In this document: piece after piece, positions 1 to 64,000 of the stretch
Layout: each line of letters opens with the position of its first letter
Position numbering within the stretch: position 1 is the stretch's first letter
The notes under the pieces: generated by a model
What the model was told of the DNA's origin: nothing
The model's database searches: none
What the model saw: the letters and a program-made list of their open reading frames with translations, nothing else
Position numbers and translations under genes: made by a program
Source of the DNA: an uncultured Lachnospira sp.
GTDB lineage: Bacteria > Bacillota > Clostridia > Lachnospirales > Lachnospiraceae
Reading direction: 5' to 3'
NCBI GenBank assembly: GCA_944381165.1
Contig: CALWKC010000001.1
Coordinates: 85,803-149,802 of the forward strand
DNA: 64,000 nucleotides

Positions 1-772
1 GCGTAATAATATGGGACATATCGCTTTTCTGAGTCTCATAGAGATATGTAAGCAGAGCTCCCGCAGCGATTACGCCTGTCGGATAATCCTTTACGCCCAA
101 ACCGTCAAGCGAATTGAGCTTAAAGTGTGAAAGCAGCCTGCGGATGCAGCTGTCCTCGTCAAAATACCAGTTTTCTAGAGCAGACATTGAAATTCCCAGC
201 TTATCGTTTACCGCTGTCAAATCAATTCCGCTCATTGCAAAATAATCGTTTACAATAATTTCAGAAGGCACAAATTTATTAATCTCATCAAGCAGTTCGT
301 TTTCGTTTTTCAATTCAGTTACATAGTAATCTCCGGTCGAAAAATCACATATAGACACGCCGATTACATCACCCTGATAATATATGCAAAAGAGATAATT
401 ATTTTTGGTCTCGTCGAGCGCCTGTGAATTAAGGTTGGTTCCCGGTGTCACGACCCTTATTACCTCTCTTTTCACGATACCCTTAGCCTGCTTCGGGTCC
501 TCCATCTGTTCGCATATCGCAACCTTGTGTCCGTTTGCGACAAGCCTGTTTATATAGCCTTCAGCAGCGTGAAACGGAACTCCGCACATAGGCGCTCTCT
601 CATCCTGTCCGCAGTCCTTTCCAGTCAGAGTAAGTTCAAGCTCCTTAGACACAGTTACGGCATCGTCAAAAAACATCTCATAAAAATCGCCGAGGCGATA
701 AAAAAGTATGCAGTCCTTATATTCTTCCTTTGTGCTTAAGTAATGCTGCATCATCGGTGAAAATTCAGCCAT
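1..772 (-). CDS. mutS: DNA mismatch repair protein MutS, N-terminal part (cut by window edge)
   Basis: Only the first ~257 residues lie in the window; the rest continues past position 1. MutS recognises base mismatches and recruits MutL. The mismatch-recognition F-x-E motif is visible as FYE at residues 30-32 (in GDFYEMF), followed by the CGVPFHA stretch of domain I and the start of the connector domain. The ATG at 772-770 lies inside the last codons of miaB: the two genes overlap by 8 bp (ATGGCTGA), which indicates translational coupling. The miaB-mutS pairing is common in Clostridia. Identification is certain; the ATPase domain is outside the window. Confidence 0.96.
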   Translation of the reverse strand, partial: MAEFSPMMQHYLSTKEEYKDCILFYRLGDFYEMFFDDAVTVSKELELTLTGKDCGQDERAPMCGVPFHAAEGYINRLVANGHKVAICEQMEDPKQAKGIVKREVIRVVTPGTNLNSQALDETKNNYLFCIYYQGDVIGVSICDFSTGDYYVTELKNENELLDEINKFVPSEIIVNDYFAMSGIDLTAVNDKLGISMSALENWYFDEDSCIRRLLSHFKLNSLDGLGVKDYPTGVIAAGALLTYLYETQKSDMSHIIT

Positions 773-2195
773 TTTCAGCCTCCCCCATATAGTAAAATCC
801 CTTGCACTCAGTCAGCTTAACATCGACAATCTGCCCGATAAGCGATGCGTCTCCCGGAAAATGCACCAGCATATTGTTTGTAAGGCGTCCCGTGACAAGG
901 CTGCTGTCATGGTCGTCAATGCACTCGACAAGCGCTTTTGCAGTTTTTCCTTCATATCTTGCGCTGATTGCATGTGAAACTTCATTTATAGTCTGAAGCA
1001 GTCTGTTAAATCTATCCTTGACAATATCCTGCGGAACCTGATTTTCCATTTTTGCGGCAGGCGTTCCCGTTCTCTTTGAATAAATAAATGTGTATGCGCT
1101 GTCATATTTAACTTTTCTCACAACGTCAAGCGTATCCTGAAAATCCTCTTCCGTCTCGCCCGGGAAGCCCACAATAATATCAGTAGTTATTGAGACGTCT
1201 GGCAGTCTGTCTCTTATCTTATCTACGAGAGCCAGATAATGCTCCTTAGTATATTTTCTGTTCATGAGCTTTAAAATGCGGCTGCTTCCCGACTGCAGCG
1301 GCAGATGTATGTGATTGCAGATTTTCTTTGAATCTCTCATTACTTCTATCAGTTCATCGGAGAAATCCTTTGGATGAGGTGTCATAAAGCGAATTCTCTC
1401 AAGCCCTTCAACCTTTTCAACCTCAGTCAGAAGCTGTGCAAAGGAAAACGGCTCTTCAAATGTATTTCCGTAGGAGTTTACATTCTGTCCGAGAAGCATA
1501 ACCTCTTTTACCCCGTCAGCGACAAGACGCTCAACCTCACGCACGATTTCACGCGGCTCGCGGCTTTTTTCCCGTCCCCTGACATAAGGCACAATACAGT
1601 AGCTGCAAAAATTATTGCAGCCGTACATAATATTTACGCCTGATTTAAAAGGAAATTTTCGCTGTGCCGGAAGCTCCTCCACAACCTCCTTTGTACTGTC
1701 CCATATATCGACAACCTGACCGCCCTGTTCCCAGTGCGTATATAAAAGCTCAGCAATCTTAAAAATATTAAATGTTCCGAAAATCAAATCGACAAACCTG
1801 TACGATTTTTTGATTTTCTCGACAACCTCAGGCTCCTGCATCATACAGCCGCACAGCGCTATAACCATGTGGGGATTTTTTTCTTTGATTTTGCTCAGCT
1901 GTCCGAGTCTTCCGTACACGCGAAGATTGGCGTTCTCACGCACGGTACAGGTGTTGTACACAACTATATCAGCCTCCTCCGAATCTGTCGGCTGATAACC
2001 TATTTCCTGCAAAATACCCAGCAGCTTCTCCGAATCCCTCGCATTCATCTGACAGCCAAAGGTCTGTGTACAGCAAAGCAACGGTCTCTTCAGCTTCTCC
2101 TGCAGCTCAGATACCTGCTGACGGCATCTCTCTATGAAATATAACTGTCTCTCCAACTGATTTTCAGTAATTTCAATATCCTTAAATTCTGACAT
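765..2195 (-). CDS. miaB: tRNA-2-methylthio-N6-dimethylallyladenosine synthase MiaB
   Basis: A radical SAM methylthiotransferase that converts i6A37 to ms2i6A37 in tRNAs reading UNN codons. At 476 residues it has the family's usual length plus a ~40-residue N-terminal extension often seen in Clostridia. The N-terminal UPF0004 domain has the three cluster cysteines at about C48 (TFGCQMN), C83 (NTC) and C117 (CGC). The radical SAM CxxxCxxC is C193/C197/C200. A TRAM-type domain closes the protein (TGRLTNNMLVHFPG). It overlaps mutS by 8 bp at its 3' end. A hairpin lies between it and the upstream EAL gene. Confidence 0.97.
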   Translation of the reverse strand: MSEFKDIEITENQLERQLYFIERCRQQVSELQEKLKRPLLCCTQTFGCQMNARDSEKLLGILQEIGYQPTDSEEADIVVYNTCTVRENANLRVYGRLGQLSKIKEKNPHMVIALCGCMMQEPEVVEKIKKSYRFVDLIFGTFNIFKIAELLYTHWEQGGQVVDIWDSTKEVVEELPAQRKFPFKSGVNIMYGCNNFCSYCIVPYVRGREKSREPREIVREVERLVADGVKEVMLLGQNVNSYGNTFEEPFSFAQLLTEVEKVEGLERIRFMTPHPKDFSDELIEVMRDSKKICNHIHLPLQSGSSRILKLMNRKYTKEHYLALVDKIRDRLPDVSITTDIIVGFPGETEEDFQDTLDVVRKVKYDSAYTFIYSKRTGTPAAKMENQVPQDIVKDRFNRLLQTINEVSHAISARYEGKTAKALVECIDDHDSSLVTGRLTNNMLVHFPGDASLIGQIVDVKLTECKGFYYMGEAENG

Positions 2196-2239
2196 ACTAA
2201 AACAATTACTCTCCTTTTCACTCTCTTTTCTTCGCTAAA

Positions 2240-2281
2240 ATAGTGTATCCGCATCAGAACTCCCCTTTGCAGATACACTAT
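2240..2281. terminator. Hairpin between the EAL gene and miaB
   Basis: An inverted repeat ATAGTGTATC (2240-2249) / GATACACTAT (2272-2281), extended by GCA/TGC inside one mismatch, encloses a ~14-nt loop. On the minus strand it is followed by TTTTA and lies just after the stop of the EAL gene, so it probably terminates that transcript. It could also work in the other direction because T-rich sequence follows on both sides. Confidence 0.65.
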
Positions 2282-2302
2282 ATTGTTTTCGTGCCGCCTA
2301 CG

Positions 2303-4027
2303 TTATAACGGCGCGTCCGCAAGAAACTTCCCCTCAAATTCCTTCGCCGGAACAGGTTTTCCGTAATAATATCCCTGTATAAAATCCGCTCCCAGCGAAA
2401 GGACACAAGACAGCTCTTCCTCTGTCTCAACGCCCTCAACACACACGCTTATTCCAAGTGTGTGAGCCATATCAATAATATATTTAACCAGTGCGGAATT
2501 ATCCTTGCTCTTATCTATATTCTGAACAAACATTCTGTCAACTTTTATTATTTTAAATGTCATATCACGAATATAGCGAAGATTAGAATATCCCGTTCCG
2601 AAATCATCAATAGCCAGCTTAAAGCCAAGACCTTCAAACGAATGCAGAACATTTCTCACCATTGAATTGCTCTCAAGCTCACCGCTTTCCGTAATCTCAA
2701 ACACAATATTTTTATGGTTTAAACCGTGCTCGTTTATACATTTTAACGCATCCTTCACTACATCGCTTTTTATAATCTGTACAAATGACAAATTAATGTG
2801 AACTATAAAATCAGGAATATACTTGATCCATTTTTTACACCGTGAAGCAGCCTGTCTTATAATCCATTTTCCAAGAGGTATAATCAATGAACTCTCCTCA
2901 AGAAGAGGAACAAACTCAACAGGGGACATAAAACCGTATTTCTTACTGTTCCACCTTATAAGCGCCTCCGCCCCGTTAATCCTTTTTTCTGAAGCGCTGT
3001 AAATAGGCTGGTAATATACTTCAAAGCCCTCGAAATTATGTGTGATGCTGTTTCTCAAATTTTCCTGAACATCCATTATATGTATATAATTTTTATAGTG
3101 TTCATCGGAATAAGGTACAAAAGTATTGCGCCCTCTTTTTTTTGCCTCATGAAGCGCAAACTTTACGCTCTGCATCACATTTTCAAATGTATCGCTCTCT
3201 GTTGAAAACAGACTTGCCCCTCCCGAAATAGTATAAAATATATTATAATTTTTCTTTTTAATTAACTTATCTATTTTTTGTCTTATTTTTTTGTATAAAA
3301 TCTTTGCACATCCGATAAGCTCTGCTTCATCATCGCTTTCGTCTGAAATATTTTTGCCTTTATCAGCAATATATAGCACGGCAAATTCATCGCCCTTAAG
3401 CCTGAATACATTTTTTGTTCCGCCGACACACTCAACAATACATTTTGCAACATCGGCAAGAACACCGTCACCTGTCTTAGCGCCGTGTTTTTCATTTATA
3501 GCCTTAAAATTATCGACACCTACAAGCAGAATATATCCACGGGTATCACCCTCATCTGACTGAAGAGAATTATATCTGCCTTCAAGCATCATTTCACTGA
3601 AAAGACTTGTGATATTGTCATAGCGCTTCGCATTGCCTATCTCGGTTACAGAGCCTATAAGAAAGAGAGTGTCGCTTTCTCTGTCATATACGGTCTCCCC
3701 CTTGCAGTTAATCCAGACCGGATTATGCTGCCTGTTGTACCACCGGTACTCCAAGTCATGCTTTCCCTTTTTGTCTCTTATAATTCTTTGTATATCTGCC
3801 GACAATATAGCTATATCGTCAGGATATATTACTTTTTCAAGCTTTTTAAGCGCGTTGTCAAACGAAGAGCTCTCCAGTTCAAACGCTTCCACTGCCTTCT
3901 GACTTATTGAATAGTGGTCGTTCGTCAAATCATAGACAAATATGCAACCTGATGTGCATTCATCCAATATAGAGATGAGCTGCTCATAATTTAAAACCTG
4001 TGAAACCTTTTCATTTTTCCACTCCAT
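2303..4027 (-). CDS. PAS / degenerate GGDEF / EAL domain protein, probable c-di-GMP phosphodiesterase
   Basis: 574 residues from the chosen ATG at 4027, which has GAGGGG 8 nt upstream; the longer open frame to 4102 has no ribosome site. Order: a PAS-like sensor segment (~15-120), a GGDEF domain (~150-315) and an EAL domain (~325-570). The GGDEF signature reads KGDEF (RLKGDEFAVLY), so the cyclase site is probably inactive or serves as a GTP-binding sensor. The EAL domain keeps the catalytic set: EAL in GAEALIRW, the N in HINLS, E in FEITES, DDFGTGYS, the K/D pair in IIKVDR, and E in CVEGVE. It therefore should hydrolyse c-di-GMP. No transmembrane segment is visible, so it is cytoplasmic. Confidence 0.9.
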   Translation of the reverse strand: MEWKNEKVSQVLNYEQLISILDECTSGCIFVYDLTNDHYSISQKAVEAFELESSSFDNALKKLEKVIYPDDIAILSADIQRIIRDKKGKHDLEYRWYNRQHNPVWINCKGETVYDRESDTLFLIGSVTEIGNAKRYDNITSLFSEMMLEGRYNSLQSDEGDTRGYILLVGVDNFKAINEKHGAKTGDGVLADVAKCIVECVGGTKNVFRLKGDEFAVLYIADKGKNISDESDDEAELIGCAKILYKKIRQKIDKLIKKKNYNIFYTISGGASLFSTESDTFENVMQSVKFALHEAKKRGRNTFVPYSDEHYKNYIHIMDVQENLRNSITHNFEGFEVYYQPIYSASEKRINGAEALIRWNSKKYGFMSPVEFVPLLEESSLIIPLGKWIIRQAASRCKKWIKYIPDFIVHINLSFVQIIKSDVVKDALKCINEHGLNHKNIVFEITESGELESNSMVRNVLHSFEGLGFKLAIDDFGTGYSNLRYIRDMTFKIIKVDRMFVQNIDKSKDNSALVKYIIDMAHTLGISVCVEGVETEEELSCVLSLGADFIQGYYYGKPVPAKEFEGKFLADAPL

Positions 4028-4106
4028 CTTTCGCCCCTCAATTAAATAAAAAACAGATTGATACGTTTTGCTGCATTGCCGAGCACCGGCTGCGTCAGGC
4101 ATATGT

Positions 4107-5354
4107 CTATTTTCTTACCTGTCCGTCTCCCAGTATTACATATTTTCCGGTAGTAAGAGCCTCAAGTCCCATAGGTCCGCGGGCATGAATCTTTTGTGTG
4201 CTTATGCCAATCTCTGCTCCGAAACCGAATTCAAACCCGTCCGTAAAGCGTGTAGAGGCATTGACATAAACGGCTGCTGCGTCTATTTCATCAAGAAACT
4301 TTTTTGACGACTTATAGTCGTTTGTTATGATAGCCTCCGAGTGCCCTGTGTTATATTTGTTGATATGCTCAATCGCCTCTTCCAGAGATGACACGGTTTT
4401 TAATGAGATAATATAATCGAGATATTCCTTTCCCCAGTCCTCTTCTTTTGCAGGCACTATTCGGCTGTCAGCAGCACATGCTGTCTCATCTCCGCGCACT
4501 TCAACATTCTTTTCCTTCAATCTGTCAACAACCAAAGGTATAAATGTATCCGCAATATTTTTGTGTACCACAAGCGATTCACACGCATTGCACACTCCGA
4601 TTCTCTGTGTTTTTGCGTTGTATATTATATCGCACGCCATGTTAAAATCGGCATCCTCATGTACATAAATATGGCAGTTTCCCGTTCCTGTCTCAATTAC
4701 GGGAACAGTGCTGTTATTTACAACATTTTTGATAAGCCCGGCTCCGCCTCTTGGAATAATCACGTCAACATAATCATTCATTTTCATGAGTTCATTTACA
4801 TATTTTCTGTCTGTGTCCGATATGAGAAGGACCGCATCCTCACACAAACCTGATTTTGCGAGACTCTCTCTTATTATCCCGACCAGCTTAAGATTAGAGT
4901 TTATGGAATCACTTCCGCCTCTCAGAATAACCGCGTTGCCCGACTTAAAAGTAAGACCGAAGGCGTCAACTGTAACATTTGGACGAGATTCGTAAATAAT
5001 CCCCACAACACCCAAAGGAACACGCTTATATCCAATCATAAGCCCGTTTGGACGGGTTTTCACAGAGGTTATTTCTCCGATAGGGTCGTCAAGCGACGCA
5101 AGCTGTCTTAAGCCCTCAGCCATCCCCTCTATTCTTGCGTCAGTCAGCGTAAGCCGGTCAATAAGCGCCGGCTTCATTCCGTTTTTATGCGCAGCCTCAA
5201 GGTCAATACTGTTTGCCTCTTTAATCTCATCAGCATGCGCTTCTAATTCCCGCGCAACACTTATAAGCGCGTCATTTTTTGACGTAGCGCCCAGTTTTGC
5301 GATAATACGGGAAGCCTTTTTAGCCCGCTGCCCCATAATCTCCAATGCTTCCAT
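4107..5354 (-). CDS. proA: Gamma-glutamyl phosphate reductase (proline biosynthesis)
   Basis: Reduces gamma-glutamyl phosphate to glutamate semialdehyde with NADPH, the second step of proline synthesis. At 415 residues it is full length. Family hallmarks are the [11 protein letters not shown] segment, the nucleotide-binding [14 protein letters not shown] regions, and the catalytic cysteine in [13 protein letters not shown] (about C255). The ATG at 5354 is preceded by GGAGG with 8-nt spacing. It is the last gene of the proB operon, separated from the cyclo-ligase gene by a ~120-bp structured leader (see repeat at 5371-5464), so its translation may be controlled separately. Confidence 0.97.
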
Positions 5355-5370
5355 ATATAATCCTCCGTTT

Positions 5371-5464
5371 CCGGAGCGTTTACGTAAGAAAAATCTCGAA
5401 GAAAATCTCGCTAAGGCGATTTTTCTTCTGCGATAATGTCAGTTTGTGACGCTCCGGCACAAAC
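5371..5464 (-). repeat. Structured leader upstream of proA carrying a 22-bp element shared with ruvB
   Basis: The 22 bases at 5443-5464 are identical to 47389-47410. They form a short hairpin with arms TTTGTG and CACAAA around a 9-base loop, which on the minus strand reads CCGGAGCGT. The complement of this loop, ACGCTCCGG, lies at 5379-5371 directly upstream of the proA ribosome site, so loop-to-leader pairing is possible. A second inverted pair, AAGAAAAATC / GATTTTTCTT, sits between them. The function is unknown; a cis-acting RNA or a remnant of a dispersed repeat are both possible. Confidence 0.6.
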
Positions 5465-5477
5465 CGACAATTTATTT

Positions 5478-6032
5478 TCAATATATCCCCGACTGCGTTA
5501 TAATTACATCAGGGCAAATATCAAAAGGCTCCGACTCAAGATTTTCAACAATCTGAAAATCAAATCCAACTGCGGCTTTATAAACTTCCGTGTTGCTCTC
5601 AAGAAATCTGTCATAAAAACCGCCTCCGTAACCTGCTCTGTGATGTTCGGCGTCAAATGCAAGCCCCGGCATAACCATAAATGTATATTCCCCGGACGGA
5701 AGCCAGCATAAGCTGCTGTCCGAAACCGGCTCCATTATTCCATATGCCCCTGGTACAAGCTCTCCAAGCGATAAGATGCGCAGAAATTTCATCTGACCTC
5801 CGGTAATTTTAGGCACATATACATTCTTGCCAAGCGAAAGACAGTCACTAATAAACTCATATGTATCCGCTTCCTGATTATAGCTTACATATGTCAGAAT
5901 GTCATCAGCACGGACAAATTCCGGCAGAGCTTTAAGGCGCTTAAAAATTTCACGGCTGTATTTCTTAACCGTCTGAGTATCAAGCTTTCGCTTTTCACCG
6001 CGCACAAAATCCCTTGCTTCCTGCTTTGTCAT
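5478..6032 (-). CDS. 5-formyltetrahydrofolate cyclo-ligase
   Basis: Converts 5-formyl-THF to 5,10-methenyl-THF with ATP, salvaging folate (MTHFS/YgfA family). The ATG at 6032 (MTKQEARDFVRGEKRKL) is chosen because GGAGG lies 6 nt upstream; ten further residues are open but overlap the upstream gene without a ribosome site. That gives 184 residues, typical of the family. Motifs are the N-terminal R/K-rich helix, VYVPKI, and the C-terminal glycine-rich substrate loop AGYGGGFYDRFL. It sits inside the proline operon, an association seen in some Firmicutes without an obvious metabolic reason. Confidence 0.93.
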   Translation of the reverse strand: MTKQEARDFVRGEKRKLDTQTVKKYSREIFKRLKALPEFVRADDILTYVSYNQEADTYEFISDCLSLGKNVYVPKITGGQMKFLRILSLGELVPGAYGIMEPVSDSSLCWLPSGEYTFMVMPGLAFDAEHHRAGYGGGFYDRFLESNTEVYKAAVGFDFQIVENLESEPFDICPDVIITQSGIY

Positions 6033-6048
6033 AATAACCTCCGTGTGG

Positions 6049-7155
6049 CTAACCCTCAACAAATATCAGCAAATCATCAAAATGTTTTATGCAGCCCTTA
6101 TATTTTCCTTTTGTTTTATAAACGGAATGATGAAGATTAGGAAAACGATATACCTTTACATGGTCGCTTTTCTTGCCGAAAAAAACATTTTTCCGGGTGT
6201 GAATACTTGTAACGACTATATTATCAAAAACATATTCCACACGAATATCAGACCCCAGCTTAATCTCTGTCTTCTGAGTATTAAGATTGATAATGCGCGT
6301 TCCCCTGTCACTTTTAAGAAAATTATACGGCACATCATCTATAACGTAAATATTGTCATAGTCCTGTGCTGCAGAGGTCATATTATTCATTCTAACGCGC
6401 TTTACTTTATTCTCGTAATCATACATTATAATTTCTTCCGTGCCGGCTGAAGCATCACGCTTTACATATAAAAGCATATTGCCGCGTTTGCGCATATGAA
6501 GAAGCTCAACCGTATCGCTCCCAATGTCAAGAACATCAGTATAGGTAATTCCGAGTCCAAGCACCATGTCGGACACAAATTGATTGACATTTATAACGCC
6601 TATTGTTTTGCTGCCCACCTTAATACCGCAGTGGTTGCCGCTTAACGGAACAATTCTGTCAATACCGTTAATTCCAAGCTCCTCATTGTCAAGCTTTAAT
6701 ATTTTATTATTTTTTACATCTCTTAAAACAAGTTCAAATTTATCCTCTTCGGTTTCAAAAAGGCAGTAGTCCTGCGACATGATAAAAGTTTTCAGAGCAC
6801 CGTTTTTTTTCAGGCTTTCGGTGCTGACAATCTGTGTGTGAATCACAGAACTTTCCTGCAATGAAATCTGATACCAATAGTAGGTTATCTCTGTTTCGCG
6901 TTCATTAATCATTCTCGCCGAAGTAAATACGAAATAATCTCTCTCTTCTTCCCCGTAATAAATTTTTGTGACATTAAATTTCGGTATTTCAGGCATAATT
7001 TCAAACCGCTCGTTTGTCAGCGGATTAAACAGGAAAATCCTTTTTCCGTTGAACTCCTCAAAGCGCCGGTTATCGTCAATGACTTGAAGAAGTATTTCCC
7101 TGTTTACGGGAATATACATACCCTCCTCAAAATTCTTGACCAGCTTAATGTCCAT
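6049..7155 (-). CDS. Uncharacterised 368-residue protein in the proline operon
   Basis: I do not recognise a family. There is no signal peptide and no membrane segment, so the protein should be cytoplasmic. The sequence is mostly short beta strands with repeated patterns of the type I-(x)-hydrophobic-(x)-hydrophobic plus turn residues, and lines such as RIVPLSGNHCGIKVGSKTI and NIYVIDDVPYNFL, which suggests a beta-propeller-like fold. This is inference from pattern only. The start at 7155 has GGAGG 4 nt upstream. It lies between proB (36 bp upstream) and the cyclo-ligase gene, so it is co-transcribed with proline synthesis. Confidence 0.7.
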   Translation of the reverse strand: MDIKLVKNFEEGMYIPVNREILLQVIDDNRRFEEFNGKRIFLFNPLTNERFEIMPEIPKFNVTKIYYGEEERDYFVFTSARMINERETEITYYWYQISLQESSVIHTQIVSTESLKKNGALKTFIMSQDYCLFETEEDKFELVLRDVKNNKILKLDNEELGINGIDRIVPLSGNHCGIKVGSKTIGVINVNQFVSDMVLGLGITYTDVLDIGSDTVELLHMRKRGNMLLYVKRDASAGTEEIIMYDYENKVKRVRMNNMTSAAQDYDNIYVIDDVPYNFLKSDRGTRIINLNTQKTEIKLGSDIRVEYVFDNIVVTSIHTRKNVFFGKKSDHVKVYRFPNLHHSVYKTKGKYKGCIKHFDDLLIFVEG

Positions 7156-7190
7156 AAAACCTCCGTCTGCACATCCATGTTTAAATGAGT

Positions 7191-8039
7191 TTATATAAGT
7201 TCCAATATATCAAAATTGCTGTCCTTATGCTGTAAAAATAATGTTCCCACTTCTTCCCCGTTTATAATACGATGAATATTATTCACGTCATTTCCGTTGG
7301 TGATAACCATATCCGCTCCTGAATAATTAGCTATCTGCGCCGCGACAAGCTTTGTTGACATCCCGCCCGTGCCGACGCTGCTTCCTGAAGAAGCCTTACC
7401 CATGTGAATAAGATTATCGTCTATCTTTTCAACAAGATTTATAAACTTTGCGTCGGGATTTTCGTTAGGGTCATCCGTATAAAGCCCGTCTATATCAGAT
7501 AAGAGTATAAGCAAATCCGCTCCGGTAATAGCCACTACAAGAGCCGAAAGTTTGTCATTATCACCGAAGGTCTGAACATACTCAATCTCATAAGTTGAAA
7601 TGACATCATTCTCGTTTACAATGGGAACCGCGCCTATATGCAGAAGCTCCTTAAAAGTGTTCTCGGCGTTTGTCCTGGCAACATGGTTTAACATTGTGTA
7701 TTTTGTAAGCAGAACCTGTGCCGCAATAGTATTATATTCAGCAAATATTTTCTGGTAAACCATCATGAGCTTAGCCTGTCCTATTGCCGCACATGCCTGT
7801 TTGACAGGAAGCTCGTCCGGTCTTTCATGAAGTCCTATGGAATTTCTTCCCACCGCTATAGCTCCTGAGGAAACAAGAATAACATCCTTTCCGGAATTTT
7901 TTATATCAACCAGCGTCCTTACAAGCCGCTCCACCTTGAGAAGATTGAGCTTTCCGGTCTCGCTGTGCATAAGCGATGAAGAGCCGATTTTAACTACAAT
8001 TCTTTTTTTGTCCTTCAGAAATTTTCTTTCGTTACACAT
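7191..8039 (-). CDS. proB: Glutamate 5-kinase, short form without PUA domain
   Basis: Phosphorylates glutamate to gamma-glutamyl phosphate, the first and normally feedback-controlled step of proline synthesis. The amino acid kinase domain is complete: KIGSSSL near the N-terminus, VSSGAIAVG, NENDVIST, FGDNDKLSA, LLSDIDGLYT and the GTGGMSTK motif. At 282 residues it lacks the C-terminal PUA domain (~90 residues) found in the ~370-residue enzymes; short forms are known in Clostridia and other groups. The ATG at 8039 has AGGAG 5 nt upstream. First gene of the operon proB / unknown / cyclo-ligase / proA. Confidence 0.95.
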   Translation of the reverse strand: MCNERKFLKDKKRIVVKIGSSSLMHSETGKLNLLKVERLVRTLVDIKNSGKDVILVSSGAIAVGRNSIGLHERPDELPVKQACAAIGQAKLMMVYQKIFAEYNTIAAQVLLTKYTMLNHVARTNAENTFKELLHIGAVPIVNENDVISTYEIEYVQTFGDNDKLSALVVAITGADLLILLSDIDGLYTDDPNENPDAKFINLVEKIDDNLIHMGKASSGSSVGTGGMSTKLVAAQIANYSGADMVITNGNDVNNIHRIINGEEVGTLFLQHKDSNFDILELI

Positions 8040-8074
8040 GTCTGCTCCTGCATTTCTAAATAAATATTTAATTT

Positions 8075-8103
8075 ATTCTACACTATTTACCGTAAAAATT
8101 CAA
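8075..8103 (-). promoter_or_regulatory. Sigma-A-type promoter of the proB operon
   Basis: On the minus strand, TTGAAT (8103-8098), 17 bp, TAGAAT (8080-8075). It overlaps the 3' end of the upstream flavoprotein gene and lies 36 bp before the proB start, so the proline genes can be transcribed on their own. Confidence 0.6.
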
Positions 8104-9759
8104 CGCTATCTTTTCCGCAACCTTCATTCCGTCAACAGCAGCAGATGTTATCCCTCCGGCATAACCCGCTCCCTCGCCGCACGGATACAGGCCTTTTATA
8201 TCCGACTCACAGTTTTCGTCCCGCCAAATTCTTACCGGACTTGAAGTTCTGCTCTCCACTCCCGAAAATACCGCGTCTGCCATATCAAAGCCCTTTATAT
8301 AATTTGCAAAGCCTGTTACCCCCTCGCTTATCGCCTCACTCAGGTTATTCCCCAGCACTTCTCTTAAATTTGCAAAGCTGAAGCTGCCCCTGATACACGG
8401 ACTGACTGCCCCAAAGCCCTCAGATACCCTGTTCAGCTTAAAATCCCCGAGAAGCTGAACTGGAATATTTCCGTTTCCGCTCCTGTACGCCATACTCTCA
8501 AGCCTGCGCTGAAATTCCATGCCCGAAAGAGGCGTATCTCCGCCGTAATCTTCAGGCGTTACGGTAACTATGATTGCGCTGTTTGCATTTTTTCCGCTGC
8601 GTCCCGAATAGCTCATGCCGTTTACTGCAATTCTTTCACGCTCCGACGACGCGTTTACGACATAGCCTCCGGGGCACATACAGAACGAATAAACGCCCCT
8701 TCCCCCTGACGTCTGATAAGTCACCTTATAGTCGGCGGCGGGCATTTTGTACATCGTATCCCCGTAAGCGTTATAGTCTATAAATGACTGCGGATGCTCA
8801 AGGCGCAGTCCGACAGCAAATGATTTTGCGCTCATTGAACAGCCGCTCTCCGCAAGCATCTCAAATGTATCTCTCGCGCTGTGTCCAATGGAAAGACACA
8901 GACAGTCACATGAAAGCTCATAGCTTTCTCTGCTTTTAACGTTCTCAATCTTTACTCCCGAAAGTCTTTTCGTTTTGCCTCGGTTTTCAGTTATCAGCTC
9001 TGTAATTCTGCTGTTAAAGCGCACCTCGCCTCCCAGCTCTATAATACGGGAGCGTATCCCCGATACAATTCCCGTCAGCACATCAGTACCTATATGGGGC
9101 TTATTCATATACAGAACTGACGAATCCGCGCCAAACTCGACAAAGATTTTAAGCATCTCTTTTATCCTGCCGCTTGTGTCCTTAATCATGGTGTTTAGTT
9201 TTCCGTCCGAAAATGTTCCGGCTCCGCCCTCACCGAACTGCACGTTGGATTCTGTATTCAGCTCTCCCGTGCTCCAGAATTTTTCCACCGTTTTTTTTCG
9301 CTCTTCCACAGACTCCCCGCGCTCAATAACTATAGGACACAGTCCAGCCTGTGCCAGCATGAGCGCCGCAAACATGCCTGATGGACCAAAGCCTGCAATT
9401 ACCGGACGTTTAAACTTTCCTGCATTCACCGCTATCTCCGCTCTTGGAAAACAGTATTCATGTATCTGTGTAATTGCAGCGTTTTTAATCGTCTTTTTAT
9501 GCTTTCCCGCCATGAATTTACCTTTAAGCACATCATTTAAGCTGACGCTTTTCCCGCCTATTATGACCTCAGCGACATCCACGCTGTACACATAAAAAAT
9601 ATCCGGCTTACGTCTTGCATCAAGGGATTTTTTTGATATGCTCCATCTGACATTACAATTCTTCGGAAGCATCAGAAGGTGCCTGACGGCTGCGTCAAGC
9701 ATATCCTCCGGCTGGTCTGGCTTCAATTTTATCTGGCTTATACGCAATACTGTACTCAT
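8083..9759 (-). CDS. FAD-dependent oxidoreductase, uncharacterised dehydrogenase family (COG2509-like)
   Basis: 558 residues. The N-terminal ~90 residues form a small domain preceding the flavin domain, as in the COG2509 family. A Rossmann FAD site follows (VIAGFGPSGMFAALMLAQAG, about residues 107-126) and then EERKKTVEKFW and NVQFGEGGAGTFSDGKL, the latter a strong family signature. A C-terminal FAD motif reads GLYPCGEGAGYAGGI. The substrate of this family is not established. The ATG at 9759 has AAGG upstream. It follows another flavoprotein gene and precedes proB, whose promoter it contains. Confidence 0.88.
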   Translation of the reverse strand: MSTVLRISQIKLKPDQPEDMLDAAVRHLLMLPKNCNVRWSISKKSLDARRKPDIFYVYSVDVAEVIIGGKSVSLNDVLKGKFMAGKHKKTIKNAAITQIHEYCFPRAEIAVNAGKFKRPVIAGFGPSGMFAALMLAQAGLCPIVIERGESVEERKKTVEKFWSTGELNTESNVQFGEGGAGTFSDGKLNTMIKDTSGRIKEMLKIFVEFGADSSVLYMNKPHIGTDVLTGIVSGIRSRIIELGGEVRFNSRITELITENRGKTKRLSGVKIENVKSRESYELSCDCLCLSIGHSARDTFEMLAESGCSMSAKSFAVGLRLEHPQSFIDYNAYGDTMYKMPAADYKVTYQTSGGRGVYSFCMCPGGYVVNASSERERIAVNGMSYSGRSGKNANSAIIVTVTPEDYGGDTPLSGMEFQRRLESMAYRSGNGNIPVQLLGDFKLNRVSEGFGAVSPCIRGSFSFANLREVLGNNLSEAISEGVTGFANYIKGFDMADAVFSGVESRTSSPVRIWRDENCESDIKGLYPCGEGAGYAGGITSAAVDGMKVAEKIALNFYGK

Positions 9760-9797
9760 AAATCAACCTTTTCCCGTTATAGTTTTTTAAAACCGTT

Positions 9798-11111
9798 CTA
9801 CTTCTGCAAATCTTCAACGGCTGACTGAGCAGCCGCTCTTCCTGCCGTAATGCCGCTGCTCCACGCCCACTGAAGATTATAGCCTCCGCATTTCCCGTCA
9901 ACATCCGCTATCTCCCCGGCAAAATATAATCCGCCGCACAGACGCGACTGCATTGTATCCGAATCAAGCTGAGACAGCGCTACGCCGCCCTGACATACCT
10001 GACAATTTTCAAAGCCTTTAAAGCCTGTGATCTCAAATTCAAAATTTTTCAGAAACCTGACAAGTTTTTTTGCCCTTTTGCCTCCGAGCTGACCTATATG
10101 CATGTTTATATCAATTCCCATTGACTTGGCGGCGCCGTATACCAGCTTTTTATTAATTATTCCCGCAAAAAACTGTTCGACGCTCTTTGACGGCTCACGA
10201 AGTATTCTTATGTCAATATCATTTTCCAGCTCCTCCTGCGGTATATCAGGAAGCATATCGATAACCGCCTTAACGCTCTTTCCTGAATCCACGCCGCGAA
10301 CAGCATATCTGCTCACCTGAAATACCGGTATGCCTGAAATTCCGTAATCCGTATACTGTATTTCGCCTGTATCCGAGCAGACCTCTTCACTTTCTATGTA
10401 AAGTTTGATTTTTCCTGTGCTTCTCACGCCTGACATTGCCCGGCAGTAAGCAAAGCTGCTGACAAGCTGAACAAGAGCCGGAAGCGGCTTTATTATCTTA
10501 TGGCCGAAGCTCTCAGCAAGCCTGTAACCGCTGCCGTCAGAGCCTGTCGCCGGAGCCGCGCATGAGCCGGCCGCAATTATAAGCTTACCGCAGCATATCT
10601 GAATTTTGCTCTTAATTAAATCTTTATTTTTATTTCCCGCGTCATCGGACGGCTCCTCGGACATAATCGCGTCGATAATAAATTTTTCATTGTTTGTTTT
10701 TGTAATTCCGATGATTTCACTTCTCAGAAAAACCCGGACGTCAAGTCTGTCAAGCTCCATTCTGAGGGCGTCCTGAAGCGACGCAGCCGTCTCAGAATGA
10801 GGATAAATATATCCGTTTTTGGACTTGGGATAAACCCCGAGTTTTTTAAAAAAATCAATAACTGAATTTTCGTCAAATTTATTAATGACATTCATTACAA
10901 ATTCTGTATCGTCGTTCTGATAACATTTCCCGCTCATCTCAAGATTTGTAAAATTACATTTTCCGTTGCCTGTCTTAAGAAGCTTGCTCCCCAATCTCCT
11001 TGTATGTTCAATAACCGCTGTATTTGCGCCTCTCTCGGCTGCGGCAGCCGCAGCCGTCATTCCCGCGGCTCCTCCGCCAACAATAACGCAGTCGTATTCG
11101 TAGCGTTTCAT
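9798..11111 (-). CDS. BaiN/HI0933-family flavoprotein (NAD(P)/FAD-dependent oxidoreductase)
   Basis: 437 residues from the ATG at 11111 (MKRYEYDCVIVGGG), which has GAGGA at good spacing; the 17 additional open residues have no ribosome site. Dinucleotide-binding motif CVIVGGGAAGMTAAAAAAE at the N-terminus, then the family signature RRLGSKLLKTGNGKCNFTN, and the C-terminal FAD motif GLYFAGEIADVDGKCGGYNLQWAWSSG. Members have been called HI0933-like, YhiN, or BaiN after a bile acid dehydroxylation enzyme, but that activity cannot be inferred here because no bai genes are nearby. Confidence 0.88.
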   Translation of the reverse strand: MKRYEYDCVIVGGGAAGMTAAAAAAERGANTAVIEHTRRLGSKLLKTGNGKCNFTNLEMSGKCYQNDDTEFVMNVINKFDENSVIDFFKKLGVYPKSKNGYIYPHSETAASLQDALRMELDRLDVRVFLRSEIIGITKTNNEKFIIDAIMSEEPSDDAGNKNKDLIKSKIQICCGKLIIAAGSCAAPATGSDGSGYRLAESFGHKIIKPLPALVQLVSSFAYCRAMSGVRSTGKIKLYIESEEVCSDTGEIQYTDYGISGIPVFQVSRYAVRGVDSGKSVKAVIDMLPDIPQEELENDIDIRILREPSKSVEQFFAGIINKKLVYGAAKSMGIDINMHIGQLGGKRAKKLVRFLKNFEFEITGFKGFENCQVCQGGVALSQLDSDTMQSRLCGGLYFAGEIADVDGKCGGYNLQWAWSSGITAGRAAAQSAVEDLQK

Positions 11112-11158
11112 AAAAATCCTCATTTCCAAGCGACCTGTCGCATAATCCGACGGCGGCT

Positions 11159-11545
11159 TCATGAACTGTAAGCCTGCAGAAAATCATACAGGTTGTCCAG
11201 ACCGTCAATATAAAGTCCGAGCTTTAACTGTTCCTTTATCTCGACAGGAAGTCCGTCCATATTTATATCAGCATAGTCGTAAAATTCTCTTTCCGGCTCC
11301 CTGTATATAACAACCCTGTCTTCCTCGTATATCAGATAAAAGCTGGAATCAATGTCTGTCTGCGCGGCAGTCGTCTCCTGCATATTTTTTATATTATCGC
11401 TGTTGTCAACAAACTGTTCCATTGACACATTTTCCTGATTTTTATTGTTCTTTTGCTTTCCGAAACTAAACAGGAAAGTGCCGAACCATATGATAAAAAT
11501 TACACCGACAATAATTCCGACAATATAACCCCATGTTTTTTTCAT
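11159..11545 (-). CDS. Small membrane-anchored protein, possible BofC-like C-terminal domain
   Basis: 128 residues. Residues ~5-28 form a single membrane anchor (YIVGIIVGVIFIIWFGTFLF). A polar linker follows, then a ~55-residue domain: YLIYEEDRVVIYREPEREFYDYADI, then LPVEIKEQLKLGL and LYDFLQAYSS. The pattern short beta strand - LPxxxxxxLxxG - LxxFLxxYSS resembles the C-terminal domain of BofC-type sporulation proteins, but I make this link from memory of the pattern and it is tentative. It lies between cdd and the BaiN-like gene. Confidence 0.7.
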   Translation of the reverse strand: MKKTWGYIVGIIVGVIFIIWFGTFLFSFGKQKNNKNQENVSMEQFVDNSDNIKNMQETTAAQTDIDSSFYLIYEEDRVVIYREPEREFYDYADINMDGLPVEIKEQLKLGLYIDGLDNLYDFLQAYSS

Positions 11546-11630
11546 ATCTGTTTTTCAGCCGTAAATATATTTGTCCGGCTGCCTCCATGCGGTTATTATT
11601 GCCAAAAAATTAGTATTCTATTCCTTTTAA

Positions 11631-12044
11631 TTATTTCATATCTTTTGCCCCGAAGCTGTTTGGAAGCAGCTCAGATAATTTATAAACAACCGGACCGTTT
11701 TCATTTTCAAGAATAATCTCAGCGTCGGGCGCCATGAACTCTGACATAACCTGCCTGCATATTCCGCACGGAGGCGTTTCCCTTTTGCTGTCTGATACGA
11801 CCGCAATTTTTCTTATATGTCTTTCGCCGCGTGCGACAGCCGCAAAAACAGCAGCCCTCTCGGCGCATACAGTGGCTCCGTACGATGAGTTTTCAATATT
11901 GCATCCGTCAAAAAAGCCTCCGTTATCAGTCAGAAGCGCAGCTCCGACATGAAATCCCGAATACGGCACATACGCATTTTCCTTCGCCTCATGGGCTGCC
12001 TCAATAAGTTTTTTATTTTCGATATTTTCATATGATATATCCAT
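11631..12044 (-). CDS. cdd: Cytidine deaminase
   Basis: Deaminates cytidine and deoxycytidine to uridine/deoxyuridine in pyrimidine salvage. 137 residues from the ATG at 12044, which has GGAGG 6 nt upstream; an ATG four codons earlier overlaps that ribosome site. The zinc site is complete: catalytic CAE in GATVCAERAAVFAAVARGE and PCGICRQ with the two other cysteines. FHVGAALLTDNG and GCNIENSSYG form the substrate pocket. This is the short homotetrameric type. The leader carries CGCTCCGGAATGGAGG, shared in part with several other genes in the window. Confidence 0.96.
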   Translation of the reverse strand: MDISYENIENKKLIEAAHEAKENAYVPYSGFHVGAALLTDNGGFFDGCNIENSSYGATVCAERAAVFAAVARGERHIRKIAVVSDSKRETPPCGICRQVMSEFMAPDAEIILENENGPVVYKLSELLPNSFGAKDMK

Positions 12045-12086
12045 TATAACCTCCATTCCGGAGCGATTAGCCGCAAAATAACGCCT

Positions 12087-13196
12087 TTATTCAGTTTCCT
12101 GTATAGTCACCGGCTGTGTGTTCTCAACCAGACCGACATATGTCTTTCCCGGATTCATAATAACCTCAGAGCCGTCCGAATAATAATATCTTGTCGCTCC
12201 TTCGCTTTCGCTTTCCTTAACCCATGTAACCTCCGATACCTGACCGTTAGTAATATACAGCCCCTTACCGCTGCCGTATATTTTATAATCAGGAGTTCCG
12301 TTATCATAATAAGCCGGAGTTACATATTTGATAAGGATATTCTTAAACTCAAGCTGCTGACCGCTCTCCCTGTCAATCTGCGCCTCACCGAACTGGTATC
12401 TGAGATAATTCCCGGTATTTTCGTCATACTCAAACCACGGCTTATTATACACGTAATTCATATCAAGACGAACGCACGGTGTGCCGTTTTGCGGAGTAAT
12501 CTGTTTCGTGTCGTCAGTGTTAAACACAAACGGCGGGCTGTAATCCTCAGGATATGTCGTGCCATACCCCCTGCTTATTGCGCTGTCAGTGATGCCGGTC
12601 CAGCTTGTATAGGCATTGTGAGGGGCAATTCTGTCAGTGCTCCTGTAAAAATCACAGTAAACCATTCCGTCAAGCGAGTGAAATGACGGATTCTGAAGAT
12701 ATTTTTCAGCGTATTCGGAATATCCGAAATGAACGTAAACAGCCTCAAACTCCTTTGCAAAAAGCAGAAAATAAGTCCTGCAGCTTCTCACCGGTCCAAT
12801 CTTTTCAAGGGAATCTTTATTTTCAAAAAGGCAGCACAATCGTGTTATCCCGCCCTCTACCAAAGACTCAAACACAACATCCGCCTGCCCTATATTTGAC
12901 TGTGGCATTGCGTCGTATATATTGCTGTACATTACAGCATAAGGGACATTGTTGACACCATTTGCCAAAACCCACTCTCCTGTCAGCCTGCTTCTTGCCA
13001 TTCCCTCATGAGGGTCCTTTGTCTGCTCCGTTACGGAAGGCTTCTCCGATATGACAATACTCTCTGTTACATTTCCGTTTTTATCTGACAGTTTCTCAAG
13101 AATTATTACAATACCAAGTACGGCGCATACAGCCAGAGAAAAAAATAAAACCCAGCCCAAAGCTCCTCTTTTTTTTGCGTTTTGGCTTCTTTTCAA
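12087..13196 (-). CDS. DUF3048 (YerB-family) extracytoplasmic protein
   Basis: 369 residues, start TTG at 13196 because GGAGG lies 7 nt upstream and no ATG fits. An N-terminal membrane anchor (ALGWVLFFSLAVCAVLGIVIILEKL) is followed by a ~30-residue linker and the DUF3048 domain. Diagnostic stretches are LTGEWV, NNVPYAVMYSNIYDAMPQSN, EGGITRLCCLFE, IGPVRSCRTYFLLFAKEF and the C-terminal half with YYSDGSEVIMNPGKTYV. No lipobox cysteine is seen, so it is anchored by the transmembrane helix rather than lipid. The function of the family is unknown. It precedes cdd by ~40 bp. Confidence 0.88.
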   Translation of the reverse strand: MKRSQNAKKRGALGWVLFFSLAVCAVLGIVIILEKLSDKNGNVTESIVISEKPSVTEQTKDPHEGMARSRLTGEWVLANGVNNVPYAVMYSNIYDAMPQSNIGQADVVFESLVEGGITRLCCLFENKDSLEKIGPVRSCRTYFLLFAKEFEAVYVHFGYSEYAEKYLQNPSFHSLDGMVYCDFYRSTDRIAPHNAYTSWTGITDSAISRGYGTTYPEDYSPPFVFNTDDTKQITPQNGTPCVRLDMNYVYNKPWFEYDENTGNYLRYQFGEAQIDRESGQQLEFKNILIKYVTPAYYDNGTPDYKIYGSGKGLYITNGQVSEVTWVKESESEGATRYYYSDGSEVIMNPGKTYVGLVENTQPVTIQETE

Positions 13197-13213
13197 CCTT
13201 ATTCCTCCAATCC

Positions 13214-13723
13214 CTATCTTGTAATTCCAAGCTGGTCAAGAATTTCACGCTGTTTTGCTTCCATTAAAGCCGTCTCTTCTGCCTCCATGTGATCATATCC
13301 GAACAGGTGAAGCATACTGTGAGCCACGAGAAAAGCAAGCTCTCTCTCCTGAGAATGTCCATACTTTTCCGCCTGTTCAACAACCTTTTCAACCGATACC
13401 ACAATATCGCCCAGCATAAGCTCTCCCGAATCGGGATTAAAGTAGTCCTGCGGCGACTGCTCAATCTCTTCACTAACGCCGCCAAAATCTCCCGGCGTGT
13501 AAAAATTAATCATCGGAAAAGAGAGAACATCAGTCGGATTATCAATGTCACGGTATTCGCTGTTTATTTTTTTTATCTCGTCATTGTCCGTAAGAGTCAC
13601 ATTGACCTCCGTTTCATACGGACAACCGGAATCTTCCACAGCTTTGTCTATTACACTTTCAATTATTTTTTTATAATCCAGATCAAGCGCTTTTTCGGTA
13701 TCATATTCAATATTTACAGTCAT
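13214..13723 (-). CDS. ybeY: Endoribonuclease YbeY (rRNA maturation)
   Basis: Metal-dependent single-strand endoribonuclease involved in 16S rRNA 3'-end processing and ribosome quality control. The zinc signature HxxxHxxxxxH is present as HSMLHLFGYDH in the C-terminal part. 169 residues, typical. The start has GGGAG nearby and overlaps the stop of phoH by 4 bp (ATGA, 13720-13723), so the two genes are translationally coupled. The order yqfC-yqfD-phoH-ybeY is conserved in Firmicutes. Confidence 0.96.
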   Translation of the reverse strand: MTVNIEYDTEKALDLDYKKIIESVIDKAVEDSGCPYETEVNVTLTDNDEIKKINSEYRDIDNPTDVLSFPMINFYTPGDFGGVSEEIEQSPQDYFNPDSGELMLGDIVVSVEKVVEQAEKYGHSQERELAFLVAHSMLHLFGYDHMEAEETALMEAKQREILDQLGITR

Positions 13724-14721
13724 TTTCTCTCCCTTTCTCTTCTGCCGTTTTTATCCTTCCTGCTCTGCCTTGCCTCATAGTCCTCATAAGCCTTTACTAT
13801 TTTCTGCACAAGAGGATGTCTGACAACATCCCTGTTTGTAAGCTTTACAAACCCGATCTCGTCCACCTTGGAGAGCACGCGCATCGCAACGTCAAGCCCC
13901 GAAACGGCGCCTGCCGGCAAATCCTTCTGCGTCGCGTCTCCTGTCACTACCACTTTAGAGCCAAAGCCTATTCTTGTGAGAAACATTTTCATCTGCGCCG
14001 GCGTTGTGTTCTGCGCCTCGTCAAGTATAATAAACGCGTTGTCAAGCGTCCTTCCCCTCATATAGGCAAGCGGAGCAACCTCTATAAGTCCCTTTTCCAT
14101 ATTAGCCGAAAAGCTCTCCGCTCCCATAATCTGGTAGAGCGCGTCATAGAGCGGTCTGAGATACGGGTCAACCTTACTCTGCAAGTCTCCCGGGAGAAAT
14201 CCCAGCTTTTCTCCCGCTTCTATTGCCGGTCTTGTTAGAATGATTCTCCCGACCTCGTCGCTCTTAAATGCCTGAATTGCCATAGCCATGGCAAGATATG
14301 TCTTTCCTGTTCCCGCAGGACCAAGTCCGAACACTATCATTTTATTCCTTATCTGCTCCACATAATTTTTCTGTCCCAGAGTCTTTGGCTTTATCGGCTT
14401 TCCGGTAATTGTTCTGCAAACAATCTCATCATCTATCTCAAGGAGCGCATCCTCCTTTTCCTCAAGACACAGCGACAGCGCATAATCTACATTCTGCTCT
14501 GTAATTGTATTTCCACGCTTAGCAAGCTCCAAAAGATTTGACAAGACCTTTGAGGCATGCTTTACTCCTGTCTCGCTTCCAAGTATCTTAACCTCTGAAT
14601 CCCTTGCAATAATAGTCACCTTCAGAACTTTTTCAATCTTTTTTACATACTCGTCAAAATGTCCGAATACCGATACACTGTATTCTGCCGGTATATCCAT
14701 TCTAGTCTCTACTACACTCAT
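13720..14721 (-). CDS. phoH: PhoH-family ATPase
   Basis: Cytoplasmic P-loop protein, often linked to RNA metabolism and phosphate starvation; the biochemical role is not settled. 333 residues. An N-terminal KH-like segment (~20-75) is followed by the PhoH domain with Walker A GPAGTGKT (134-141) and Walker B FIILDEAQN (~235). The GDATQKDLP motif typical of the family follows. The start ATG overlaps the yqfD stop (TAATG), and the stop overlaps the ybeY start, so yqfD-phoH-ybeY form one coupled unit. Confidence 0.95.
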   Translation of the reverse strand: MSVVETRMDIPAEYSVSVFGHFDEYVKKIEKVLKVTIIARDSEVKILGSETGVKHASKVLSNLLELAKRGNTITEQNVDYALSLCLEEKEDALLEIDDEIVCRTITGKPIKPKTLGQKNYVEQIRNKMIVFGLGPAGTGKTYLAMAMAIQAFKSDEVGRIILTRPAIEAGEKLGFLPGDLQSKVDPYLRPLYDALYQIMGAESFSANMEKGLIEVAPLAYMRGRTLDNAFIILDEAQNTTPAQMKMFLTRIGFGSKVVVTGDATQKDLPAGAVSGLDVAMRVLSKVDEIGFVKLTNRDVVRHPLVQKIVKAYEDYEARQSRKDKNGRRERERK

Positions 14722-16031
14722 TAACTGCTCTCTTTCTCTTCTTCGCCCTCCGCATCATCCTGCGGCATCTGTAACTGTTCCTGCGTCAAAGGACTCTTTT
14801 CTGACTGCGGTGTAAGCATCACAAGAGTTCCCTCACAGACATAGGCGTCATTATTTTTTAATATTCTAACACGATTATCCAGTATTTGCACGTTATTTTC
14901 AAGGTATTCGGAAAGCGCCGTATTAAGATTTTTATTTAAAATACCTGCCGCCTCCTCATCCGTATACTCACTTTGAACAAGCTCATACTCATAATATGTC
15001 CTGCTGCCGAACGCTACCGGAAGATAAAAATTCTCCTCAAGCGCTACGTTCTTATAATTATACACAGTATCATACATTTTAAATCCCGGCTTTTCAAAAC
15101 CTATATTTAAAATATAATCGCCAAACGCCAGAGTTTTAACTGTCTTTTTCCTGCCCGTAAAAACCTTCTGTTCATACGCAGCCTCAAGCGTATCAGAATA
15201 CTCTGTCTCATTTCTGACTAATATATCAGCATCGGCGTTCACAGCTCTTTTTGTCATAAGCTCACCGGCATCGTCATAAATTTCCACAATTCCTGATACA
15301 AGAATCTGCCCGGCAGTCACCTCATCTCCTTTCTTAACCATAGGAGTACCGCTTCTTGTAATTATAGATTCAACAATTCCGTTTTGTGTGGCAACTATAT
15401 TGCTGCCGGAGATTTCGCTGACTGCAGAGCCTCCGTTTTCATCTGCTCCGCTCTGCATGCTGCTGTTCTGGGACTGAAGGTTTTCGGCTGCATTCAGATA
15501 ACCGTCGTTCTCTTTTATGTAAACATAGAGATGATTTCCTTTGACTGTCGCCGAAACCCATGTTATCTCATCAAAATCCTGGCGCATTTTTGTTTCAATC
15601 ATATCACAGTCTATAGTGCTTATGCGCATTCCGTTTTTTACTCCGATGCTGTCCAGATACCTGAGCAGTACCGGCTGTGTCAAGCTTATATTTCCGGAAA
15701 ACGTTATGTTAAACAAAAAAAGACTGCAAATGTAGAGAAATGAAACACATAAAAATATCCCCGCAACAAAAGAATAATGCTTTCTGTATCTGAAAGCCAT
15801 AAATGCAAGACCGCTTTTTTTTATAATTCTGACGCGGCTTTTGGTTTTTCTTACTACCTCCCTCAGTCTCCTGAAATCCTTTGCAGCCATCTGAGCCTCA
15901 ATATAATCGTCCCCGGGTGTTATGCTGTAAAGCCTTATATCTTTAAAACGGCACATATTTATAAAGCGTTCCTTGTTATCACTTGTAACACGTATAACAA
16001 TAAATCCTAAAATGCGGTCTTTTTTTTCCAT
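14721..16031 (-). CDS. yqfD: Sporulation protein YqfD
   Basis: 436 residues. YqfD is required for normal sporulation in Bacillus and is expressed in the mother cell. A cytoplasmic N-terminal region with a small ligand-binding-like fold (ERFINMCRFKDIRLYSITP) is followed by one membrane helix (about 88-110, HYSFVAGIFLCVSFLYICSLFLF) and a long extracytoplasmic domain starting ITFSGNISLTQPVLLRYLDSIGV. The C-terminus is acidic and low complexity. The start has GAGG 5 nt upstream. It lies directly after yqfC, as in other spore formers. Confidence 0.92.
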   Translation of the reverse strand: MEKKDRILGFIVIRVTSDNKERFINMCRFKDIRLYSITPGDDYIEAQMAAKDFRRLREVVRKTKSRVRIIKKSGLAFMAFRYRKHYSFVAGIFLCVSFLYICSLFLFNITFSGNISLTQPVLLRYLDSIGVKNGMRISTIDCDMIETKMRQDFDEITWVSATVKGNHLYVYIKENDGYLNAAENLQSQNSSMQSGADENGGSAVSEISGSNIVATQNGIVESIITRSGTPMVKKGDEVTAGQILVSGIVEIYDDAGELMTKRAVNADADILVRNETEYSDTLEAAYEQKVFTGRKKTVKTLAFGDYILNIGFEKPGFKMYDTVYNYKNVALEENFYLPVAFGSRTYYEYELVQSEYTDEEAAGILNKNLNTALSEYLENNVQILDNRVRILKNNDAYVCEGTLVMLTPQSEKSPLTQEQLQMPQDDAEGEEEKESS

Positions 16032-16038
16032 ACATGCC

Positions 16039-16299
16039 TCAATTTATATATTCAATACTGCAAATAATTCCTCTGACCTGAATCTGCTCCTCATCATAGT
16101 ACTCTATCTCAAGGTTACGCCCTCTTATTTCCATACAGCCTTTTTTTGTCAACAGCCTGACAGATTGACACTCATAGCTCACAATAGATTTAAAATTTTC
16201 GACATTGACACGCATATTGCCTGTCATTGTGATTAAAGGCATTCCAAGCACTACGTCCTTCGGCATGCCAAGCGCTTCTGCTATCTCTTTTTTGCCCAA
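16039..16299 (-). CDS. yqfC: Sporulation protein YqfC (YabP/YqfC family)
   Basis: About 86 residues from a TTG at 16299. That start is chosen because GAGGTGA, a close match to the Shine-Dalgarno sequence, sits 6 nt upstream and the length then fits the family (~90 residues). A longer open frame begins at another TTG at 16395 but runs through the terminator of the upstream operon, so it is rejected. The family core is evident: GMPKDVVLGMPLITMTGN, then VNVENFKSIVSYE and GRNLEIEYYDEEQIQVRGII. YqfC works in sporulation together with YqfD, encoded 8 bp downstream. Confidence 0.9.
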   Translation of the reverse strand: MGKKEIAEALGMPKDVVLGMPLITMTGNMRVNVENFKSIVSYECQSVRLLTKKGCMEIRGRNLEIEYYDEEQIQVRGIICSIEYIN

Positions 16300-16377
16300 A
16301 TGCTTCACCTCAGGCGGTATTATTACAATATATATGTATTCATCCCGAAATGTAGAACAATGTCCGAAGCGTACACA

Positions 16378-16408
16378 AAAACGGACATTATTCAATGAAT
16401 AATGTCCG
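16378..16408 (-). terminator. Terminator of the O-acetyltransferase / ECF sigma operon
   Basis: A perfect 12-bp stem, CGGACATTATTC (16408-16397 on the minus strand) and GAATAATGTCCG (16393-16382), with a 3-nt loop and then TTTTTG. The stop codon of the anti-sigma gene lies inside the hairpin. It separates the sigma operon from yqfC-yqfD. Confidence 0.88.
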
Positions 16409-17321
16409 CAAATTCAGGTTTTACAATATTTTCAATAATATCTTTACCTATTGCAAATTCAGGCGTTCCCATTGCTCCCGGAGCCACCTCATATTTGTCG
16501 AATACGATGACAAGCTCACCGTTCTCATTCCAATAAAAATTATGATCGCTGTCAAGAGACACAAAATCAGCCCCCGCCAGAGTTCCGTTTATCCAATAGC
16601 TGACATGTTCGTCATTATCCATTCGCTCCTGCATCTGTCTCTTTATCTCTTCCGCAATTACATCAGAATAATCATCGCCCTCAAATAAATCTCCAAGCTG
16701 AATAATATTTCCGCTGCGATTGTCTATATGATAATATCTGTAATAATGGTTTCCCGTACCGGCTCCCCCGTCATACACCGATAATTTAAGCGTAAACCAT
16801 TTATCTGTATTGGTAACTGTCTCATAGTCAACATAAACAGATTTATAGCCCTCTCCGTCAGTTTTTTCGAGATCTTTATAAAACTCTTCGACAAGCTGTG
16901 ATGTCAGCTCCTCGACGCTTTTATTGATATACTCGGCTGCATCACTGTTTTCATCCTCTATCTGAGGCACATCAACCTCCATTTTATACCTGTCGTCAGT
17001 ATAAGAATAATCGTATTTAGTAACTACTTTTACTATGTCTCCGATTACAGGAATTTTCACCAAAACCTCGGCATAGGCAGGGCTTACACTCGGAAGGAAG
17101 AATACTGTTATAAAGATAAAGCATGCTGCGGCTGCCACACACGGCAGAACATGAAATCTGTGCCTTTTTGATGCTTTAGCGGGAACAGTTTCACTCACGC
17201 TGTTTTCTTTTTCGTCCGGCAAATTCATGAGAATGCTCTCTATCTGCTCTTTAACATCATCGGGGACTTCAAAATGTTCGTCAGCCGCTTTTTTGCGGAG
17301 ATATTTATCAAATTTATTCAT
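16392..17321 (-). CDS. RsiV-like anti-sigma factor (DUF4163/DUF3298)
   Basis: 309 residues. A ~58-residue cytoplasmic N-terminus would hold the sigma factor; one membrane segment follows (about 60-80); the rest is extracytoplasmic. The outer part matches the DUF4163 and DUF3298 arrangement of RsiV: RYKMEVDVPQI, YETVTNTDKWFTLKLSVYDGGAGTGNHYYRYYHIDNRSG split over two strands, and a C-terminal VIVFDKYEVAPGAMG / FAIGKDII. At the outer end of the membrane segment, SPAYA (80-84) looks like a signal peptidase site; in Bacillus RsiV such a cut begins sigma release once lysozyme binds. Its ATG overlaps the stop of the sigma gene. Confidence 0.87.
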   Translation of the reverse strand: MNKFDKYLRKKAADEHFEVPDDVKEQIESILMNLPDEKENSVSETVPAKASKRHRFHVLPCVAAAACFIFITVFFLPSVSPAYAEVLVKIPVIGDIVKVVTKYDYSYTDDRYKMEVDVPQIEDENSDAAEYINKSVEELTSQLVEEFYKDLEKTDGEGYKSVYVDYETVTNTDKWFTLKLSVYDGGAGTGNHYYRYYHIDNRSGNIIQLGDLFEGDDYSDVIAEEIKRQMQERMDNDEHVSYWINGTLAGADFVSLDSDHNFYWNENGELVIVFDKYEVAPGAMGTPEFAIGKDIIENIVKPEFADIIH

Positions 17322-17803
17322 CAGCTAAAATCCTCCTTCAAAATCTCCCGCAGCATCTTCCTTGCACGAGATAGCTGCTGTTTTACCGCAGCTATATTTG
17401 TGCCCGTAATTTGTGCGATTTTCGATACTGAAAGATTTTCATAATAAAACAATATAACAACTGTATCATAAGGACTTTTAAGACTTTCAACTGCCTCCCG
17501 CAGCGTGAGCCTCGAAACTGTATCTTCCTCTTCTTTCCATGAAGCTTTTTCCGGCAATTCATCCACCGGCGTTATATTTTCATTTTTGCGTATCATCTCA
17601 ACTGCAGTATTGTGTACGATACGAAGTATCCACGGTTTAAAAGAACTGTCATTTTTAAGTGTGTCAATATTTTTATACGCACGGTAAACAGATTCGCTGA
17701 TTGCGTCCGAGGCATCTTCCTCATTCCTCAAAACAGAAAGTGCCAAAGAATACATTGCTCTCTCACAAATCCTTATATTTCCGCAAAAATCATCTCTATC
17801 CAT
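17321..17803 (-). CDS. ECF-family RNA polymerase sigma factor (SigV-like)
   Basis: 160 residues from the ATG at 17803, which has AGGG 8 nt upstream. Sigma region 2 covers ~1-75, with YSLALSVLRNEEDASDAISESVYRAYKNI divided by the usual helix and KPWILRIVHNTAVEMIRK for -10 recognition. Region 4 covers ~100-155, with the helix-turn-helix LSVSKIAQITGTNIAAVKQQLSRARK. There is no region 3, as in ECF factors. The start overlaps the end of the SGNH gene by 8 bp and the stop overlaps the anti-sigma start by 1 bp, so expression is tightly coupled. The RsiV-type partner makes SigV the closest functional analogue. Confidence 0.93.
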   Translation of the reverse strand: MDRDDFCGNIRICERAMYSLALSVLRNEEDASDAISESVYRAYKNIDTLKNDSSFKPWILRIVHNTAVEMIRKNENITPVDELPEKASWKEEEDTVSRLTLREAVESLKSPYDTVVILFYYENLSVSKIAQITGTNIAAVKQQLSRARKMLREILKEDFS

Positions 17804-18764
17804 CAAAGTTGCCCTCGCTTAACCTAAGGGCAGTCTGTTCCATAATCCATCTGCCCCAATCTATATAATACTTTGCATAAAGATGTGCATTATCCTGGGA
17901 TTTATCAGCAGACAAATTACCTCCTTCATCGTCAAATAATATATTTGCATCCAGATAAAATATATCATTTCCATTGGCAAATTTTGAAATTGCGTCGTTA
18001 AATCTGTTTATTGCCGGATTATTAATAACATTGTCTGTGTCCGAACGGCTTTTCGTAACATGGAGGTTTGCCTGAACAAATATTACAGCTTCCGGCTGTT
18101 TATCTCTTATAAAATCTATAAGCTTTCCGTACTCTGCTACTGTGGTGTCAAAATCATATCCCATTTCATTTATGCCAAGCATGAGATATATTTTCCCATA
18201 TTTTTTACCGCTAAGCAACTCATTTAATGTTAATTTTCCAACATTCGGAACAGAGACAGGTTTTTTATGAATGTTATATACGCTCATTCCAACAGTGGCA
18301 AAGAAATCGGCGCTGTCAATTCCCGAATACTCCGACAGTCCCACCGTTCTCGAATCCCCGATAAAAAGAGTATCATTCATTGATATGGTAATATCGCCGG
18401 GCTCACCGGGAGAATTATCCTCCGGCTTGGTAATATCGCTTCCGGTATTATTTTCCTCCTGATTTGTCTGTTCTTCCTCGATAATATTATTCTCACCGGC
18501 AGTATTATTTTGCTCATTTTCCGGCGAAGTCTCATCAGAATAAAATGATTCAGACTGACTTTCCGGCTCAGACTGTTCTTCTGATGAAGAACTCTCGTTT
18601 TGGGACGTCTTTTCAGAGACATATTGACCGCCTGTATTCTGCATGCCCGAAGGCTTCCCTGATGCAATATTGCCGGCTGCGGTATTTCGCAGGAAAATCA
18701 GCATCACGCAGAATGAAATCATAGCTATATATGAAAAAAATGTAAGAATATTTGACTTTTTCAT
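17796..18764 (-). CDS. Membrane-anchored SGNH/GDSL-type esterase (O-acetyltransferase partner)
   Basis: 322 residues from the ATG at 18764 (GGAGG 8 nt upstream). One N-terminal membrane anchor (~5-25), then a ~100-residue Ser/Glu/Asn/Pro-rich linker that could span the wall, then an SGNH fold. The nucleophile block is FIGDSRTVG, followed by LMLGINEMG (Gly/Asn of blocks II-III) and the C-terminal catalytic pair in DNAHLYAKYY (Asp and His). It sits directly after the MBOAT gene, an arrangement like PatA/PatB or a split OatA, where the acetyl group is moved out by the MBOAT protein and transferred to the glycan by the SGNH domain. The acceptor is inferred, not shown. Confidence 0.85.
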   Translation of the reverse strand: MKKSNILTFFSYIAMISFCVMLIFLRNTAAGNIASGKPSGMQNTGGQYVSEKTSQNESSSSEEQSEPESQSESFYSDETSPENEQNNTAGENNIIEEEQTNQEENNTGSDITKPEDNSPGEPGDITISMNDTLFIGDSRTVGLSEYSGIDSADFFATVGMSVYNIHKKPVSVPNVGKLTLNELLSGKKYGKIYLMLGINEMGYDFDTTVAEYGKLIDFIRDKQPEAVIFVQANLHVTKSRSDTDNVINNPAINRFNDAISKFANGNDIFYLDANILFDDEGGNLSADKSQDNAHLYAKYYIDWGRWIMEQTALRLSEGNFDG

Positions 18765-18793
18765 CCTGAATACCTCCATTTAAAGCGCTGCCG

Positions 18794-20188
18794 CTAAAAT
18801 CTGAAATATAAAAACGGGTCGTCAAGACCTCGGTACATACAGTAAACACTCGCAATAAATATCACGGCAAGTATGCCTGCAATCACAAAGCGGTTTTTGA
18901 TAAGCTTCAGAATATTAAACGGGAGATGTGTTGAGAATAACAGTCCCGCAGCCAAAAACGGCCAGTAAAGCTTTAAGTATTTAATGTAATCATACCTGAA
19001 TATAGACCATACTCCCTGCCCGAAAAACGGAAACAGCCTTGTAAAAAACACTCCGAGCTGTCCCATGTTGTCTATTGCAAAAACAGCCCATGTAAGAGGA
19101 ATCAAAACCAGCATATAAATATGCCCAGCCGCCGGAAATCTTTCAAGAAATTTTCCTATGTACAGTTTTTCTATTATTATTATCAGCGAAATAATAAACC
19201 CCCACAGAACGAAATTATATCCTGCTCCATGCCATATTCCAGTGAGCATCCATACAATCAACAGGTTTCTTACCGTCGCAGCTTTACCCTTTCTGTTTCC
19301 TCCAAGCGGAATATATACATAATCTCTGAACCAGCTCCCCAGCGTTATATGCCAGCGTCTCCAGAACTCTGTCATCGAGCGGCTCAGATACGGAAAATCA
19401 AAATTCTTAGGAAGATTAAACCCAAGCATTTTACCGAGTCCTATCGCCATAAGCGAATACCCGAAGAAATCGAAATATATCTGAAAGGTATATGCAAGAA
19501 TTGCCATCCACGCAAGAGGCGTAGATATGCTCTCAAAACCTATCGCCAATACATCTGTCCAAAGCTTCCCCACCGGATTTGCAAGCAGTACCTTTAACCC
19601 CAGACCGAATACAAATATCCCCACGCCGTTTAAAACTGTCTCAAGCCTTATTTTTCTGCGCCGCAGTTCGTTTCTGACCTGTCCGTAGGTTACAATAGGT
19701 CCGGCTATAAGCTGCTCAAACATTGATATATAGACGCTGAATCTCAGAAGGCTCTTTTCCGCCGGAACGGTACATCTGTAAACATCAACTATATACGAAA
19801 TTCCCTGGAATGTATAAAATGAAATTCCTATAGGAAGAATTATATCAACAGATATATCAAAACCCGGAATTCTGCTGTTCATCTCGCTCAGCACGAAGCT
19901 GAGATACTTGACTGTAAAAAGGCAAATAAGATGATAAACAACCCCCGTGACAAGAAATACTTTTTTGTACTTCTGATACCTTTCTATTAAAAGCCCGACA
20001 AAAAAATCAACCAGTATACTTACAAGAAACAAAATAAAATGCTCGGGGTGGTCAATAGTTCCAACAAAATAAAAACACATGCTGCCCGCAAACAATATCT
20101 GATTTTTATGCCTGTTTGGAAAAAGATAATACAGCCCGAAAAATACAGGCAGAAAAATAAAAATAAACTTAATACTGCTGAATACCAT
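18794..20188 (-). CDS. MBOAT-family O-acyltransferase (AlgI/PatA/DltB-like)
   Basis: 464 residues, ~11 membrane segments. The MBOAT core is clear: LPIGISFYTFQGISYIVD, the amphipathic re-entrant region with MTEFWRRWHITLGSWFRDYVYIPLGGNRKG broken at usual positions, and the catalytic histidine in LTGIWHGAGYNFVLWG (~residue 325). It would pass acyl, usually acetyl, groups across the membrane. DltB is unlikely because no dltA/C/D genes adjoin. First gene of a four-gene operon with the SGNH protein, the ECF sigma factor and the RsiV-like protein. Confidence 0.9.
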   Translation of the reverse strand: MVFSSIKFIFIFLPVFFGLYYLFPNRHKNQILFAGSMCFYFVGTIDHPEHFILFLVSILVDFFVGLLIERYQKYKKVFLVTGVVYHLICLFTVKYLSFVLSEMNSRIPGFDISVDIILPIGISFYTFQGISYIVDVYRCTVPAEKSLLRFSVYISMFEQLIAGPIVTYGQVRNELRRRKIRLETVLNGVGIFVFGLGLKVLLANPVGKLWTDVLAIGFESISTPLAWMAILAYTFQIYFDFFGYSLMAIGLGKMLGFNLPKNFDFPYLSRSMTEFWRRWHITLGSWFRDYVYIPLGGNRKGKAATVRNLLIVWMLTGIWHGAGYNFVLWGFIISLIIIIEKLYIGKFLERFPAAGHIYMLVLIPLTWAVFAIDNMGQLGVFFTRLFPFFGQGVWSIFRYDYIKYLKLYWPFLAAGLLFSTHLPFNILKLIKNRFVIAGILAVIFIASVYCMYRGLDDPFLYFRF

Positions 20189-20225
20189 AACACACCGCCA
20201 TTTTTGTTTTCTTAATTATATAATA

Positions 20226-20254
20226 TAGACGCGCAAAAAATACAAAAGGTGACA
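20226..20254 (-). promoter_or_regulatory. Candidate ECF-type promoter of the MBOAT operon
   Basis: On the minus strand, TGTCACC (20254-20248), 16 bp, CGTCTA (20231-20226). ECF promoters typically have an AAC-containing -35 and a CGTC -10 at this spacing; the -10 matches well and the -35 (TGTCACC against TGAAACC) at five of seven positions. It lies between the rpsU terminator and the MBOAT start and would allow autoregulation by the operon's own sigma factor. An AT-rich TATATTATATAAT downstream could also serve sigma-A. Confidence 0.5.
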
Positions 20255-20263
20255 AAAAAACAG

Positions 20264-20293
20264 AAAAAAAGATGAGCCCCATAGGAGCTCATC
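20264..20293 (-). terminator. Rho-independent terminator of rpsU
   Basis: GATGAGC (20293-20287 on the minus strand) and GCTCATC (20277-20271), a 9-nt loop, and then seven Ts. It lies 22 bp after the rpsU stop. Confidence 0.9.
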
Positions 20294-20314
20294 TGTAATA
20301 AAAGTCATTTAATA

Positions 20315-20491
20315 TTAGTTGAATTTACGTTTTCTAGCAGCTTCAGACTTTTTCTTACGTCTTACGCTTGGCTTTTCGTAATGTTCTCTTTTACGAATTT
20401 CCTGCTGAATGCCCGCCTTAGCACAGTTTCTCTTGAATCTGCGCAATGCACTATCTAAAGACTCGTTCTCTTTAACGATGACATTTGACAT
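20315..20491 (-). CDS. rpsU: 30S ribosomal protein S21
   Basis: 58 residues from the ATG at 20491, with AGGA upstream; the longer open frame to 20581 covers the promoter and is rejected. The sequence [20 protein letters not shown], the RREHYEKPS-type centre ([15 protein letters not shown]) and the basic C-terminus are typical of S21, which binds the 16S rRNA 3' region near the anti-Shine-Dalgarno. It has its own promoter and terminator. Confidence 0.97.
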
Positions 20492-20569
20492 ATCTCTTCC
20501 TGACCACCCTTCTGTTGCAAATTGTGCTGTGCAATACATATTAGGGTATTTACTAATCGCACAAGAAAC

Positions 20570-20597
20570 ATTATACCACATAATCCGCCTGCGTCAA
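20570..20597 (-). promoter_or_regulatory. Sigma-A promoter of rpsU
   Basis: On the minus strand, TTGACG (20597-20592), 16 bp, TATAAT (20575-20570). It lies ~80 bp upstream of the rpsU start. Confidence 0.75.
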
Positions 20598-20683
20598 TCA
20601 AAAATTAAAATTTTTTACATATATTTTCCTAATATGAGATATGCAATCCGACACCGGCTTTTGTAATAAAAGTCATTATATTA

Positions 20684-23323
20684 TTATCTTATCTGTTCAG
20701 CGAGAACTTCCGGCGCCTTTGCGAGCAGAGCGTCTATACCGCCGGGATTTTTTCCGCCTGCCTGGGCCATATTAGGACGTCCGCCGCCGCCGCCGCCGAC
20801 AAGTCCGGCAACTGCCTTGATAAGATTTCCGGCATGTGCGCCCTTAGCTACCGCGTCATCTGTTGCCATTGCGATAATATTAACCTTATCGCCCTGAGCG
20901 CTCACTATAAGCACAACTCCTGAGCCAATCTCTCCCTTAAGCTTATCGCCAAGGTTTCTCAGCTCATTCATATCTACATTGTCAACCTTTGTCGCTATAA
21001 ATGATACATCCTTGATGTTCTGTATGTCGTTCTTCACATCGCCCAGAGCATTATTTGCGAGCTGCGCTTTAAGCTTCTCATTCTCGCTTAAAAGGGACTT
21101 TATCTCATCATTCATTGTATTTATTCTTCTGACGAGCTGCCCGCGCTCAGCCTTAGCTGCCAGCGACGCCTCGTGAAGCTCGCTCTCAACCTGCGCATAG
21201 TATTTTAATACGCCGGCGTCCGTGAGCGCTTCTATTCTTCTGACTCCTGCTGCAACTCCTGATTCCGATACAATTTTAAAAAGTCTGATACTTGAAGTGT
21301 TTGATACATGTGTTCCGCCGCAGAACTCCTTTGAAAAATCTCCCATTGAGACAACGCGCACCTTCTCGCCGTATTTCTCGCCGAACAGTGCCATAGCACC
21401 CGTCTTTTTTGCCTCTTCTATCGTCATAACCTGTGTCACAACAGGAAGCGTCTCGGCAATCTTTTCATTGACAATGTTCTCTACACGCTCAATCTCATCT
21501 GCCGTCATACTCTGAAAATGAGTAAAGTCAAACCTTAGTCTTTCGGGATTGACAAATGAGCCCTTCTGCTCAACATGATTTCCGAGCACTTCGCGCAGCG
21601 CGCGCTGCAAAAGGTGTGTTGCGCTGTGGTTTTTACATGTATCTGCACGCTTTGCGGCCTCGACAGTCAGCGTAACCTCATCGCCAACCTTCATCATTCC
21701 CTTTGTCATAACTCCGACATGACCGATTTTTCCGCCCTTTAAGTTAATTGTTGTCTCGACAGCAAATTCTCCCTCAGACGCCTCAATAACTCCGCAGTCT
21801 CCTTCCTGACCGCCCATTGTGGCATAAAACACAGTCTCATCGACAATCACAGTTCCTCTGTCGCCCTCAGACAGAGCCTCGACAACCTCATCCTCTGTCG
21901 TGAGCACCGAAATACGAGAAGTATTTACAAGCTTGTCATATCCCACGAACTTACTTGTAATCTCAGGTGCAATCTCATCATATACGGTAGCGTCCGCGCC
22001 CATATAGTTGGTAGTCTTTCTGGCCTTGCGCGCCATCTGCCTCTGCTCCTCCATAGCCTTTGTAAAGCCGGATTCGTCTACGCTTATATCCTTTTCCTCA
22101 AGAATCTCTTTTGTAAGGTCAAGAGGAAAACCATAGGTATCATAGAGCTTAAAAGCATCCTCACCCGAGAGCTGCTTTTTTCCGTTTCTTTCAAGCTCGG
22201 CCTCCATGTCGCCAAGTATGCTTAAGCCCTGGTCAATAGTCTTATTGAACTTTTCTTCTTCCTCAGAGATAACCTTTGTAATAAATACACGTTTTTCCTC
22301 AAGCTCAGGATAGCCATCCTTTGAGCCCTCTATTACAGTCTCGCAGAGTTTAGAGAGGAACTTGCCCTCAATTCCCAAAAGACGTCCGTGTCTGGCGGCA
22401 CGGCGCAGAAGCCTTCTCAATACATAGCCTCTTCCCTCGTTAGAAGGCATGATACCGTCGCTCACCATAAATGTAACAGAGCGAATATGGTCGGTGATAA
22501 CTCGTATGGAAATATCCTGCTTCTCATTATCCTTATACCTGACTCCTGCCATTTCACAGACCTTGTCGCGAAGCGCCTGAAGAGTATCAACATCAAAAAT
22601 AGAATCCACATCCTGCACAACTACCGCAAGACGCTCAAGCCCCATTCCTGTATCTATATTCTTCTGAATTAAATCTGTATAATTGCCCTTTCCGTCATTG
22701 TTGAACTGTGAAAATACATTGTTCCAGACCTCCATATATCTGTCACAGTCGCAGCCGACAGTACAGCCGGGCTTTCCGCAGCCGTATTTCTCTCCTCGGT
22801 CATAATAAATCTCAGAACATGGTCCGCATGGTCCTGCGCCGTGCTCCCAGAAATTATCTTCTTTTCCGAATCTGAAAATGCGTTCCGACGCAATGCCGAC
22901 TTCTTTATTCCAGATTTCAAAAGCCTCGTCGTCATCGACATAAACAGACGGGTACAGCCTGTCCGCATCAAGACCTACAACCTCTGTCAAAAATTCCCAT
23001 GACCAGTGTATTGCCTCTCTCTTGAAGTAATCGCCGAATGAAAAATTACCCAGCATTTCAAAGAAGGTACCGTGTCTGGCAGTCTTTCCCACATTCTCAA
23101 TATCGCCCGTACGTATACACTTCTGACAGGTCGTAACCCTGCGCTTAGGCGGAATTTCCTGTCCCGTAAAATATGGCTTAAGCGGTGCCATTCCCGAATT
23201 AATAATCAACAAACTGTTATCATTATGTGGAACGAGTGAGAAACTTTTCATCTTGAGATGGTCCTTGCTCTCAAAAAAGTCAAGGAATAATTTTCTCAGC
23301 TCGTTTACGCCTCTGTACTGCAC
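20684..23323 (-). CDS. alaS: Alanyl-tRNA synthetase
   Basis: 879 residues, the full standard length. The start is GTG at 23323 with AGGAGG 8 nt upstream. Domains in order: class II catalytic core (1-240, with FLDFFESKDHL and RVTTCQKCIRTGDIENVG), tRNA-recognition helices, the editing domain with zinc ligands HSATHLLQRAL and CGGTH, then the coiled-coil and C-Ala/DHHA1 domain ending GGGGGGRPNMAQAGG. It charges tRNA-Ala and clears Ser/Gly mischarges. A 53-residue membrane-protein gene lies 36 bp upstream in the same transcript. No T-box leader is seen. Confidence 0.98.
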   Translation of the reverse strand: MQYRGVNELRKLFLDFFESKDHLKMKSFSLVPHNDNSLLIINSGMAPLKPYFTGQEIPPKRRVTTCQKCIRTGDIENVGKTARHGTFFEMLGNFSFGDYFKREAIHWSWEFLTEVVGLDADRLYPSVYVDDDEAFEIWNKEVGIASERIFRFGKEDNFWEHGAGPCGPCSEIYYDRGEKYGCGKPGCTVGCDCDRYMEVWNNVFSQFNNDGKGNYTDLIQKNIDTGMGLERLAVVVQDVDSIFDVDTLQALRDKVCEMAGVRYKDNEKQDISIRVITDHIRSVTFMVSDGIMPSNEGRGYVLRRLLRRAARHGRLLGIEGKFLSKLCETVIEGSKDGYPELEEKRVFITKVISEEEEKFNKTIDQGLSILGDMEAELERNGKKQLSGEDAFKLYDTYGFPLDLTKEILEEKDISVDESGFTKAMEEQRQMARKARKTTNYMGADATVYDEIAPEITSKFVGYDKLVNTSRISVLTTEDEVVEALSEGDRGTVIVDETVFYATMGGQEGDCGVIEASEGEFAVETTINLKGGKIGHVGVMTKGMMKVGDEVTLTVEAAKRADTCKNHSATHLLQRALREVLGNHVEQKGSFVNPERLRFDFTHFQSMTADEIERVENIVNEKIAETLPVVTQVMTIEEAKKTGAMALFGEKYGEKVRVVSMGDFSKEFCGGTHVSNTSSIRLFKIVSESGVAAGVRRIEALTDAGVLKYYAQVESELHEASLAAKAERGQLVRRINTMNDEIKSLLSENEKLKAQLANNALGDVKNDIQNIKDVSFIATKVDNVDMNELRNLGDKLKGEIGSGVVLIVSAQGDKVNIIAMATDDAVAKGAHAGNLIKAVAGLVGGGGGGRPNMAQAGGKNPGGIDALLAKAPEVLAEQIR

Positions 23324-23359
23324 TTTTATTTCCTCCTGATTTTAACTTTATTAGCGGAT

Positions 23360-23521
23360 TTATTCCGCCTTATGGGCAGCATCGCTGTCCTTTTTTGCAT
23401 CTCTTTTCTTTCTGAGCGCCCTGCCGATAAACACGGCTGCGACAAGCAGTAAAAGCATTATCGCAAATTTAACGCACTCAAACAAAACCTCTCCCGACAA
23501 CACACTTACCAAACCTACCAT
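23360..23521 (-). CDS. Small single-pass membrane protein (53 residues)
   Basis: A short ORF with ATG at 23521 and GGAGG 4 nt upstream. The product starts MVGLVSVLSGEVLFE, has one membrane helix (~17-34, VKFAIMLLLLVAAVFIGRA) and ends in a charged tail rich in Lys and Asp. Its ribosome site, its own upstream promoter (23541-23569) and its position between two genes in the same direction support expression. The function is unknown; co-transcription with alaS may be positional only. Confidence 0.72.
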   Translation of the reverse strand: MVGLVSVLSGEVLFECVKFAIMLLLLVAAVFIGRALRKKRDAKKDSDAAHKAE

Positions 23522-23540
23522 AAAACCTCCAATCTAAGCA

Positions 23541-23569
23541 ATTCTAGCACAAATACTTTTGTTAATCAA
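23541..23569 (-). promoter_or_regulatory. Sigma-A promoter for the small membrane protein and alaS
   Basis: On the minus strand, TTGATT (23569-23564), 17 bp, TAGAAT (23546-23541), with the -35 inside the 3' end of the MutS-like gene. The first start codon is 20 bp downstream of the -10. Confidence 0.6.
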
Positions 23570-25256
23570 CTGTCCAGCTTCCCTTATCCATGAAATGCCC
23601 TGCTCTTGCCTCCGCCGCTTTTATAATCCCGGCATCGTAGCCGATAACGCCAAGCAGCTTTATCGCGTTTCTTGTAATTGCAGGACCCTTGAACAGCCTG
23701 TAATTAAATTTTACATCATTGTCAGTTACTTCCTCCTGGAAGTGATAGTTGTCATAAAATTTCTCGAGAAGCGAAGTCAGTTCAATATCATGAGTTGCCG
23801 CAAACACAAGGACATTTTTGTATCTGAGACTCTTCAATATCTCTGATGACGCGGCAATTCTTTCAACTGTATTGGTTCCTCTCAATACCTCGTCTACAAA
23901 ACAGAGCACCGGCTTCTGATTTTTCTCATCAACAGCGTCTAAAATTCTCTTAAGCGATTTAATCTCTACAATATAATAGCTGTTCTGGCTTTCCAAATCA
24001 TCTCGCAGAGCCATTGATGAATAAATTCTGTAAATCGGAGCACGGTATCTTTTTGAGACGCTCGTGTAAACAGCCTGTGACAGAAGCGCATTTATCGCTA
24101 TCGTCTTTAAAAATGTAGATTTTCCGGAAGCGTTTGAACCTGTCAGAAGTACATGCTTTCCGGCATGAATTGAATTTGCCACCGGATTTTTGATGAGAGG
24201 GTGATATACCTCCTCCGCGTTAATTGCAACTGTTCCTGTGACAAATTCCGGTTTTGACCAGACTGCAAGCTGTTCTCTGAAGGAAGCAACACAGATAGAT
24301 GCCTCTATAAAACCGAGCTGTTCCATAAGCTCGTATACCTTCTGCTCTTTTACGCCGATTTTTTTAACCATATTGTTAAATTTAATCAAATCGATATGCG
24401 TAAGCATACGGATATAGTCCATAAGCATCTCTCCCAGAGAGCCCGAGACATTTCCTGATGCAAGTATACCTGCATTTTTAACAACAGAAGCAAACTCCTT
24501 CTCAACACCTTTGAAATATTCGTTGTACGATGACAGCTCAGAGATATTTATTTTCTGAATATCCTGTGCCGCCTGTACCATTTTCACTATCTGCGTGATA
24601 CATATAAAATACGGCTCAACCTTTGCCTTGAACCTGTAATAGCTTATAATCGAAAAGCTCACCGCAACAATTACAAGTCCTATTCCGCTCACGGGGTCCA
24701 CAAAAAAGCAGCACACCAGAGCAGCTATTATAAGCAGAATGGAAATATAGTGAATAAGATTTCCTGAAGGCTTTAAATCTACTATCAGACCGATATAATC
24801 GCTGAGCGAAATTCTCTTTGCGTATCCCAGCTTTACATATGAGTGCTGAACAGCCTTTCTTTTTTCCTTATTTTGGGAAAAGAATTCAGCAAGCCTGTCC
24901 GTCTCGCGCAGTTTCTTTTCATCATTGAAAGGCATTCTGAGCATTTTATAAAGATACTCCTGACCCACCGACGAATTGGCAATATTCATTCTCTTATATA
25001 TATCGTCCATATTCAGGTCATTCCATGTAATGTCGTCAATAACCGACACCGTCTCATCGGCTTCATCCGCGCAGTCCTCATAATAATGTGAAATAGCCTT
25101 CATTTCATCATCCGAAATTTTGCGCTTACAAGGCTTTCCCCAGCTCTCCTCGAGAAGTTTTTCAATTCTTGCCTTATGCTTTCTGTTGCCGTCAATCCAC
25201 ACATATATGACGACGATGACAAACGCCGCTATTAAAAGAATTATTTTTGTATCCAT
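23562..25256 (-). CDS. Membrane-anchored MutS-like ATPase
   Basis: 564 residues. The C-terminal third is a MutS-type ATPase: Walker A GSNASGKS (373-380), Walker B LCFVDEVLRGTNT (451-463) and the histidine switch ATHDIELT (~488-495). The core helical region before it resembles the MutS lever/clamp domain. There is no mismatch-binding domain I and no Smr nuclease domain. Unusually, it has three hydrophobic segments: one at the N-terminus (4-21) and a pair at ~168-187 and 190-207. It is thus a membrane-bound relative of MutS rather than a repair MutS; the role is unknown. The start has GGGAG 7 nt upstream; deoD precedes it by 20 bp. Confidence 0.85.
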   Translation of the reverse strand: MDTKIILLIAAFVIVVIYVWIDGNRKHKARIEKLLEESWGKPCKRKISDDEMKAISHYYEDCADEADETVSVIDDITWNDLNMDDIYKRMNIANSSVGQEYLYKMLRMPFNDEKKLRETDRLAEFFSQNKEKRKAVQHSYVKLGYAKRISLSDYIGLIVDLKPSGNLIHYISILLIIAALVCCFFVDPVSGIGLVIVAVSFSIISYYRFKAKVEPYFICITQIVKMVQAAQDIQKINISELSSYNEYFKGVEKEFASVVKNAGILASGNVSGSLGEMLMDYIRMLTHIDLIKFNNMVKKIGVKEQKVYELMEQLGFIEASICVASFREQLAVWSKPEFVTGTVAINAEEVYHPLIKNPVANSIHAGKHVLLTGSNASGKSTFLKTIAINALLSQAVYTSVSKRYRAPIYRIYSSMALRDDLESQNSYYIVEIKSLKRILDAVDEKNQKPVLCFVDEVLRGTNTVERIAASSEILKSLRYKNVLVFAATHDIELTSLLEKFYDNYHFQEEVTDNDVKFNYRLFKGPAITRNAIKLLGVIGYDAGIIKAAEARAGHFMDKGSWTVD

Positions 25257-25276
25257 ACACCAGCTCCCTGTTTAAA

Positions 25277-25987
25277 TTATTGCGTAAAATCCGCTTCAAG
25301 CATTATTTTAATCATATTATCAAAGCCTGTCTGACGCTCCTTAGCAGATAAATGCTCGTCACGGTAAAGGTGGTCACTCACTGTGACGGCACAAAGGGCA
25401 TGCTTTCCAAGTCTTGCCGCATTCATATAAAGGGCAGCCGCTTCCATCTCAACTGCCATTACCCCCATCTTTTTCCATTTGTCATTGACCTCTCTGTCAT
25501 CAGAATAAAAAACATCAGACGACACGACGTTTCCGACACGCACGTTTAGTCCCTGCTTTACGGCACTCTCCTTTGCGGCGCACAAAAGCCCGAAATCGGC
25601 AATCGGCGCAAATGTTCCCGGCAGGTTATACTGTGCGGCATAGTTTGAATCCGTGCATGCCCCCTGCGCGATTACCACATCCTTTAATTTAATTTCATCG
25701 GCCAACGCTCCCGCCGAGCCTATACGTATAATGTTTTCCACATCATACATTTTAAACAATTCATAGCTGTATATACCGATTGACGGCATTCCCATGCCGC
25801 TTCCCATAACGGAAATTTCCCTGCCCTTATATTTTCCGGTATAGCCGAACATATTTCTTACTCTGTTAAACATATGAACGTCCTGAAGAAAATTTTGGGC
25901 AATATACTCCGCTCTGAGCGGGTCACCCGGCATCAGAACTGTCTTTGCAATATCACCTTTTTCTGCGCTGTTATGTGGTGTTGACAT
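25277..25987 (-). CDS. deoD: Purine-nucleoside phosphorylase, DeoD type
   Basis: 236 residues, the standard length of the hexameric type. Phosphorolyses purine (deoxy)nucleosides to base and (deoxy)ribose-1-phosphate. Motifs: MPGDPLRAEYIA at the N-terminus, SVMGSGMGMPSIGIYSYEL, IRIGSAGAL, the substrate-binding MAVEMEAAALY and the catalytic Asp in TVSDHL. The start has GGAGG 5 nt upstream. It follows apt, so the pair acts in purine salvage; a hairpin in between may lower deoD expression. Confidence 0.97.
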   Translation of the reverse strand: MSTPHNSAEKGDIAKTVLMPGDPLRAEYIAQNFLQDVHMFNRVRNMFGYTGKYKGREISVMGSGMGMPSIGIYSYELFKMYDVENIIRIGSAGALADEIKLKDVVIAQGACTDSNYAAQYNLPGTFAPIADFGLLCAAKESAVKQGLNVRVGNVVSSDVFYSDDREVNDKWKKMGVMAVEMEAAALYMNAARLGKHALCAVTVSDHLYRDEHLSAKERQTGFDNMIKIMLEADFTQ

Positions 25988-26013
25988 ACTATCCTCCGTT
26001 CTTAAATCTTAAA

Positions 26014-26064
26014 AGAGCTGCCAAAACCTGCATATCGAAAGACAAGCAGATTATAAGCAGCTCT
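26014..26064 (-). terminator. Hairpin between apt and deoD (attenuator or terminator)
   Basis: AGAGCTGC (26064-26057) pairs with GCAGCTCT (26021-26014), with a further CTGC/GCAG pair inside, and TTTTAAG follows. The T-tract is short, so partial termination or mRNA stabilisation are both possible. Confidence 0.45.
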
Positions 26065-26075
26065 GAATATAAGTC

Positions 26076-26600
26076 TTAATTGCCCTCGTACTGAATTACA
26101 GCATCTACATTGTAGCCTTTAAGCTTCTCTCTTCCCTTTAAGCCCTTCAGCTCCATAAGAAATACAATTTTTACGACCTCGCCGCCAAGCTCTTCGATAA
26201 GTTTTATAATTGCCTCCGTAGTTCCTCCGGTGGCAATCAAATCATCAATTATGACGACCTTCTGACCCGGCTTGATTGCATCCTTATGAATCTCAACAGT
26301 AGCCTTTCCGTATTCCAAATCATAATCACAGGATATTGTCTCGCAAGGAAGCTTTCCTTTTTTTCTGACAGGAACAAATGATTTGTGATTTTTATATGCT
26401 ATCGGTACTCCGAATATGAAGCCTCTCGACTCCGGTCCGACAACAACGTCGTACTCCGCGCCGTCAAGACACTTATCTATCTCGTCAATCGCAAGCTGAA
26501 GGCCGTCGGCATCCTGAAGAATGCTTGTGACGTCTCTGAAAATAATTCCTTTTTCCGGAAAATCCGGAATACTTCTGACATATTCTTCTACCCTTTTCAT
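26076..26600 (-). CDS. apt: Adenine phosphoribosyltransferase
   Basis: 174 residues. Makes AMP from adenine and PRPP. The PRPP-binding loop VVIIDDLIATGGTTEA is complete, and FPEKGIIFRDVT and the GPESRGFIFGVPIAY segment with the RKKGKLPCET flexible loop are typical. The start has GGAGG at good spacing, and a strong promoter lies upstream at 26683-26711. Confidence 0.97.
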   Translation of the reverse strand: MKRVEEYVRSIPDFPEKGIIFRDVTSILQDADGLQLAIDEIDKCLDGAEYDVVVGPESRGFIFGVPIAYKNHKSFVPVRKKGKLPCETISCDYDLEYGKATVEIHKDAIKPGQKVVIIDDLIATGGTTEAIIKLIEELGGEVVKIVFLMELKGLKGREKLKGYNVDAVIQYEGN

Positions 26601-26682
26601 TGTGTATCCTCCAATTTCTTATCCGGGCTAAAAGGTATTTTGCGGCAGTCAGCCGCTTTATCCCAAGCCAAACTCTTTTTAC

Positions 26683-26711
26683 ATAATATCACAACTTTAT
26701 TTCATAGTCAA
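26683..26711 (-). promoter_or_regulatory. Sigma-A promoter of apt
   Basis: On the minus strand, TTGACT (26711-26706), 17 bp, TATTAT (26688-26683), immediately after the spoIVA stop codon. A small GCGGC/GCCGC hairpin lies in the leader at 26642-26656. Confidence 0.7.
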
Positions 26712-26722
26712 AGATAACACTT

Positions 26723-28237
26723 TCAGACTATAAGGCAGACAAGTCCCGTATTTTCATTCATTACCTTCTCAAGCGTTCCGCTTATTTTTTCCATGCTCTC
26801 GGCAGTTATGTTATGTGTCTTTTCATGTATTCCGTCATTTACAATCTGCTCAACAGTTTTGCCGAAAATATTTGTCTCCCATATACCCTGCGGATTATCT
26901 CTGGTATTCTCTTTAATGTAAGAGATCAAATCCTCAGCCTGATTTTTATTTCCTACAATAGGAGCAATCTCAACATTTATATTGGTCTTGAGCATATTAA
27001 TCGACGGCACCTGCGCTTTAATTTTAACGCCGTATTTGTTTCCGTTTTTAATTACCACAGGCTCCTCAAGCGTAATATTTTCGATTGCCGGGGTGACAAC
27101 TCCAAAACCGCTTAAATTTACATCTGTAAGCGCAGCGCCCACCGAATCAAATTCATGCTTCTTGGCAGAAAGCTCTCTTATTATACTAATCAGTTCATAT
27201 TCGTTTCGTATCTCTGTCTGTGTGAGCTCGCTTAAAACATCATAGTAGACATTCGGCTTCATTGTCAGCTCTACTCTTACATTTCCATCCGCCATATTAA
27301 TATTCCCAAAAGAAATACTTTCTATTGCTGTATTTTCAGTCGAATTTGCCGCCTGTGCCAGCGCCTGATTTCTCGTATCCTTCATATATGTACAGCCTGA
27401 AAGCAGCTCGCCCGCAGCACTTATAAGCTGTTTTTTCAGCCAATGGTCAGAGCTTAGCATCTCGAGCCACTGAGGACCGTAAAACCCTATACACCTCACC
27501 GGAAATTCCATAAGAACGTTTTCAAGTATTGCCCTTACGTCTTCTTTCCTTAACTGGTCGCAGTTTACCGGCAGTACTGTTACATTATATTTTTCCGTAA
27601 GCTGAGCCGCCAGTTTTTTGGTCTCCGCGGCATAAGGCTTCTCGCTGTTTAAAATCACTATAAACGGCTTGCCAATATTCTGAAGTTCCCTCACTGTGCG
27701 CTCCTCAGGCTCGACATATGACTCTCTTGGAATTTCAGAGAAGGAGCCGTCTGTCGTCACCACAATTCCAATAGTTGAATGTTCGGAAATAACCTTGTTT
27801 GTACCTATTTCCGCAGCCTGTGTAAACGGAATTTCCGTCTCTGACCACGGAGTTTTGACAAGTCTCTCCTTGTCATTTTCATAAAGTCCAAGCGCGCCGT
27901 TTACCATAAATCCGACGCAGTCAATTAATCGTATCTTGATATTTACTCCCTCAAGCGGACATATGACCGGAGCCTCGCTCGGAATAAACTTAGGCTCTGT
28001 TGTCATTATTGTGCTTCCCGAGCCGCTCTGCGGAAGTTCATCTATCGTGCGCTTTTTCACATGCTCGTTTTCAATGGCAGGAATCACCATTAAATCCATG
28101 AGTCTTTTTATAAATGTAGATTTTCCTGTCCTAACAGGCCCTACAACTCCGAGATAAATCTCCCCGTTAGTTCTCATCTGTATATCGTTATAGATATTAA
28201 AACCGTCCCCGGATGTGTCCAGCACAGCACCCTCCAT
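26723..28237 (-). CDS. spoIVA: Stage IV sporulation protein A (spore coat basement ATPase)
   Basis: 504 residues, close to the usual ~490. SpoIVA polymerises with ATP hydrolysis on the outer forespore membrane and anchors the coat. Walker A is GPVRTGKS (33-40); the TRAFAC-type switch region includes DCVGFMVNGALG. The C-terminus GLVCLIV, rich in hydrophobic residues, is the part that binds SpoVM in Bacillus. The ATG at 28237 uses GGAGG 7 nt upstream, which lies in the 3' arm of a perfect inverted repeat (see 28246-28279). A sigma-E-like promoter overlaps that repeat. Confidence 0.97.
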   Translation of the reverse strand: MEGAVLDTSGDGFNIYNDIQMRTNGEIYLGVVGPVRTGKSTFIKRLMDLMVIPAIENEHVKKRTIDELPQSGSGSTIMTTEPKFIPSEAPVICPLEGVNIKIRLIDCVGFMVNGALGLYENDKERLVKTPWSETEIPFTQAAEIGTNKVISEHSTIGIVVTTDGSFSEIPRESYVEPEERTVRELQNIGKPFIVILNSEKPYAAETKKLAAQLTEKYNVTVLPVNCDQLRKEDVRAILENVLMEFPVRCIGFYGPQWLEMLSSDHWLKKQLISAAGELLSGCTYMKDTRNQALAQAANSTENTAIESISFGNINMADGNVRVELTMKPNVYYDVLSELTQTEIRNEYELISIIRELSAKKHEFDSVGAALTDVNLSGFGVVTPAIENITLEEPVVIKNGNKYGVKIKAQVPSINMLKTNINVEIAPIVGNKNQAEDLISYIKENTRDNPQGIWETNIFGKTVEQIVNDGIHEKTHNITAESMEKISGTLEKVMNENTGLVCLIV

Positions 28238-28245
28238 ATAAAAAC

Positions 28246-28279
28246 CTCCTGAATATACTTGTAAATGTATATTCAGGAG
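28246..28279 (-). promoter_or_regulatory. Perfect 13-bp inverted repeat that holds the spoIVA ribosome binding site
   Basis: On the minus strand, CTCCTGAATATAC (28279-28267), an 8-nt loop, and GTATATTCAGGAG (28258-28246), followed by GTTTTTAT. The ribosome site AGGAGG of spoIVA is within or next to the 3' arm. In a transcript coming from upstream genes, the hairpin would hide the site and, with the T-run, could end transcription. Confidence 0.75.
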
Positions 28280-28294
28280 TATGTTTTAATATTC
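28264..28294 (-). promoter_or_regulatory. Candidate sigma-E promoter of spoIVA
   Basis: On the minus strand, GAATATT (28294-28288) matches the sigma-E -35 consensus (K-M-ATATT) exactly, and TATACATT (28271-28264) matches the -10 (CATACA-M-T) at most positions. The spacer is 16 bp, one or two longer than usual. The start site would fall near 28257, so the transcript would lack the 5' arm of the inverted repeat. Confidence 0.5.
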
Positions 28295-28299
28295 GCATA

Positions 28300-28530
28300 T
28301 TACTCATCAAATGTCGCAATCACATAATATCCTCTGCTGGTCTCTCCGACCTCTTTAACAATTCCCTTATGCGACTTGAGCCTTTCGGGAGTCGAATAAT
28401 TCCCCGACATAGCGACCGCAGGCTCAATCGTGTAATAATAGCTGCTCGGAAGTTTCCCCTCCGTAACCTCAACCTCCTGACCCGGCACGACAAGACCTGG
28501 TCTGCTCATTGTAAATTCCATATCTCTCAT
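28300..28530 (-). CDS. Uncharacterised 76-residue protein upstream of spoIVA
   Basis: A small soluble protein with no signal or membrane segment. The sequence has short strand-forming stretches (GLVVPGQEVEVTEG, SYYYTIEPAVAMSGNYS, HKGIVKEVGETSRGYYVIATF) and looks like a small beta-barrel or SH3-like fold; this is inference. I do not recognise a named family. The ATG has GGAG upstream and the recG stop is 11 bp away, so it is in the recG transcript. It ends just before the spoIVA hairpin. Confidence 0.72.
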   Translation of the reverse strand: MRDMEFTMSRPGLVVPGQEVEVTEGKLPSSYYYTIEPAVAMSGNYSTPERLKSHKGIVKEVGETSRGYYVIATFDE

Positions 28531-28541
28531 AATAAACTCCT

Positions 28542-30605
28542 TTATATATTCAGCCTTTCAAGACATTTAACGGTATACTCCGAAACCTTCTTCGCAAGAT
28601 ACATATTTTCCGGCGCTTCAAGCAGCGGGTCTTCTTCAAGGACCTGCGACGCCGCCTCGGACGCGCTTTTTAAAACTTTCGCGTCCGTGTAAATATCAGC
28701 AATTCCGAAATCAAATTCCCCGCTCTGGCGCACACCGAAAAAATCTCCGGGACCGCGCAGCTTTAAATCCTCCTCCGCAATCTTAAAGCCGTCGTTGGTC
28801 TTGTTTAAAATTTCAAGGCGTTCCTTTGTCTTTTTTGATTTATTTTCTGAAACAAAAATACAATACGACTGATACCCGCCTCTGCCGACGCGCCCTCTAA
28901 GCTGGTGAAGCTGGGCAAGCCCAAAGCGCTCCGCATTCTCGACCATCATAACAGTGGCGTTCGGAACATTTACGCCTACCTCTATAACGGTTGTTGACAC
29001 AAGAACATTTATTTCATTTGCCGCAAAGCGCTCCATTATCTCATTTTTTTGAGCCGCCTTCATCCTTCCGTGAAGATACTCTACTTTAATTCCGTCCGGC
29101 AGCTCACGCGACAGCTTAGCCGCATAATCAACTACATTTTCAGCAGAAACGGTCTCGCTCTCCTCCACCATAGGACAGATAACATACGCCTGACGCCCTG
29201 CCTTAACCTGATTTGCTATAAAACTGTAAGCATTAGGTCTGTAAGAAGCGTCAACCACACAGTTTTTTATCGGGAGTCTGCTGGCAGGAAGCTCATCTAT
29301 AACAGAAATATCCAAATCCCCGTAAACAATTATCGCAAGCGTCCGAGGAATCGGAGTGGCGCTCATAACAAGCACATGAGGCTCTAAGCCCTTTTCTGAG
29401 AGTTCTCTTCTCTGATGGACCCCGAAACGGTGCTGTTCGTCTGTAATTACCAATGCAAGTCTTTTAAAATTAACCTTTTCCTGTATAAGCGCATGTGTAC
29501 CGACAACAATCTGCGCCTCTCCGCTCTCTGTTTTTTCATACACGGCACGCTTTGCCGCCGCACTCATAGAGCCCACCAGGAGCGACACCTCAAGCTGTAT
29601 GCCATACTCATCAAACATTTTTCTTATATTTTCATACTGCTGTTTTGCAAGCACCTCGGTCGGCACCATCATAGCCGCCTGGTAGCCCGCAAATGCCGTA
29701 TTCATCAGAGCAAGCACTGCTATTATAGTCTTTCCCGAGCCCACGTCTCCCTGAATAAGCCTGCTCATAAGGCCTTTTCCCGACATATTGGCCCGAACCT
29801 CACTCCATGCATTTTTTTGCCCTGCCGTGAGTTCATAAGGCAGTTTTTTAATAAATTCATCAGTTCTTGGATCATTTTCGATTATATAACCGTTAGGACG
29901 ACGCTCATTTGAATTCTTAAGGCTTCTGACCGCAAGAACAAACAGAAAGAACTCCTCAAACGCAAGACGTTTTCTTGCCTGAATATAATCCTCAAACGAA
30001 TTCGGAAAATGAATACTAACCATTGCAAAGTTATGCTCCGCAAGCTGATTATTTTTTCGTATTTTTTCCGGAATATATTCCTTCTCAAGTCCCGCACTGT
30101 ATTTTTCAAGCGCCTGACGAACAGCCTTTGTTACAGTATTATTTGACAGTCCCTTAGTAAGCGGATAAATCGGCTGCATAGTTCCCTCGAGCTGCGCATA
30201 CTTTGCTCTCGTAAACATCTGAGGCTGTTCAATTATTTTCACATTGTTTTTTACGACAAGTCTTCCCCTGAAAATATATCTCATTCCAAGTCTGAGCGAC
30301 GATTTAAGAAAAGGCATATTAAACCATGTGCACTTTATCTTATCTCCCTTTTCATCTGTTACAACCGTGCTTATGACTGAGAGCTTTCCGGTGTGATACA
30401 CATCTATTTTTTTTGAGACAACAGCGTCTATCGCCACAGTGGAATTTTCATATTCCTCTGTAAGGCTGCTAATAAAGGCAGGCTCCTGATATACATCGTA
30501 ATCCCGCGGGTACAAACCCACGAGATTTTCAACCGTGTATACAGAAAGCCTGCCAAAAAGCTCCGCTGTCTTTTCTCCTATTCCCTTTAATTCCGTTATT
30601 TTCAT
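28542..30605 (-). CDS. recG: ATP-dependent DNA helicase RecG
   Basis: 687 residues from the ATG at 30605 with GGGGA upstream; thirteen further open residues lack a ribosome site. Branch-migration helicase that regresses stalled forks. Wedge/OB domain in the first ~150 residues, then helicase motifs: Walker A QGDVGSGKT, motif II written DEQH as in RecG (VITDEQHRFG), motif III SATPIPRT, and the C-terminal QLRGRVGRG. The order fakA-like / yqeY / recG continues in one direction from the asp23 promoter. Confidence 0.97.
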   Translation of the reverse strand: MKITELKGIGEKTAELFGRLSVYTVENLVGLYPRDYDVYQEPAFISSLTEEYENSTVAIDAVVSKKIDVYHTGKLSVISTVVTDEKGDKIKCTWFNMPFLKSSLRLGMRYIFRGRLVVKNNVKIIEQPQMFTRAKYAQLEGTMQPIYPLTKGLSNNTVTKAVRQALEKYSAGLEKEYIPEKIRKNNQLAEHNFAMVSIHFPNSFEDYIQARKRLAFEEFFLFVLAVRSLKNSNERRPNGYIIENDPRTDEFIKKLPYELTAGQKNAWSEVRANMSGKGLMSRLIQGDVGSGKTIIAVLALMNTAFAGYQAAMMVPTEVLAKQQYENIRKMFDEYGIQLEVSLLVGSMSAAAKRAVYEKTESGEAQIVVGTHALIQEKVNFKRLALVITDEQHRFGVHQRRELSEKGLEPHVLVMSATPIPRTLAIIVYGDLDISVIDELPASRLPIKNCVVDASYRPNAYSFIANQVKAGRQAYVICPMVEESETVSAENVVDYAAKLSRELPDGIKVEYLHGRMKAAQKNEIMERFAANEINVLVSTTVIEVGVNVPNATVMMVENAERFGLAQLHQLRGRVGRGGYQSYCIFVSENKSKKTKERLEILNKTNDGFKIAEEDLKLRGPGDFFGVRQSGEFDFGIADIYTDAKVLKSASEAASQVLEEDPLLEAPENMYLAKKVSEYTVKCLERLNI

Positions 30606-30657
30606 AACAATCCCCATTCTGAAGCGTCTGCGCGACTGCTTCAAACGCGAAAGCTTA

Positions 30658-31101
30658 TTACATCATTGAGGCAAGAACTTCATTTACAAGCTTGCCGTCA
30701 GCCTTTCCCTTAACCTTAGGCATAAGCACCTTCATGATAGCGCCCTTATCCTTTGGCGTCGGTTTTTCTATCGAAAGTTCCGAGAGAGTCTCCTTTATAA
30801 CTGCCTCAATAGCCGCCTCATCCATCATTTCCGGCGCATACTCCTGAAGCACTTTTATAGAAAAATTACACTCGTCAATAATGTCCTGTCTGTCGGCAGG
30901 AGTAAGCGACAGAGTTTCTTTCAGCTGCTTAATCTGCTTTAACACGACCTGACCGGCAGTCTCGTCTGTCAGTGAAACTCTGTTGTTAATCTCATAATTC
31001 TTAAGCTCTGCAAGAAGCATTGAGAGAACTTCCTTCTTCTCTTTTTCCTTTGCTTTCATTGCAGCTACCATATCCGCTCTTACGACATCAATCATACTCA
31101 T
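30658..31101 (-). CDS. yqeY: YqeY-family protein (GatB/YqeY domain)
   Basis: 147 residues. Helical protein with homology to the tRNA-interacting tail of GatB; the cellular role is not settled. Typical stretches: VVRADMVAAMKAKEKEKKEVLSM split by the usual kink, LTDETAGQVVLKQIKQ, and the C-terminal KGAIMKVLMPKVKGKADGKLVNEV divided at the GatB-like helix. It starts with two nearby ATGs (31101 and 31095) after GGAGG. It sits between recG and the fakA-like gene. Confidence 0.93.
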   Translation of the reverse strand: MSMIDVVRADMVAAMKAKEKEKKEVLSMLLAELKNYEINNRVSLTDETAGQVVLKQIKQLKETLSLTPADRQDIIDECNFSIKVLQEYAPEMMDEAAIEAVIKETLSELSIEKPTPKDKGAIMKVLMPKVKGKADGKLVNEVLASMM

Positions 31102-31123
31102 GATAAAAAAACCTCCGCTTTTT

Positions 31124-32827
31124 TTATTCTACCGAAACCAAATAATAATATATCGGCTGACCGCCCATCTGAAGTTCAACGTCAACATCGGAATACTTTT
31201 TCTCTATCTCAGAGACAGCCTTTTCAGCCTGTTCCTCCGTAACGTCCTCACCGTAATAGACACTTATCAGCTCAGCCTCCTCATTCTGCTTCATCATCTC
31301 ATCAAGCATATTAAGAAGCGTCTCTTCAATATCCTTGCCGACTGCCAGAAGTCCGGCATCGCCAAGTCCCATAATGTCTCCGTCCTTGATTTCCTTTCCG
31401 TCAATCGAAGTATCGCGGACCGCATATGTGAGCTGCCCTGTGGCTACGGTATCTATTGCCTCGGTCATCGCCTCCTCATTTTCCTGCGCATCTCTTGTAG
31501 CCTCGAAATTAATCATTGCAGTAATTCCCTGAGGAACAGTCTTTGTAGGTATTACTATGAGCTTCTTGCCCTCTGCGATAGACGCCGCCTGCTGTGCTGC
31601 CAGAATAATATTTTTGTTGTTAGGCAATATAAAAACTGTATCTGCATTTACAGTGTCAACGGCATTTAATATGTCCTCTGTACTTGGATTCATTGTCTGT
31701 CCGCCCTCGATCACACTGTCAACGCCAAGTCCCCTGAAAATCTCTGCAAGACCTTCACCGGCAGCAACAGTTACAAATCCAAAATCCTTTTTAGGCTGCT
31801 TTTGAGCTACCGGCTTACCGTTCTTTTTCTGTGCCTCTGCCGCGATAGCAGCCTGCATTTCTGACTGTGCCACAACCTTCTGGTTATGCTCCTCGCGCAT
31901 GTTGTCAACCTTCATCTTGGTGAGCTGTCCATACTCAAGAGCCTTCTCAAACGCCTGACCCGGATGGTTAGTGTGAACATGCACCTTAACTATATCGTCA
32001 AGAGCAACACACACAATAGAATCACCTATTGATGAGAGAAATTCTTTAAACTTTGCCTCTGTATCCTCATTAAATTCTTTTTCAAGCATTATGATAAACT
32101 CGGTACAGTAGCCGAACTTTATATCAACATTTTCTATCGAGGCGCCCTTCCCCTGAGGCACGCTCCTCTCAGCAGTTTCTGCAGGCTCAGTCAGCGCAAA
32201 GTCGGTAATCTTTCCTGTCAGGGCATCATACATTCCTCTGAGAAAAACAACGAGTCCCTGTCCGCCCGAATCCACAACACCTGCTTCCTTAAGCACCGGA
32301 AGCAGCTCCGGCGTCTTTGAAAGAACATACTCCGCATGCTCAATTATAGCCAGCAGCGCTGTCTCCAAATTATCAGTATGCGCTGCAACTTCGGCAGCCT
32401 TCTCTGAAATTCCTCTGGCAACAGTAAGGATTGTTCCCTCCTTAGGTTTCATAACAGCCTTATAAGCGGTCTCTGTCGCTCTCTGTGCTGCAGTTGCTAT
32501 GCTCTCTGTTGTCAGTTCCTTAAGACCTACCATTTCCTTTGTAAAGCCTCTCAAAAGCTGTGAGAGAATAACACCTGAATTTCCTCTTGCGCCTCTCAAT
32601 GAGCCGCTTGAAATAGCCTTTGAGAGACTCTCCATAGTAGGATTAGCGATAGCGCTTACTTCCTTTGCAGCAGACATAATTGTCATTGTCATATTCGTGC
32701 CGGTATCTCCGTCCGGTACAGGAAATACATTCAAATCATTAATCCATTCTTTCTTTGCTTCAAGATTTTTAGCTCCTGCAAGAAACATCTTCTGAACAAG
32801 CGCTGCATCTATTGTATTGGTTGCCAC
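31124..32827 (-). CDS. DAK2-domain fatty acid kinase-like protein (FakA/YloV)
   Basis: 567 residues from a GTG at 32827 (GGAGG 7 nt upstream); the open frame reaching 32863 has no ribosome site. The N-terminal DAK2 kinase domain has DLNVFPVPDGDTGTNMTMT, SGSLRGARGNSGVILSQL and VDSGGQGLVVFLRGMYDAL-type motifs. The central and C-terminal domains (NVDIKFGYCTEFIIMLE, VKVHVHTNHPGQAFEKAL, ILPNNKNIILAAQQA) are those of FakA/YloV. FakA phosphorylates fatty acids carried by a FakB (DegV) protein; no fakB gene is visible here. The asp23 gene upstream is the usual neighbour. Confidence 0.93.
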   Translation of the reverse strand: MATNTIDAALVQKMFLAGAKNLEAKKEWINDLNVFPVPDGDTGTNMTMTIMSAAKEVSAIANPTMESLSKAISSGSLRGARGNSGVILSQLLRGFTKEMVGLKELTTESIATAAQRATETAYKAVMKPKEGTILTVARGISEKAAEVAAHTDNLETALLAIIEHAEYVLSKTPELLPVLKEAGVVDSGGQGLVVFLRGMYDALTGKITDFALTEPAETAERSVPQGKGASIENVDIKFGYCTEFIIMLEKEFNEDTEAKFKEFLSSIGDSIVCVALDDIVKVHVHTNHPGQAFEKALEYGQLTKMKVDNMREEHNQKVVAQSEMQAAIAAEAQKKNGKPVAQKQPKKDFGFVTVAAGEGLAEIFRGLGVDSVIEGGQTMNPSTEDILNAVDTVNADTVFILPNNKNIILAAQQAASIAEGKKLIVIPTKTVPQGITAMINFEATRDAQENEEAMTEAIDTVATGQLTYAVRDTSIDGKEIKDGDIMGLGDAGLLAVGKDIEETLLNMLDEMMKQNEEAELISVYYGEDVTEEQAEKAVSEIEKKYSDVDVELQMGGQPIYYYLVSVE

Positions 32828-32886
32828 AATTTTCCTCCATTCCGCCGTAACGGCAAAAAGCATAAAGATATTATAATATGTGTCAA

Positions 32887-33246
32887 TCAGTCAATTACTC
32901 TGACACCCTCAACAAATATGTTGATTTTTTTAATTTCAAGACCCGTAAACTCACAAACCTTATACTTTACATTTTCTATAAGATTATCAGCAACTGTAAG
33001 AATACTTACTCCATACGATACAATAACATGAAAGTCAATGGTAATCTTATTATCCTCGTCTATGTCAACACGGATTCCTCTTGTCAGACTGTCACCCTTT
33101 AAAAGCTTTACAAGTCCGTCCTTCATGCTGACAGCAGCCATACCGACAATGCCGAAACACTCAACCGCTGTGGAACCGGCATATCTGGCGATAACCTCTG
33201 AGTCAATGGAAATCGTTCCCAACTCGCCGTCTAAATAACCTTTCAT
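32887..33246 (-). CDS. Asp23/Gls24-family protein (YloU-like)
   Basis: 119 residues from the ATG at 33246 with GGAGG at good spacing. The Asp23 domain spans nearly the whole protein: LGTISIDSEVIARYAGSTAVE, CFGIVGMA and the strand IDEDNKITIDFHVIVSYG, ending in KINIFVEGVRV. The family is tied to cell-envelope stress, though YloU-type members are mostly known from genomic context with fakA/yloV and rpmB, as here. First gene of the operon leading to recG and the region before spoIVA. Confidence 0.93.
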   Translation of the reverse strand: MKGYLDGELGTISIDSEVIARYAGSTAVECFGIVGMAAVSMKDGLVKLLKGDSLTRGIRVDIDEDNKITIDFHVIVSYGVSILTVADNLIENVKYKVCEFTGLEIKKINIFVEGVRVID

Positions 33247-33294
33247 ATATACCTCCATTCACGGATACTCGTAAATATCCAATTTAATAAGCTA

Positions 33295-33323
33295 ATTATA
33301 CCCTCTATCAAACAAAAAATAAA
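33295..33323 (-). promoter_or_regulatory. Promoter of the asp23-fakA-yqeY-recG operon
   Basis: On the minus strand, TATAAT at 33300-33295, with a weak TTTATT -35 (33323-33318) at 17-bp spacing. It lies between the rpmB terminator and the asp23 start. Confidence 0.5.
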
Positions 33324-33349
33324 CTGTTTTTATTGCATTCGCGCAAATA

Positions 33350-33382
33350 AAAAAGTGGGTCGCCGAAAGCAATCCACTTTTT
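33350..33382 (-). terminator. Rho-independent terminator of rpmB
   Basis: AAAAAGTGG (33382-33374 on the minus strand) pairs with CCACTTTTT (33358-33350), and further Ts follow. About 50 bp after the rpmB stop. Confidence 0.8.
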
Positions 33383-33430
33383 ACTGTTATAAATTTTCGA
33401 AAATTAATAGCAGATGCTTAAAAATCAAGA

Positions 33431-33616
33431 TTAAGCACGTTCAACTAAACCGGAACGCAAGCATGAAGTACAAACATACATCTTCTGTGCTCCTCCGTTC
33501 ACCTTTACTCTTACAGACTTAACGTTAGAATTCCATTTTCTGTTAGTTCTTCTATGAGAATGGCTCACAGCTATACCAAAGTGAGCACCTTTTTCGCAAA
33601 TTGCGCATTTTGCCAT
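33431..33616 (-). CDS. rpmB: 50S ribosomal protein L28
   Basis: 61 residues from the ATG at 33616 with AAGGAGGTG upstream; the longer open frame to 33727 runs through the promoter. MAKCAICEKGAHFGIAVSHS, HRRTNRKWNSNV and YVCTSCLRSGLVERA are typical. The cysteine pairs CxxC near each end are kept, so this is the zinc-binding form. It is monocistronic and lies divergent in function but parallel in strand to the asp23 operon, as in many Firmicutes. Confidence 0.97.
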   Translation of the reverse strand: MAKCAICEKGAHFGIAVSHSHRRTNRKWNSNVKSVRVKVNGGAQKMYVCTSCLRSGLVERA

Positions 33617-33665
33617 CGATTCACACCTCCTTAAAAACATGGGATTTTTACCCATAACAGAAGAT

Positions 33666-33694
33666 ATTATATCAGACAACATGTCAAAATGCAA
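33666..33694 (-). promoter_or_regulatory. Sigma-A promoter of rpmB
   Basis: On the minus strand, TTGCAT (33694-33689), 17 bp, TATAAT (33671-33666). Confidence 0.7.
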
Positions 33695-33750
33695 CACTTT
33701 TTTCAAAAAAGTTATATCAAACACCAAACCGTTTTAATTTTTATTATCTT

Positions 33751-33894
33751 TCACCTGCAGAACATGTTATATCCAAGCAAAAGCAGCACTATGATAATGC
33801 AGATGCACAAAAAAATATTATTCATAAGAAATAATGCTATAATCATTCCTATGGCAATCCAAAACAGTATAAAGCCTATCATTCTACAACACAT
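33751..33894 (-). CDS. Small hydrophobic membrane protein (47 residues)
   Basis: A short ORF with ATG at 33894 and GGAG/AGG elements 4-12 nt upstream. The product begins MCCRMIGFILFWIAIGM and holds two hydrophobic stretches (~5-23 and ~27-41) joined by a short MNN turn, with a final CR. A CC pair near the N-terminus and a cysteine next to the C-terminal arginine recall small conserved Clostridia proteins of the MCCR type, an identification from memory. It occupies the otherwise empty gap between gerW and rpmB. Function unknown. Confidence 0.6.
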   Translation of the reverse strand: MCCRMIGFILFWIAIGMIIALFLMNNIFLCICIIIVLLLLGYNMFCR

Positions 33895-34010
33895 AGACCT
33901 GCTCCGGAACATTTCTTAAAAATATTATATGCATACAAAACTGCATGTATGAAAAATACATACCGATATAAATTATTCTTAAGTGAAATTAATGCTTCAG
34001 GCTCAGTGAA

Positions 34011-34412
34011 TCAATCCTTATATTCCTTAGCCACACCGTCTATAGCATTGTCAATATCGCTGTCTGTTGTCACCTTCTGTGCTTTTCCGGTAAATTTATC
34101 TATAATGTCAGGCACCATGTCAAGAATTTTAGTCACAGTATCCTGATTTTTAATATTTACAAGCTTGGTCGCGCCGTTCTGAATAACCAAAACAGCACTT
34201 GGAGATACTTTTCCGGTCATCGCCCCTCCGGCGTTATTCTTCTTATCCCCTGCAAATGCGCCTGCTCCCACTCCAAATGAGACATCCACAAGCGGAAGTA
34301 TAATTGTGTCGTTTACTGTCACCGCATCACCAACAACCGTTTTTGCAGATACAAACGCATCCATCCCCTTAAAAAGCGATGCAACTGTAGCATCAAAATT
34401 ATTTTCTGCCAT
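34011..34412 (-). CDS. gerW: Spore protein GerW/YtfJ family
   Basis: 133 residues from the ATG at 34412 (GGAGG upstream). The family pattern is clear: an N-terminal helix, then TVVGDAVTVNDTIILPLVDVSFG, the glycine-rich GVGAGAFAG, and SAVLVIQNGATKLVNI. In Bacillus, GerW (YtfJ) is a forespore protein needed for germination through the GerA-type route. The upstream DUF2953 gene 12 bp away (YtfI in Bacillus) is its usual partner, so the pair is conserved. Confidence 0.93.
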   Translation of the reverse strand: MAENNFDATVASLFKGMDAFVSAKTVVGDAVTVNDTIILPLVDVSFGVGAGAFAGDKKNNAGGAMTGKVSPSAVLVIQNGATKLVNIKNQDTVTKILDMVPDIIDKFTGKAQKVTTDSDIDNAIDGVAKEYKD

Positions 34413-34436
34413 ACTAACCTCCAAAATATTAAAAAT

Positions 34437-35474
34437 TTATTTTTTTAGAACTATCTTTTTAAACAGCTCGTTTGTGTACACTCTAAGCGCCGTTACAACT
34501 ATTCCGAACAGCCGGAAATGCCCTTTAACAAACAAATCCCCTTCAAAAATTTTATTTTCAAAATCAGGGTGAATTTTTATGTCAAGTCCGAGAAAACCGT
34601 AAGCAACAGCCGCATACATTGCAGCCTTTCCGGTGGTCTGCGGGTCGTCCGTTCCGAAATGTATATAACCCCGGCATTTTTTAGGCTTTATAATATTTAA
34701 AAATATTTTTGTCTGCTCCCAGAGAAATCTTACGAGCTCTCTGTTTTCTGGATTTGTAAGCTTATCGGAAAATTTCTTTAATTTATCGGAGAGCTGTTCC
34801 TTTTTATTTTTGACATTTATAAAAAAAGTTTTTACCTTTAATATAAAACTTTTCAGAAAACCAATAATTTTTTGAAACTGTTCTCTGACCTTAGTCCAGA
34901 AGCGTTTTTTATTTTTTTTAACCTTTTTTATCTGATTATCAGCCTTTTGTTTTATCTGATTATCAGCTTCCTGTTTTCTCTGATTATCAGCTTTCTGCAA
35001 GTCCTTCACGGCAGCATTCTTCACAATATGAGATTCCAAAACTTTATCCGGGCTCTTCGGAGCTTCCAAATCAGTATTTACTGAAATCTCATCATTTTTG
35101 TCTTCATCAAATACATTTCTGCCGGACTTTTTTCTGATTTTTTTATCAGTCTTTTCAGCCCCCGATGAATACAGAGAAAAATTAAGGAGTTTTATTTTTA
35201 CTTTAAAACGGGAAGCTTCACTTTCATTGCCGTGTATACCGTCGTCTTTCACTTCTCTGACGCTCTCTTTTTCATAGCTCCCCTTTATTGTGAGAAAATG
35301 CAGAAGCCATGTGACTTTAAAACTCGCCTCAGGCATCTTGTCATAATATTTAGCCGAACACGAATATCTTATCGGAACAAATAAAACAGCAAGCAGGGCA
35401 AGGGCTGTCAGCCCAAGAAGAACTACAAGAATAATTCCTATTATTTTTAAAATAAACAATATAATATGAAGCAT
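34437..35474 (-). CDS. DUF2953 protein (YtfI-like) with a lysine-rich tandem insert
   Basis: 345 residues. N-terminal membrane helix (about 3-30), then the beta strand VPIRYSCSAKYYDK, which opens the DUF2953 domain. A long, highly charged middle (about 70-215) carries a repeat of the unit ADNQ(I/R)KQ; in the DNA this is three copies of TCTGATTATCAGC near 34930-34990. The C-terminal part has the family core: GYIHFGTDDPQTTGKAAMYAAVAYGFLG and FVKGHFRLFGIVVTALR. It adjoins gerW, as in Bacillus, and is presumably co-transcribed in spore formation. Confidence 0.88.
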   Translation of the reverse strand: MLHIILFILKIIGIILVVLLGLTALALLAVLFVPIRYSCSAKYYDKMPEASFKVTWLLHFLTIKGSYEKESVREVKDDGIHGNESEASRFKVKIKLLNFSLYSSGAEKTDKKIRKKSGRNVFDEDKNDEISVNTDLEAPKSPDKVLESHIVKNAAVKDLQKADNQRKQEADNQIKQKADNQIKKVKKNKKRFWTKVREQFQKIIGFLKSFILKVKTFFINVKNKKEQLSDKLKKFSDKLTNPENRELVRFLWEQTKIFLNIIKPKKCRGYIHFGTDDPQTTGKAAMYAAVAYGFLGLDIKIHPDFENKIFEGDLFVKGHFRLFGIVVTALRVYTNELFKKIVLKK

Positions 35475-35479
35475 TCCGC

Positions 35480-35812
35480 CTATCTCCTAACGCCAAAATG
35501 CAGATAGCCCGCTATATCGAAACCGCCTGTTGCTTTGTAAACCTCATCTATAATAAGCCTTACCAGCTCAAGCGCTTCCTCTCTGCCCTTGGCAATCCCC
35601 ACAACATATATTTTATCAAGATTTTTTTTATTTTTAAAATGAGGCTGGAATAAAAAATTTACAGATGTAATCTCTAAAAGATCTTCCCCCGTATTCGGCA
35701 GGGTTATAAGAAAAGTGTCCGGAGAAAAGCTTCCTTTTCTAATTCTGCCAAACACTTTATATTTTGCCTTTTTAGCATTATCACCCAAATACAGCTTTCT
35801 ATACCATTTCAT
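35480..35812 (-). CDS. Uncharacterised 110-residue protein
   Basis: A soluble, basic protein with no signal or membrane segment. Its pattern is beta strands followed by one helix (SFSPDTFLITLPNTGEDLLEI, KIYVVGIAKGREEALELVRLI) and a glycine-containing C-terminus with AGYLHFGVRR. I do not recognise a family. The stop is five bases from the start of the DUF2953 gene, so the two are tightly linked, and the ribosome site is weak (GGGTCGG). Confidence 0.72.
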   Translation of the reverse strand: MKWYRKLYLGDNAKKAKYKVFGRIRKGSFSPDTFLITLPNTGEDLLEITSVNFLFQPHFKNKKNLDKIYVVGIAKGREEALELVRLIIDEVYKATGGFDIAGYLHFGVRR

Positions 35813-35827
35813 TTTCCGACCCCGAAT

Positions 35828-37213
35828 TTAATTGCTGATAATAAACTTTAAAATTTCAACGACCGCAGTCTGTTCCGCCTCATCTGTGCACTGAATAAGC
35901 GATACGTTAATATAATTCTGTATTTCTTCGGTATTATTAAAAAATACCGGGAGCTGTGATAACAGCGTCGCCATTACGGCACGCTTTACAGGCTGTGAAA
36001 CCTTTCCAAAAAGCTCCTGTAGATTAGCAATCAACCCCTCGCACACCTTATCCGCATATTCGTCATCAGGTATGTCTGTCAGCGCCTCATCTCTTCTAAG
36101 TTCAACAAAATCGCTTCCCGACTGAAGCATTTCCGCTGATTTAAGAGCCTCGTATGCCGGAGTAAGCTGTCTTTGAGATATTTCATCACTGTAATCGCGC
36201 GTTGCCAGCGTAATTGCATAGTCGCATTGGCTTACGGCGCTAAGAATACGCTCCTGCTTTCCCTCAAACAATTCAAATTTGTCAAGAATGCTGTTGTCCA
36301 AATTCGTATTTCCAGAATATGCAGAGCATACATGGCTTACTATTGATGATGCAAGCTCCGTCTCCTCGACATCTCCGACCGTAAAATCAGCCGTGATAAC
36401 TATTGTGTACAAGTCATTTACCATCTGCTGAAGCAGAACAAAATAGTCCGCGCACATATTCATCTTATCGGCGCCAGCCGTAAGCGCGTTGTGAAGCTCG
36501 GCATATTTTTCACCGTCTAAAGCCGCATAGTCCGCCTCCTCAAGCATGTTAATTAAAGCATGCATATCCGGCATAATTTTATCAAAGCTTTCAGGTATCT
36601 CTATCATTGCCGTTGCGCGAAGTGAATATGCAAAATCATCTATTGTTCCTCTCTGTGCCCCGTGATACAAAGAAAACGCTTCCCTCAAATATTCAAAAAA
36701 CTTATTCTTTGACAGACGCATCGGAAGCTGTCCGATAATCTCGGCAATTTTGCTGTAAATGACAATATTGTCGCTGTCGGATAAAATAAAATGCATCAAA
36801 TCATTTGTAAGATAATTATTGTAATACTCTCTGTCAAAATTATTTTCTTTAAAGCGATACTCCACCCTGTTCAAAACATGCTCATAAATTCTCAGACGAT
36901 CAATAAACGCTGTCACAGTCTCCATAATACCGGTAATCTTTGTTCTGAGAGTATCAACCTCGTCCACAGTCAGTTTCCCGCCTGACACAAGTCTTCCGGC
37001 AAGCTTGTTAAACTCGGCGTAGCACTCCTCAAAAAGAGGCTCTTCTATAGGCTCTTCCCTGTACATATCAAAAACCGTATAATAATTCATAGCCAGCTTG
37101 ATGTATGCAAGGGCATGATACATGGAATTCATGCCCTTTGCATACTTATCAAGATTTATTCCCAAATTTTTACCCTTGCTTATCTCAGCGGCGACATAAT
37201 TCAAATCTTTCAT
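35828..37213 (-). CDS. Uncharacterised 461-residue helical protein
   Basis: Nearly all alpha-helical, acidic, soluble; no signal peptide, membrane segment or catalytic motif visible. Stretches such as LDKYAKGMNSMYHALAYIKLA, LPMRLSKNKFFEYLREAF and SQPVKRAVMATLLSQLPVFF suggest a helical-repeat scaffold. It contains many tyrosines and methionines on helix surfaces. It lies between lysA (upstream) and the 110-residue protein. The start has AAGGA upstream. I know similar proteins only as conserved hypotheticals in this group of organisms, and that is from memory. Confidence 0.72.
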   Translation of the reverse strand: MKDLNYVAAEISKGKNLGINLDKYAKGMNSMYHALAYIKLAMNYYTVFDMYREEPIEEPLFEECYAEFNKLAGRLVSGGKLTVDEVDTLRTKITGIMETVTAFIDRLRIYEHVLNRVEYRFKENNFDREYYNNYLTNDLMHFILSDSDNIVIYSKIAEIIGQLPMRLSKNKFFEYLREAFSLYHGAQRGTIDDFAYSLRATAMIEIPESFDKIMPDMHALINMLEEADYAALDGEKYAELHNALTAGADKMNMCADYFVLLQQMVNDLYTIVITADFTVGDVEETELASSIVSHVCSAYSGNTNLDNSILDKFELFEGKQERILSAVSQCDYAITLATRDYSDEISQRQLTPAYEALKSAEMLQSGSDFVELRRDEALTDIPDDEYADKVCEGLIANLQELFGKVSQPVKRAVMATLLSQLPVFFNNTEEIQNYINVSLIQCTDEAEQTAVVEILKFIISN

Positions 37214-37241
37214 TTGCAGTTCCTTATTAAAAATTTTAAGA

Positions 37242-38522
37242 TTATTTTAAATTCAATTTATCAAGAATATCACAGAAGTCAAACGTAGCGAAATAATCCT
37301 TAGGAGTCTCGGCTCTTCTTATCATCTGAACTTCACCGTTTTCCTTCAAGAGAAGCTCTGCCGAGCGAAGCTTTCCGTTGTAATTATAACCCATAGAAAA
37401 TCCATGCGCTCCTGTATCATGTATAATCAGATAATCTCCTATATCAATTTTAGGAAGCTTTCTGTCTATAGCAAATTTGTCACTGTTTTCACACAGTGAG
37501 CCCGTCACATCATACAGATGGTCACACGGCTCATTTTCCTTACCGGCAACGGTAATGTGGTGATATGCTCCGTAAATAGCCGGTCTCATAAGATTTGCCG
37601 CACATGCGTCAACGCCTATATACTCCTTGTGAATATGCTTTTCATGTATAGCCTTTGTCACAAGACACCCGTACGGTCCCAGCATAAATCGTCCCAGCTC
37701 CGTATAGATAGCAATATCATCCATTCCGGCAGGCTTTAAAACCTCGTCATATACTTTGTGCACATTTGCACCGATAACGGAAATATCGTTAGCCTCCTGC
37801 TCAGGCTTATACGGTATTCCGATACCACCCGAAAGATTGATAAAACGAATATCTGCGCCTGTCTTTTCCTTAAGCTCCACCGCCAGCTCAAACAGGATTT
37901 TGGCGAGTGTCGGATAATACTCATTTGTCACTGTATTGCTTGCGAGGAATGAGTGAATTCCGAAATATTTAACTCCCTTTGATTTAAGAATTTTAAACGC
38001 CTCTATTATCTGGTCATGTGTCATTCCGTACTTGGCGTCTCCCGGATTGTCCATAATGGATGTTCCAAGCTTGAAATATCCGCCCGGATTATAACGGCAG
38101 CTGATTGTCTCAGGCAGCTTTCCGTCAAGCGCCTTTTCAAGAAATTCTATATGTGTAATATCATCCAGATTTATTGTAGCGCCAATCTTTGCCGCATACT
38201 GAAACTCCTCTGACGGCGTATCATTTGAAGAAAACATAATCTCCTCAGGCTTATAATCCAGAGCATAAGCCATCATGAGCTCTGTCATTGACGCACAATC
38301 CACACCGCAGCCGTAGTCCTTTAATATTTCTAAAATAAATGGGTTTGGCGTTGCCTTAACAGCAAAATATTCTCTATAACCCTTATTCCACGCAAACGCT
38401 TCCTTAAGCTTCTTTGCGTTTTCACGAATTCCCTTCTCGTCATACAAATGATAAGGGGTAGGATATTTTTTATCAATTTCTTTTAGCTGTTCAAGTGTTA
38501 CAAATGTCTTTTTTTCGCTCAT
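37242..38522 (-). CDS. lysA: Diaminopimelate decarboxylase
   Basis: 426 residues. A fold-III PLP enzyme that makes lysine from meso-diaminopimelate. The PLP lysine is in REYFAVKATPNP, then GVDCASMTEL, the phosphate-binding glycines NLSGGIGIPY, and the active-site CEN motif in GSLCENSDKFA, equivalent to the cysteine loop of decarboxylases. GYNYNGKLRSAELLL closes the site. HSFLASNTV replaces the more usual HIGSQ, so this belongs to a divergent sub-group, but the neighbours of the active site fit LysA. It has its own promoter; no lysine riboswitch is seen in the 70-bp leader. Confidence 0.88.
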   Translation of the reverse strand: MSEKKTFVTLEQLKEIDKKYPTPYHLYDEKGIRENAKKLKEAFAWNKGYREYFAVKATPNPFILEILKDYGCGVDCASMTELMMAYALDYKPEEIMFSSNDTPSEEFQYAAKIGATINLDDITHIEFLEKALDGKLPETISCRYNPGGYFKLGTSIMDNPGDAKYGMTHDQIIEAFKILKSKGVKYFGIHSFLASNTVTNEYYPTLAKILFELAVELKEKTGADIRFINLSGGIGIPYKPEQEANDISVIGANVHKVYDEVLKPAGMDDIAIYTELGRFMLGPYGCLVTKAIHEKHIHKEYIGVDACAANLMRPAIYGAYHHITVAGKENEPCDHLYDVTGSLCENSDKFAIDRKLPKIDIGDYLIIHDTGAHGFSMGYNYNGKLRSAELLLKENGEVQMIRRAETPKDYFATFDFCDILDKLNLK

Positions 38523-38565
38523 TTCCCAAGCTCCTTCCTCGTTATCGCGATTGTCTGCTGCAAAG

Positions 38566-38594
38566 ATTGTATCTTACATGATTAAATTTGTCAA
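38566..38594 (-). promoter_or_regulatory. Sigma-A promoter of lysA
   Basis: On the minus strand, TTGACA (38594-38589), 17 bp, TACAAT (38571-38566), giving a leader of roughly 40 nt, too short for a lysine riboswitch or T-box. Confidence 0.78.
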
Positions 38595-38615
38595 ACGAAA
38601 TGCCTTATACCAAAA

Positions 38616-38671
38616 ATATATCCACAATACAATCCATTATCTTTTTAAATATGATTGTACTGTGGATATAT
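38616..38671. terminator. Hairpin terminator between the LRR protein and lysA
   Basis: Arms at 38616-38634 and 38653-38671: 11 bp, one mismatch, 7 bp, with an 18-nt loop. On the minus strand it is followed by TTTTGG, ending the LRR transcript; the lysA promoter begins just downstream. Confidence 0.75.
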
Positions 38672-38682
38672 TTGACAGATTT

Positions 38683-38997
38683 TTACAGATTATAGCAGCC
38701 TTTAAACGCGCTCACATCTACGTCAACAGACTGACCGACATTAACCTTCCTTAAATTAATGCAGTCCACAAATGCCTCAGCGCCTATCTTCTTTAATGAC
38801 GAAGGAAATACAACCTCTTCAAGGCGAACGCAGTTTTCAAAGGCATTGTTTCCTATCTCCTCTACTCCCTCCGGAAGAACAACCTTCACAATATCTGTTC
38901 TGTCCGAAAAAATATCTTCAGATATGTAAGCAAAATCCGTCATATCAATTTCTTTGACTGTCTTGTTGTATAAGTATACTTTAATTCTCTCCTTCAT
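38683..38997 (-). CDS. Small leucine-rich-repeat protein (BspA-like LRR_5)
   Basis: 104 residues with about three LRR_5 units: ISEDIFSDRTDIVKVVLPEGVEEIG, NNAFENCVRLEEVVFPSSLKKIG and AEAFVDCINLRKVNVGQ, each with the FxxCxxLxxVxxPxxxxxIG pattern. BspA-type proteins usually mediate binding at the cell surface, but this one has no signal peptide and is very short, so it is probably cytoplasmic. It may be a protein-protein adaptor or a fragment of a longer family. It ends with the operon terminator and follows the transglycosylase gene. Confidence 0.88.
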   Translation of the reverse strand: MKERIKVYLYNKTVKEIDMTDFAYISEDIFSDRTDIVKVVLPEGVEEIGNNAFENCVRLEEVVFPSSLKKIGAEAFVDCINLRKVNVGQSVDVDVSAFKGCYNL

Positions 38998-39015
38998 TAC
39001 CCCACCTCGCAGATT

Positions 39016-40029
39016 TTATAATTCTAATAATTGCGCCACCAGCGGACTGACAGCAGATGCCTGTGCCTCATAAAGGCTTTGCGGACTTGTTTTAATAATA
39101 TTATCAAAAGCCTGAGCTGTGGCAGGCATAACCACCTTATTTACCCATTCTGTATTTATACCGGACACGTTTAAACTGTCCTGTGACTCCTGCACCTTTG
39201 ATATTTGCCGGTCTGTATTCTTTTCTGCCGCTATACCGCCGGTCTTATTCGCATCGCCGGTATCTTCACCCTCTAAGATTTTCTCAAGAAGTTCTTTTAT
39301 AGTGTTTACAAAGTACTGATACTGCTCATAGCTTAAAATATTATTGTCTGATGTATCCGAACTGTCTGCCATTCCTGAAACACGTACACTATCCGAGCCT
39401 ATTGCATGGACCTCTGTGCCTGATGACAGCCCCGGATAATATACACTTCCGGCATCACCCGTGCTGACATATGAATTGGTCAAATCAGTAGGCTTCGTTC
39501 CGTCAATGGTTGTGGAATCATTGCTCAGCGCACCGCCAAGAATATCGTTTATTTTATTAATGTAGTTAAGCGTTTCCTCATACGGCGGAACACCGCCATA
39601 CTTCTGTACTGCGCCGCAGCCTGCATTATATCCCGCAAGCGCCAATGTGACATTGCCGTTATAATCATCTAAAAGCCATGACAGAAGCTTCGCTCCTCCT
39701 GTTATACTCTGTCTCGGATCATATGGATCCTCAACTCCATAAGCAGCTGCCGTAGATGGCATAAGCTGCATAATACCCATAGCCCCGCACCACGATGTGG
39801 CATTAGGGTCAAAACCCGATTCCGCCTGAGCAACAGCCTTTAAAAGATTAACATTTACCCCGTATTCGTCAGCAACACTCTCAAAAATCTCATCGAGGGT
39901 CGCATCACCGCATGAACGGTTATATACTTCGTCAAAGGGCGTAGCCTGACTTGCTGTATTAACCGGGGAATCCGTTCTGTATTGATTTCCGTCAAGTATT
40001 GTAACTGGTTCAATAAAATTCATTGCCAT
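39016..40029 (-). CDS. Lytic transglycosylase domain protein (SLT type)
   Basis: 337 residues. An N-terminal ~45-residue polar region is followed by the goose-lysozyme-like SLT domain (~46-165): the catalytic Glu in LLKAVAQAESGFDP, then GAMGIMQLMPSTAAAYGV, LALAGYNAG and PPYEETLNYINKI. A long Ser/Asp/Gly-rich tail follows. No signal peptide is present, which recalls flagellar or phage-type transglycosylases that leave by another path, or a missed start. Two ATGs (40029, 40023) overlap the NUDIX stop; the second has better spacing to AGGG. Confidence 0.86.
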   Translation of the reverse strand: MAMNFIEPVTILDGNQYRTDSPVNTASQATPFDEVYNRSCGDATLDEIFESVADEYGVNVNLLKAVAQAESGFDPNATSWCGAMGIMQLMPSTAAAYGVEDPYDPRQSITGGAKLLSWLLDDYNGNVTLALAGYNAGCGAVQKYGGVPPYEETLNYINKINDILGGALSNDSTTIDGTKPTDLTNSYVSTGDAGSVYYPGLSSGTEVHAIGSDSVRVSGMADSSDTSDNNILSYEQYQYFVNTIKELLEKILEGEDTGDANKTGGIAAEKNTDRQISKVQESQDSLNVSGINTEWVNKVVMPATAQAFDNIIKTSPQSLYEAQASAVSPLVAQLLEL

Positions 40030-40457
40030 ATTCCCTGTCTTCTCATTATTAAATATTCGTCGTATCCCTTTGCAAGCATCTGCCTTTCATTCGGAAAGCG
40101 AAGCAGATGAAAAGCTTCATTATACTTGTAATAGCCTGCATCCTCAAAGAACTCTTCTCTCTGAGGCTTGCTGTAAAAACTTCCTGCCGACATCAGATAC
40201 CAGTAAACCACCTTGCTCACAACATCCTTTGATGTATTAAAGGTATAATGAGTCTGTCCGATATACTTTCTTATCTCAGCCTGAGCGCCGCTCTCTTCTC
40301 TTACCTCTCTTACCGCTGTATCCTGTGGTGCCTCTCCAGGTTCAACCGTTCCCTTTGGCAGCACCCAGCCCTCATACCTGTTCTTATACTTTTTATAAAG
40401 AACAAGTATCTTGCCTTTGAATATCACCACACCGCCGCTGCTAATTGCCTCTATCAT
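40020..40457 (-). CDS. NUDIX hydrolase
   Basis: 145 residues. The NUDIX box is complete: G-x5-E-x7-REVREESGA in GTVEPGEAPQDTAVREVREE. Strands before and after are typical of MutT-like or diadenosine/nucleotide-cleaving enzymes; the substrate cannot be told. The start has AGGAGG 6 nt upstream. First gene of a short operon with the transglycosylase and the LRR protein. Confidence 0.93.
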   Translation of the reverse strand: MIEAISSGGVVIFKGKILVLYKKYKNRYEGWVLPKGTVEPGEAPQDTAVREVREESGAQAEIRKYIGQTHYTFNTSKDVVSKVVYWYLMSAGSFYSKPQREEFFEDAGYYKYNEAFHLLRFPNERQMLAKGYDEYLIMRRQGIWQ

Positions 40458-40499
40458 TGCAAATCCTCCTGTACAGACTGGTGTGTCCTCTTTTTATTT

Positions 40500-40528
40500 A
40501 TTATACAACGCAAAATTTATAATAGCAA
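40500..40528 (-). promoter_or_regulatory. Sigma-A promoter of the NUDIX-transglycosylase-LRR operon
   Basis: On the minus strand, TTGCTA (40528-40523), 17 bp, TATAAT (40505-40500), right after the PBP stop. Confidence 0.7.
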
Positions 40529-40538
40529 CCCAAAATCG

Positions 40539-42035
40539 TTACTCAAAGAAAGCATCCAAAAGACTTTTTGCAATCTGCTGCGCTCCCGGCACTCCTGTAT
40601 ATCCTCCCTCCAGAATAACGCAAAACGCTATCTGAGGGTCATCATACGGCGCAAAACCGACAAACCATGAATGTACACGGTCACTGCTGTCATACTGGGC
40701 CGTCCCCGTCTTTCCGGCAACCTCATATGATGTATATCTGAATGCATATCCCGTTCCGTCCGTGACAACCGTTCTGCAATATTCTGATATTATCGCGGCC
40801 TCTGTCGGAGTACAGACCGTTGCCCTCTCTTCAGGCTCTGTCTGCGATACAGTGCTTCCTTCCCTTGTCTGCACCCTGTCGATAAAATACGGTTTCATCA
40901 TAACTCCGTTATTTGCAATGGCAGAAATAATCATAAGATTATGCATAGGGGAAATCATCGTTTTTCCCTGACCTATTCCCGTCTCCTGAATCTCGCTTAT
41001 CCCCGCGTTTTCATCCATTGAAAAACTGCTCACACTTGACTCAATTCCTATGTCAAGATTTTTGTTAAAAAGAAAGTCTTCACATGTTTGCTTAAACTTT
41101 GCCAGATTGAGCTTAAAACCAATAGTCGAAAAAACGCCGTTGCAGGAATTTGCAAACGCCATCTCTAAATTCTGATGTCCGTGAACTGTTCCGTCATAGC
41201 AGGGAATAGTAGTCCCCCCTGCAACATATGCGCTTCCGGTACAGTCATATGAAAAACTTTCATAGTCATCATTATCTCTTATGTATTCCAGAGCCGTCAA
41301 AATCTTGAAGGTCGAGCCCGGCGAATACAGTCCCTGTGTAGCCCTGTTTAAAAGCACTGACTCAGAGCTGTCATAGTTAAGCCATTCACTGTAATATTCC
41401 GCCGCATCATTCGGATTATAGTCAGGTTTTGAGACCATAGCCAGCACCTTGCCGGTAGACGGCTCTATGGCAATAACGGCGCCCTTGTTATTACCCATAG
41501 CATTATAAGCCGCCTCCTGAAGCTCAGGTACAAGAGTTGTCACAACGTCAAGCCCCACAGCCTTCTCGCCGCTCAAATCATCTGCCAGCTCTTCAATTAT
41601 ATTACCGGAAGTGGACAATAATTCAAAATTTGCCAAACCTTCTATTCCTGTTTTTGCCGAATTGAGTCCCACAACATGACAGAACACATTTTCAAACGGG
41701 TAATATCTGGTCTCATTTCCCTCCTCATCGACCTGCGTCGTCGCAAGAATTTGTCCGTCAGCCGCCAGAATATTACCCCTGACCACCTTATTTTCAAGAT
41801 TGTCAATTCTTTTGTTATAAGGATTATCTATAATTGATGACGCTTTAAAAACATTAAAATACACCAGATACCCTGACATCAGAAGAAACAAAGCAACAAA
41901 TATAAAGGAAATCACATTTGTCTCACGATTTCTCAGGCCCTTCTTCTTGTTCTCTAAAATATCACTTTCCTTTGTTTTTTTCTTTTTTAGATTTCTTGTT
42001 TTTACCTGCTGTTTCATTTTTTGCTTCAACCTCAT
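40539..42035 (-). CDS. Class B penicillin-binding protein (transpeptidase)
   Basis: 498 residues from the first ATG. A very basic N-terminal tail, one membrane anchor (about 41-61), a pedestal domain and a transpeptidase domain. Catalytic motifs: SPGSTFK (serine of STFK at 241), SCN (297-299) and KTGTAQY near 450. It builds peptidoglycan cross-links with the SEDS polymerase encoded just upstream. The first ATG lies 74 bp inside the SEDS gene, with no clear ribosome site for it, the ATG at 42017 or later codons; the true N-terminus is uncertain by ~25-35 residues. Confidence 0.93.
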   Translation of the reverse strand: MRLKQKMKQQVKTRNLKKKKTKESDILENKKKGLRNRETNVISFIFVALFLLMSGYLVYFNVFKASSIIDNPYNKRIDNLENKVVRGNILAADGQILATTQVDEEGNETRYYPFENVFCHVVGLNSAKTGIEGLANFELLSTSGNIIEELADDLSGEKAVGLDVVTTLVPELQEAAYNAMGNNKGAVIAIEPSTGKVLAMVSKPDYNPNDAAEYYSEWLNYDSSESVLLNRATQGLYSPGSTFKILTALEYIRDNDDYESFSYDCTGSAYVAGGTTIPCYDGTVHGHQNLEMAFANSCNGVFSTIGFKLNLAKFKQTCEDFLFNKNLDIGIESSVSSFSMDENAGISEIQETGIGQGKTMISPMHNLMIISAIANNGVMMKPYFIDRVQTREGSTVSQTEPEERATVCTPTEAAIISEYCRTVVTDGTGYAFRYTSYEVAGKTGTAQYDSSDRVHSWFVGFAPYDDPQIAFCVILEGGYTGVPGAQQIAKSLLDAFFE

Positions 42036-43326
42036 CCTGTCTCATATTATACATTCCGTTAATTAACGCAAACATTATAAGCGAACTGACAACCGAACTT
42101 CCGCCGTAGCTCACAAACGGCAGCGTCACGCCTGTCATCGGTATCATCTTCATCGCGCCGCCCACCGTCAGGAATACCTGAAATCCGTATGTCACTCCAA
42201 TTCCAACCGCCACAAGTCTGTAAAACAGCGTTTTGCATCTTGAGGCAATGTTCATCATCAGTATAAGATTGTTAAGGCAGATAAGCAGAAGAGCCACTGC
42301 AAAAATCGCTCCGAATTCTTCAGCAATGGCAGAAAACATAAAGTCCTTTTCCGCCACAGGAATTTTGTCCGGAAGTCCCTGTCCCAGTCCATAACCAAAC
42401 CAAGAGCCCATACCAATCGCAAAAAGCGACTGGCAAATCTGGTATCCCGTAGTGTCTATCGTGCTCCACGGGTCGCGCCATATCAGCACTCGCTCACGCA
42501 CATGGTTGAAAATCTTATACGCGCCGAACGACGCCGCGCTTCCGACCGCAAGCCCCGCCGCTACATACCAGAAACATTTTGTTGCTATAAAAAGCATCAT
42601 CAGGTACACAACAAAGAAAATAAGCGCGGCTCCCAAATCCTTTGAGACAACCAGTATAAGGACATGAAGCGCTGCGATAAGCGTGACCTTGACTGTCTGG
42701 GCAAACGAGGTGGATTTGTTAAACATTGATGCAACAAACATTACAAATAATATTTTTACAAATTCACTCGGCTGAACGGACACAGGCCCCAGCTCAAGAA
42801 CAAGATTTGCCCCGAATACCTCTGTGCAGAATAATACCGCAAGCAGCAGGGCAATTCCTGAGAAGCCGTAGAGCCAGCCCATATTTCTGAAACTCTTCAC
42901 CTTCTTTAAAAGCCACGGTATAAAAAATGTTATGATCGTTCCTCCGGCAGCTATTATGAACTGCTTTACGCATTTATTGTAATCAAGCCGTGCAATCATG
43001 ACAAATCCAACAGCTAAAAGCATGCACATATTATTTACAAGAAGCCGCGAAGCCCTCGGATAAAGCACATCATACACGAATATGACAACAAAAAGATAGA
43101 TAAACTGCGCAAAATACAATATGAGATATTTTAATTCTTCATTGTTGAGCTGATATAAAATAAGGAAGCCCAAAAGGTGAATCATAAACATAATCACATT
43201 CTGAAATACATATGTAAATTTGCGTTTTTCTTCTTTTATGACAGCGCCGTGGTAGGCAGCCGCCGCATAAAAGCAGATAAGAAATGCAAATGCGTATTTT
43301 GACAATTCAATAAATATCAACTGCAT
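41962..43326 (-). CDS. SEDS-family glycan polymerase/flippase (FtsW/RodA/SpoVE)
   Basis: 454 residues from the ATG at 43326, with GGAG upstream and a TAATG overlap with the stop of the U32 gene. About 12 membrane segments, three of them in an N-terminal extension (~110 residues) not found in the shortest FtsW/RodA. Signature stretches: LELGPVSVQPSEFVKI, SKDLGAALIFFVVYLMM, the catalytic Asp in LIWRDPWST region, AIAEEFGAIF and the C-terminal TLPFVSYGGSS. A class B PBP follows, as expected for a SEDS-bPBP pair. It is not possible to say whether it serves division, elongation or sporulation. Confidence 0.92.
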   Translation of the reverse strand: MQLIFIELSKYAFAFLICFYAAAAYHGAVIKEEKRKFTYVFQNVIMFMIHLLGFLILYQLNNEELKYLILYFAQFIYLFVVIFVYDVLYPRASRLLVNNMCMLLAVGFVMIARLDYNKCVKQFIIAAGGTIITFFIPWLLKKVKSFRNMGWLYGFSGIALLLAVLFCTEVFGANLVLELGPVSVQPSEFVKILFVMFVASMFNKSTSFAQTVKVTLIAALHVLILVVSKDLGAALIFFVVYLMMLFIATKCFWYVAAGLAVGSAASFGAYKIFNHVRERVLIWRDPWSTIDTTGYQICQSLFAIGMGSWFGYGLGQGLPDKIPVAEKDFMFSAIAEEFGAIFAVALLLICLNNLILMMNIASRCKTLFYRLVAVGIGVTYGFQVFLTVGGAMKMIPMTGVTLPFVSYGGSSVVSSLIMFALINGMYNMRQDEVEAKNETAGKNKKSKKEKNKGK

Positions 43327-45764
43327 TATTCCACTCCCATAACATAGTGCCCCGCCCAAGCTGAGGCGCTGTGTTCCTTGTCTGTTTCATATCTTATATA
43401 ATCAGGACTGATACTGTCAATCAGCTTTTTATTTTCGGATATATCAAGCTGTTTTGCCCCGTACATTACACTGTAGCAGTAATCACACACACTTTTTACG
43501 TTATATATGTCTCCCCTTCTGTTCTTAAGCGTGACAGAGGCGTTGTCGTGACTGCACAAACCGTATGTCTTTCTCACACACTGTTTTGAAATCATAACCG
43601 GAATGTCGGCGCGGACTATAAGCTCCGTGTCTGTTTCACACTGTATCTGCATTATCTCTTTGGAGCTGAGTTCAAGAGGAAGCGTTATTCTGACAAGCCT
43701 TAGACCTGCATCTGCCGCAATATCGCGGTACTGCTTCGCAGCCCGGCTGTTCCAGCAGTATAAATTGGCATCTGTGATTATACCTATGTCCGGCTCTCTG
43801 CTGCTTGTTTCATAACGGCTCAGCCCTTTGCCGTCTGCCGTCTCTGCGAGCAGACCAATCTCCTCAAGACAGCGAACAAGAAAAGTTCTGACGCCGCAGT
43901 CAAGAACTCTGCAAATCAGCTTCCGGCATCGCTCCTGCTGCTCCTGAGTGACAATGTGCGGAAGCGCCGCCGCAACCCGTGACGTTTTTTCTTTTAACTG
44001 TCTGATAAATATATCACAATCCAGCAAATCAAACAACTTAAAATCCAAATAAATAACTGATGTCTCAGATACCCCGTCTTCATTTTCTCCCGACAACAGT
44101 TTTATAACCTGCTGTCTGTCACTGATATATATGGATTTTTCAGGCACAGCATTATCACTCCGTCTCTTCCCTGCCGCGTTTATAATACCGTCTGTCTTTT
44201 TGACCGACATACCGTTCCATTTTCTTCGGTTTCTTTCAATAACCGCATCAGTCAGTTTTTGTACTCCTGCCCGCCTCAGTTCATTCAACGCGCTTACAGG
44301 AACAAATACGCTTTCATCCACCTCCGCACGCAGAAGCCCCGGAACAAATTCCGTATTTCCAAGTTTTGATAAATTCTTAAGGCACGCTTCCTCTGTGGCA
44401 GGCTGTTTTCCTGCCGCCTCAACAACGCCTCCCTTTACCCTTACCTGAATGCCGCAAGCCGACAGACAGAGTTCAAGAGGTTTCCCGAGAAACGCTCTTA
44501 ACAGCATATCGACTAAAGATTTACCGGCATACGGATTTTCTGTAAAACACTCCGATACATGCTGAGTAATCGCTCCGTTTTTGGTCCTGTAAAGCACGCG
44601 CCCCTTATCCGGAGCATATTTTTTAGGAAGATTGACCGTAAAAGTACCTCCGCTTTTGCAGGCAGCGCCGCTTGTAAAGGAATTTTCCCTGTCGATTTCA
44701 AAAACATCCTGAGCATTTATGTCAGTAAGCGCCCTGAAAAGCACTCTTCCGTTTTCATTTTTTAAAACCTGAAGAGCCTTTACCCCCATATGGTTAGGTC
44801 TGGACAGAGACATCATTTTACTGCCCTTTTCCTCATTGTAATAACCGCTTGTAAATCCGCCTCTGTTATAAATGTCCATCAGGGCATTTATATCGCTTTG
44901 AGAAACTCGGTATCCGCTGCGTCCGTTCTCAAGATACATATCGGTATACTTACGGTAAAGCTCGGTAACTCCCGCCGCATAGGTGGCATTTTTCATTCTG
45001 CCCTCTATCTTCATTGAATAAACTCCTGCTTCTATAATATCGGGAAGTATTTCCAGCGCGCACATATCCTTGGGACTGAGAGCATAGGCTGACGCTCTGT
45101 CGTTTATAACTTTGATTTCTCGCTGCTCACCTTCAGCCTCAACCGTATAATCAAGACGGCATACCTGTGCGCAGCGTCCTCTGTTTCCGCTCCTTGTTCC
45201 GTTCATGCTGCTCAAAAGGCACTGACCTGAATAGCAGTAACACAGAGCTCCGTGCACAAAGCTTTCTATCTCTATATCACATTCCTCGTGTATTTTTCTT
45301 ATCTCATCAAGCGTCAGCTCTCTGGCAGTAACAATTCTTGATGCTCCCATTTTCTTAAGAACAGAGGCACTTTTGCTTCCGGTGACAGTCATCTGCGTGC
45401 TGGCGTGCAGCGGCAAATCCGGAAAGGTATCGTGAAGCAGCTTAAAAGCTCCCATATCCTGAACTATAGCCGCATCCAATCCCGCTTCATAAAAAGGCGC
45501 AATATAATCCACAAGACGGCCGCACTCCTCTTCTTTTAGAAGTGTATTTACCGTCATGTATATTTTTCTCTCGCGCAGATGCGCATAATCAAGAGCCTTA
45601 ATCATCTCCTCACGGTTCAGATTGCCGGCAAACGCTCTTGCCCCGAACAGCTCGCCGCCCAAATATACCGCATCTGCTCCCGCTTTAATTACGGCAGTCA
45701 TAATATCATATGAACCGGCAGGCGCCAAAACTTCAACTCTATGCTTTTTCAAATTCTTCTCCAT
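43326..45764 (-). CDS. U32-family peptidase with DUF3656
   Basis: 812 residues. N-terminal U32 domain: EVLAPAGSYDIMTAVIKAGADAVYLGG, HASTQMTVTGS, and a cysteine cluster in FVHGALCYCYSGQCLLSS and NRGRCAQVCR that in related proteins holds an Fe-S cluster. DUF3656 and a C-terminal TIM-like part follow with further conserved cysteines (CVRKTYGLCSH, VCDYCYSVMYG). Relatives act in rRNA or cofactor hydroxylation more than in proteolysis. The ATG at 45764 lacks a ribosome site; a TTG at 45752 has GGAG 7 nt upstream and fits the leader pattern of other genes here. Confidence 0.9.
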   Translation of the reverse strand: MEKNLKKHRVEVLAPAGSYDIMTAVIKAGADAVYLGGELFGARAFAGNLNREEMIKALDYAHLRERKIYMTVNTLLKEEECGRLVDYIAPFYEAGLDAAIVQDMGAFKLLHDTFPDLPLHASTQMTVTGSKSASVLKKMGASRIVTARELTLDEIRKIHEECDIEIESFVHGALCYCYSGQCLLSSMNGTRSGNRGRCAQVCRLDYTVEAEGEQREIKVINDRASAYALSPKDMCALEILPDIIEAGVYSMKIEGRMKNATYAAGVTELYRKYTDMYLENGRSGYRVSQSDINALMDIYNRGGFTSGYYNEEKGSKMMSLSRPNHMGVKALQVLKNENGRVLFRALTDINAQDVFEIDRENSFTSGAACKSGGTFTVNLPKKYAPDKGRVLYRTKNGAITQHVSECFTENPYAGKSLVDMLLRAFLGKPLELCLSACGIQVRVKGGVVEAAGKQPATEEACLKNLSKLGNTEFVPGLLRAEVDESVFVPVSALNELRRAGVQKLTDAVIERNRRKWNGMSVKKTDGIINAAGKRRSDNAVPEKSIYISDRQQVIKLLSGENEDGVSETSVIYLDFKLFDLLDCDIFIRQLKEKTSRVAAALPHIVTQEQQERCRKLICRVLDCGVRTFLVRCLEEIGLLAETADGKGLSRYETSSREPDIGIITDANLYCWNSRAAKQYRDIAADAGLRLVRITLPLELSSKEIMQIQCETDTELIVRADIPVMISKQCVRKTYGLCSHDNASVTLKNRRGDIYNVKSVCDYCYSVMYGAKQLDISENKKLIDSISPDYIRYETDKEHSASAWAGHYVMGVE

Positions 45765-45811
45765 TCCCGCTCGCGCTTACAGTGCGCTAACAATCCTTAA
45801 TACAGCAGAAA

Positions 45812-45847
45812 ACCTGCAATTTGCCTCATAATCATCAAATCACAGGT
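45812..45847 (-). terminator. Hairpin after zapA
   Basis: ACCTG/CAGGT and ATTTG/CAAAT pairs separated by two mismatches with a 12-nt loop, then TTTTC on the minus strand. It lies 8 bp after the zapA stop and before the U32 gene; a weak or partial terminator. Confidence 0.5.
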
Positions 45848-45854
45848 TTTTGTT

Positions 45855-46256
45855 TTATTTTGCATTAAGCTCAGTCTCAAGCTTTACTATATTTTTCTGA
45901 TATTTAGCAATCTCTTTTTTGAGTTCGTCAATCTCCTTGGCAGCCGCATCCGCTTTAATCTGCGTGGCTATAAGTTCATGCTTTAAGTCATAAATCTCCT
46001 TATCCTTGCTCTCTATCTCCTCGGAAAGACTGTCGGCAAGCCGTTTAGCCTTGAAATAGTCATCCGCAATATTGAGGTACATAAGATTAGCCCTCACCTC
46101 TGCTGTCTGCCTTCTAAACGAATCTTCCTTGTTATATTCAGCCATTTTATTATTTATATAGGACGCCACCTTCTGCAGATATTCTTCACTCTCATATCCG
46201 CTAAGGGTAAACACCTTACCGCCTAAAATAACTTCTGTATTATTCTTTGATGACAT
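45855..46256 (-). CDS. zapA: Cell division protein ZapA
   Basis: 133 residues from the ATG at 46256 (GGAGG upstream). The N-terminal ~60 residues fit ZapA (EVILGGKVFTLSGYESEEYLQKVASYIN, TAEVRANLMYLNIADDYF), and the rest is one long coiled coil from about 75 to 130. ZapA bundles FtsZ filaments at mid-cell. The coiled coil is longer than in Bacillus. It has its own promoter inside the ruvB end and stands upstream of the U32/SEDS/PBP genes. Confidence 0.92.
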   Translation of the reverse strand: MSSKNNTEVILGGKVFTLSGYESEEYLQKVASYINNKMAEYNKEDSFRRQTAEVRANLMYLNIADDYFKAKRLADSLSEEIESKDKEIYDLKHELIATQIKADAAAKEIDELKKEIAKYQKNIVKLETELNAK

Positions 46257-46302
46257 GTCGTCCTCCCATACTTTATCCATAGCGCTGAAACATTCTCCAT
46301 AT

Positions 46303-46331
46303 ATTTTACCACACCTATATTTTTTGTTCAA
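46303..46331 (-). promoter_or_regulatory. Sigma-A promoter of zapA
   Basis: On the minus strand, TTGAAC (46331-46326), 17 bp, TAAAAT (46308-46303). The -35 is within the last codons of ruvB. Confidence 0.65.
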
Positions 46332-47313
46332 TACCTAGATTTTTATATGCAGCCGCAGTAGCAGTCCTGCCTCTGGGCGTCCTGTTAATAAACCCGTTCT
46401 GTATGAGATAAGGCTCATACACATCCTCCAGAGTTCCGGCATCCTCGCCTATTGACGCCGCCAAAGTGTCAATTCCTACCGGACCGCCTGAAAATTTTCT
46501 GATAATCGTGTCCAATATAAGCCTGTCGTTTGCGTCAAGGCCGTCTCTGTCCACATCAAGAAGATTGAGCGCATAATCTGCCACTTCCCCTGTTATTCTT
46601 CCGTCATATTTCACCTGGGCAAAATCCCTTACTCTCTTCAGGAGACGGTTTGCAAGCCTCGGTGTTCCGCGAGAGCGCCTTGCCAGTTCATTTGCTCCCT
46701 GTGTGTCTATATCAACACCCAAAACGTTTGCCGAGCGGATAATAATAGTCTCAAGCTCTTTTACAGTATAGTATTCAAGATGATTTACCACACCGAAACG
46801 GTCACGCAGCGGCGCGGACAAAAGCCCTGCCCTTGTCGTTGCGCCAACAAGCGTGAATTTTGGAAGCTCAAGGCGTATTGAACGCGCTGTCGCGCCCTTT
46901 CCTATCATTATATCAATCTGATAATCCTCCATTGCCGGATAAAGAACTTCCTCGACCTGACGGTTAAGTCTGTGAATCTCATCGACAAACAGCACATCAC
47001 CCTCCGCCAGATTATTGAGAATTGCCGCCATCTCTCCCGGCTTTTCTATCGCAGGACCCGACGTCACTTTAAGATGTGTCCCCATCTCATTTGCTATAAT
47101 GCCTGCCAATGTTGTCTTTCCAAGTCCCGGAGGTCCATAGAACAACACATGGTCAAGCGGGTCCTTTCTCTCTTTTGCCGCCTCTATGTACACCTTTAAA
47201 TTGCGCTTGACCTTTTCCTGCCCTATGTAATCATCCAGCGAAAGCGGTCTTAAATTATTTTCAATTTTGACGTCCTCTTCAACCAGCTCTGTTGAAATCA
47301 CTCTTTTTTCCAT
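46315..47313 (-). CDS. ruvB: Holliday junction branch migration helicase RuvB
   Basis: 332 residues from the ATG at 47313, with GGAG upstream; the longer open frame to 47382 reads through the structured leader. AAA+ ATPase motor that drives Holliday junction migration with RuvA. Walker [13 protein letters not shown], Walker [13 protein letters not shown], sensor 1 [20 protein letters not shown], and the C-terminal winged helix with [15 protein letters not shown]. It follows ruvA with a ~110-bp leader that contains the repeat shared with proA. Confidence 0.97.
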
Positions 47314-47330
47314 GTAAATCTCCATTCCTG

Positions 47331-47410
47331 AACGTTTCATGCGGCGTAATGACGCAAATATCAGATTTTCATCTGACATCATGGCTTATTTGTGACGCTC
47401 CGGCACAAAC
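47331..47410 (-). repeat. Structured leader upstream of ruvB with the 22-bp element shared with proA
   Basis: Positions 47389-47410 equal 5443-5464 exactly: a TTTGTG/CACAAA hairpin with loop CCGGAGCGT on the minus strand. A TCAGAT/ATCTGA hairpin follows, and then ACGTTCAGG (47337-47329) beside the ribosome site, which can pair with the loop except for one mismatch and one G-U. The same architecture as in the proA leader. Confidence 0.6.
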
Positions 47411-47427
47411 AGCCGTTATGTATAAAA

Positions 47428-48027
47428 TCAAAGCAGCTTCTTGAGCGCTTCTTTTAGGATAGTCTCCGAATCTTTCTGTTCTGCGTTCTCTATTCCCCTG
47501 ACCGCCCTTAACGCCTCGGCGTTTCCGTAGCCGAGAGCAACAAGAGCCTCTGCCGCCTCATTTCTTGCGCTCATATCCGCCGCCTCAGTCTCTTGGTGTG
47601 ACAACGCCTGCTCAAAGGCGTCAGCAAGCTTAATTTTATCTTTAAACTCTATGATAAGCTTCTGCGCAGTCTTTGCCCCTATCCCGGGAGCGCTCGAAAT
47701 AAGCTTCACATCATCGGATAGTACGGCAAATCTCAAATCATCCGGCGTAATCGTAGACAGAATAGCAAGCGCCCCCTTCGGGCCTATTCCGTTTACATTG
47801 ATAAGCATTTTAAATATATCCAGGTCATCTCTTGTCAAAAAACCATACAGACTGTGTGCATCCTCCCGTATCTGAAGGTATGTATATACTTTCACCTGTT
47901 CACCGACAACCGAAAACTCACTTATAACCGATGCAGGAACACGTATATTAAAACCGATGCCGTTGTTCTCAACCACAATGGCGTCATCAAAAATCTCCGT
48001 CAATTCACCTTTAATATATGAAATCAT
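47428..48027 (-). CDS. ruvA: Holliday junction DNA helicase subunit RuvA
   Basis: 199 residues from the ATG at 48027 with AAAGGAGAG just upstream. OB domain at the N-terminus ([19 protein letters not shown]), helix-hairpin-helix motifs in the middle ([17 protein letters not shown] and [20 protein letters not shown]), and the RuvB-binding C-terminal domain ([20 protein letters not shown]). The start overlaps the DUF815 ATPase stop by 4 bp (ATGA). Confidence 0.97.
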
Positions 48028-49337
48028 GCCTCTCCTTTCATTCCAAGACAATAGTTCACAAACTGCTGCGCCGTCCTGCCTGAAATGCCGCCGTGACTGA
48101 GTTCCCATTTATTGGCCTCGCTGCGAAGCTCCTCATCTGACATCTCAAGCCCGCTTCTCCTCGCAAGCTGAATGACAATCTCAAAATATTCCTGCTGGCT
48201 CGGCTTTGAATAGCAAATCTGGCATCCGAAACGATTAACCAAAGAGAGTTTTTCCTCCATTGTGTCCGAACGGTGCAGACCATTTACATTCTCCATATCA
48301 TTTCTGTCGTTCCATGTCTCTTTGATGAGATGCCTCCTGTTGGAAGTAGCATATATCAGTATATTTTCAGGCTTTGTCTCAACTCCGCCCTCAATTACAG
48401 CCTTTAAAAATTTATATTCTATCTCAAACTCCTCAAATGAGAGGTCGTCCATATATATTATAAAACGATAATTTCTGTTTTTTATCTGAGCTATTACATT
48501 TGACAAATCCTTAAACTGATGCTTATAAATCTCTATCATTCTGAGACCGTCATCATAATACTGATTAACTATTGCCTTGATACTTGTTGACTTGCCTGTT
48601 CCGCTGTCGCCGAAAAGAAGGACATTATTTGCCCTGCGCCCCTCAACGAAGGCTTCAGTATTCTCCACAAGCTTCTTTTTCTGTATCTCGTAGCCCACCA
48701 AATCCGAAAGCATAACTCTGTCCATATTGTTGATTGCCATAAATTTCACGCTGCCGTCCGGGTTATTGCCAATTCGAAACGCCTTGTTAAGACCGAACAT
48801 TCCGACGCCGTAATCTTTATAAAAGGTTGTGACGCCGTCAAAAAATTCCTCGTCAGTCTGCGCAGCAGCAAGCCTTCTGCTCAGAGCCTGTACCTTCTCG
48901 CTGACATTATGATTGTACATTAACTCTTTTTTGCATATTGCCCTATAATTTGTAATAAGTGAAAAGCAGTTTATTGAAAGCTCACGCTCAATCTCACTGA
49001 AATCATAGTGAAACAGCCTTCTGAATATCCCGAAATCATTGAGCGCAAAGGTATTGACGCTGCCGTCATTTGCGCCAACCTTCTCGCATGTTATACTGAA
49101 AGGATTTTCTGTCGTAATAAGCACGAACGTAAGGTAATTCTGCCATAAATTCTCGTCAAAGCCGTAATCTGTCGCCACCTTTAAAATCCGCTTAATCTGC
49201 GTGTAAATGTCCCTTATCAGCTCTTCCTTTCCAGTATCACGCGCCTCAAAGCGCTTAAAAATATCCGCAAGCTGATAAAGAATACTTTCCTTGTCCAAAT
49301 CTCCGTATATAATCAATCTCGAAATTTCTTTAAACAT
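48024..49337 (-). CDS. DUF815 AAA+ ATPase
   Basis: 437 residues. The N-terminal ~190 residues are helical; the AAA+ domain follows with Walker [13 protein letters not shown] (about 246-257), Walker [14 protein letters not shown], and the sensor region [14 protein letters not shown]. The DUF815 family is widespread in Clostridia and Proteobacteria without known function. It starts the ruvA-ruvB unit (4-bp overlap with ruvA) and carries a CGGAATGGAGAG leader. The substrate and any link to recombination are unproven. Confidence 0.88.
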
Positions 49338-49379
49338 ATTTTCTCTCCATTCCGTATATTTATATGAATGTTTTTATTA

Positions 49380-49408
49380 TATAATATAATAATGAAATTT
49401 TTTGTCAA
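49380..49408 (-). promoter_or_regulatory. Promoter of the DUF815-ruvA-ruvB operon
   Basis: On the minus strand, TTGACA (49408-49403), then a 17-bp spacer and an AT-rich ATTATATAAT run that supplies the -10. The exact hexamer cannot be picked. Confidence 0.55.
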
Positions 49409-49458
49409 ACACTTTTGGCTGAACTGTTACTAAATACAAATAAAAACGTCGAAAGTAA

Positions 49459-49486
49459 TTGACACTTAAAAAATTAATGATATAAT
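49459..49486 (+). promoter_or_regulatory. Sigma-A promoter of the glycosyltransferase gene
   Basis: TTGACA (49459-49464), 16 bp, TATAAT (49481-49486), 73 bp upstream of the start codon. Both hexamers are perfect, so strong constitutive expression is likely. Confidence 0.82.
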
Positions 49487-49558
49487 CAACAAAGGACTTT
49501 AGATAAGTTCGCGGATTATTATACCAATTTTTCATTTTTAAAATGGAGAGGATTTTTA

Positions 49559-50860
49559 ATGAAAGCTATCGCTTCAATCAACACCGTAATTTATGCTCTG
49601 TTGACTGTACTGTATTTTTATCAGTTTATATATATTATCGTTGCACTAATCGGGGAAAAACGAAAGAAAAAGCAGCCTGAATACACGCCTAAAAAGCTTC
49701 ATAAATTTGCGTTTATAATTGCTGCACGAAATGAAAACGCGGTCATTGGAAATCTGGTAAAGAGCATCAAATCACAGAACTACCCTTCTGAGCTTATTGA
49801 TGTTGTTGTTGTGGCTGATAACTGTACCGACAATACCGCTGAGATTGCAAGATGCTGCGGTGCCATTGTATATGAGCGCTTCAATAAAATGCTGGTCGGA
49901 AAAGGCTATGCTCTCGACTTTGCATTTAACAAAATAAAAGAAGATTACGGCGATTATACTGCTTATGACGGTTATTTTATTTTCGATGCGGACAACGTTA
50001 TCGACAGAAATTATGTGCGTGAAATGAACAAAACCTTTGATAAGGGCTATCGTGTTGTCACAAGCTATCGAAATTCCAAGAATTTTGACACTAACTGGAT
50101 TACCTCCGGATATTCGCTTTGGTTTTGCCGTGAAGCTAAATATCTGAATAATCCCAGAATGATTTTAAAAACAAGCTGTGCCGTTTCCGGTACAGGTTTC
50201 CTTACCAGCAGCGAAATTATAAAAAAAGCCGGCGGCTGGAAGTGCAATCTCCTGACCGAGGATATTGAGTTTTCTGTTGTCAATATTCTTGAGGGAGAAA
50301 AAATAGGCTACTGTGATTCGGCGATGTTTTATGATGAGCAGCCTTCAACCTTTAAACAGTCTTGGAATCAGCGAATGCGCTGGTCAAAGGGGTTTTATCA
50401 GGTTATGTTCAAATACGGGCGCGAATTAATCAGCATGGCATTCAAAAAACGTCAGATGTTTGTATCGTGTTATGATATGTTTATGACGCTTGCACCTGCT
50501 ACTCTCCTTTCAGTAGGGTGCATACTTTTAAATATTATATTTTTAGTTCTTGGAGCTCATAATTTTAAGCTGTTTTTAAAAATTTTTCCTATGACAATGG
50601 AATCTATTGGCTTTGCACTTATAAGTTTTTATATGCTTATGTTTTTAATAGGCTTGCTGACATTGATAACAGAATGGAAAAAGATTATAGCAGCTCCGAA
50701 GAAAAAAATAATGTCATTGTTTACATTTCCTATTTTTATGCTTACATATATTCCTATTTCACTTGCTGCACTGTTTAAGCGTGTTGAGTGGAAACCGATT
50801 ACACACTGTGTTTCAAAATCAATGGAAGAGCTTGAGATACAGCAGCAATATAAACAGTAA
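49559..50860 (+). CDS. Membrane-bound processive-type glycosyltransferase family 2
   Basis: 433 residues; the only clear plus-strand gene. One N-terminal membrane helix (~10-32), a cytoplasmic GT2 domain (~45-290) and three C-terminal membrane helices. Catalytic motifs of the cellulose/hyaluronan synthase type: D in VVVADNCTDNTAE, DAD in YFIFDADNVID, the acid in LLTEDIEFS, and QRMRW in SWNQRMRWSKG. The product is an extracellular polysaccharide or glycolipid, undetermined. A strong promoter and a terminator make it a single-gene unit. The leader has AATGGAGAGG. Confidence 0.9.
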   Translation: MKAIASINTVIYALLTVLYFYQFIYIIVALIGEKRKKKQPEYTPKKLHKFAFIIAARNENAVIGNLVKSIKSQNYPSELIDVVVVADNCTDNTAEIARCCGAIVYERFNKMLVGKGYALDFAFNKIKEDYGDYTAYDGYFIFDADNVIDRNYVREMNKTFDKGYRVVTSYRNSKNFDTNWITSGYSLWFCREAKYLNNPRMILKTSCAVSGTGFLTSSEIIKKAGGWKCNLLTEDIEFSVVNILEGEKIGYCDSAMFYDEQPSTFKQSWNQRMRWSKGFYQVMFKYGRELISMAFKKRQMFVSCYDMFMTLAPATLLSVGCILLNIIFLVLGAHNFKLFLKIFPMTMESIGFALISFYMLMFLIGLLTLITEWKKIIAAPKKKIMSLFTFPIFMLTYIPISLAALFKRVEWKPITHCVSKSMEELEIQQQYKQ

Positions 50861-50886
50861 TTATTTTATGACCGAATATTTTTATT

Positions 50887-50920
50887 AAAAAAGCAGCCCG
50901 GTATTCCGGACTGCTTTTTT
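50887..50920. terminator. Terminator of the glycosyltransferase gene
   Basis: AAAAAAGCAG-C-CCGG, a four-base loop, CCGG-A-CTGCTTTTTT: a strong GC stem with one mismatch and T-runs in both directions. Confidence 0.88.
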
Positions 50921-51000
50921 AATTCTATAGTAAAGTTCTCTGAACTTGCTATAATTAAAATGCTCCGCAGGATCGCAGCGGCGCTGAAAGGCAATTATTC

Positions 51001-51525
51001 TTACAAATTTTTTTCTGCCTGTCTCTTAACTCTCTCAGCCACAAGCGCAGCAACCGCGCCGATAATGGCACCGGTAACAGTTCCGGTAATTATCAGAACA
51101 GGAAGATAATACAATATTGCACTGCTTCCCATAATAAAAGCTGCCGCAATTATCTGTCCGAAATTATGCATTACTCCACCGGCAACACTGACTCCGACTG
51201 TGGAAAAGAAATTTATTTTTTTCAGAATAATCATTGTAAGCATACTGAGTATTGCCCCAGCCATGCTGAAAAGAAAGCTGTTTATATTGCCGAATAATAA
51301 TGCAGTAAGGCTTATTCTTATAAAATTTACTGTTATTGCCTCTTTAGTACCTACTACATATAAAACGGTAATTATGGCGATATTAGGCACTCCCAGCTTA
51401 ATTCCGGGTATCGGCAGAGGTATCCGTATTACGCTCTCAATATAGCTGAAAATCATTGCAAGTGCTGTCAGCACACCGCACATCACCATTTTATATATTC
51501 TTTGCGATTCTTTCGTTCCCTTCAC
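51001..51525 (-). CDS. Gx transporter-family membrane protein (heptaprenyl diphosphate synthase component I-like)
   Basis: 174 residues, start GTG at 51525 with AGGAG upstream. Five to six membrane helices; PLPIPGIKLGVPNIAIITVLYVVG is a strong family signature. The family resembles ECF transporter S-components and is annotated as HepI-like or Gx transporter; the substrate is unknown. Encoded next to a NusG-II protein, and the pair is typically found right after rnf genes, as here apart from an intervening cassette. Confidence 0.88.
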   Translation of the reverse strand: MKGTKESQRIYKMVMCGVLTALAMIFSYIESVIRIPLPIPGIKLGVPNIAIITVLYVVGTKEAITVNFIRISLTALLFGNINSFLFSMAGAILSMLTMIILKKINFFSTVGVSVAGGVMHNFGQIIAAAFIMGSSAILYYLPVLIITGTVTGAIIGAVAALVAERVKRQAEKNL

Positions 51526-51588
51526 TTTTCTCCTATCCTGACCACATTCTATATTAATGCTGTTGTCATATTATTTGCATCTTTATTT

Positions 51589-51969
51589 TTACTGTACAAC
51601 AGAATCAATCCTCTCTGCTGTATTTCCCTGTATCTCTACTACAACCCTGTGCGGAAGACACACTATGCTCTCCCCTGTACGGCTTATCCTGCCTGTCCTT
51701 TCACACAGCTTGTCCGGACAATCCGCATCAGTCATATACACTTGTCCGTTATCAACCACTATTATATTGCTTCCTCCCTGGTACCCATGTACGATTACAG
51801 AGGTATTTTTATTCAGTTCAAGGCTCCGGATTATCTCCCCGTCCACCTTTACAACAGCATATGCTCCGTCTTTTTTCACATAAATATTTATAATAAAATA
51901 AACCGCAGCTGAAATAATAATACACAAAAGCACCAGCACTGCATCTCTTTTAATTTTTTTATTTTCCAA
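51589..51969 (-). CDS. NusG domain II-containing membrane-anchored protein
   Basis: 126 residues from a TTG at 51969, GGGGAATAAGAG upstream. An N-terminal helix (9-29) is followed by an extracytoplasmic NusG-II domain: YAVVKVDGEIIRSLELNKN, VDNGQVYMTDADCPDKLCERTGRIS, IVCLPHRVVVEI. The two cysteines in DCPDKLC and the CLP site are kept. It is known as a frequent Rnf neighbour, with a presumed role in redox or cofactor handling. Confidence 0.9.
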   Translation of the reverse strand: MENKKIKRDAVLVLLCIIISAAVYFIINIYVKKDGAYAVVKVDGEIIRSLELNKNTSVIVHGYQGGSNIIVVDNGQVYMTDADCPDKLCERTGRISRTGESIVCLPHRVVVEIQGNTAERIDSVVQ

Positions 51970-52007
51970 CTCTTATTCCCCGTGTTATTAACTTTATTGC
52001 AATATGT

Positions 52008-52036
52008 ATAATACCGTTTATCAGCCTAAAATGCAA
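52008..52036 (-). promoter_or_regulatory. Promoter of the NusG-II / Gx pair
   Basis: On the minus strand, TTGCAT (52036-52031), 17 bp, TATTAT (52013-52008). It lets this pair be expressed apart from rnf. Confidence 0.6.
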
Positions 52037-52069
52037 TATGTCAAATACAGACATTGCTCTCATAAATCA

Positions 52070-52134
52070 AATATGCTTCATCGCAGATAAAAAGGTCTTA
52101 TAATAATACCTTATTACCTGTAATGAAGCATATT
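52070..52134. terminator. Long imperfect hairpin ending the LytTR cassette
   Basis: AATATGCTTCAT (52070-52081) and ATGAAGCATATT (52123-52134) form 12 perfect pairs, continued inward by CAG/CTG, TAA/TTA and AAGGT/ACCTT with small internal mismatches. It lies ~50 bp after the 86-residue gene. It may terminate that transcript in the minus direction (TTTGATTT follows), or be a repeat or structural element in its own right. Confidence 0.55.
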
Positions 52135-52184
52135 AATTAAAACTTTTGATGTAATTATATTTTTAAAATTTGATATGATTTTTT

Positions 52185-52445
52185 CTACGGCAGATAAATA
52201 TTTTTCTTCACCGCATAATCTTCTGCATCTGACGCCTGCGTGTTGTCCTCCTCTGTATCCTCACTGTATTTGTCGCTAAATACAGACTTATCCTCCTCAG
52301 AAAGTTTCTTGCTGTCCTCAGTCTGTGAGCCTGTATGGTTATCCTTTGCATTCAGATTTATCACATAAGCCGATACTGAAAATATTACCGCTGCCGCCAA
52401 AATCACAGCGCTGATTAAATATTTGATTTTTTTCTTCATAAACAT
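52185..52445 (-). CDS. Small secreted or membrane-anchored acidic protein
   Basis: 86 residues (84 if the second ATG at 52439 is used); GGGGG lies upstream. The N-terminus MKKKIKYLISAVILAAAVIFSVSAYVINL is a signal/anchor segment. The rest is acidic and rich in Ser, Asp, Glu and Thr (about 30 to 80), with no fold I can name, ending DYAVKKNIYLP. Together with the upstream secreted protein and LytTR regulator it forms a small cassette. Function unknown. Confidence 0.65.
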   Translation of the reverse strand: MFMKKKIKYLISAVILAAAVIFSVSAYVINLNAKDNHTGSQTEDSKKLSEEDKSVFSDKYSEDTEEDNTQASDAEDYAVKKNIYLP

Positions 52446-52462
52446 TCATTCCCCCTATTAAA

Positions 52463-52929
52463 TTAATATGTACTTATTAGTTGACATAAATAATCAACTT
52501 CTCCATAATAATCTGCATATGCATATAAATGATAATACGCATGCATCCCAGATGGATACAATATTGTAAATTCTCTTCTGCAAAAATCAGATAATCCTCC
52601 ACTTCCATATACTCGATTAGAGCTTACACTTACTTGATAGCCATTATAACACTGTATGCTTAACTTTGCATCCTCAACCTCAACCCATGAGTTATCTGCA
52701 TACTCAAAATATATTGTTATGACAATGTCTGCACATAACTCATTATTTGTATTTAATACCCCTAAATACATCTGTTTTTCATCAGAATAGCTCATAACGC
52801 TAATTTCGCTATCTTCATTCACTTCATCTACATACTCATTTTCTGCCGCATAAACACGCTCCTCCTTCATGCAAAAACTCATTGATAATACAAAAAACAA
52901 ATTCCCAAAACAATTTTGATTTTTTTCAA
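52463..52929 (-). CDS. Secreted protein of unknown function with the signal peptide one base out of frame
   Basis: The main open frame (145 residues from a TTG at 52897-52900) has no ribosome site. A good one, AAAGGAGG, lies at 52942-52935 in front of TTG (52929), which opens MKKIKIVLGICF and then stops at 52879 in the other frame. One extra T in the T6 run at 52892-52897 would join them into MKKIKIVLGICFFVLSMSFC followed by MKEERVYA-AENEY, a perfect signal peptide. The mature part (~120 residues) has four cysteines and a beta-rich pattern; no family is recognised. Frameshift mutation, slippage or sequence error are all possible. Confidence 0.65.
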
Positions 52930-52960
52930 ACTTTACCTCCTTTAATTTTATGTTATCTAT

Positions 52961-53035
52961 ATTATACCATAGTTTTCAGCTTAAAAATGTTACAGGGTAT
53001 ATTTTGCACACTTTCGGGCATATTTTGCACACTTT
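52961..53035 (-). promoter_or_regulatory. LytTR-type operator and promoter of the secreted-protein gene
   Basis: Two identical 16-bp direct repeats, ATATTTTGCACACTTT, at 52999-53014 and 53020-53035, have a 21-bp period, that is two helical turns. Downstream on the minus strand is TATAAT (52966-52961) with no good -35. LytTR regulators typically bind paired direct repeats 12 bp apart (21-bp period) upstream of weak promoters, and the LytTR gene lies 18 bp away. Operator function is inference. Confidence 0.68.
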
Positions 53036-53053
53036 TATAATCTGAAGCCCATT

Positions 53054-53833
53054 TTATCTTTCTGCCTCATCCCACCTTATCCTAAAAGGTATACGATAAG
53101 GACGACTTATATTAATCCTCTTTCCGTTAATCATATACACAAAATTGCTGTGATACTCTTTTACTTTATTTATATTTACTATATAAGACTGTCCTATCCG
53201 TATAAAATTATCGCTTAGATGCTCCAATTCCTCATTCAGCCTTCCTATAAATGTTCTTTCACTCTCATTTTCCAGATAAATTGTTAAATATTTTTTATTA
53301 CTCTCAAAATATAAAATACTATCCATCGGAACCTTATATGTATGCTGACGAAACTTATATGTAAAAAAGTATTTTTTTAAATAACTGTTTTTTAACAGCA
53401 ATTTAAATATTGTTTCACTTATATTTTCATATGCCAAATTATTCTTATCTAAATAGGTATATGGATTAGCTCTGAATACTTCTAATGAAAGATTTTTCTT
53501 ATCAGATACAAACACTATATGCATATCATAATACCGGTATATATTCCTGATATGCTCGCAAACCTCAATTCCGTTTTCGCCCGGCAAATCTACATCCAAA
53601 AATAATATGTCTAAATTAATATTTTTTAAATCATTCAGACATGCCTGCCCGGTATTCCATACAAATATATCTGCATGCTCTTTGGTGTCTTTTAAAAAAT
53701 CCATTATATATTTTTCTAACTTTGAACAGAATAAACTGTCACCGTCACAGATTCCAATACTATATTTAACCAAATCCCCCCTATTTCGCTCCAGTGTATA
53801 TAATATATTTATATCATATATTACTTTATCCAA
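53054..53833 (-). CDS. LytTR-family response regulator (AgrA/ComE type)
   Basis: Receiver domain (about 25-145): the acidic pair in ICDGD and the phosphorylated Asp in ILFLDVDLPGENGIE, T/S and K equivalents in VFVSDKKNL. LytTR DNA-binding domain at the C-terminus (about 160-255): YKFRQHTYKVPMDSILYFESN, IGRLNEELEHLSDNFIRIGQSYIVNINKV. 259 residues from 53833, or ~239 from a TTG at 53773 (VKYSIGICD), which has AGGGGGG very close upstream. No histidine kinase gene adjoins, so the input is unknown. It probably acts on the repeats just downstream of its stop. Confidence 0.88.
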   Translation of the reverse strand: MDKVIYDINILYTLERNRGDLVKYSIGICDGDSLFCSKLEKYIMDFLKDTKEHADIFVWNTGQACLNDLKNINLDILFLDVDLPGENGIEVCEHIRNIYRYYDMHIVFVSDKKNLSLEVFRANPYTYLDKNNLAYENISETIFKLLLKNSYLKKYFFTYKFRQHTYKVPMDSILYFESNKKYLTIYLENESERTFIGRLNEELEHLSDNFIRIGQSYIVNINKVKEYHSNFVYMINGKRINISRPYRIPFRIRWDEAER

Positions 53834-53907
53834 AAAGGCAATAATATTTATAATATGGTATAATTAACATACTTTAAGGTATATTTTACATTTTATTATC
53901 GAAAAAA

Positions 53908-53955
53908 GGCTCTCAATGTACGAAGTGCAAAAATACACTCAGTACATTGAGAGCC
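53908..53955. terminator. Terminator of the rnf operon
   Basis: A perfect 14-bp stem, GGCTCTCAATGTAC (53908-53921) and GTACATTGAGAGCC (53942-53955), with TTTTTTCG after it on the minus strand. It lies ~30 bp after the rnfB stop. Confidence 0.87.
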
Positions 53956-53983
53956 TCATTTTTATTTATTCGGCACACATTTT

Positions 53984-54775
53984 TCAGTGTGCGTGAATTA
54001 TTTTCTTAGGACATTTTTCTGCACACTTGCCGCAGCCTGTACACTTGTCATAATCAATATGTGCAATATTGTTTTCAACCTTAATGGCATCAAATTCACA
54101 CTGCTTTGTACACATCATACATCCGATACAGCCGACCTGACATGCAGCCATTACATCCTTACCCTTATCCTTTGATGAACATTTTACAACTTCCTTTGCG
54201 TCATAAGGAATAAGCTCTATCAAATTTCTAGGACATACCGCAACGCACTTACCGCATGCTTTACATTTTTTCTTGTCCACTACGGCAACTCCGTTTACCA
54301 CATGAATTGCGTCAAACGGACATGCTTTTACGCAAGAGCCGTATCCCATGCAGCCGTATGTACATGACTTAGAGCCTCCGTTTGGAACAAACGGCATTAC
54401 TGTACATTCTTCTACCCCAGTGTAACGATATGCTTCATTCGTCTTGTCACATTCACCGGCACACTTAACGAAAGCCGTCATTCTACGGGTATTGCCTACC
54501 TCAGCCCCCATTATTTCGGCAATCTTTTTCGCAACAGGCTCACCTCCGACAGGACATGCTCCGACCTCAGCCTCGCCTGCCGCAATAGCCTTTGCCAGCG
54601 CATCACAGCCTGCATATCCGCAGCCGCCGCAGTTATTTCCCGGAAGCTCTGCTCTGACATCAAGCTCTTTTTGGTCTATCTCAACAGCAAACTTCTTTCC
54701 CATAAAGCCGAGGAAAAGTCCAAGAATCAATCCCACAATGCTGACAACAGCCGCTGCAATAATAATACCTGTCAT
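53984..54775 (-). CDS. rnfB: Rnf complex subunit B (ferredoxin-type iron-sulfur protein)
   Basis: 263 residues. Receives electrons from reduced ferredoxin in the Na+/H+-translocating ferredoxin:NAD+ oxidoreductase. An N-terminal membrane helix (3-25), then the [4Fe-4S] domain NNCGGCGYAGCDAL ... ACPVGG, then repeated Cx2Cx2Cx3C-type clusters (CKACGKCVAVCP, CIGCMMCTKQCE, CTGCGKCAEKCP and the irregular CTYGCMGYGSCVKACP). The start has GGGAGG upstream. Last gene of the rnf operon. Confidence 0.96.
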   Translation of the reverse strand: MTGIIIAAAVVSIVGLILGLFLGFMGKKFAVEIDQKELDVRAELPGNNCGGCGYAGCDALAKAIAAGEAEVGACPVGGEPVAKKIAEIMGAEVGNTRRMTAFVKCAGECDKTNEAYRYTGVEECTVMPFVPNGGSKSCTYGCMGYGSCVKACPFDAIHVVNGVAVVDKKKCKACGKCVAVCPRNLIELIPYDAKEVVKCSSKDKGKDVMAACQVGCIGCMMCTKQCEFDAIKVENNIAHIDYDKCTGCGKCAEKCPKKIIHAH

Positions 54776-54789
54776 TTACTTTTCCTCCC

Positions 54790-55362
54790 TTACAAAATAC
54801 CTGAAAAGCCAAAGAATGCAATAGACATAAGCCCAGCTGTAAGCAGAACAATAGGCATTCCCTGAAAGCTTTCCGGAACATCATTAAATTCATTTCTCTC
54901 TCTGATACCAGCCATGATAATAATGGCGACAGTAAATCCTACGGCAGTGCCAAAACCGCTGATAACAGACTCAATAAGATTATACGAATCCTGAACATTA
55001 GTCAGCGCAACGCCAAGTACTGCGCAGTTTGTTGTAATAAGAGGAAGATACACACCAAGCGCCTCGTAAAGAGCAGGTGAACATTTCTTCAGCACCATTT
55101 CTACAAACTGCACCAACGCAGCTATTACAAGAATAAATACAATAGTGTTCAAATATGTTAAATCAAGCGGTACTAAAATATAGTCATATATCAGACTGCA
55201 CAGCGCAGAAGATATTGTTATAACACCTATAACGGCGCCTCCCATTCCGGCTGCGGTGTTAATCTTCTTTGACACGCCGAGGAACGGACACAGACCGAGG
55301 AACTGGCTTAAAACGACATTATTTACAAGTGCCGCACTGATTGCGATTATAAGTAAATTCAT
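54790..55362 (-). CDS. rnfA: Rnf complex subunit A
   Basis: 190 residues, six membrane helices. Integral subunit of the Rnf complex, in inverted topology to RnfE. Family stretches: VNNVVLSQFLGLCPFLGVS with the conserved cysteine, YLPLITTNCAVLGVAL with the second cysteine, and GTAVGFTVAIIIMAGIRER. The paired cysteines bind a membrane-buried cluster in the known structures. The start has GGAGG upstream. Confidence 0.97.
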   Translation of the reverse strand: MNLLIIAISAALVNNVVLSQFLGLCPFLGVSKKINTAAGMGGAVIGVITISSALCSLIYDYILVPLDLTYLNTIVFILVIAALVQFVEMVLKKCSPALYEALGVYLPLITTNCAVLGVALTNVQDSYNLIESVISGFGTAVGFTVAIIIMAGIRERNEFNDVPESFQGMPIVLLTAGLMSIAFFGFSGIL

Positions 55363-55381
55363 TTATTTTCCCTCCTGTGGT

Positions 55382-56056
55382 TTACTGTTCTTTTGTGTCA
55401 TCTTCGGCATCACCTATATAATCAGGAACCTCCGCAGGCTTCATGCCGTGTTTTCTCTTAATGCGATTCATGGTCGCAATACACATTGCAAGAACAAAGA
55501 ATGCTCCCGGAGCAAGAATAAAAATACTTGCAGGGGTAAAGCCCATTTCAGTGAAATCCACAAGCGCAGAGCTCCCTGTTGAAAGGATTGTTCCTGAACC
55601 GATAAGCTCTCTTACAGCTCCGAGAATAGTAATTGCGCAGGTAAAGCCAAGCCCCATTCCCAGACCGTCAAACGCAGAAGGCATAACCGGATTTTTTGAA
55701 GCGTAGGCTTCGGCACGGCCGAGAATAATACAGTTTACAACTATAAGCGGAATATAAATTCCCAGTGAATCGTACAAATCAGGAAGATAGCCCTGCATAA
55801 GGAACTGCACAACCGTAACAAACGACGCAACAATAACAATAAAAGCCGGCATACGGACTCCGTCCGGAATAACCTTTCGAAGCAGTGAAATCATTAAATT
55901 TGACATAACCAAAACTACTGTTGAAGAAAGTCCCATACCTATACCGTTAATTGCCGATGTCGTAACGGCAAGCGTCGGACACATTCCCAGTGTCAGAACA
56001 AATGTAGGATTTTCTTTGATTAAACCGTTATAAATTCTCTCAACACACTTATTCAA
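55382..56056 (-). CDS. rnfE: Rnf complex subunit E
   Basis: 224 residues from a TTG at 56056 with GGAGG 7 nt upstream; the GTG at 56065 overlaps the ribosome site and is rejected. Six membrane helices; VERIYNGLIKENPTFVLTLGMCPTLAV and YIPLIVVNCIILGRAEAYASK hold the two conserved cysteines. Eight-base overlap with the rnfG stop (TTGAATAA). The C-terminal tail is charged. Confidence 0.96.
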   Translation of the reverse strand: MNKCVERIYNGLIKENPTFVLTLGMCPTLAVTTSAINGIGMGLSSTVVLVMSNLMISLLRKVIPDGVRMPAFIVIVASFVTVVQFLMQGYLPDLYDSLGIYIPLIVVNCIILGRAEAYASKNPVMPSAFDGLGMGLGFTCAITILGAVRELIGSGTILSTGSSALVDFTEMGFTPASIFILAPGAFFVLAMCIATMNRIKRKHGMKPAEVPDYIGDAEDDTKEQ

Positions 56057-56711
56057 CTGAAGCACCTCCTACCGTCTTTACATTTTCAGATATTAAATCC
56101 CTATAAACCGCCAGCGCAGTGTTAATACCCTTTGTCACGGCCTTTGACGTGACAGTAGAGCCTCCGATAGCATCAATCTTATCGTCTGATGAGCTTCCGC
56201 TTCCGTCCTTTACAACAGTAAACTTATCGACAGTGACGCCGACAAACTGTGAAAGGAAGCTAGGATCTGTTTTTGCTCTCATACCAAGACCTGCAGTCTC
56301 ATTTATAGAAAGGATTGAAGTTCCCGTGTACTTGCCCTCTGAAGAAATACCTACAGAAAACTGAATATCACCTGAATAGCCGTCTCCTGCCACAATAGTC
56401 ACAACGAAACCGACAATTTTACCGTCCTTTACTCCGGCAACAACATCAGTAACCTCATCTGCGGAAAAATCCTCCTCCGTATCCTTTAATGATGATACAA
56501 ATGAAACAAGATTTTCCTCAGAATACTTTTCATTGTCAATAGCCTCAAAGCTGTCCGCATCAGCTAAGACTTCCCTGTAGGCTGCCTGCTTGGTCTTTTC
56601 ACTCTGCTCGGCAATAGGTTCCTTTGTAATATTGTAAACCGCGCCAAGAACAATTCCGGCAACCAGCGTTATAGCAAATAAAATAAAAGCATCTTTAATA
56701 ATCTTATTCAT
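56049..56711 (-). CDS. rnfG: Rnf complex subunit G (covalent FMN)
   Basis: 220 residues with one N-terminal membrane helix (~8-28), then an FMN-binding domain outside. The covalent flavin threonine is in DAIGGSTVTSKAV (S/T-x-x-T pattern). SINETAGLGMRAKTDPSFLSQF is typical of RnfG. The start comes directly after the rnfD stop, separated by no bases (TAA ATG), with GGAGG upstream. Confidence 0.96.
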   Translation of the reverse strand: MNKIIKDAFILFAITLVAGIVLGAVYNITKEPIAEQSEKTKQAAYREVLADADSFEAIDNEKYSEENLVSFVSSLKDTEEDFSADEVTDVVAGVKDGKIVGFVVTIVAGDGYSGDIQFSVGISSEGKYTGTSILSINETAGLGMRAKTDPSFLSQFVGVTVDKFTVVKDGSGSSSDDKIDAIGGSTVTSKAVTKGINTALAVYRDLISENVKTVGGASVE

Positions 56712-57668
56712 TTACTTCGCCTCCTTTGCAGGCTTTTTCTTGCCGAATGACTTAGGAACAGTAACCTTTTCAATCAGAGGCACCAATATATTCGAGAATA
56801 TTATCGCATATGATACACCCTCTGCAGAGCCTCCGTACATTCTGAACAGGAAAGTGAGAAATCCCAGAATTACACCGAATATAATCTTTCCGTTCGGAGT
56901 AATCGGAGATGTAACATAATCCGTAGCCATAAAAAACGCGCCTAAAATAAGTCCGCCTCCGCAGATTTCCTTAAGCATGTACATCGCATCAAACTGATGT
57001 CCCGGAGCCAATAAGAAAATCAGCACAGCAAACGTCAAAATATATGCTGCCGGAATTCTCAATGAGATAACTCTGCGTACAAGAAGATACACAGCACCTA
57101 TCAAAAGACAGACAACAGAGGTTTCTCCGATTACACCGGCATGATTTCCGATAAATAATGTGAGAAGGCTTGTAGCCTCTCCCGGCTCCGCACCCGGCTT
57201 AAGAACTGCCAGAGGCGTCGCCCCCGAAAATGTGTCAGTGACAAAATTCGTCATTGGTCCCGTAAATGCGATAAGCAAAAAACATCTTGCCGCAAGAGCA
57301 GGATTCATAAAATTCTGTCCCAGACCACCGAAAAGCTGTTTTACAATAATAATCGCAAACACACATCCCACAATCTCAAATCCGACATTTAATGTAGACG
57401 GAATATTTAATGCTATCAATAACCCTGTAACAGCAGCACTTAAATCTGACACTGTAATTTTCCTGTGCATAAAATACTCATAGAGAGCCTCACAGGCAAC
57501 ACATGCTGCGATACCCACAATAATACGAATCAGAGCATCCACTCCGAAATTATAAATACCAAATATACTAGCAGGCGTCAGGGCAATCAGAACGTCCCTC
57601 ATAATTGTCTGTGTTGTATCCTTGCTTCGTACATGAGGATTTGCCGATACGTTAAATAATTCGCTCAC
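56712..57668 (-). CDS. rnfD: Rnf complex subunit D (covalent FMN, membrane)
   Basis: 318 residues, GTG start at 57668 with GGAGG upstream. About ten membrane helices. The FMN-threonine motif is in TFSGATPLAVLK. NPHVRSKDTTQTIMRDV, LIALNIPSTLN and YVTSPITPNGKIIFGVILG are family stretches. Acts with RnfC and RnfG in electron transfer across the membrane. Confidence 0.97.
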   Translation of the reverse strand: MSELFNVSANPHVRSKDTTQTIMRDVLIALTPASIFGIYNFGVDALIRIIVGIAACVACEALYEYFMHRKITVSDLSAAVTGLLIALNIPSTLNVGFEIVGCVFAIIIVKQLFGGLGQNFMNPALAARCFLLIAFTGPMTNFVTDTFSGATPLAVLKPGAEPGEATSLLTLFIGNHAGVIGETSVVCLLIGAVYLLVRRVISLRIPAAYILTFAVLIFLLAPGHQFDAMYMLKEICGGGLILGAFFMATDYVTSPITPNGKIIFGVILGFLTFLFRMYGGSAEGVSYAIIFSNILVPLIEKVTVPKSFGKKKPAKEAK

Positions 57669-57682
57669 TTTTAATCCTCCCT

Positions 57683-58999
57683 TTACTTTTTCTTTCTGTT
57701 TGCCATAATAGTTCTTCTCATGGCTTTAATCTGCTGTGTAAGCGGTCTCTTTGCCGGACAGATATATGAACAGCTTCCACACTCCACGCACTCCATACCG
57801 TCAAACTTTGTAAAACCTGCCTCATCACCTCTTGAGGCAAAACCTGCAAGCTTTGCAGGAAGCAGATGACTCGGACATCCCTCACCGCATCTTCCGCATC
57901 TGATACATGCCGAAGCCGAAACGCGAGATACAATATCCTTCTGCATAACAAGAAGCGAGGCGCTTCCCTTTACAACAGGAACATCAAGACTGTACATAGA
58001 AAATCCCATCATAGGACCGCCTGAAATAAACTTCTCCGGTGTACCTGCAAGTCCTCCCGCCGCGTCTATGAGCTGCCTGTAATTCATGCCAAGCCATACA
58101 TAAAAATTGCCCGGCTCCTTAACTCCGTCACCGGTCACGGTTACAATACGCTTTGTGAGAGGTTTCCCCTCAATAACAGCCATATAAATAGAAAAAACTG
58201 TGTCTACATTATGTACAATACATCCCGCGTCAGCCGGAAGCATTGATGAATTGATGCTTCTTCCGGTTGTCGCATAGATAAGGCAGCGCTCGCCTCCCTG
58301 AGGATACTTGGTTTTCAATACCTTAACCTCAATATCCGGCTCGTTTGCAACCTTCTCCTGCATAATTCTGATTGCCTCAGGCTTATTATCTTCAATTCCT
58401 ATAATACCCTTTGCATGATCAAACAGGGCAAGTGCAACCTTTAAACCCATTACAACCTTATCAGGCTCTTCAATCATTCTTCTGTAGTCAGACGTAAGAT
58501 AAGGCTCACACTCAGCGCCGTTTACTATGATATAGTCAATCTCTTCAGGATTTTTAGGTGTGAGCTTCACATTGGTAGGGAAACCTGCCCCGCCCATACC
58601 TACGACACCTGCCGCCTTAATTCTTTCTCTTATCTCTTCCCGTGAAAGTTCAGACAGCGTTTTCGGTTCATACTCTACTTCCTTATATTTGCCGTCATTT
58701 TCAATCACAATGGAATTACACTTTCCGCCTGTAGCCAGTGTTCTAGGCTCAATAGCCTTGACTGTTCCCGACACAGATGAATGAATGTTAGCGGAAACAA
58801 AACCGCCTGCCTCAGCTATAAGCTGTCCGGCAAGCACATAATCGCCCTTGGACACAACCGGAACAGCCGGCGCGCCGATATGCTGCGAAAGGGGATATAC
58901 CATATCGCCTTCCGGGAATAACTCTTTGATAGGCTTATCTTTTGAAAATTCCTTGCCATCAAAGGGATGTACTCCGCCTTTAAATGTACATTTACCCAT
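57683..58999 (-). CDS. rnfC: Rnf complex subunit C (NADH/flavin binding)
   Basis: 438 residues. Peripheral subunit that interacts with NAD+. Begins GGVHPFDGKEFSKDKPI and has a biotinyl-lipoyl-like barrel, the nucleotide-binding GVVGMGGAGFPTNVKL (about 131-146), NGAECEPYLTSDYR, and two [4Fe-4S] sites at the C-terminus (CIRCGRCGEGCP and CVECGSCSYICP). First gene of the operon; the start has AAGGAG upstream. Confidence 0.97.
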   Translation of the reverse strand: MGKCTFKGGVHPFDGKEFSKDKPIKELFPEGDMVYPLSQHIGAPAVPVVSKGDYVLAGQLIAEAGGFVSANIHSSVSGTVKAIEPRTLATGGKCNSIVIENDGKYKEVEYEPKTLSELSREEIRERIKAAGVVGMGGAGFPTNVKLTPKNPEEIDYIIVNGAECEPYLTSDYRRMIEEPDKVVMGLKVALALFDHAKGIIGIEDNKPEAIRIMQEKVANEPDIEVKVLKTKYPQGGERCLIYATTGRSINSSMLPADAGCIVHNVDTVFSIYMAVIEGKPLTKRIVTVTGDGVKEPGNFYVWLGMNYRQLIDAAGGLAGTPEKFISGGPMMGFSMYSLDVPVVKGSASLLVMQKDIVSRVSASACIRCGRCGEGCPSHLLPAKLAGFASRGDEAGFTKFDGMECVECGSCSYICPAKRPLTQQIKAMRRTIMANRKKK

Positions 59000-59020
59000 G
59001 ACACACTACTCCTTATAAAT

Positions 59021-59048
59021 ATATTATCTGAATGCTATTTTAAATCAA
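59021..59048 (-). promoter_or_regulatory. Candidate promoter of the rnf operon
   Basis: On the minus strand, TTGATT (59048-59043), 16 bp, TAATAT (59026-59021), about 22 bp from the rnfC start. The surroundings are AT-rich, so other hexamers are possible. Confidence 0.4.
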
Positions 59049-59129
59049 TATATTACAAAAATCTACTTTTTTTTGTGTATACTTTAATAAATAATAGACG
59101 GAAGCTGTTATATTTTTAACATTAAAAAG

Positions 59130-59160
59130 GGAATATACAATAATCATAATTGTATATTCC
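59130..59160. terminator. Terminator of the ABC transporter operon
   Basis: A perfect 12-bp stem GGAATATACAAT / ATTGTATATTCC with a 7-nt loop; on the minus strand CTTTTTAA follows. It lies 11 bp after the ABC ATPase stop. Confidence 0.87.
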
Positions 59161-59170
59161 GCCTTTTAAA

Positions 59171-59890
59171 TCAGTTTATATATGAAAGCACAATCATTTC
59201 CAGACTTTTGTCTGCACATTCAGCCTCATCTATAATTTCATCTATCCCGCATACACGTACCAGCTCGCCGTTTTTCATAAAAACCAGCCTGTCTGCAAGG
59301 TCCGTAACGTCACTTATAATATGAGTACAGTATATGACTATTTTTTCTTTTGAAATTTCTTTAATATAATTCTTGAAACGCCTTCTCTCAAGCGGATCAA
59401 GCCCGACAGTGGGCTCATCCAGAATAATAATCAAGGGATCGTCAAGCATTGTCTGCGCAAGCACAATTCTCTGCCTCATTCCTCCCGAATATTTTTTAAT
59501 TTTTATATCCGCCTTATCTTCAAGATTAAACTGCGAAAGCAGCTCTTCCACTTTATTTTTCTTGTTTTTGACTCCTTTAAGCCCCGCAATATACGAAAGA
59601 TACTCCCTGCCTGTAAAATCTCCGTAATACCCCTGCTCCTGAGGCATATATCCGATTTTTTTTCTGTATTTTCCCGAAAGCCTTTTGATCTCAGTCCCGT
59701 TATAAAATATATCTCCTGAAGTCCTTGATATATTATCCGTGAGCAAATTGATAAATGTTGTTTTACCGGCGCCGTTTAATCCCAAAAATGCATATATTCC
59801 TTTTTCCAGCTTAATGTCAACATTTTTAAGTGCCTCAAAGCTTCCGTATTTTTTGCTTAAATTCTTTACCTCAATCACTGCCTCTGCCAT
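59171..59890 (-). CDS. ABC transporter ATP-binding protein
   Basis: 239 residues from the ATG at 59890; the open frame to 59986 runs inside the permease gene. Walker A FLGLNGAGKTTFIN (about 37-46), Q-loop MPQEQGYYGDF, signature YSGGMRQRIVLAQ, Walker B LIIILDEPTVGLDP and the H-loop TH in IYCTHIISD. The start overlaps the permease stop by 16 bp. The ribosome site is weak (GGTGG), which fits coupling to the permease. Confidence 0.93.
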   Translation of the reverse strand: MAEAVIEVKNLSKKYGSFEALKNVDIKLEKGIYAFLGLNGAGKTTFINLLTDNISRTSGDIFYNGTEIKRLSGKYRKKIGYMPQEQGYYGDFTGREYLSYIAGLKGVKNKKNKVEELLSQFNLEDKADIKIKKYSGGMRQRIVLAQTMLDDPLIIILDEPTVGLDPLERRRFKNYIKEISKEKIVIYCTHIISDVTDLADRLVFMKNGELVRVCGIDEIIDEAECADKSLEMIVLSYIN

Positions 59891-62124
59891 TTTACCACCG
59901 CCATTCTCACAGACGCTGCAGCAAGGACTGACAGCGCCGCTATAAAAATAATAATTTCGCCTATCCCTCCCGGGCTCTGAAAGCACTCAACTCCGGCGGC
60001 AAGCCTTACTATCGATAATTTTTCAAAGCTCTTAATTCCGATGCTGCTTAAAATATACGGTAGAAATGCAACAATACTAACAAAAAATACGCCGCTCTCC
60101 TCTAAATACATAGACAATCCGATTATAAACAACGCCGTAAGTCCGTATACCGCCATTCTGTATATAATAAGCACAATCTCAAACTGAAGTATTGATAAAC
60201 TTAAAGGACAATTTTCCATACAGTTTATACTCTGCACAGCCAACGGCCTCTCATAATCTTTAAGAGAAAAAACATTATTAACCTTTATAAACTGAATTAT
60301 GTTTTCAAAGAGAACAACAGCCTCGACAATCATTACCCCTGTAAATATCCTTGTTCTGAGATATTTTCCCCTTCCGAAGTCCGTCGTTCTGATAATTGAA
60401 GTCATTCTGCTTCTTCGCTCTATAGAAAAGGTTTTACACGTAAGGAAAATTATAACAAAAAAAACCGCGAGGACAAAATTCTGATAATATGTATTCATTC
60501 TGGCGCCGTATCTTTTTTCATATTTATATGTATCCAGAATTCCGGCAGAAGTTATCCCTCTCTGATTAAGCTGCTTAACCCTATCGCTCTCCTCTGAAAT
60601 CTTATTAAGCATACTTTCTTTTTCTTTTATTCTGTTTTGAAGATCATTACTGCCTGTTAAATCGCCCTTTTCCTGCAGCTGCGCCGCCGTTTTTTTTGCC
60701 TCATCAATCCACTTTATTGTGTTTTCTACATATTCGTCAGTTCTCCGATACGCGTCTCCCTCTGCAAAACTGTAATACTCAGCCATTTCGAGCTGTCCGT
60801 TCTCTGCTCTCCCTGCCACTCCGAAATCTGCGGTTACAATATACAAAAGCGCAGCTGCAATCACAAGCAGACCTTTCTGAAGCAGAAGCGTTTTCTTTAA
60901 CTCTTTAAAAAAATTCGGAATATATGCAAAATTCTTTCTGATTTTCCGGGCGGCACTGCTCAAGACCTTGCTCTTGACCTCAATGCCGCTCCAAAGACTT
61001 GAACTTATGCACAGAATAACAATCAAATTAAACAAAATAATACATATAATCGCAATAACGCTTAAAAGCCCTGTATTTATAATATATTGTCCGAAGCCCC
61101 AGTTGTCATATTTTTTAAAAATCCCCGACGGATTTAAAAAACAGAATATATTTACCGAGCGCATAAATTTAAAAAATATATTTCCGGATTTTGTTAAGTA
61201 AAAAAATCCCTCAAGCAGAGAAAATATAACAATTCCCATAACCGCCATATGCCTGTCCCTGAAAGCAAGAAAAAACAGCCATGCGATAAATCCTGCCGCA
61301 GCGGCAGCCGCACAATGCAGTAAAAATATTATACCCAGAAGTCCGGCATATGAAATTATAAGCACAGAGCGTGAAAACAACGGATTGCATTGTATCAGGC
61401 TATTTAAATCTAACGTCCCTCCGTATCTTGCAAAGGAAATCAAAACTATGGGCATGTAAATAAAAAATGTTGCCATAATTGCGGCGGATGCAGTTAAACC
61501 GGCTCTCTTTGCCGCAAGCATTCCCCTACCTTTATATGCAGCTTTTATAACAGCATTAAATCCATGATTATCCGCCTTAAAACGGCTTACAAATATTATC
61601 ATAATAAGCGCAATGAAATATCCCGCATATCTGTAACCGAAAATATTATCATATGCTATATTGGAAGTCACACTCAAATCTATGTCTTTTAATTTTTTTA
61701 AATCATATCTTCCCTTTAAAATATTATTATAACTGTAAGACGATTTATCGTTATAAATATTAAAGGAAATCATTGTTTCAGCCTGACTGACAGACCACTC
61801 AATATCCGAAGCATATGAGTTTACATAGTCTGCCTGTGCCTGCAGCTGCTTAACAACAGCTAAAAGACTCTGCTTATTTTCATCTGTGACATTTTCACGG
61901 TAATATAAATTAATTTTTTCAGTCAATTCAGAATTATCAGCGCTTTTTAAAAATTCCACACAATCATTATAATAAAAAACAAAGTCAGAATACGCATATC
62001 CGTTTTCATCCGCACACGCCAGCTCACTGTCAGTAAGCCCTTTACAGAAAAGAAGAATATTAGCCAGAAAAATAACAATAAAAGCAGCTGTTACACCTTT
62101 ATTTAAAATATACTTTAATTCCAT
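59875..62124 (-). CDS. Large ABC-2-type permease
   Basis: 749 residues with roughly 12 membrane segments in two halves. After the first helix (~12-30) is a ~120-residue outer loop; a second large outer loop with coiled-coil character spans about 425-530 (YRRTDEYVENTIKWIDEAKKTAAQL). The general look is of ABC-2 export permeases, as used for antimicrobial peptide resistance, bacteriocin immunity or envelope stress; the substrate is unknown. It lies between a lipoprotein and the ATPase gene. Confidence 0.85.
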   Translation of the reverse strand: MELKYILNKGVTAAFIVIFLANILLFCKGLTDSELACADENGYAYSDFVFYYNDCVEFLKSADNSELTEKINLYYRENVTDENKQSLLAVVKQLQAQADYVNSYASDIEWSVSQAETMISFNIYNDKSSYSYNNILKGRYDLKKLKDIDLSVTSNIAYDNIFGYRYAGYFIALIMIIFVSRFKADNHGFNAVIKAAYKGRGMLAAKRAGLTASAAIMATFFIYMPIVLISFARYGGTLDLNSLIQCNPLFSRSVLIISYAGLLGIIFLLHCAAAAAAGFIAWLFFLAFRDRHMAVMGIVIFSLLEGFFYLTKSGNIFFKFMRSVNIFCFLNPSGIFKKYDNWGFGQYIINTGLLSVIAIICIILFNLIVILCISSSLWSGIEVKSKVLSSAARKIRKNFAYIPNFFKELKKTLLLQKGLLVIAAALLYIVTADFGVAGRAENGQLEMAEYYSFAEGDAYRRTDEYVENTIKWIDEAKKTAAQLQEKGDLTGSNDLQNRIKEKESMLNKISEESDRVKQLNQRGITSAGILDTYKYEKRYGARMNTYYQNFVLAVFFVIIFLTCKTFSIERRSRMTSIIRTTDFGRGKYLRTRIFTGVMIVEAVVLFENIIQFIKVNNVFSLKDYERPLAVQSINCMENCPLSLSILQFEIVLIIYRMAVYGLTALFIIGLSMYLEESGVFFVSIVAFLPYILSSIGIKSFEKLSIVRLAAGVECFQSPGGIGEIIIFIAALSVLAAASVRMAVVKWQRQ

Positions 62125-62179
62125 ACAGCCCCCTTCTATACTTCCTTCCCCGCGCCGTCCGCGTCAGTATATTTCAAAA

Positions 62180-63463
62180 TTAATAATCAATTACTTTACA
62201 TTTTAGCTCTTCATCTGAAACAGATGTCAGGTCAAGGAGATAAAATGCTTCATATTTATAACTGTTAAAAACGCAATATCTGCCCGTAAATCCCTGTATA
62301 CCAAAAACATCGGGTGATGCATTAATATACGCAGTTCCGTCTCCTGCCTGAACTGTTTCATAACTTTCAGGCGCTGTCTCTGTCTGGTCAATATTATCAT
62401 TTCCTCTCAGTTCATTAACACTAATGCCGTTTAAAATATCCTTCTCAATATCATAGACATATATCATTCTCTCTCCGCTGTCAAAAATATTATTAGTGTC
62501 TAAATCTTCCATTATAATGATATATTTTTCGTTGCAGTATATGCCATATTTCCCGTCTTTAATACTTTTAAACTTTCCTGCAGAAACCTCTTGTGTCTCT
62601 CCATTTTCAGTTACTTTGAACAGTTCCTTTTTTTCAGTAAAAATGTAAAGATTATCATTGGCAGTTGTTCTGTAATAATCATCTCTGCTTATAAGCTCTT
62701 TTACCTCTTTATCCTTAAAGCTGTAACGATATACAACCCGCTTATAATCTTTTTTCCCCGAGCCATACTGTGTCGAAGATACATATATACAACTGTCATT
62801 TATAAAAAATCCTGTCATTGCAATCTTATTGGAAACGCTGTCCAATGAGAACAGATATTCCTTGCTGTCCTTTTTCCCCAAATCAGCCCTATAATAGTTA
62901 TATTTATTATCCTCCCCTGAAACACAATAATAAAACTTATTATTATAAACACGTCCGAAATTCACCGAAACGCTTCCGTTAATATCCTTAATAAGGTTTA
63001 CAATATCCGTCTCTCCGGAGCTGTCCTCATTAAACCTTACAAGATATATACCTGTGTCATCTTCCCTGATTTTGTATATGTATCCCTCACTCCACTCCAC
63101 ATATGAATAATCAGGGCTTACAAAAGCCGGACACGTCTCGCTGTCGTGCGTACACGACACATTGCTGCACCATACACTTGAAGTCCCCGCAGCGTAGTCA
63201 TAGTACATTACCCGCTCAGGCTCACTGCTATTTTCTCCCGTTGAGACCTTTATATAATAAAGCCCGCTGTAATTAGTGCACATTCTTTCATTTCCCTCAT
63301 GAAGAAATGTAAAACGGTCTTTGCTGTCCGTAAAACTTTCCTGCCGTATATTATTATCATCTGTATAATCACTTATATAGGCAGGCTTTCCGCACGCCGT
63401 AACGACTGAAAGTACAAGTAAAAATAACAATGCCGCTGTTTTTTTTATATTTATTTTTTTCAT
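62180..63463 (-). CDS. Lipoprotein with beta-propeller-like repeats
   Basis: 427 residues. Signal peptide MKKINIKKTAALLFLLVLSV with lipobox VTAC, cysteine 24. The outer region consists of repeats resembling TolB/DUF5050 propellers: YYDYAAGTSSVWC, GYIYKIREDDTGIYLVRFN, NKFYYCVSGEDNKYNYYRADL, NLYIFTEKKELFKV. Such proteins often sense or bind cargo at the cell surface; the role here is unknown. The start has GGGGG upstream. Operon with the cysteine-rich protein upstream and the ABC permease downstream. Confidence 0.82.
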   Translation of the reverse strand: MKKINIKKTAALLFLLVLSVVTACGKPAYISDYTDDNNIRQESFTDSKDRFTFLHEGNERMCTNYSGLYYIKVSTGENSSEPERVMYYDYAAGTSSVWCSNVSCTHDSETCPAFVSPDYSYVEWSEGYIYKIREDDTGIYLVRFNEDSSGETDIVNLIKDINGSVSVNFGRVYNNKFYYCVSGEDNKYNYYRADLGKKDSKEYLFSLDSVSNKIAMTGFFINDSCIYVSSTQYGSGKKDYKRVVYRYSFKDKEVKELISRDDYYRTTANDNLYIFTEKKELFKVTENGETQEVSAGKFKSIKDGKYGIYCNEKYIIIMEDLDTNNIFDSGERMIYVYDIEKDILNGISVNELRGNDNIDQTETAPESYETVQAGDGTAYINASPDVFGIQGFTGRYCVFNSYKYEAFYLLDLTSVSDEELKCKVIDY

Positions 63464-63489
63464 AAATTCCCCCTAAACGAACTATATTT

Positions 63490-63915
63490 TTAATGATCAC
63501 ACCATCTGCTCAAACATTCTCCATTATCTGTAATAACACCATATGTGTCGCAGCTGATGTCAAGGCTGCCATATTCATAACAAATAGTATCTGATGAGGT
63601 ATAAGTACACCATGCCGACGCAGAAACATTTGATGTCTCGCTAGTCATTTTAATATCGTGAAACATACAATTATATTCATATTCCGGATTACTTTCAAAA
63701 TACGCAGAAACATTAGATGCTGAAACATAATTACCTTCTGACCATGAAAAATCACATTTCAAACAAGCCCCACCCATATATTCTCCGCATGACGAATAAC
63801 ATAAATTAATTGAGACACCGCTTGTATTATATGCCGCCTGCACTACATCTGACATACATAAAATAACCCCAGCTGACAAAACAACAGTGCATAAAGTTTT
63901 AATAAAACATCTCAT
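63490..63915 (-). CDS. Secreted cysteine-rich protein, unknown function
   Basis: 141 residues with a Sec signal peptide (about 1-27, ending VVQA). The mature ~114 residues hold ten cysteines, in NLCYSSC, GGACLKC, YNCMFHD, SAWC, TICYEY, LDISC, GECLSRWC, enough for five disulfides. The pattern is beta-rich with many Ser, Tyr and Asn, as in a small immunoglobulin-like or toxin-like fold, but I recognise no family. GGGAGG lies upstream of the ATG. The next genes are a lipoprotein and an ABC transporter. Confidence 0.7.
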   Translation of the reverse strand: MRCFIKTLCTVVLSAGVILCMSDVVQAAYNTSGVSINLCYSSCGEYMGGACLKCDFSWSEGNYVSASNVSAYFESNPEYEYNCMFHDIKMTSETSNVSASAWCTYTSSDTICYEYGSLDISCDTYGVITDNGECLSRWCDH

Positions 63916-64000
63916 AAAATCATCCTCCCTATTTAGTCAAGTGTTTTTTCCTTAAAAATCAAGGATTTTTTAGTATTTACTCTCAGATGAATGAGCCAAG

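Follow-up and report, generated by a model that had tools for sequence, protein, structure and literature searches.

Previous studies described the B. subtilis operon sigV-rsiV-oatA, in which an ECF sigma factor, RsiV and a surface O-acetyltransferase are encoded together (relevant part of PMC5014341), and the C. difficile operon csfV-rsiV-pdaV (lbpA), in which sigma-V and RsiV are combined with the deacetylase PdaV and sigma-V also partly controls dlt (relevant part of PMC9044953). Peptidoglycan O-acetylation in Gram-positive bacteria is attributed to one AT3-SGNH protein, OatA, and the MBOAT-SGNH version to Gram-negative bacteria (sections of PMC12148441 on these enzymes), while the acceptors given for Gram-positive MBOAT-SGNH pairs are secondary cell wall polysaccharide (PatA1/PatB1) and cellulose, with teichoic acid for Dlt (corresponding sections of PMC9487903 and PMC12148441). 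Here we analyzed a 64,000-nucleotide stretch of DNA from an uncultured Lachnospira sp. (the window), in which four genes look like one transcription unit, judging from their sequence, with a conserved promoter and predicted terminators on both sides:

20270..20294, minus strand: predicted intrinsic terminator behind rpsU that bounds the unit upstream (11-bp stem and T-run)
20228..20254, minus strand: ECF-type promoter, TGTCACCTTTT - 12 nt - CGTC(TA), about 40 nt 5' of the MBOAT ATG (conservation across linked loci)
18794..20188, minus strand: MBOAT membrane O-acyltransferase, 464 aa, with WHG His320 (PF03062, E 4.9e-25)
18797..18814, minus strand: C-terminal FLYFRF of the MBOAT, corresponding to the FXYXXF acyl-shuttle motif (alignment)
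17796..18764, minus strand: SGNH/GDSL protein, 322 aa, with N-terminal helix 3-29, low-confidence linker and SGNH domain (GDSR, Gly159, GINE, DNAH; PF13472)
17321..17803, minus strand: ECF sigma factor, 160 aa, SigV-like (Sigma70_r2, Sigma70_r4_2)
16392..17321, minus strand: RsiV-like anti-sigma factor, 309 aa, with N-terminal part, one hydrophobic segment and DUF3298 ectodomain (Pfam/NCBIfam, phmmer, fold)
17070..17078, minus strand: AYA, residues 82-84 of the RsiV-like protein, candidate signal-peptidase site-1 cleavage site, SPAYA/EV (sequence and alignment with other RsiVs)
16381..16409, minus strand: predicted intrinsic terminator across the rsiV stop that bounds the unit downstream, ahead of yqfC-yqfD-phoH (13-bp stem and T-run)

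All four reading frames are open on the minus strand, and with their Pfam matches they confirm the gene positions of the preliminary description, whose reading of an ECF sigma factor and an O-acyltransferase pair in one operon is supported as well. In the direction of transcription the ECF-type promoter is followed by MBOAT, SGNH, sigma factor and anti-sigma factor, an order reversed relative to sigV-rsiV-oatA, as had been noted. From the coordinates, 29 nt separate the MBOAT stop from the SGNH ATG, the SGNH and sigma genes overlap by 8 nt, and the sigma and RsiV genes by 1 nt. Intrinsic-terminator-like sites numbered 9 in the scanned stretch versus a mean of 3.7 in shuffled sequence. Within the four-gene unit, open reading frames and Pfam gave no further glycan or teichoic gene, and Rfam had no match anywhere in the window.

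The unit resembles the B. subtilis operon in joining an ECF sigma factor, an RsiV-family anti-sigma factor and a surface O-acetyltransferase, whereas B. subtilis has one AT3-SGNH protein and the window has MBOAT and SGNH on two genes, with the enzymes first. The earlier account of an OatA split into two genes is inaccurate, because the membrane domain of OatA is AT3 and the separate membrane enzyme here is MBOAT PF03062; we regard the MBOAT as an analogous replacement, since it comes from a different family with a PatA-type C-terminal shuttle motif, defined for MBOAT-SGNH pairs in the pertinent section of PMC12148441. H320 of WHG, F459, Y461 and F464 are invariant in 19/19 aligned proteins, all of which thus carry the catalytic His and C-terminal FXYXXF of PatA/AlgI-type MBOATs. 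The top NCBIfam match of the protein is DltB, at 144 bits with a cut-off of 375, and a DltB identity was ruled out by this score and by the enzyme's own shuttle tail. Aside from that weak match, no dlt family was found among the ten window proteins scanned (Pfam/NCBIfam). In Dlt, DltX is a separate shuttle and DltC the carrier, whereas the MBOAT of the window has its shuttle on its own tail; PatA1/PatB1 and DltB/DltX/DltD are nevertheless alike to it as Gram-positive MBOAT-SGNH transferases.

The partner protein has PF13472 (Lipase_GDSL_2, E 6.6e-14) as its sole Pfam family, DUF459 not being reported at E 0.001, and its N-terminal helix 3-29 is likely a membrane anchor. G136-R139, G159, N199, D291 and H294 are invariant in the 19 aligned proteins. 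Its model has a mean pLDDT of 76.7, the domain blocks being largely >90, and was matched to SGNH enzymes by Foldseek, with PatB (8tlb) at rank 41 (E 7.6e-6) and esterases above it. Gram-negative PatA/PatB are similar in having an MBOAT with a C-terminal FXYXXF and a separate, probably membrane-anchored SGNH protein; in contrast to them, the window protein keeps the block-II Gly, which PatB replaces by Ser or Asn (PMC12148441, section 7), and its unit is without Ape1 and stands under an ECF sigma factor in Clostridia. Membership in PatB (DUF459) was ruled out by PF13472 alone and the retained Gly159, and membership in DltD by Pfam, motif alignment and fold search. PatB1 differs as well, being a DHHW-family protein with a permuted fold and KDS/TDHHW motifs (PMC9487903, in the part describing it).

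A peptidoglycan acceptor is not implied by such a pair, since MBOAT-SGNH enzymes act on several polymers and 183/200 family genomes have MBOAT matches. The same switch could instead lead to acetylation or acylation of teichoic acid, a secondary wall polymer or a capsule, with altered charge or shielding and not a modified MurNAc, a reading that we consider possible at a fairly low probability. The known Gram-positive acceptors, the partial control of dlt by sigma-V in C. difficile and the DltB match speak for it, but two members of the RsiV clade to which the window belongs (L162, L164) have a NodB polysaccharide deacetylase in the same place with the same -35 box, no OatA-type protein was seen when seven cluster-bearing genomes were searched for AT3, and the four-gene unit is without any further glycan or teichoic gene. 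These two deacetylases are the type of cargo found with C. difficile sigma-V and RsiV, where a wall-modifying enzyme likewise accompanies the pair; the window differs in having an O-acyltransferase, with no second RsiV-like protein in the unit.

The sigma factor has regions 2 and 4 (Sigma70_r2, E 1.8e-12; Sigma70_r4_2, E 2.1e-12) with rsiV adjacent, and scores 115 bits against NCBIfam SigV NF053879, below the equivalog cut-off of 190; SigV is ECF30. Its neighbor is an RsiV relative by homology of the ectodomain and by predicted fold, in line with the preliminary description: DUF3298 was matched at E 2.2e-19, NCBIfam RsiV NF052658 at 240 bits, just under the curated equivalog cut-off of 250, and 5jen at E 4.9e-33 by sequence (phmmer). 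The structural objection foreseen in the preliminary description, a model with no lysozyme-binding surface, did not arise, the predicted fold being that of 5jen (5jen_C; Foldseek TM 0.90, rmsd 2.0). Past the single hydrophobic segment, the sequence reads as the candidate AXA-type site SPAYA/EV, and the model places helices at 62-89 with low confidence; an AXA signal-peptidase cleavage site of RsiV is described in the corresponding part of PMC4183432.

The lysozyme-contact residues of RsiV include S169, P259 and Y261 (contact section of PMC5014341). By alignment the window RsiV retains Y255, E256, P259 and G260 and has Ala in place of Y261. RsiV Y261 touches lysozyme E35. Across the clade, Y255, P259 and G260 occur in 22/22 members, E256 in 21/22 and Tyr261 in just 7/22, and at the S168-S169 loop the window reads T-G by MAFFT and G-T by phmmer, the alignment being uncertain there. 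The altered Y261 and loop would suit a clade whose ligand is not c-type lysozyme but, for instance, a different muramidase or a fragment of the wall, with the pair still modifying the envelope; a DUF4163/DUF3298 protein, Rv1980c, does not bind lysozyme (PMC5014341, same part). We give this a rather low probability, as the Y261A change by itself leaves B. subtilis RsiV able to bind lysozyme (Kd 10 nM), activation being affected more, and the S169 mutant of that report is Trp and not Gly (PMC5014341, mutant data), whereas Gly is found at S169 in 75/97 relatives (MAFFT); the deacetylase-linked RsiVs likewise have Ala261. By analogy, lysozyme would be the signal of the window RsiV. Tyr is absent at 261 in 10/19 module-linked RsiVs versus 14/78 others (raw counts, window left out), so that the counts lean towards its loss marking the module, but on the tree no association appeared among only 5 independent pairs, too few to decide the question, since 0.05 is out of reach with under 6 informative pairs.

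The TGTCACCTTTT -35 box lies within 150 bp 5' of the MBOAT in 11/15 linked loci (background 25/20,000 random windows) and is missing in 4/15. It also stands 5' of the NodB deacetylase gene that leads the sigma-RsiV operon in both L162 and L164; of 7 other operons of close relatives, 4 have it at their first gene (SGNH or sigma) or close by and 3 lack it. In most loci checked, one -35 box precedes whichever gene leads (MBOAT, deacetylase, SGNH or sigma), and this conservation alone suggests that the sigma factor autoregulates the operon. In contrast, part of the other Lachnospiraceae sigV genes have TGAAACTTTTT in front of them; the 98-locus promoter set includes some loci entered twice under two names. 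Genome-wide matches to the promoter pattern are no evidence by themselves, because the backwards-read control was not exceeded: a looser pattern gave 1 match in the own genome and 1 in the control, and the strict pattern matched 16/397 family genomes (cluster genomes G000 and G115 included, cluster genome G065 without a match) versus about 50 genomes for its control (hand count). One genome, G650, had eight strict-pattern matches.

The same four-gene order, whose conservation the preliminary description had proposed to check, recurs in 14 of the best 80 named RsiV loci (of 433 found), which is not a prevalence because the query that selected them was itself derived from loci with the cluster; the 14 include L158 and L179, whose SGNH and sigma frames, respectively, were masked by antisense ORFs and then confirmed. 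A sample of 200 family genomes gave this order in 2/31 RsiV loci and another order in L067, and 3/31 with the cluster is the less biased frequency, counted over loci that scored 120 bits or more and were detected by an ORF caller that lost some frames under antisense ORFs. RsiV relatives at E up to 1e-30 occurred in 75/392 genomes of the order, and the 28 next-best RsiV loci, read with flanks of 1.5 kb and partly from the same family, gave neither an MBOAT nor an SGNH match. Three module loci (L145, L155, L158) are labelled outside Lachnospiraceae. A tie of the module to the yqfC-yqfD site was ruled out, YqfC or YqfD being found among the best 80 named loci just at L141; in G215 and G217 yqfD is on a different contig. 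L141 is from the sister species and on the same contig as L108. Forty chosen genes beside RsiV operons, two deacetylases included, comprised 3 deacetylases, 3 sodium:dicarboxylate symporters, 2 amidases and an otherwise mixed rest.

MBOAT-SGNH stands beside sigV-rsiV in other orders at L067, L167 and L208, which are placed apart on the trees, and MBOAT and RsiV distances are correlated (Mantel r 0.72 for 17 loci and 0.79 for the main set of 12, both with p 0.0002); the MBOAT tree combines rows picked by RsiV with rows picked by MBOAT score. Chance co-location of the four genes is unlikely, since the order recurs in other loci and these distances are correlated. An insertion of sigV-rsiV next to an MBOAT-SGNH pair of a common kind, without any connection in regulation, would fit the abundance of MBOATs in the family, the existence of close unlinked relatives (such as one of 64% identity in G101, a genome without an RsiV match) and the comparison of L268 with L168/L179, where the sigma-RsiV pair is present or absent next to the same enzymes; however, the overlapping genes, the conserved box at the operon head, the predicted terminators at both ends, the correlated divergence and linkages that require several changes on both trees make it highly improbable. 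Among unlinked MBOATs, a sigV-type promoter was found for 3/22, all among the 13 with an RsiV match in the genome and 0/9 where this match is absent, which is no more than suggestive, and the promoter of an unlinked Hungatella MBOAT-SGNH pair (L265) resembles the sigV promoter of the same genome.

We consider it somewhat better than an even chance that the locus is a sigV-rsiV operon for envelope defence which regulates itself and carries, as cargo, a PatAB/AlgIJ-type (MBOAT and SGNH) O-acetyltransferase instead of OatA or PdaV. In its favor we counted the RsiV sequence and fold homology with the clade-wide loop residues, FXYXXF and WHG, the invariant SGNH blocks, the predicted terminators, the conserved -35 box, the three loci with other orders, the L265 promoter, the missing OatA-type protein in seven genomes and the deacetylase cargo in L162 and L164; against it, Ala261, the S168-S169 loop, the block-II Gly, the esterases ranking above PatB, the NCBIfam RsiV and SigV scores below cut-offs, the loci without a -35 box, the genome-wide control and the unlinked MBOATs. 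From the gene unit, homologies, catalytic motifs, promoter conservation and recurrence, all seen in sequence comparison, we infer the following course. RsiV would keep the sigma factor at the membrane until a muramidase, most likely host lysozyme, binds its ectodomain; signal peptidase would cleave at AYA and site-2 protease complete the release of the sigma factor, which would use the TGTCACCTTTT-CGTCTA promoter to transcribe the operon that encodes it, so that MBOAT, SGNH, sigma and RsiV rise together. The MBOAT would then load acetyl, taken from acetyl-CoA, onto the Tyr in its FLYFRF tail, and from there the SGNH serine would hand it to an outer glycan, most likely peptidoglycan MurNAc, the acetylated wall being a poorer lysozyme substrate. 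The operon likely encodes a lysozyme-sensing switch, sigma factor and membrane-bound inhibitor, and the enzyme pair probably acetylates the cell surface.

Further, we tentatively suggest, at rather less than even probability, a portable lysozyme-sensing, wall-acetylating cassette of gut Clostridia. It would have a single promoter and, in place of OatA in a Gram-positive, an MBOAT-SGNH peptidoglycan O-acetyltransferase, along with a separate RsiV clade (own -35 box, altered ligand loop, Tyr261 mostly lost, maybe tuned to other muramidases); sensors of this family would have teamed up with such enzyme pairs repeatedly, and with a deacetylase in another part of the clade. The defence itself, the sigV-rsiV lysozyme response, is known, and what differs here is the enzyme, an MBOAT-SGNH pair. 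In gut commensals, an operon that pairs a lysozyme-type sensor with MBOAT-SGNH cargo would provide natural variants of the RsiV-lysozyme interface and a simple route to the acceptor, and would undo the division between OatA as Gram-positive and MBOAT-SGNH as Gram-negative.

Four adjoining genes make up the unit, and Pfam and NCBIfam placed each of them in the family assigned in the preliminary description, with the NCBIfam scores of RsiV and SigV under their equivalog cut-offs. The genes and the predicted terminators were as follows.

18794-20188, minus strand: MBOAT protein gene (Pfam and NCBIfam)
17796-18764, minus strand: SGNH protein gene (Pfam and NCBIfam)
17321-17803, minus strand: ECF sigma factor gene (Pfam and NCBIfam)
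16392-17321, minus strand: RsiV-like protein gene (Pfam and NCBIfam)
20294-20270, minus strand: predicted hairpin terminator after rpsU, 11-bp stem
16409-16381, minus strand: predicted hairpin terminator across the rsiV stop, 13-bp stem

From MBOAT through SGNH and sigma to RsiV, the genes are spaced by +29, -8 and -1 nt, and they are flanked by rpsU on one side and yqfC-yqfD-phoH on the other. With predicted terminators at both ends, they have the appearance of a self-contained transcription unit.

The relationship of the anti-sigma factor to RsiV was borne out by sequence (E 4.9e-33 against 5jen, the RsiV-lysozyme crystal structure) and by predicted fold, 5jen being the top PDB match of the model (mean pLDDT 81.9; TM 0.90 normalised to 5jen, rmsd 2.0). 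Beyond a hydrophobic segment lies AYA, a candidate site for signal peptidase, by which RsiV is cleaved according to passages in PMC4183432 and PMC9044953. Among the residues defined as lysozyme contacts in part of PMC5014341, Y255, E256, P259 and G260 are present and Y261 is replaced by Ala, while S168-S169 reads T-G in the MAFFT alignment and G-T in the phmmer alignment. Within the 22-member RsiV clade containing the window, Y255, P259 and G260 occur in all members, E256 in 21 and Y261 in only 7. In B. subtilis, RsiV with Y261A alone still bound lysozyme with a Kd of 10 nM, activation being affected more than binding (a passage of PMC5014341). Therefore, lysozyme binding by the window's RsiV is likely but not settled. 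A second DUF3298 anti-sigma group common in the family, including many of the loci L080-L107, has no Tyr261 (IAPG, then varied residues) and may sense other ligands. RsiV/DUF3298-like stretches also lie within very long frames of 880 and 758 aa (L099 and L102), possibly fused to other domains, and the window's own genome has a second, weaker DUF3298 match in a 386-aa frame (L002, contig C11, E 6.1e-5).

The MBOAT protein ends in FLYFRF, an FXYXXF-type tail shared with PatA, in which the Tyr of this tail carries the acetyl group; in the Dlt system the shuttle tail is located on a separate protein, DltX, whereas here it is on the MBOAT itself (background from parts of PMC12148441). The motif and the His of WHG (H320) were invariant in 19 of 19 aligned MBOAT relatives. 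At its N-terminus the SGNH protein has a helix (3-29), joined by a long linker modelled at low confidence to the SGNH domain. That domain carries the blocks GDSR, Gly, GINE and DxxH, and its predicted fold is of the general type of SGNH esterases and transferases. Membership of the PatB family was rejected, as the fold is generic and C. jejuni PatB (8tlb) ranked only 41 in the fold search (E 7.6e-6). Judged by its tail, catalytic blocks and fold matches, the pair is PatA/AlgI-like in expected mechanism, with the SGNH part outside the PatB family. The preliminary description had called this a split O-acetyltransferase system, with the two enzymatic parts that are fused in OatA on separate genes; as a split OatA this does not hold, since the membrane domain of OatA is AT3, unrelated to MBOAT (PMC12148441, in part); thus the pair is a replacement for OatA's role and not a divided OatA. 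The genome has four MBOAT loci in all, and the other three (L230, L231 and L232 on contigs C22, C17 and C7) each have a terminal FXYXXF and adjoin a frame of 352-477 aa, a possible partner.

When genome contigs were scanned with six cluster RsiVs and the best 80 of 433 loci were kept, the order MBOAT-SGNH-Sig-RsiV (Sig, the ECF sigma gene) was found in 14 of those 80 (L141, L142, L144, L145, L149, L152, L155, L156, L158, L160, L168, L172, L179 and L206), with separate confirmation of SGNH in L158 and of sigma in L179. Two others of these 80 had SGNH-Sig-RsiV (L146, and L147 at a contig end), and two had Sig-RsiV before MBOAT-SGNH (L167, with one gene between, and L208). In a 200-genome sample of the genome's family, Lachnospiraceae, 3 of 31 RsiV loci scoring 120 bits or more were linked (L071, L073 and L067). 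Six of 22 genomes of the window's genus had an RsiV match: three with the canonical order (the window's own genome, G219 and G215), G217 with a weak RsiV and a different gene order, and two in which the match sits close to or at the end of a contig. Hungatella hathewayi DSM 13479 carries a tandem pair of sigma-RsiV pairs (L198, 5478-8559, same record as L053). A full-text search of open-licence papers found none pairing RsiV with MBOAT and, among the matches listed, no description of MBOAT-SGNH genes in a sigV-rsiV operon, although absence is not proven.

Upstream of the window's MBOAT we found TGTCACCTTTT-N12-CGTCTA. Of 15 linked loci, 11 have the -35 box TGTCAC-N(0-2)-TTTT no more than 150 bp upstream of the MBOAT gene, against 25 of 20,000 random 150-bp windows, and 8 have CGTC at the right distance; the binomial P counts related loci as independent and is not for literal use. 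The same box precedes a NodB-domain deacetylase heading the sigma-RsiV operon (L162, L164) and the SGNH of L146, and lies at or near sigma in L143, L148 and L150; among the relatives' operons checked, it was absent in L153, L154 and L175. In the wider RsiV set, TGAAACTTTTT-CGTCTAA or a close variant stood beside sigma in 24 of 98 loci (some fetched twice). A promoter of this type also preceded 3 of 22 unlinked MBOATs (L265, L267 and L112), each from a genome that has an RsiV match, as do the genomes of 13 of the 22. Whole-genome matches showed no excess over a backwards control, so it is the conserved position that serves as evidence, not the number of hits. These observations together suggest that this is the sigma factor's own promoter and that it drives whatever cargo comes first in the operon.

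One 23-row subclade (100/99) of the MBOAT tree took in every one of the 15 canonical rows, the window's among them, together with seven unlinked rows and L208, while L067, L167 and L110 lay outside at different places. Of 17 rows with the linked label, the RsiV tree placed 15, among them L146 and L147, in the window's 22-row clade, which also held the two deacetylase loci and five further ones; a different clade held L168 and L179, and L067, L208 and L167 were elsewhere. Counting gain and loss alike, well-supported branches forced at least 4 label changes per group on the MBOAT tree, and starred branches (SH-aLRT only) at least 3 for the linked label and at least 2 for the other order on the RsiV tree. 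The divergence of MBOAT and RsiV was correlated. L268 (genome G184) is the same chromosomal locus with MBOAT-SGNH as L168 and L179, but has no sigma-RsiV between SGNH and the next gene, a case of the sensor being gained or lost next to the same enzymes.

In other sigma-V operons the cargo is OatA (B. subtilis; part of PMC5014341) or the deacetylase PdaV (C. difficile; part of PMC9044953), whereas in the window it is MBOAT and SGNH. The single AT3 match in the window's genome was rejected as OatA, being a VanT-like AT3-racemase. It belongs to a set that looks vanG-like by sequence (L229, 4870-11084, from positions 17000-30000 of contig C2), with a response regulator, a histidine kinase, a D-Ala ligase-like protein and a 282-aa protein; a corresponding AT3-racemase frame occurs in G219. 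In seven genomes that bear the cluster (G000, the window's own, G219, G215, G217, G115, G065 and G171), no OatA-type AT3 fusion was seen, although a broken gene could escape notice in draft assemblies: the four AT3 frames of sufficient length for a fusion (G000, G219, G217 and G065) were all AT3-racemase, and the remainder were at most 461 aa. The main rival explanation is that the acceptor is a teichoic or secondary polymer and not peptidoglycan. On the simplest reading of these genes, the role of the cargo would be peptidoglycan acetylation in response to lysozyme.
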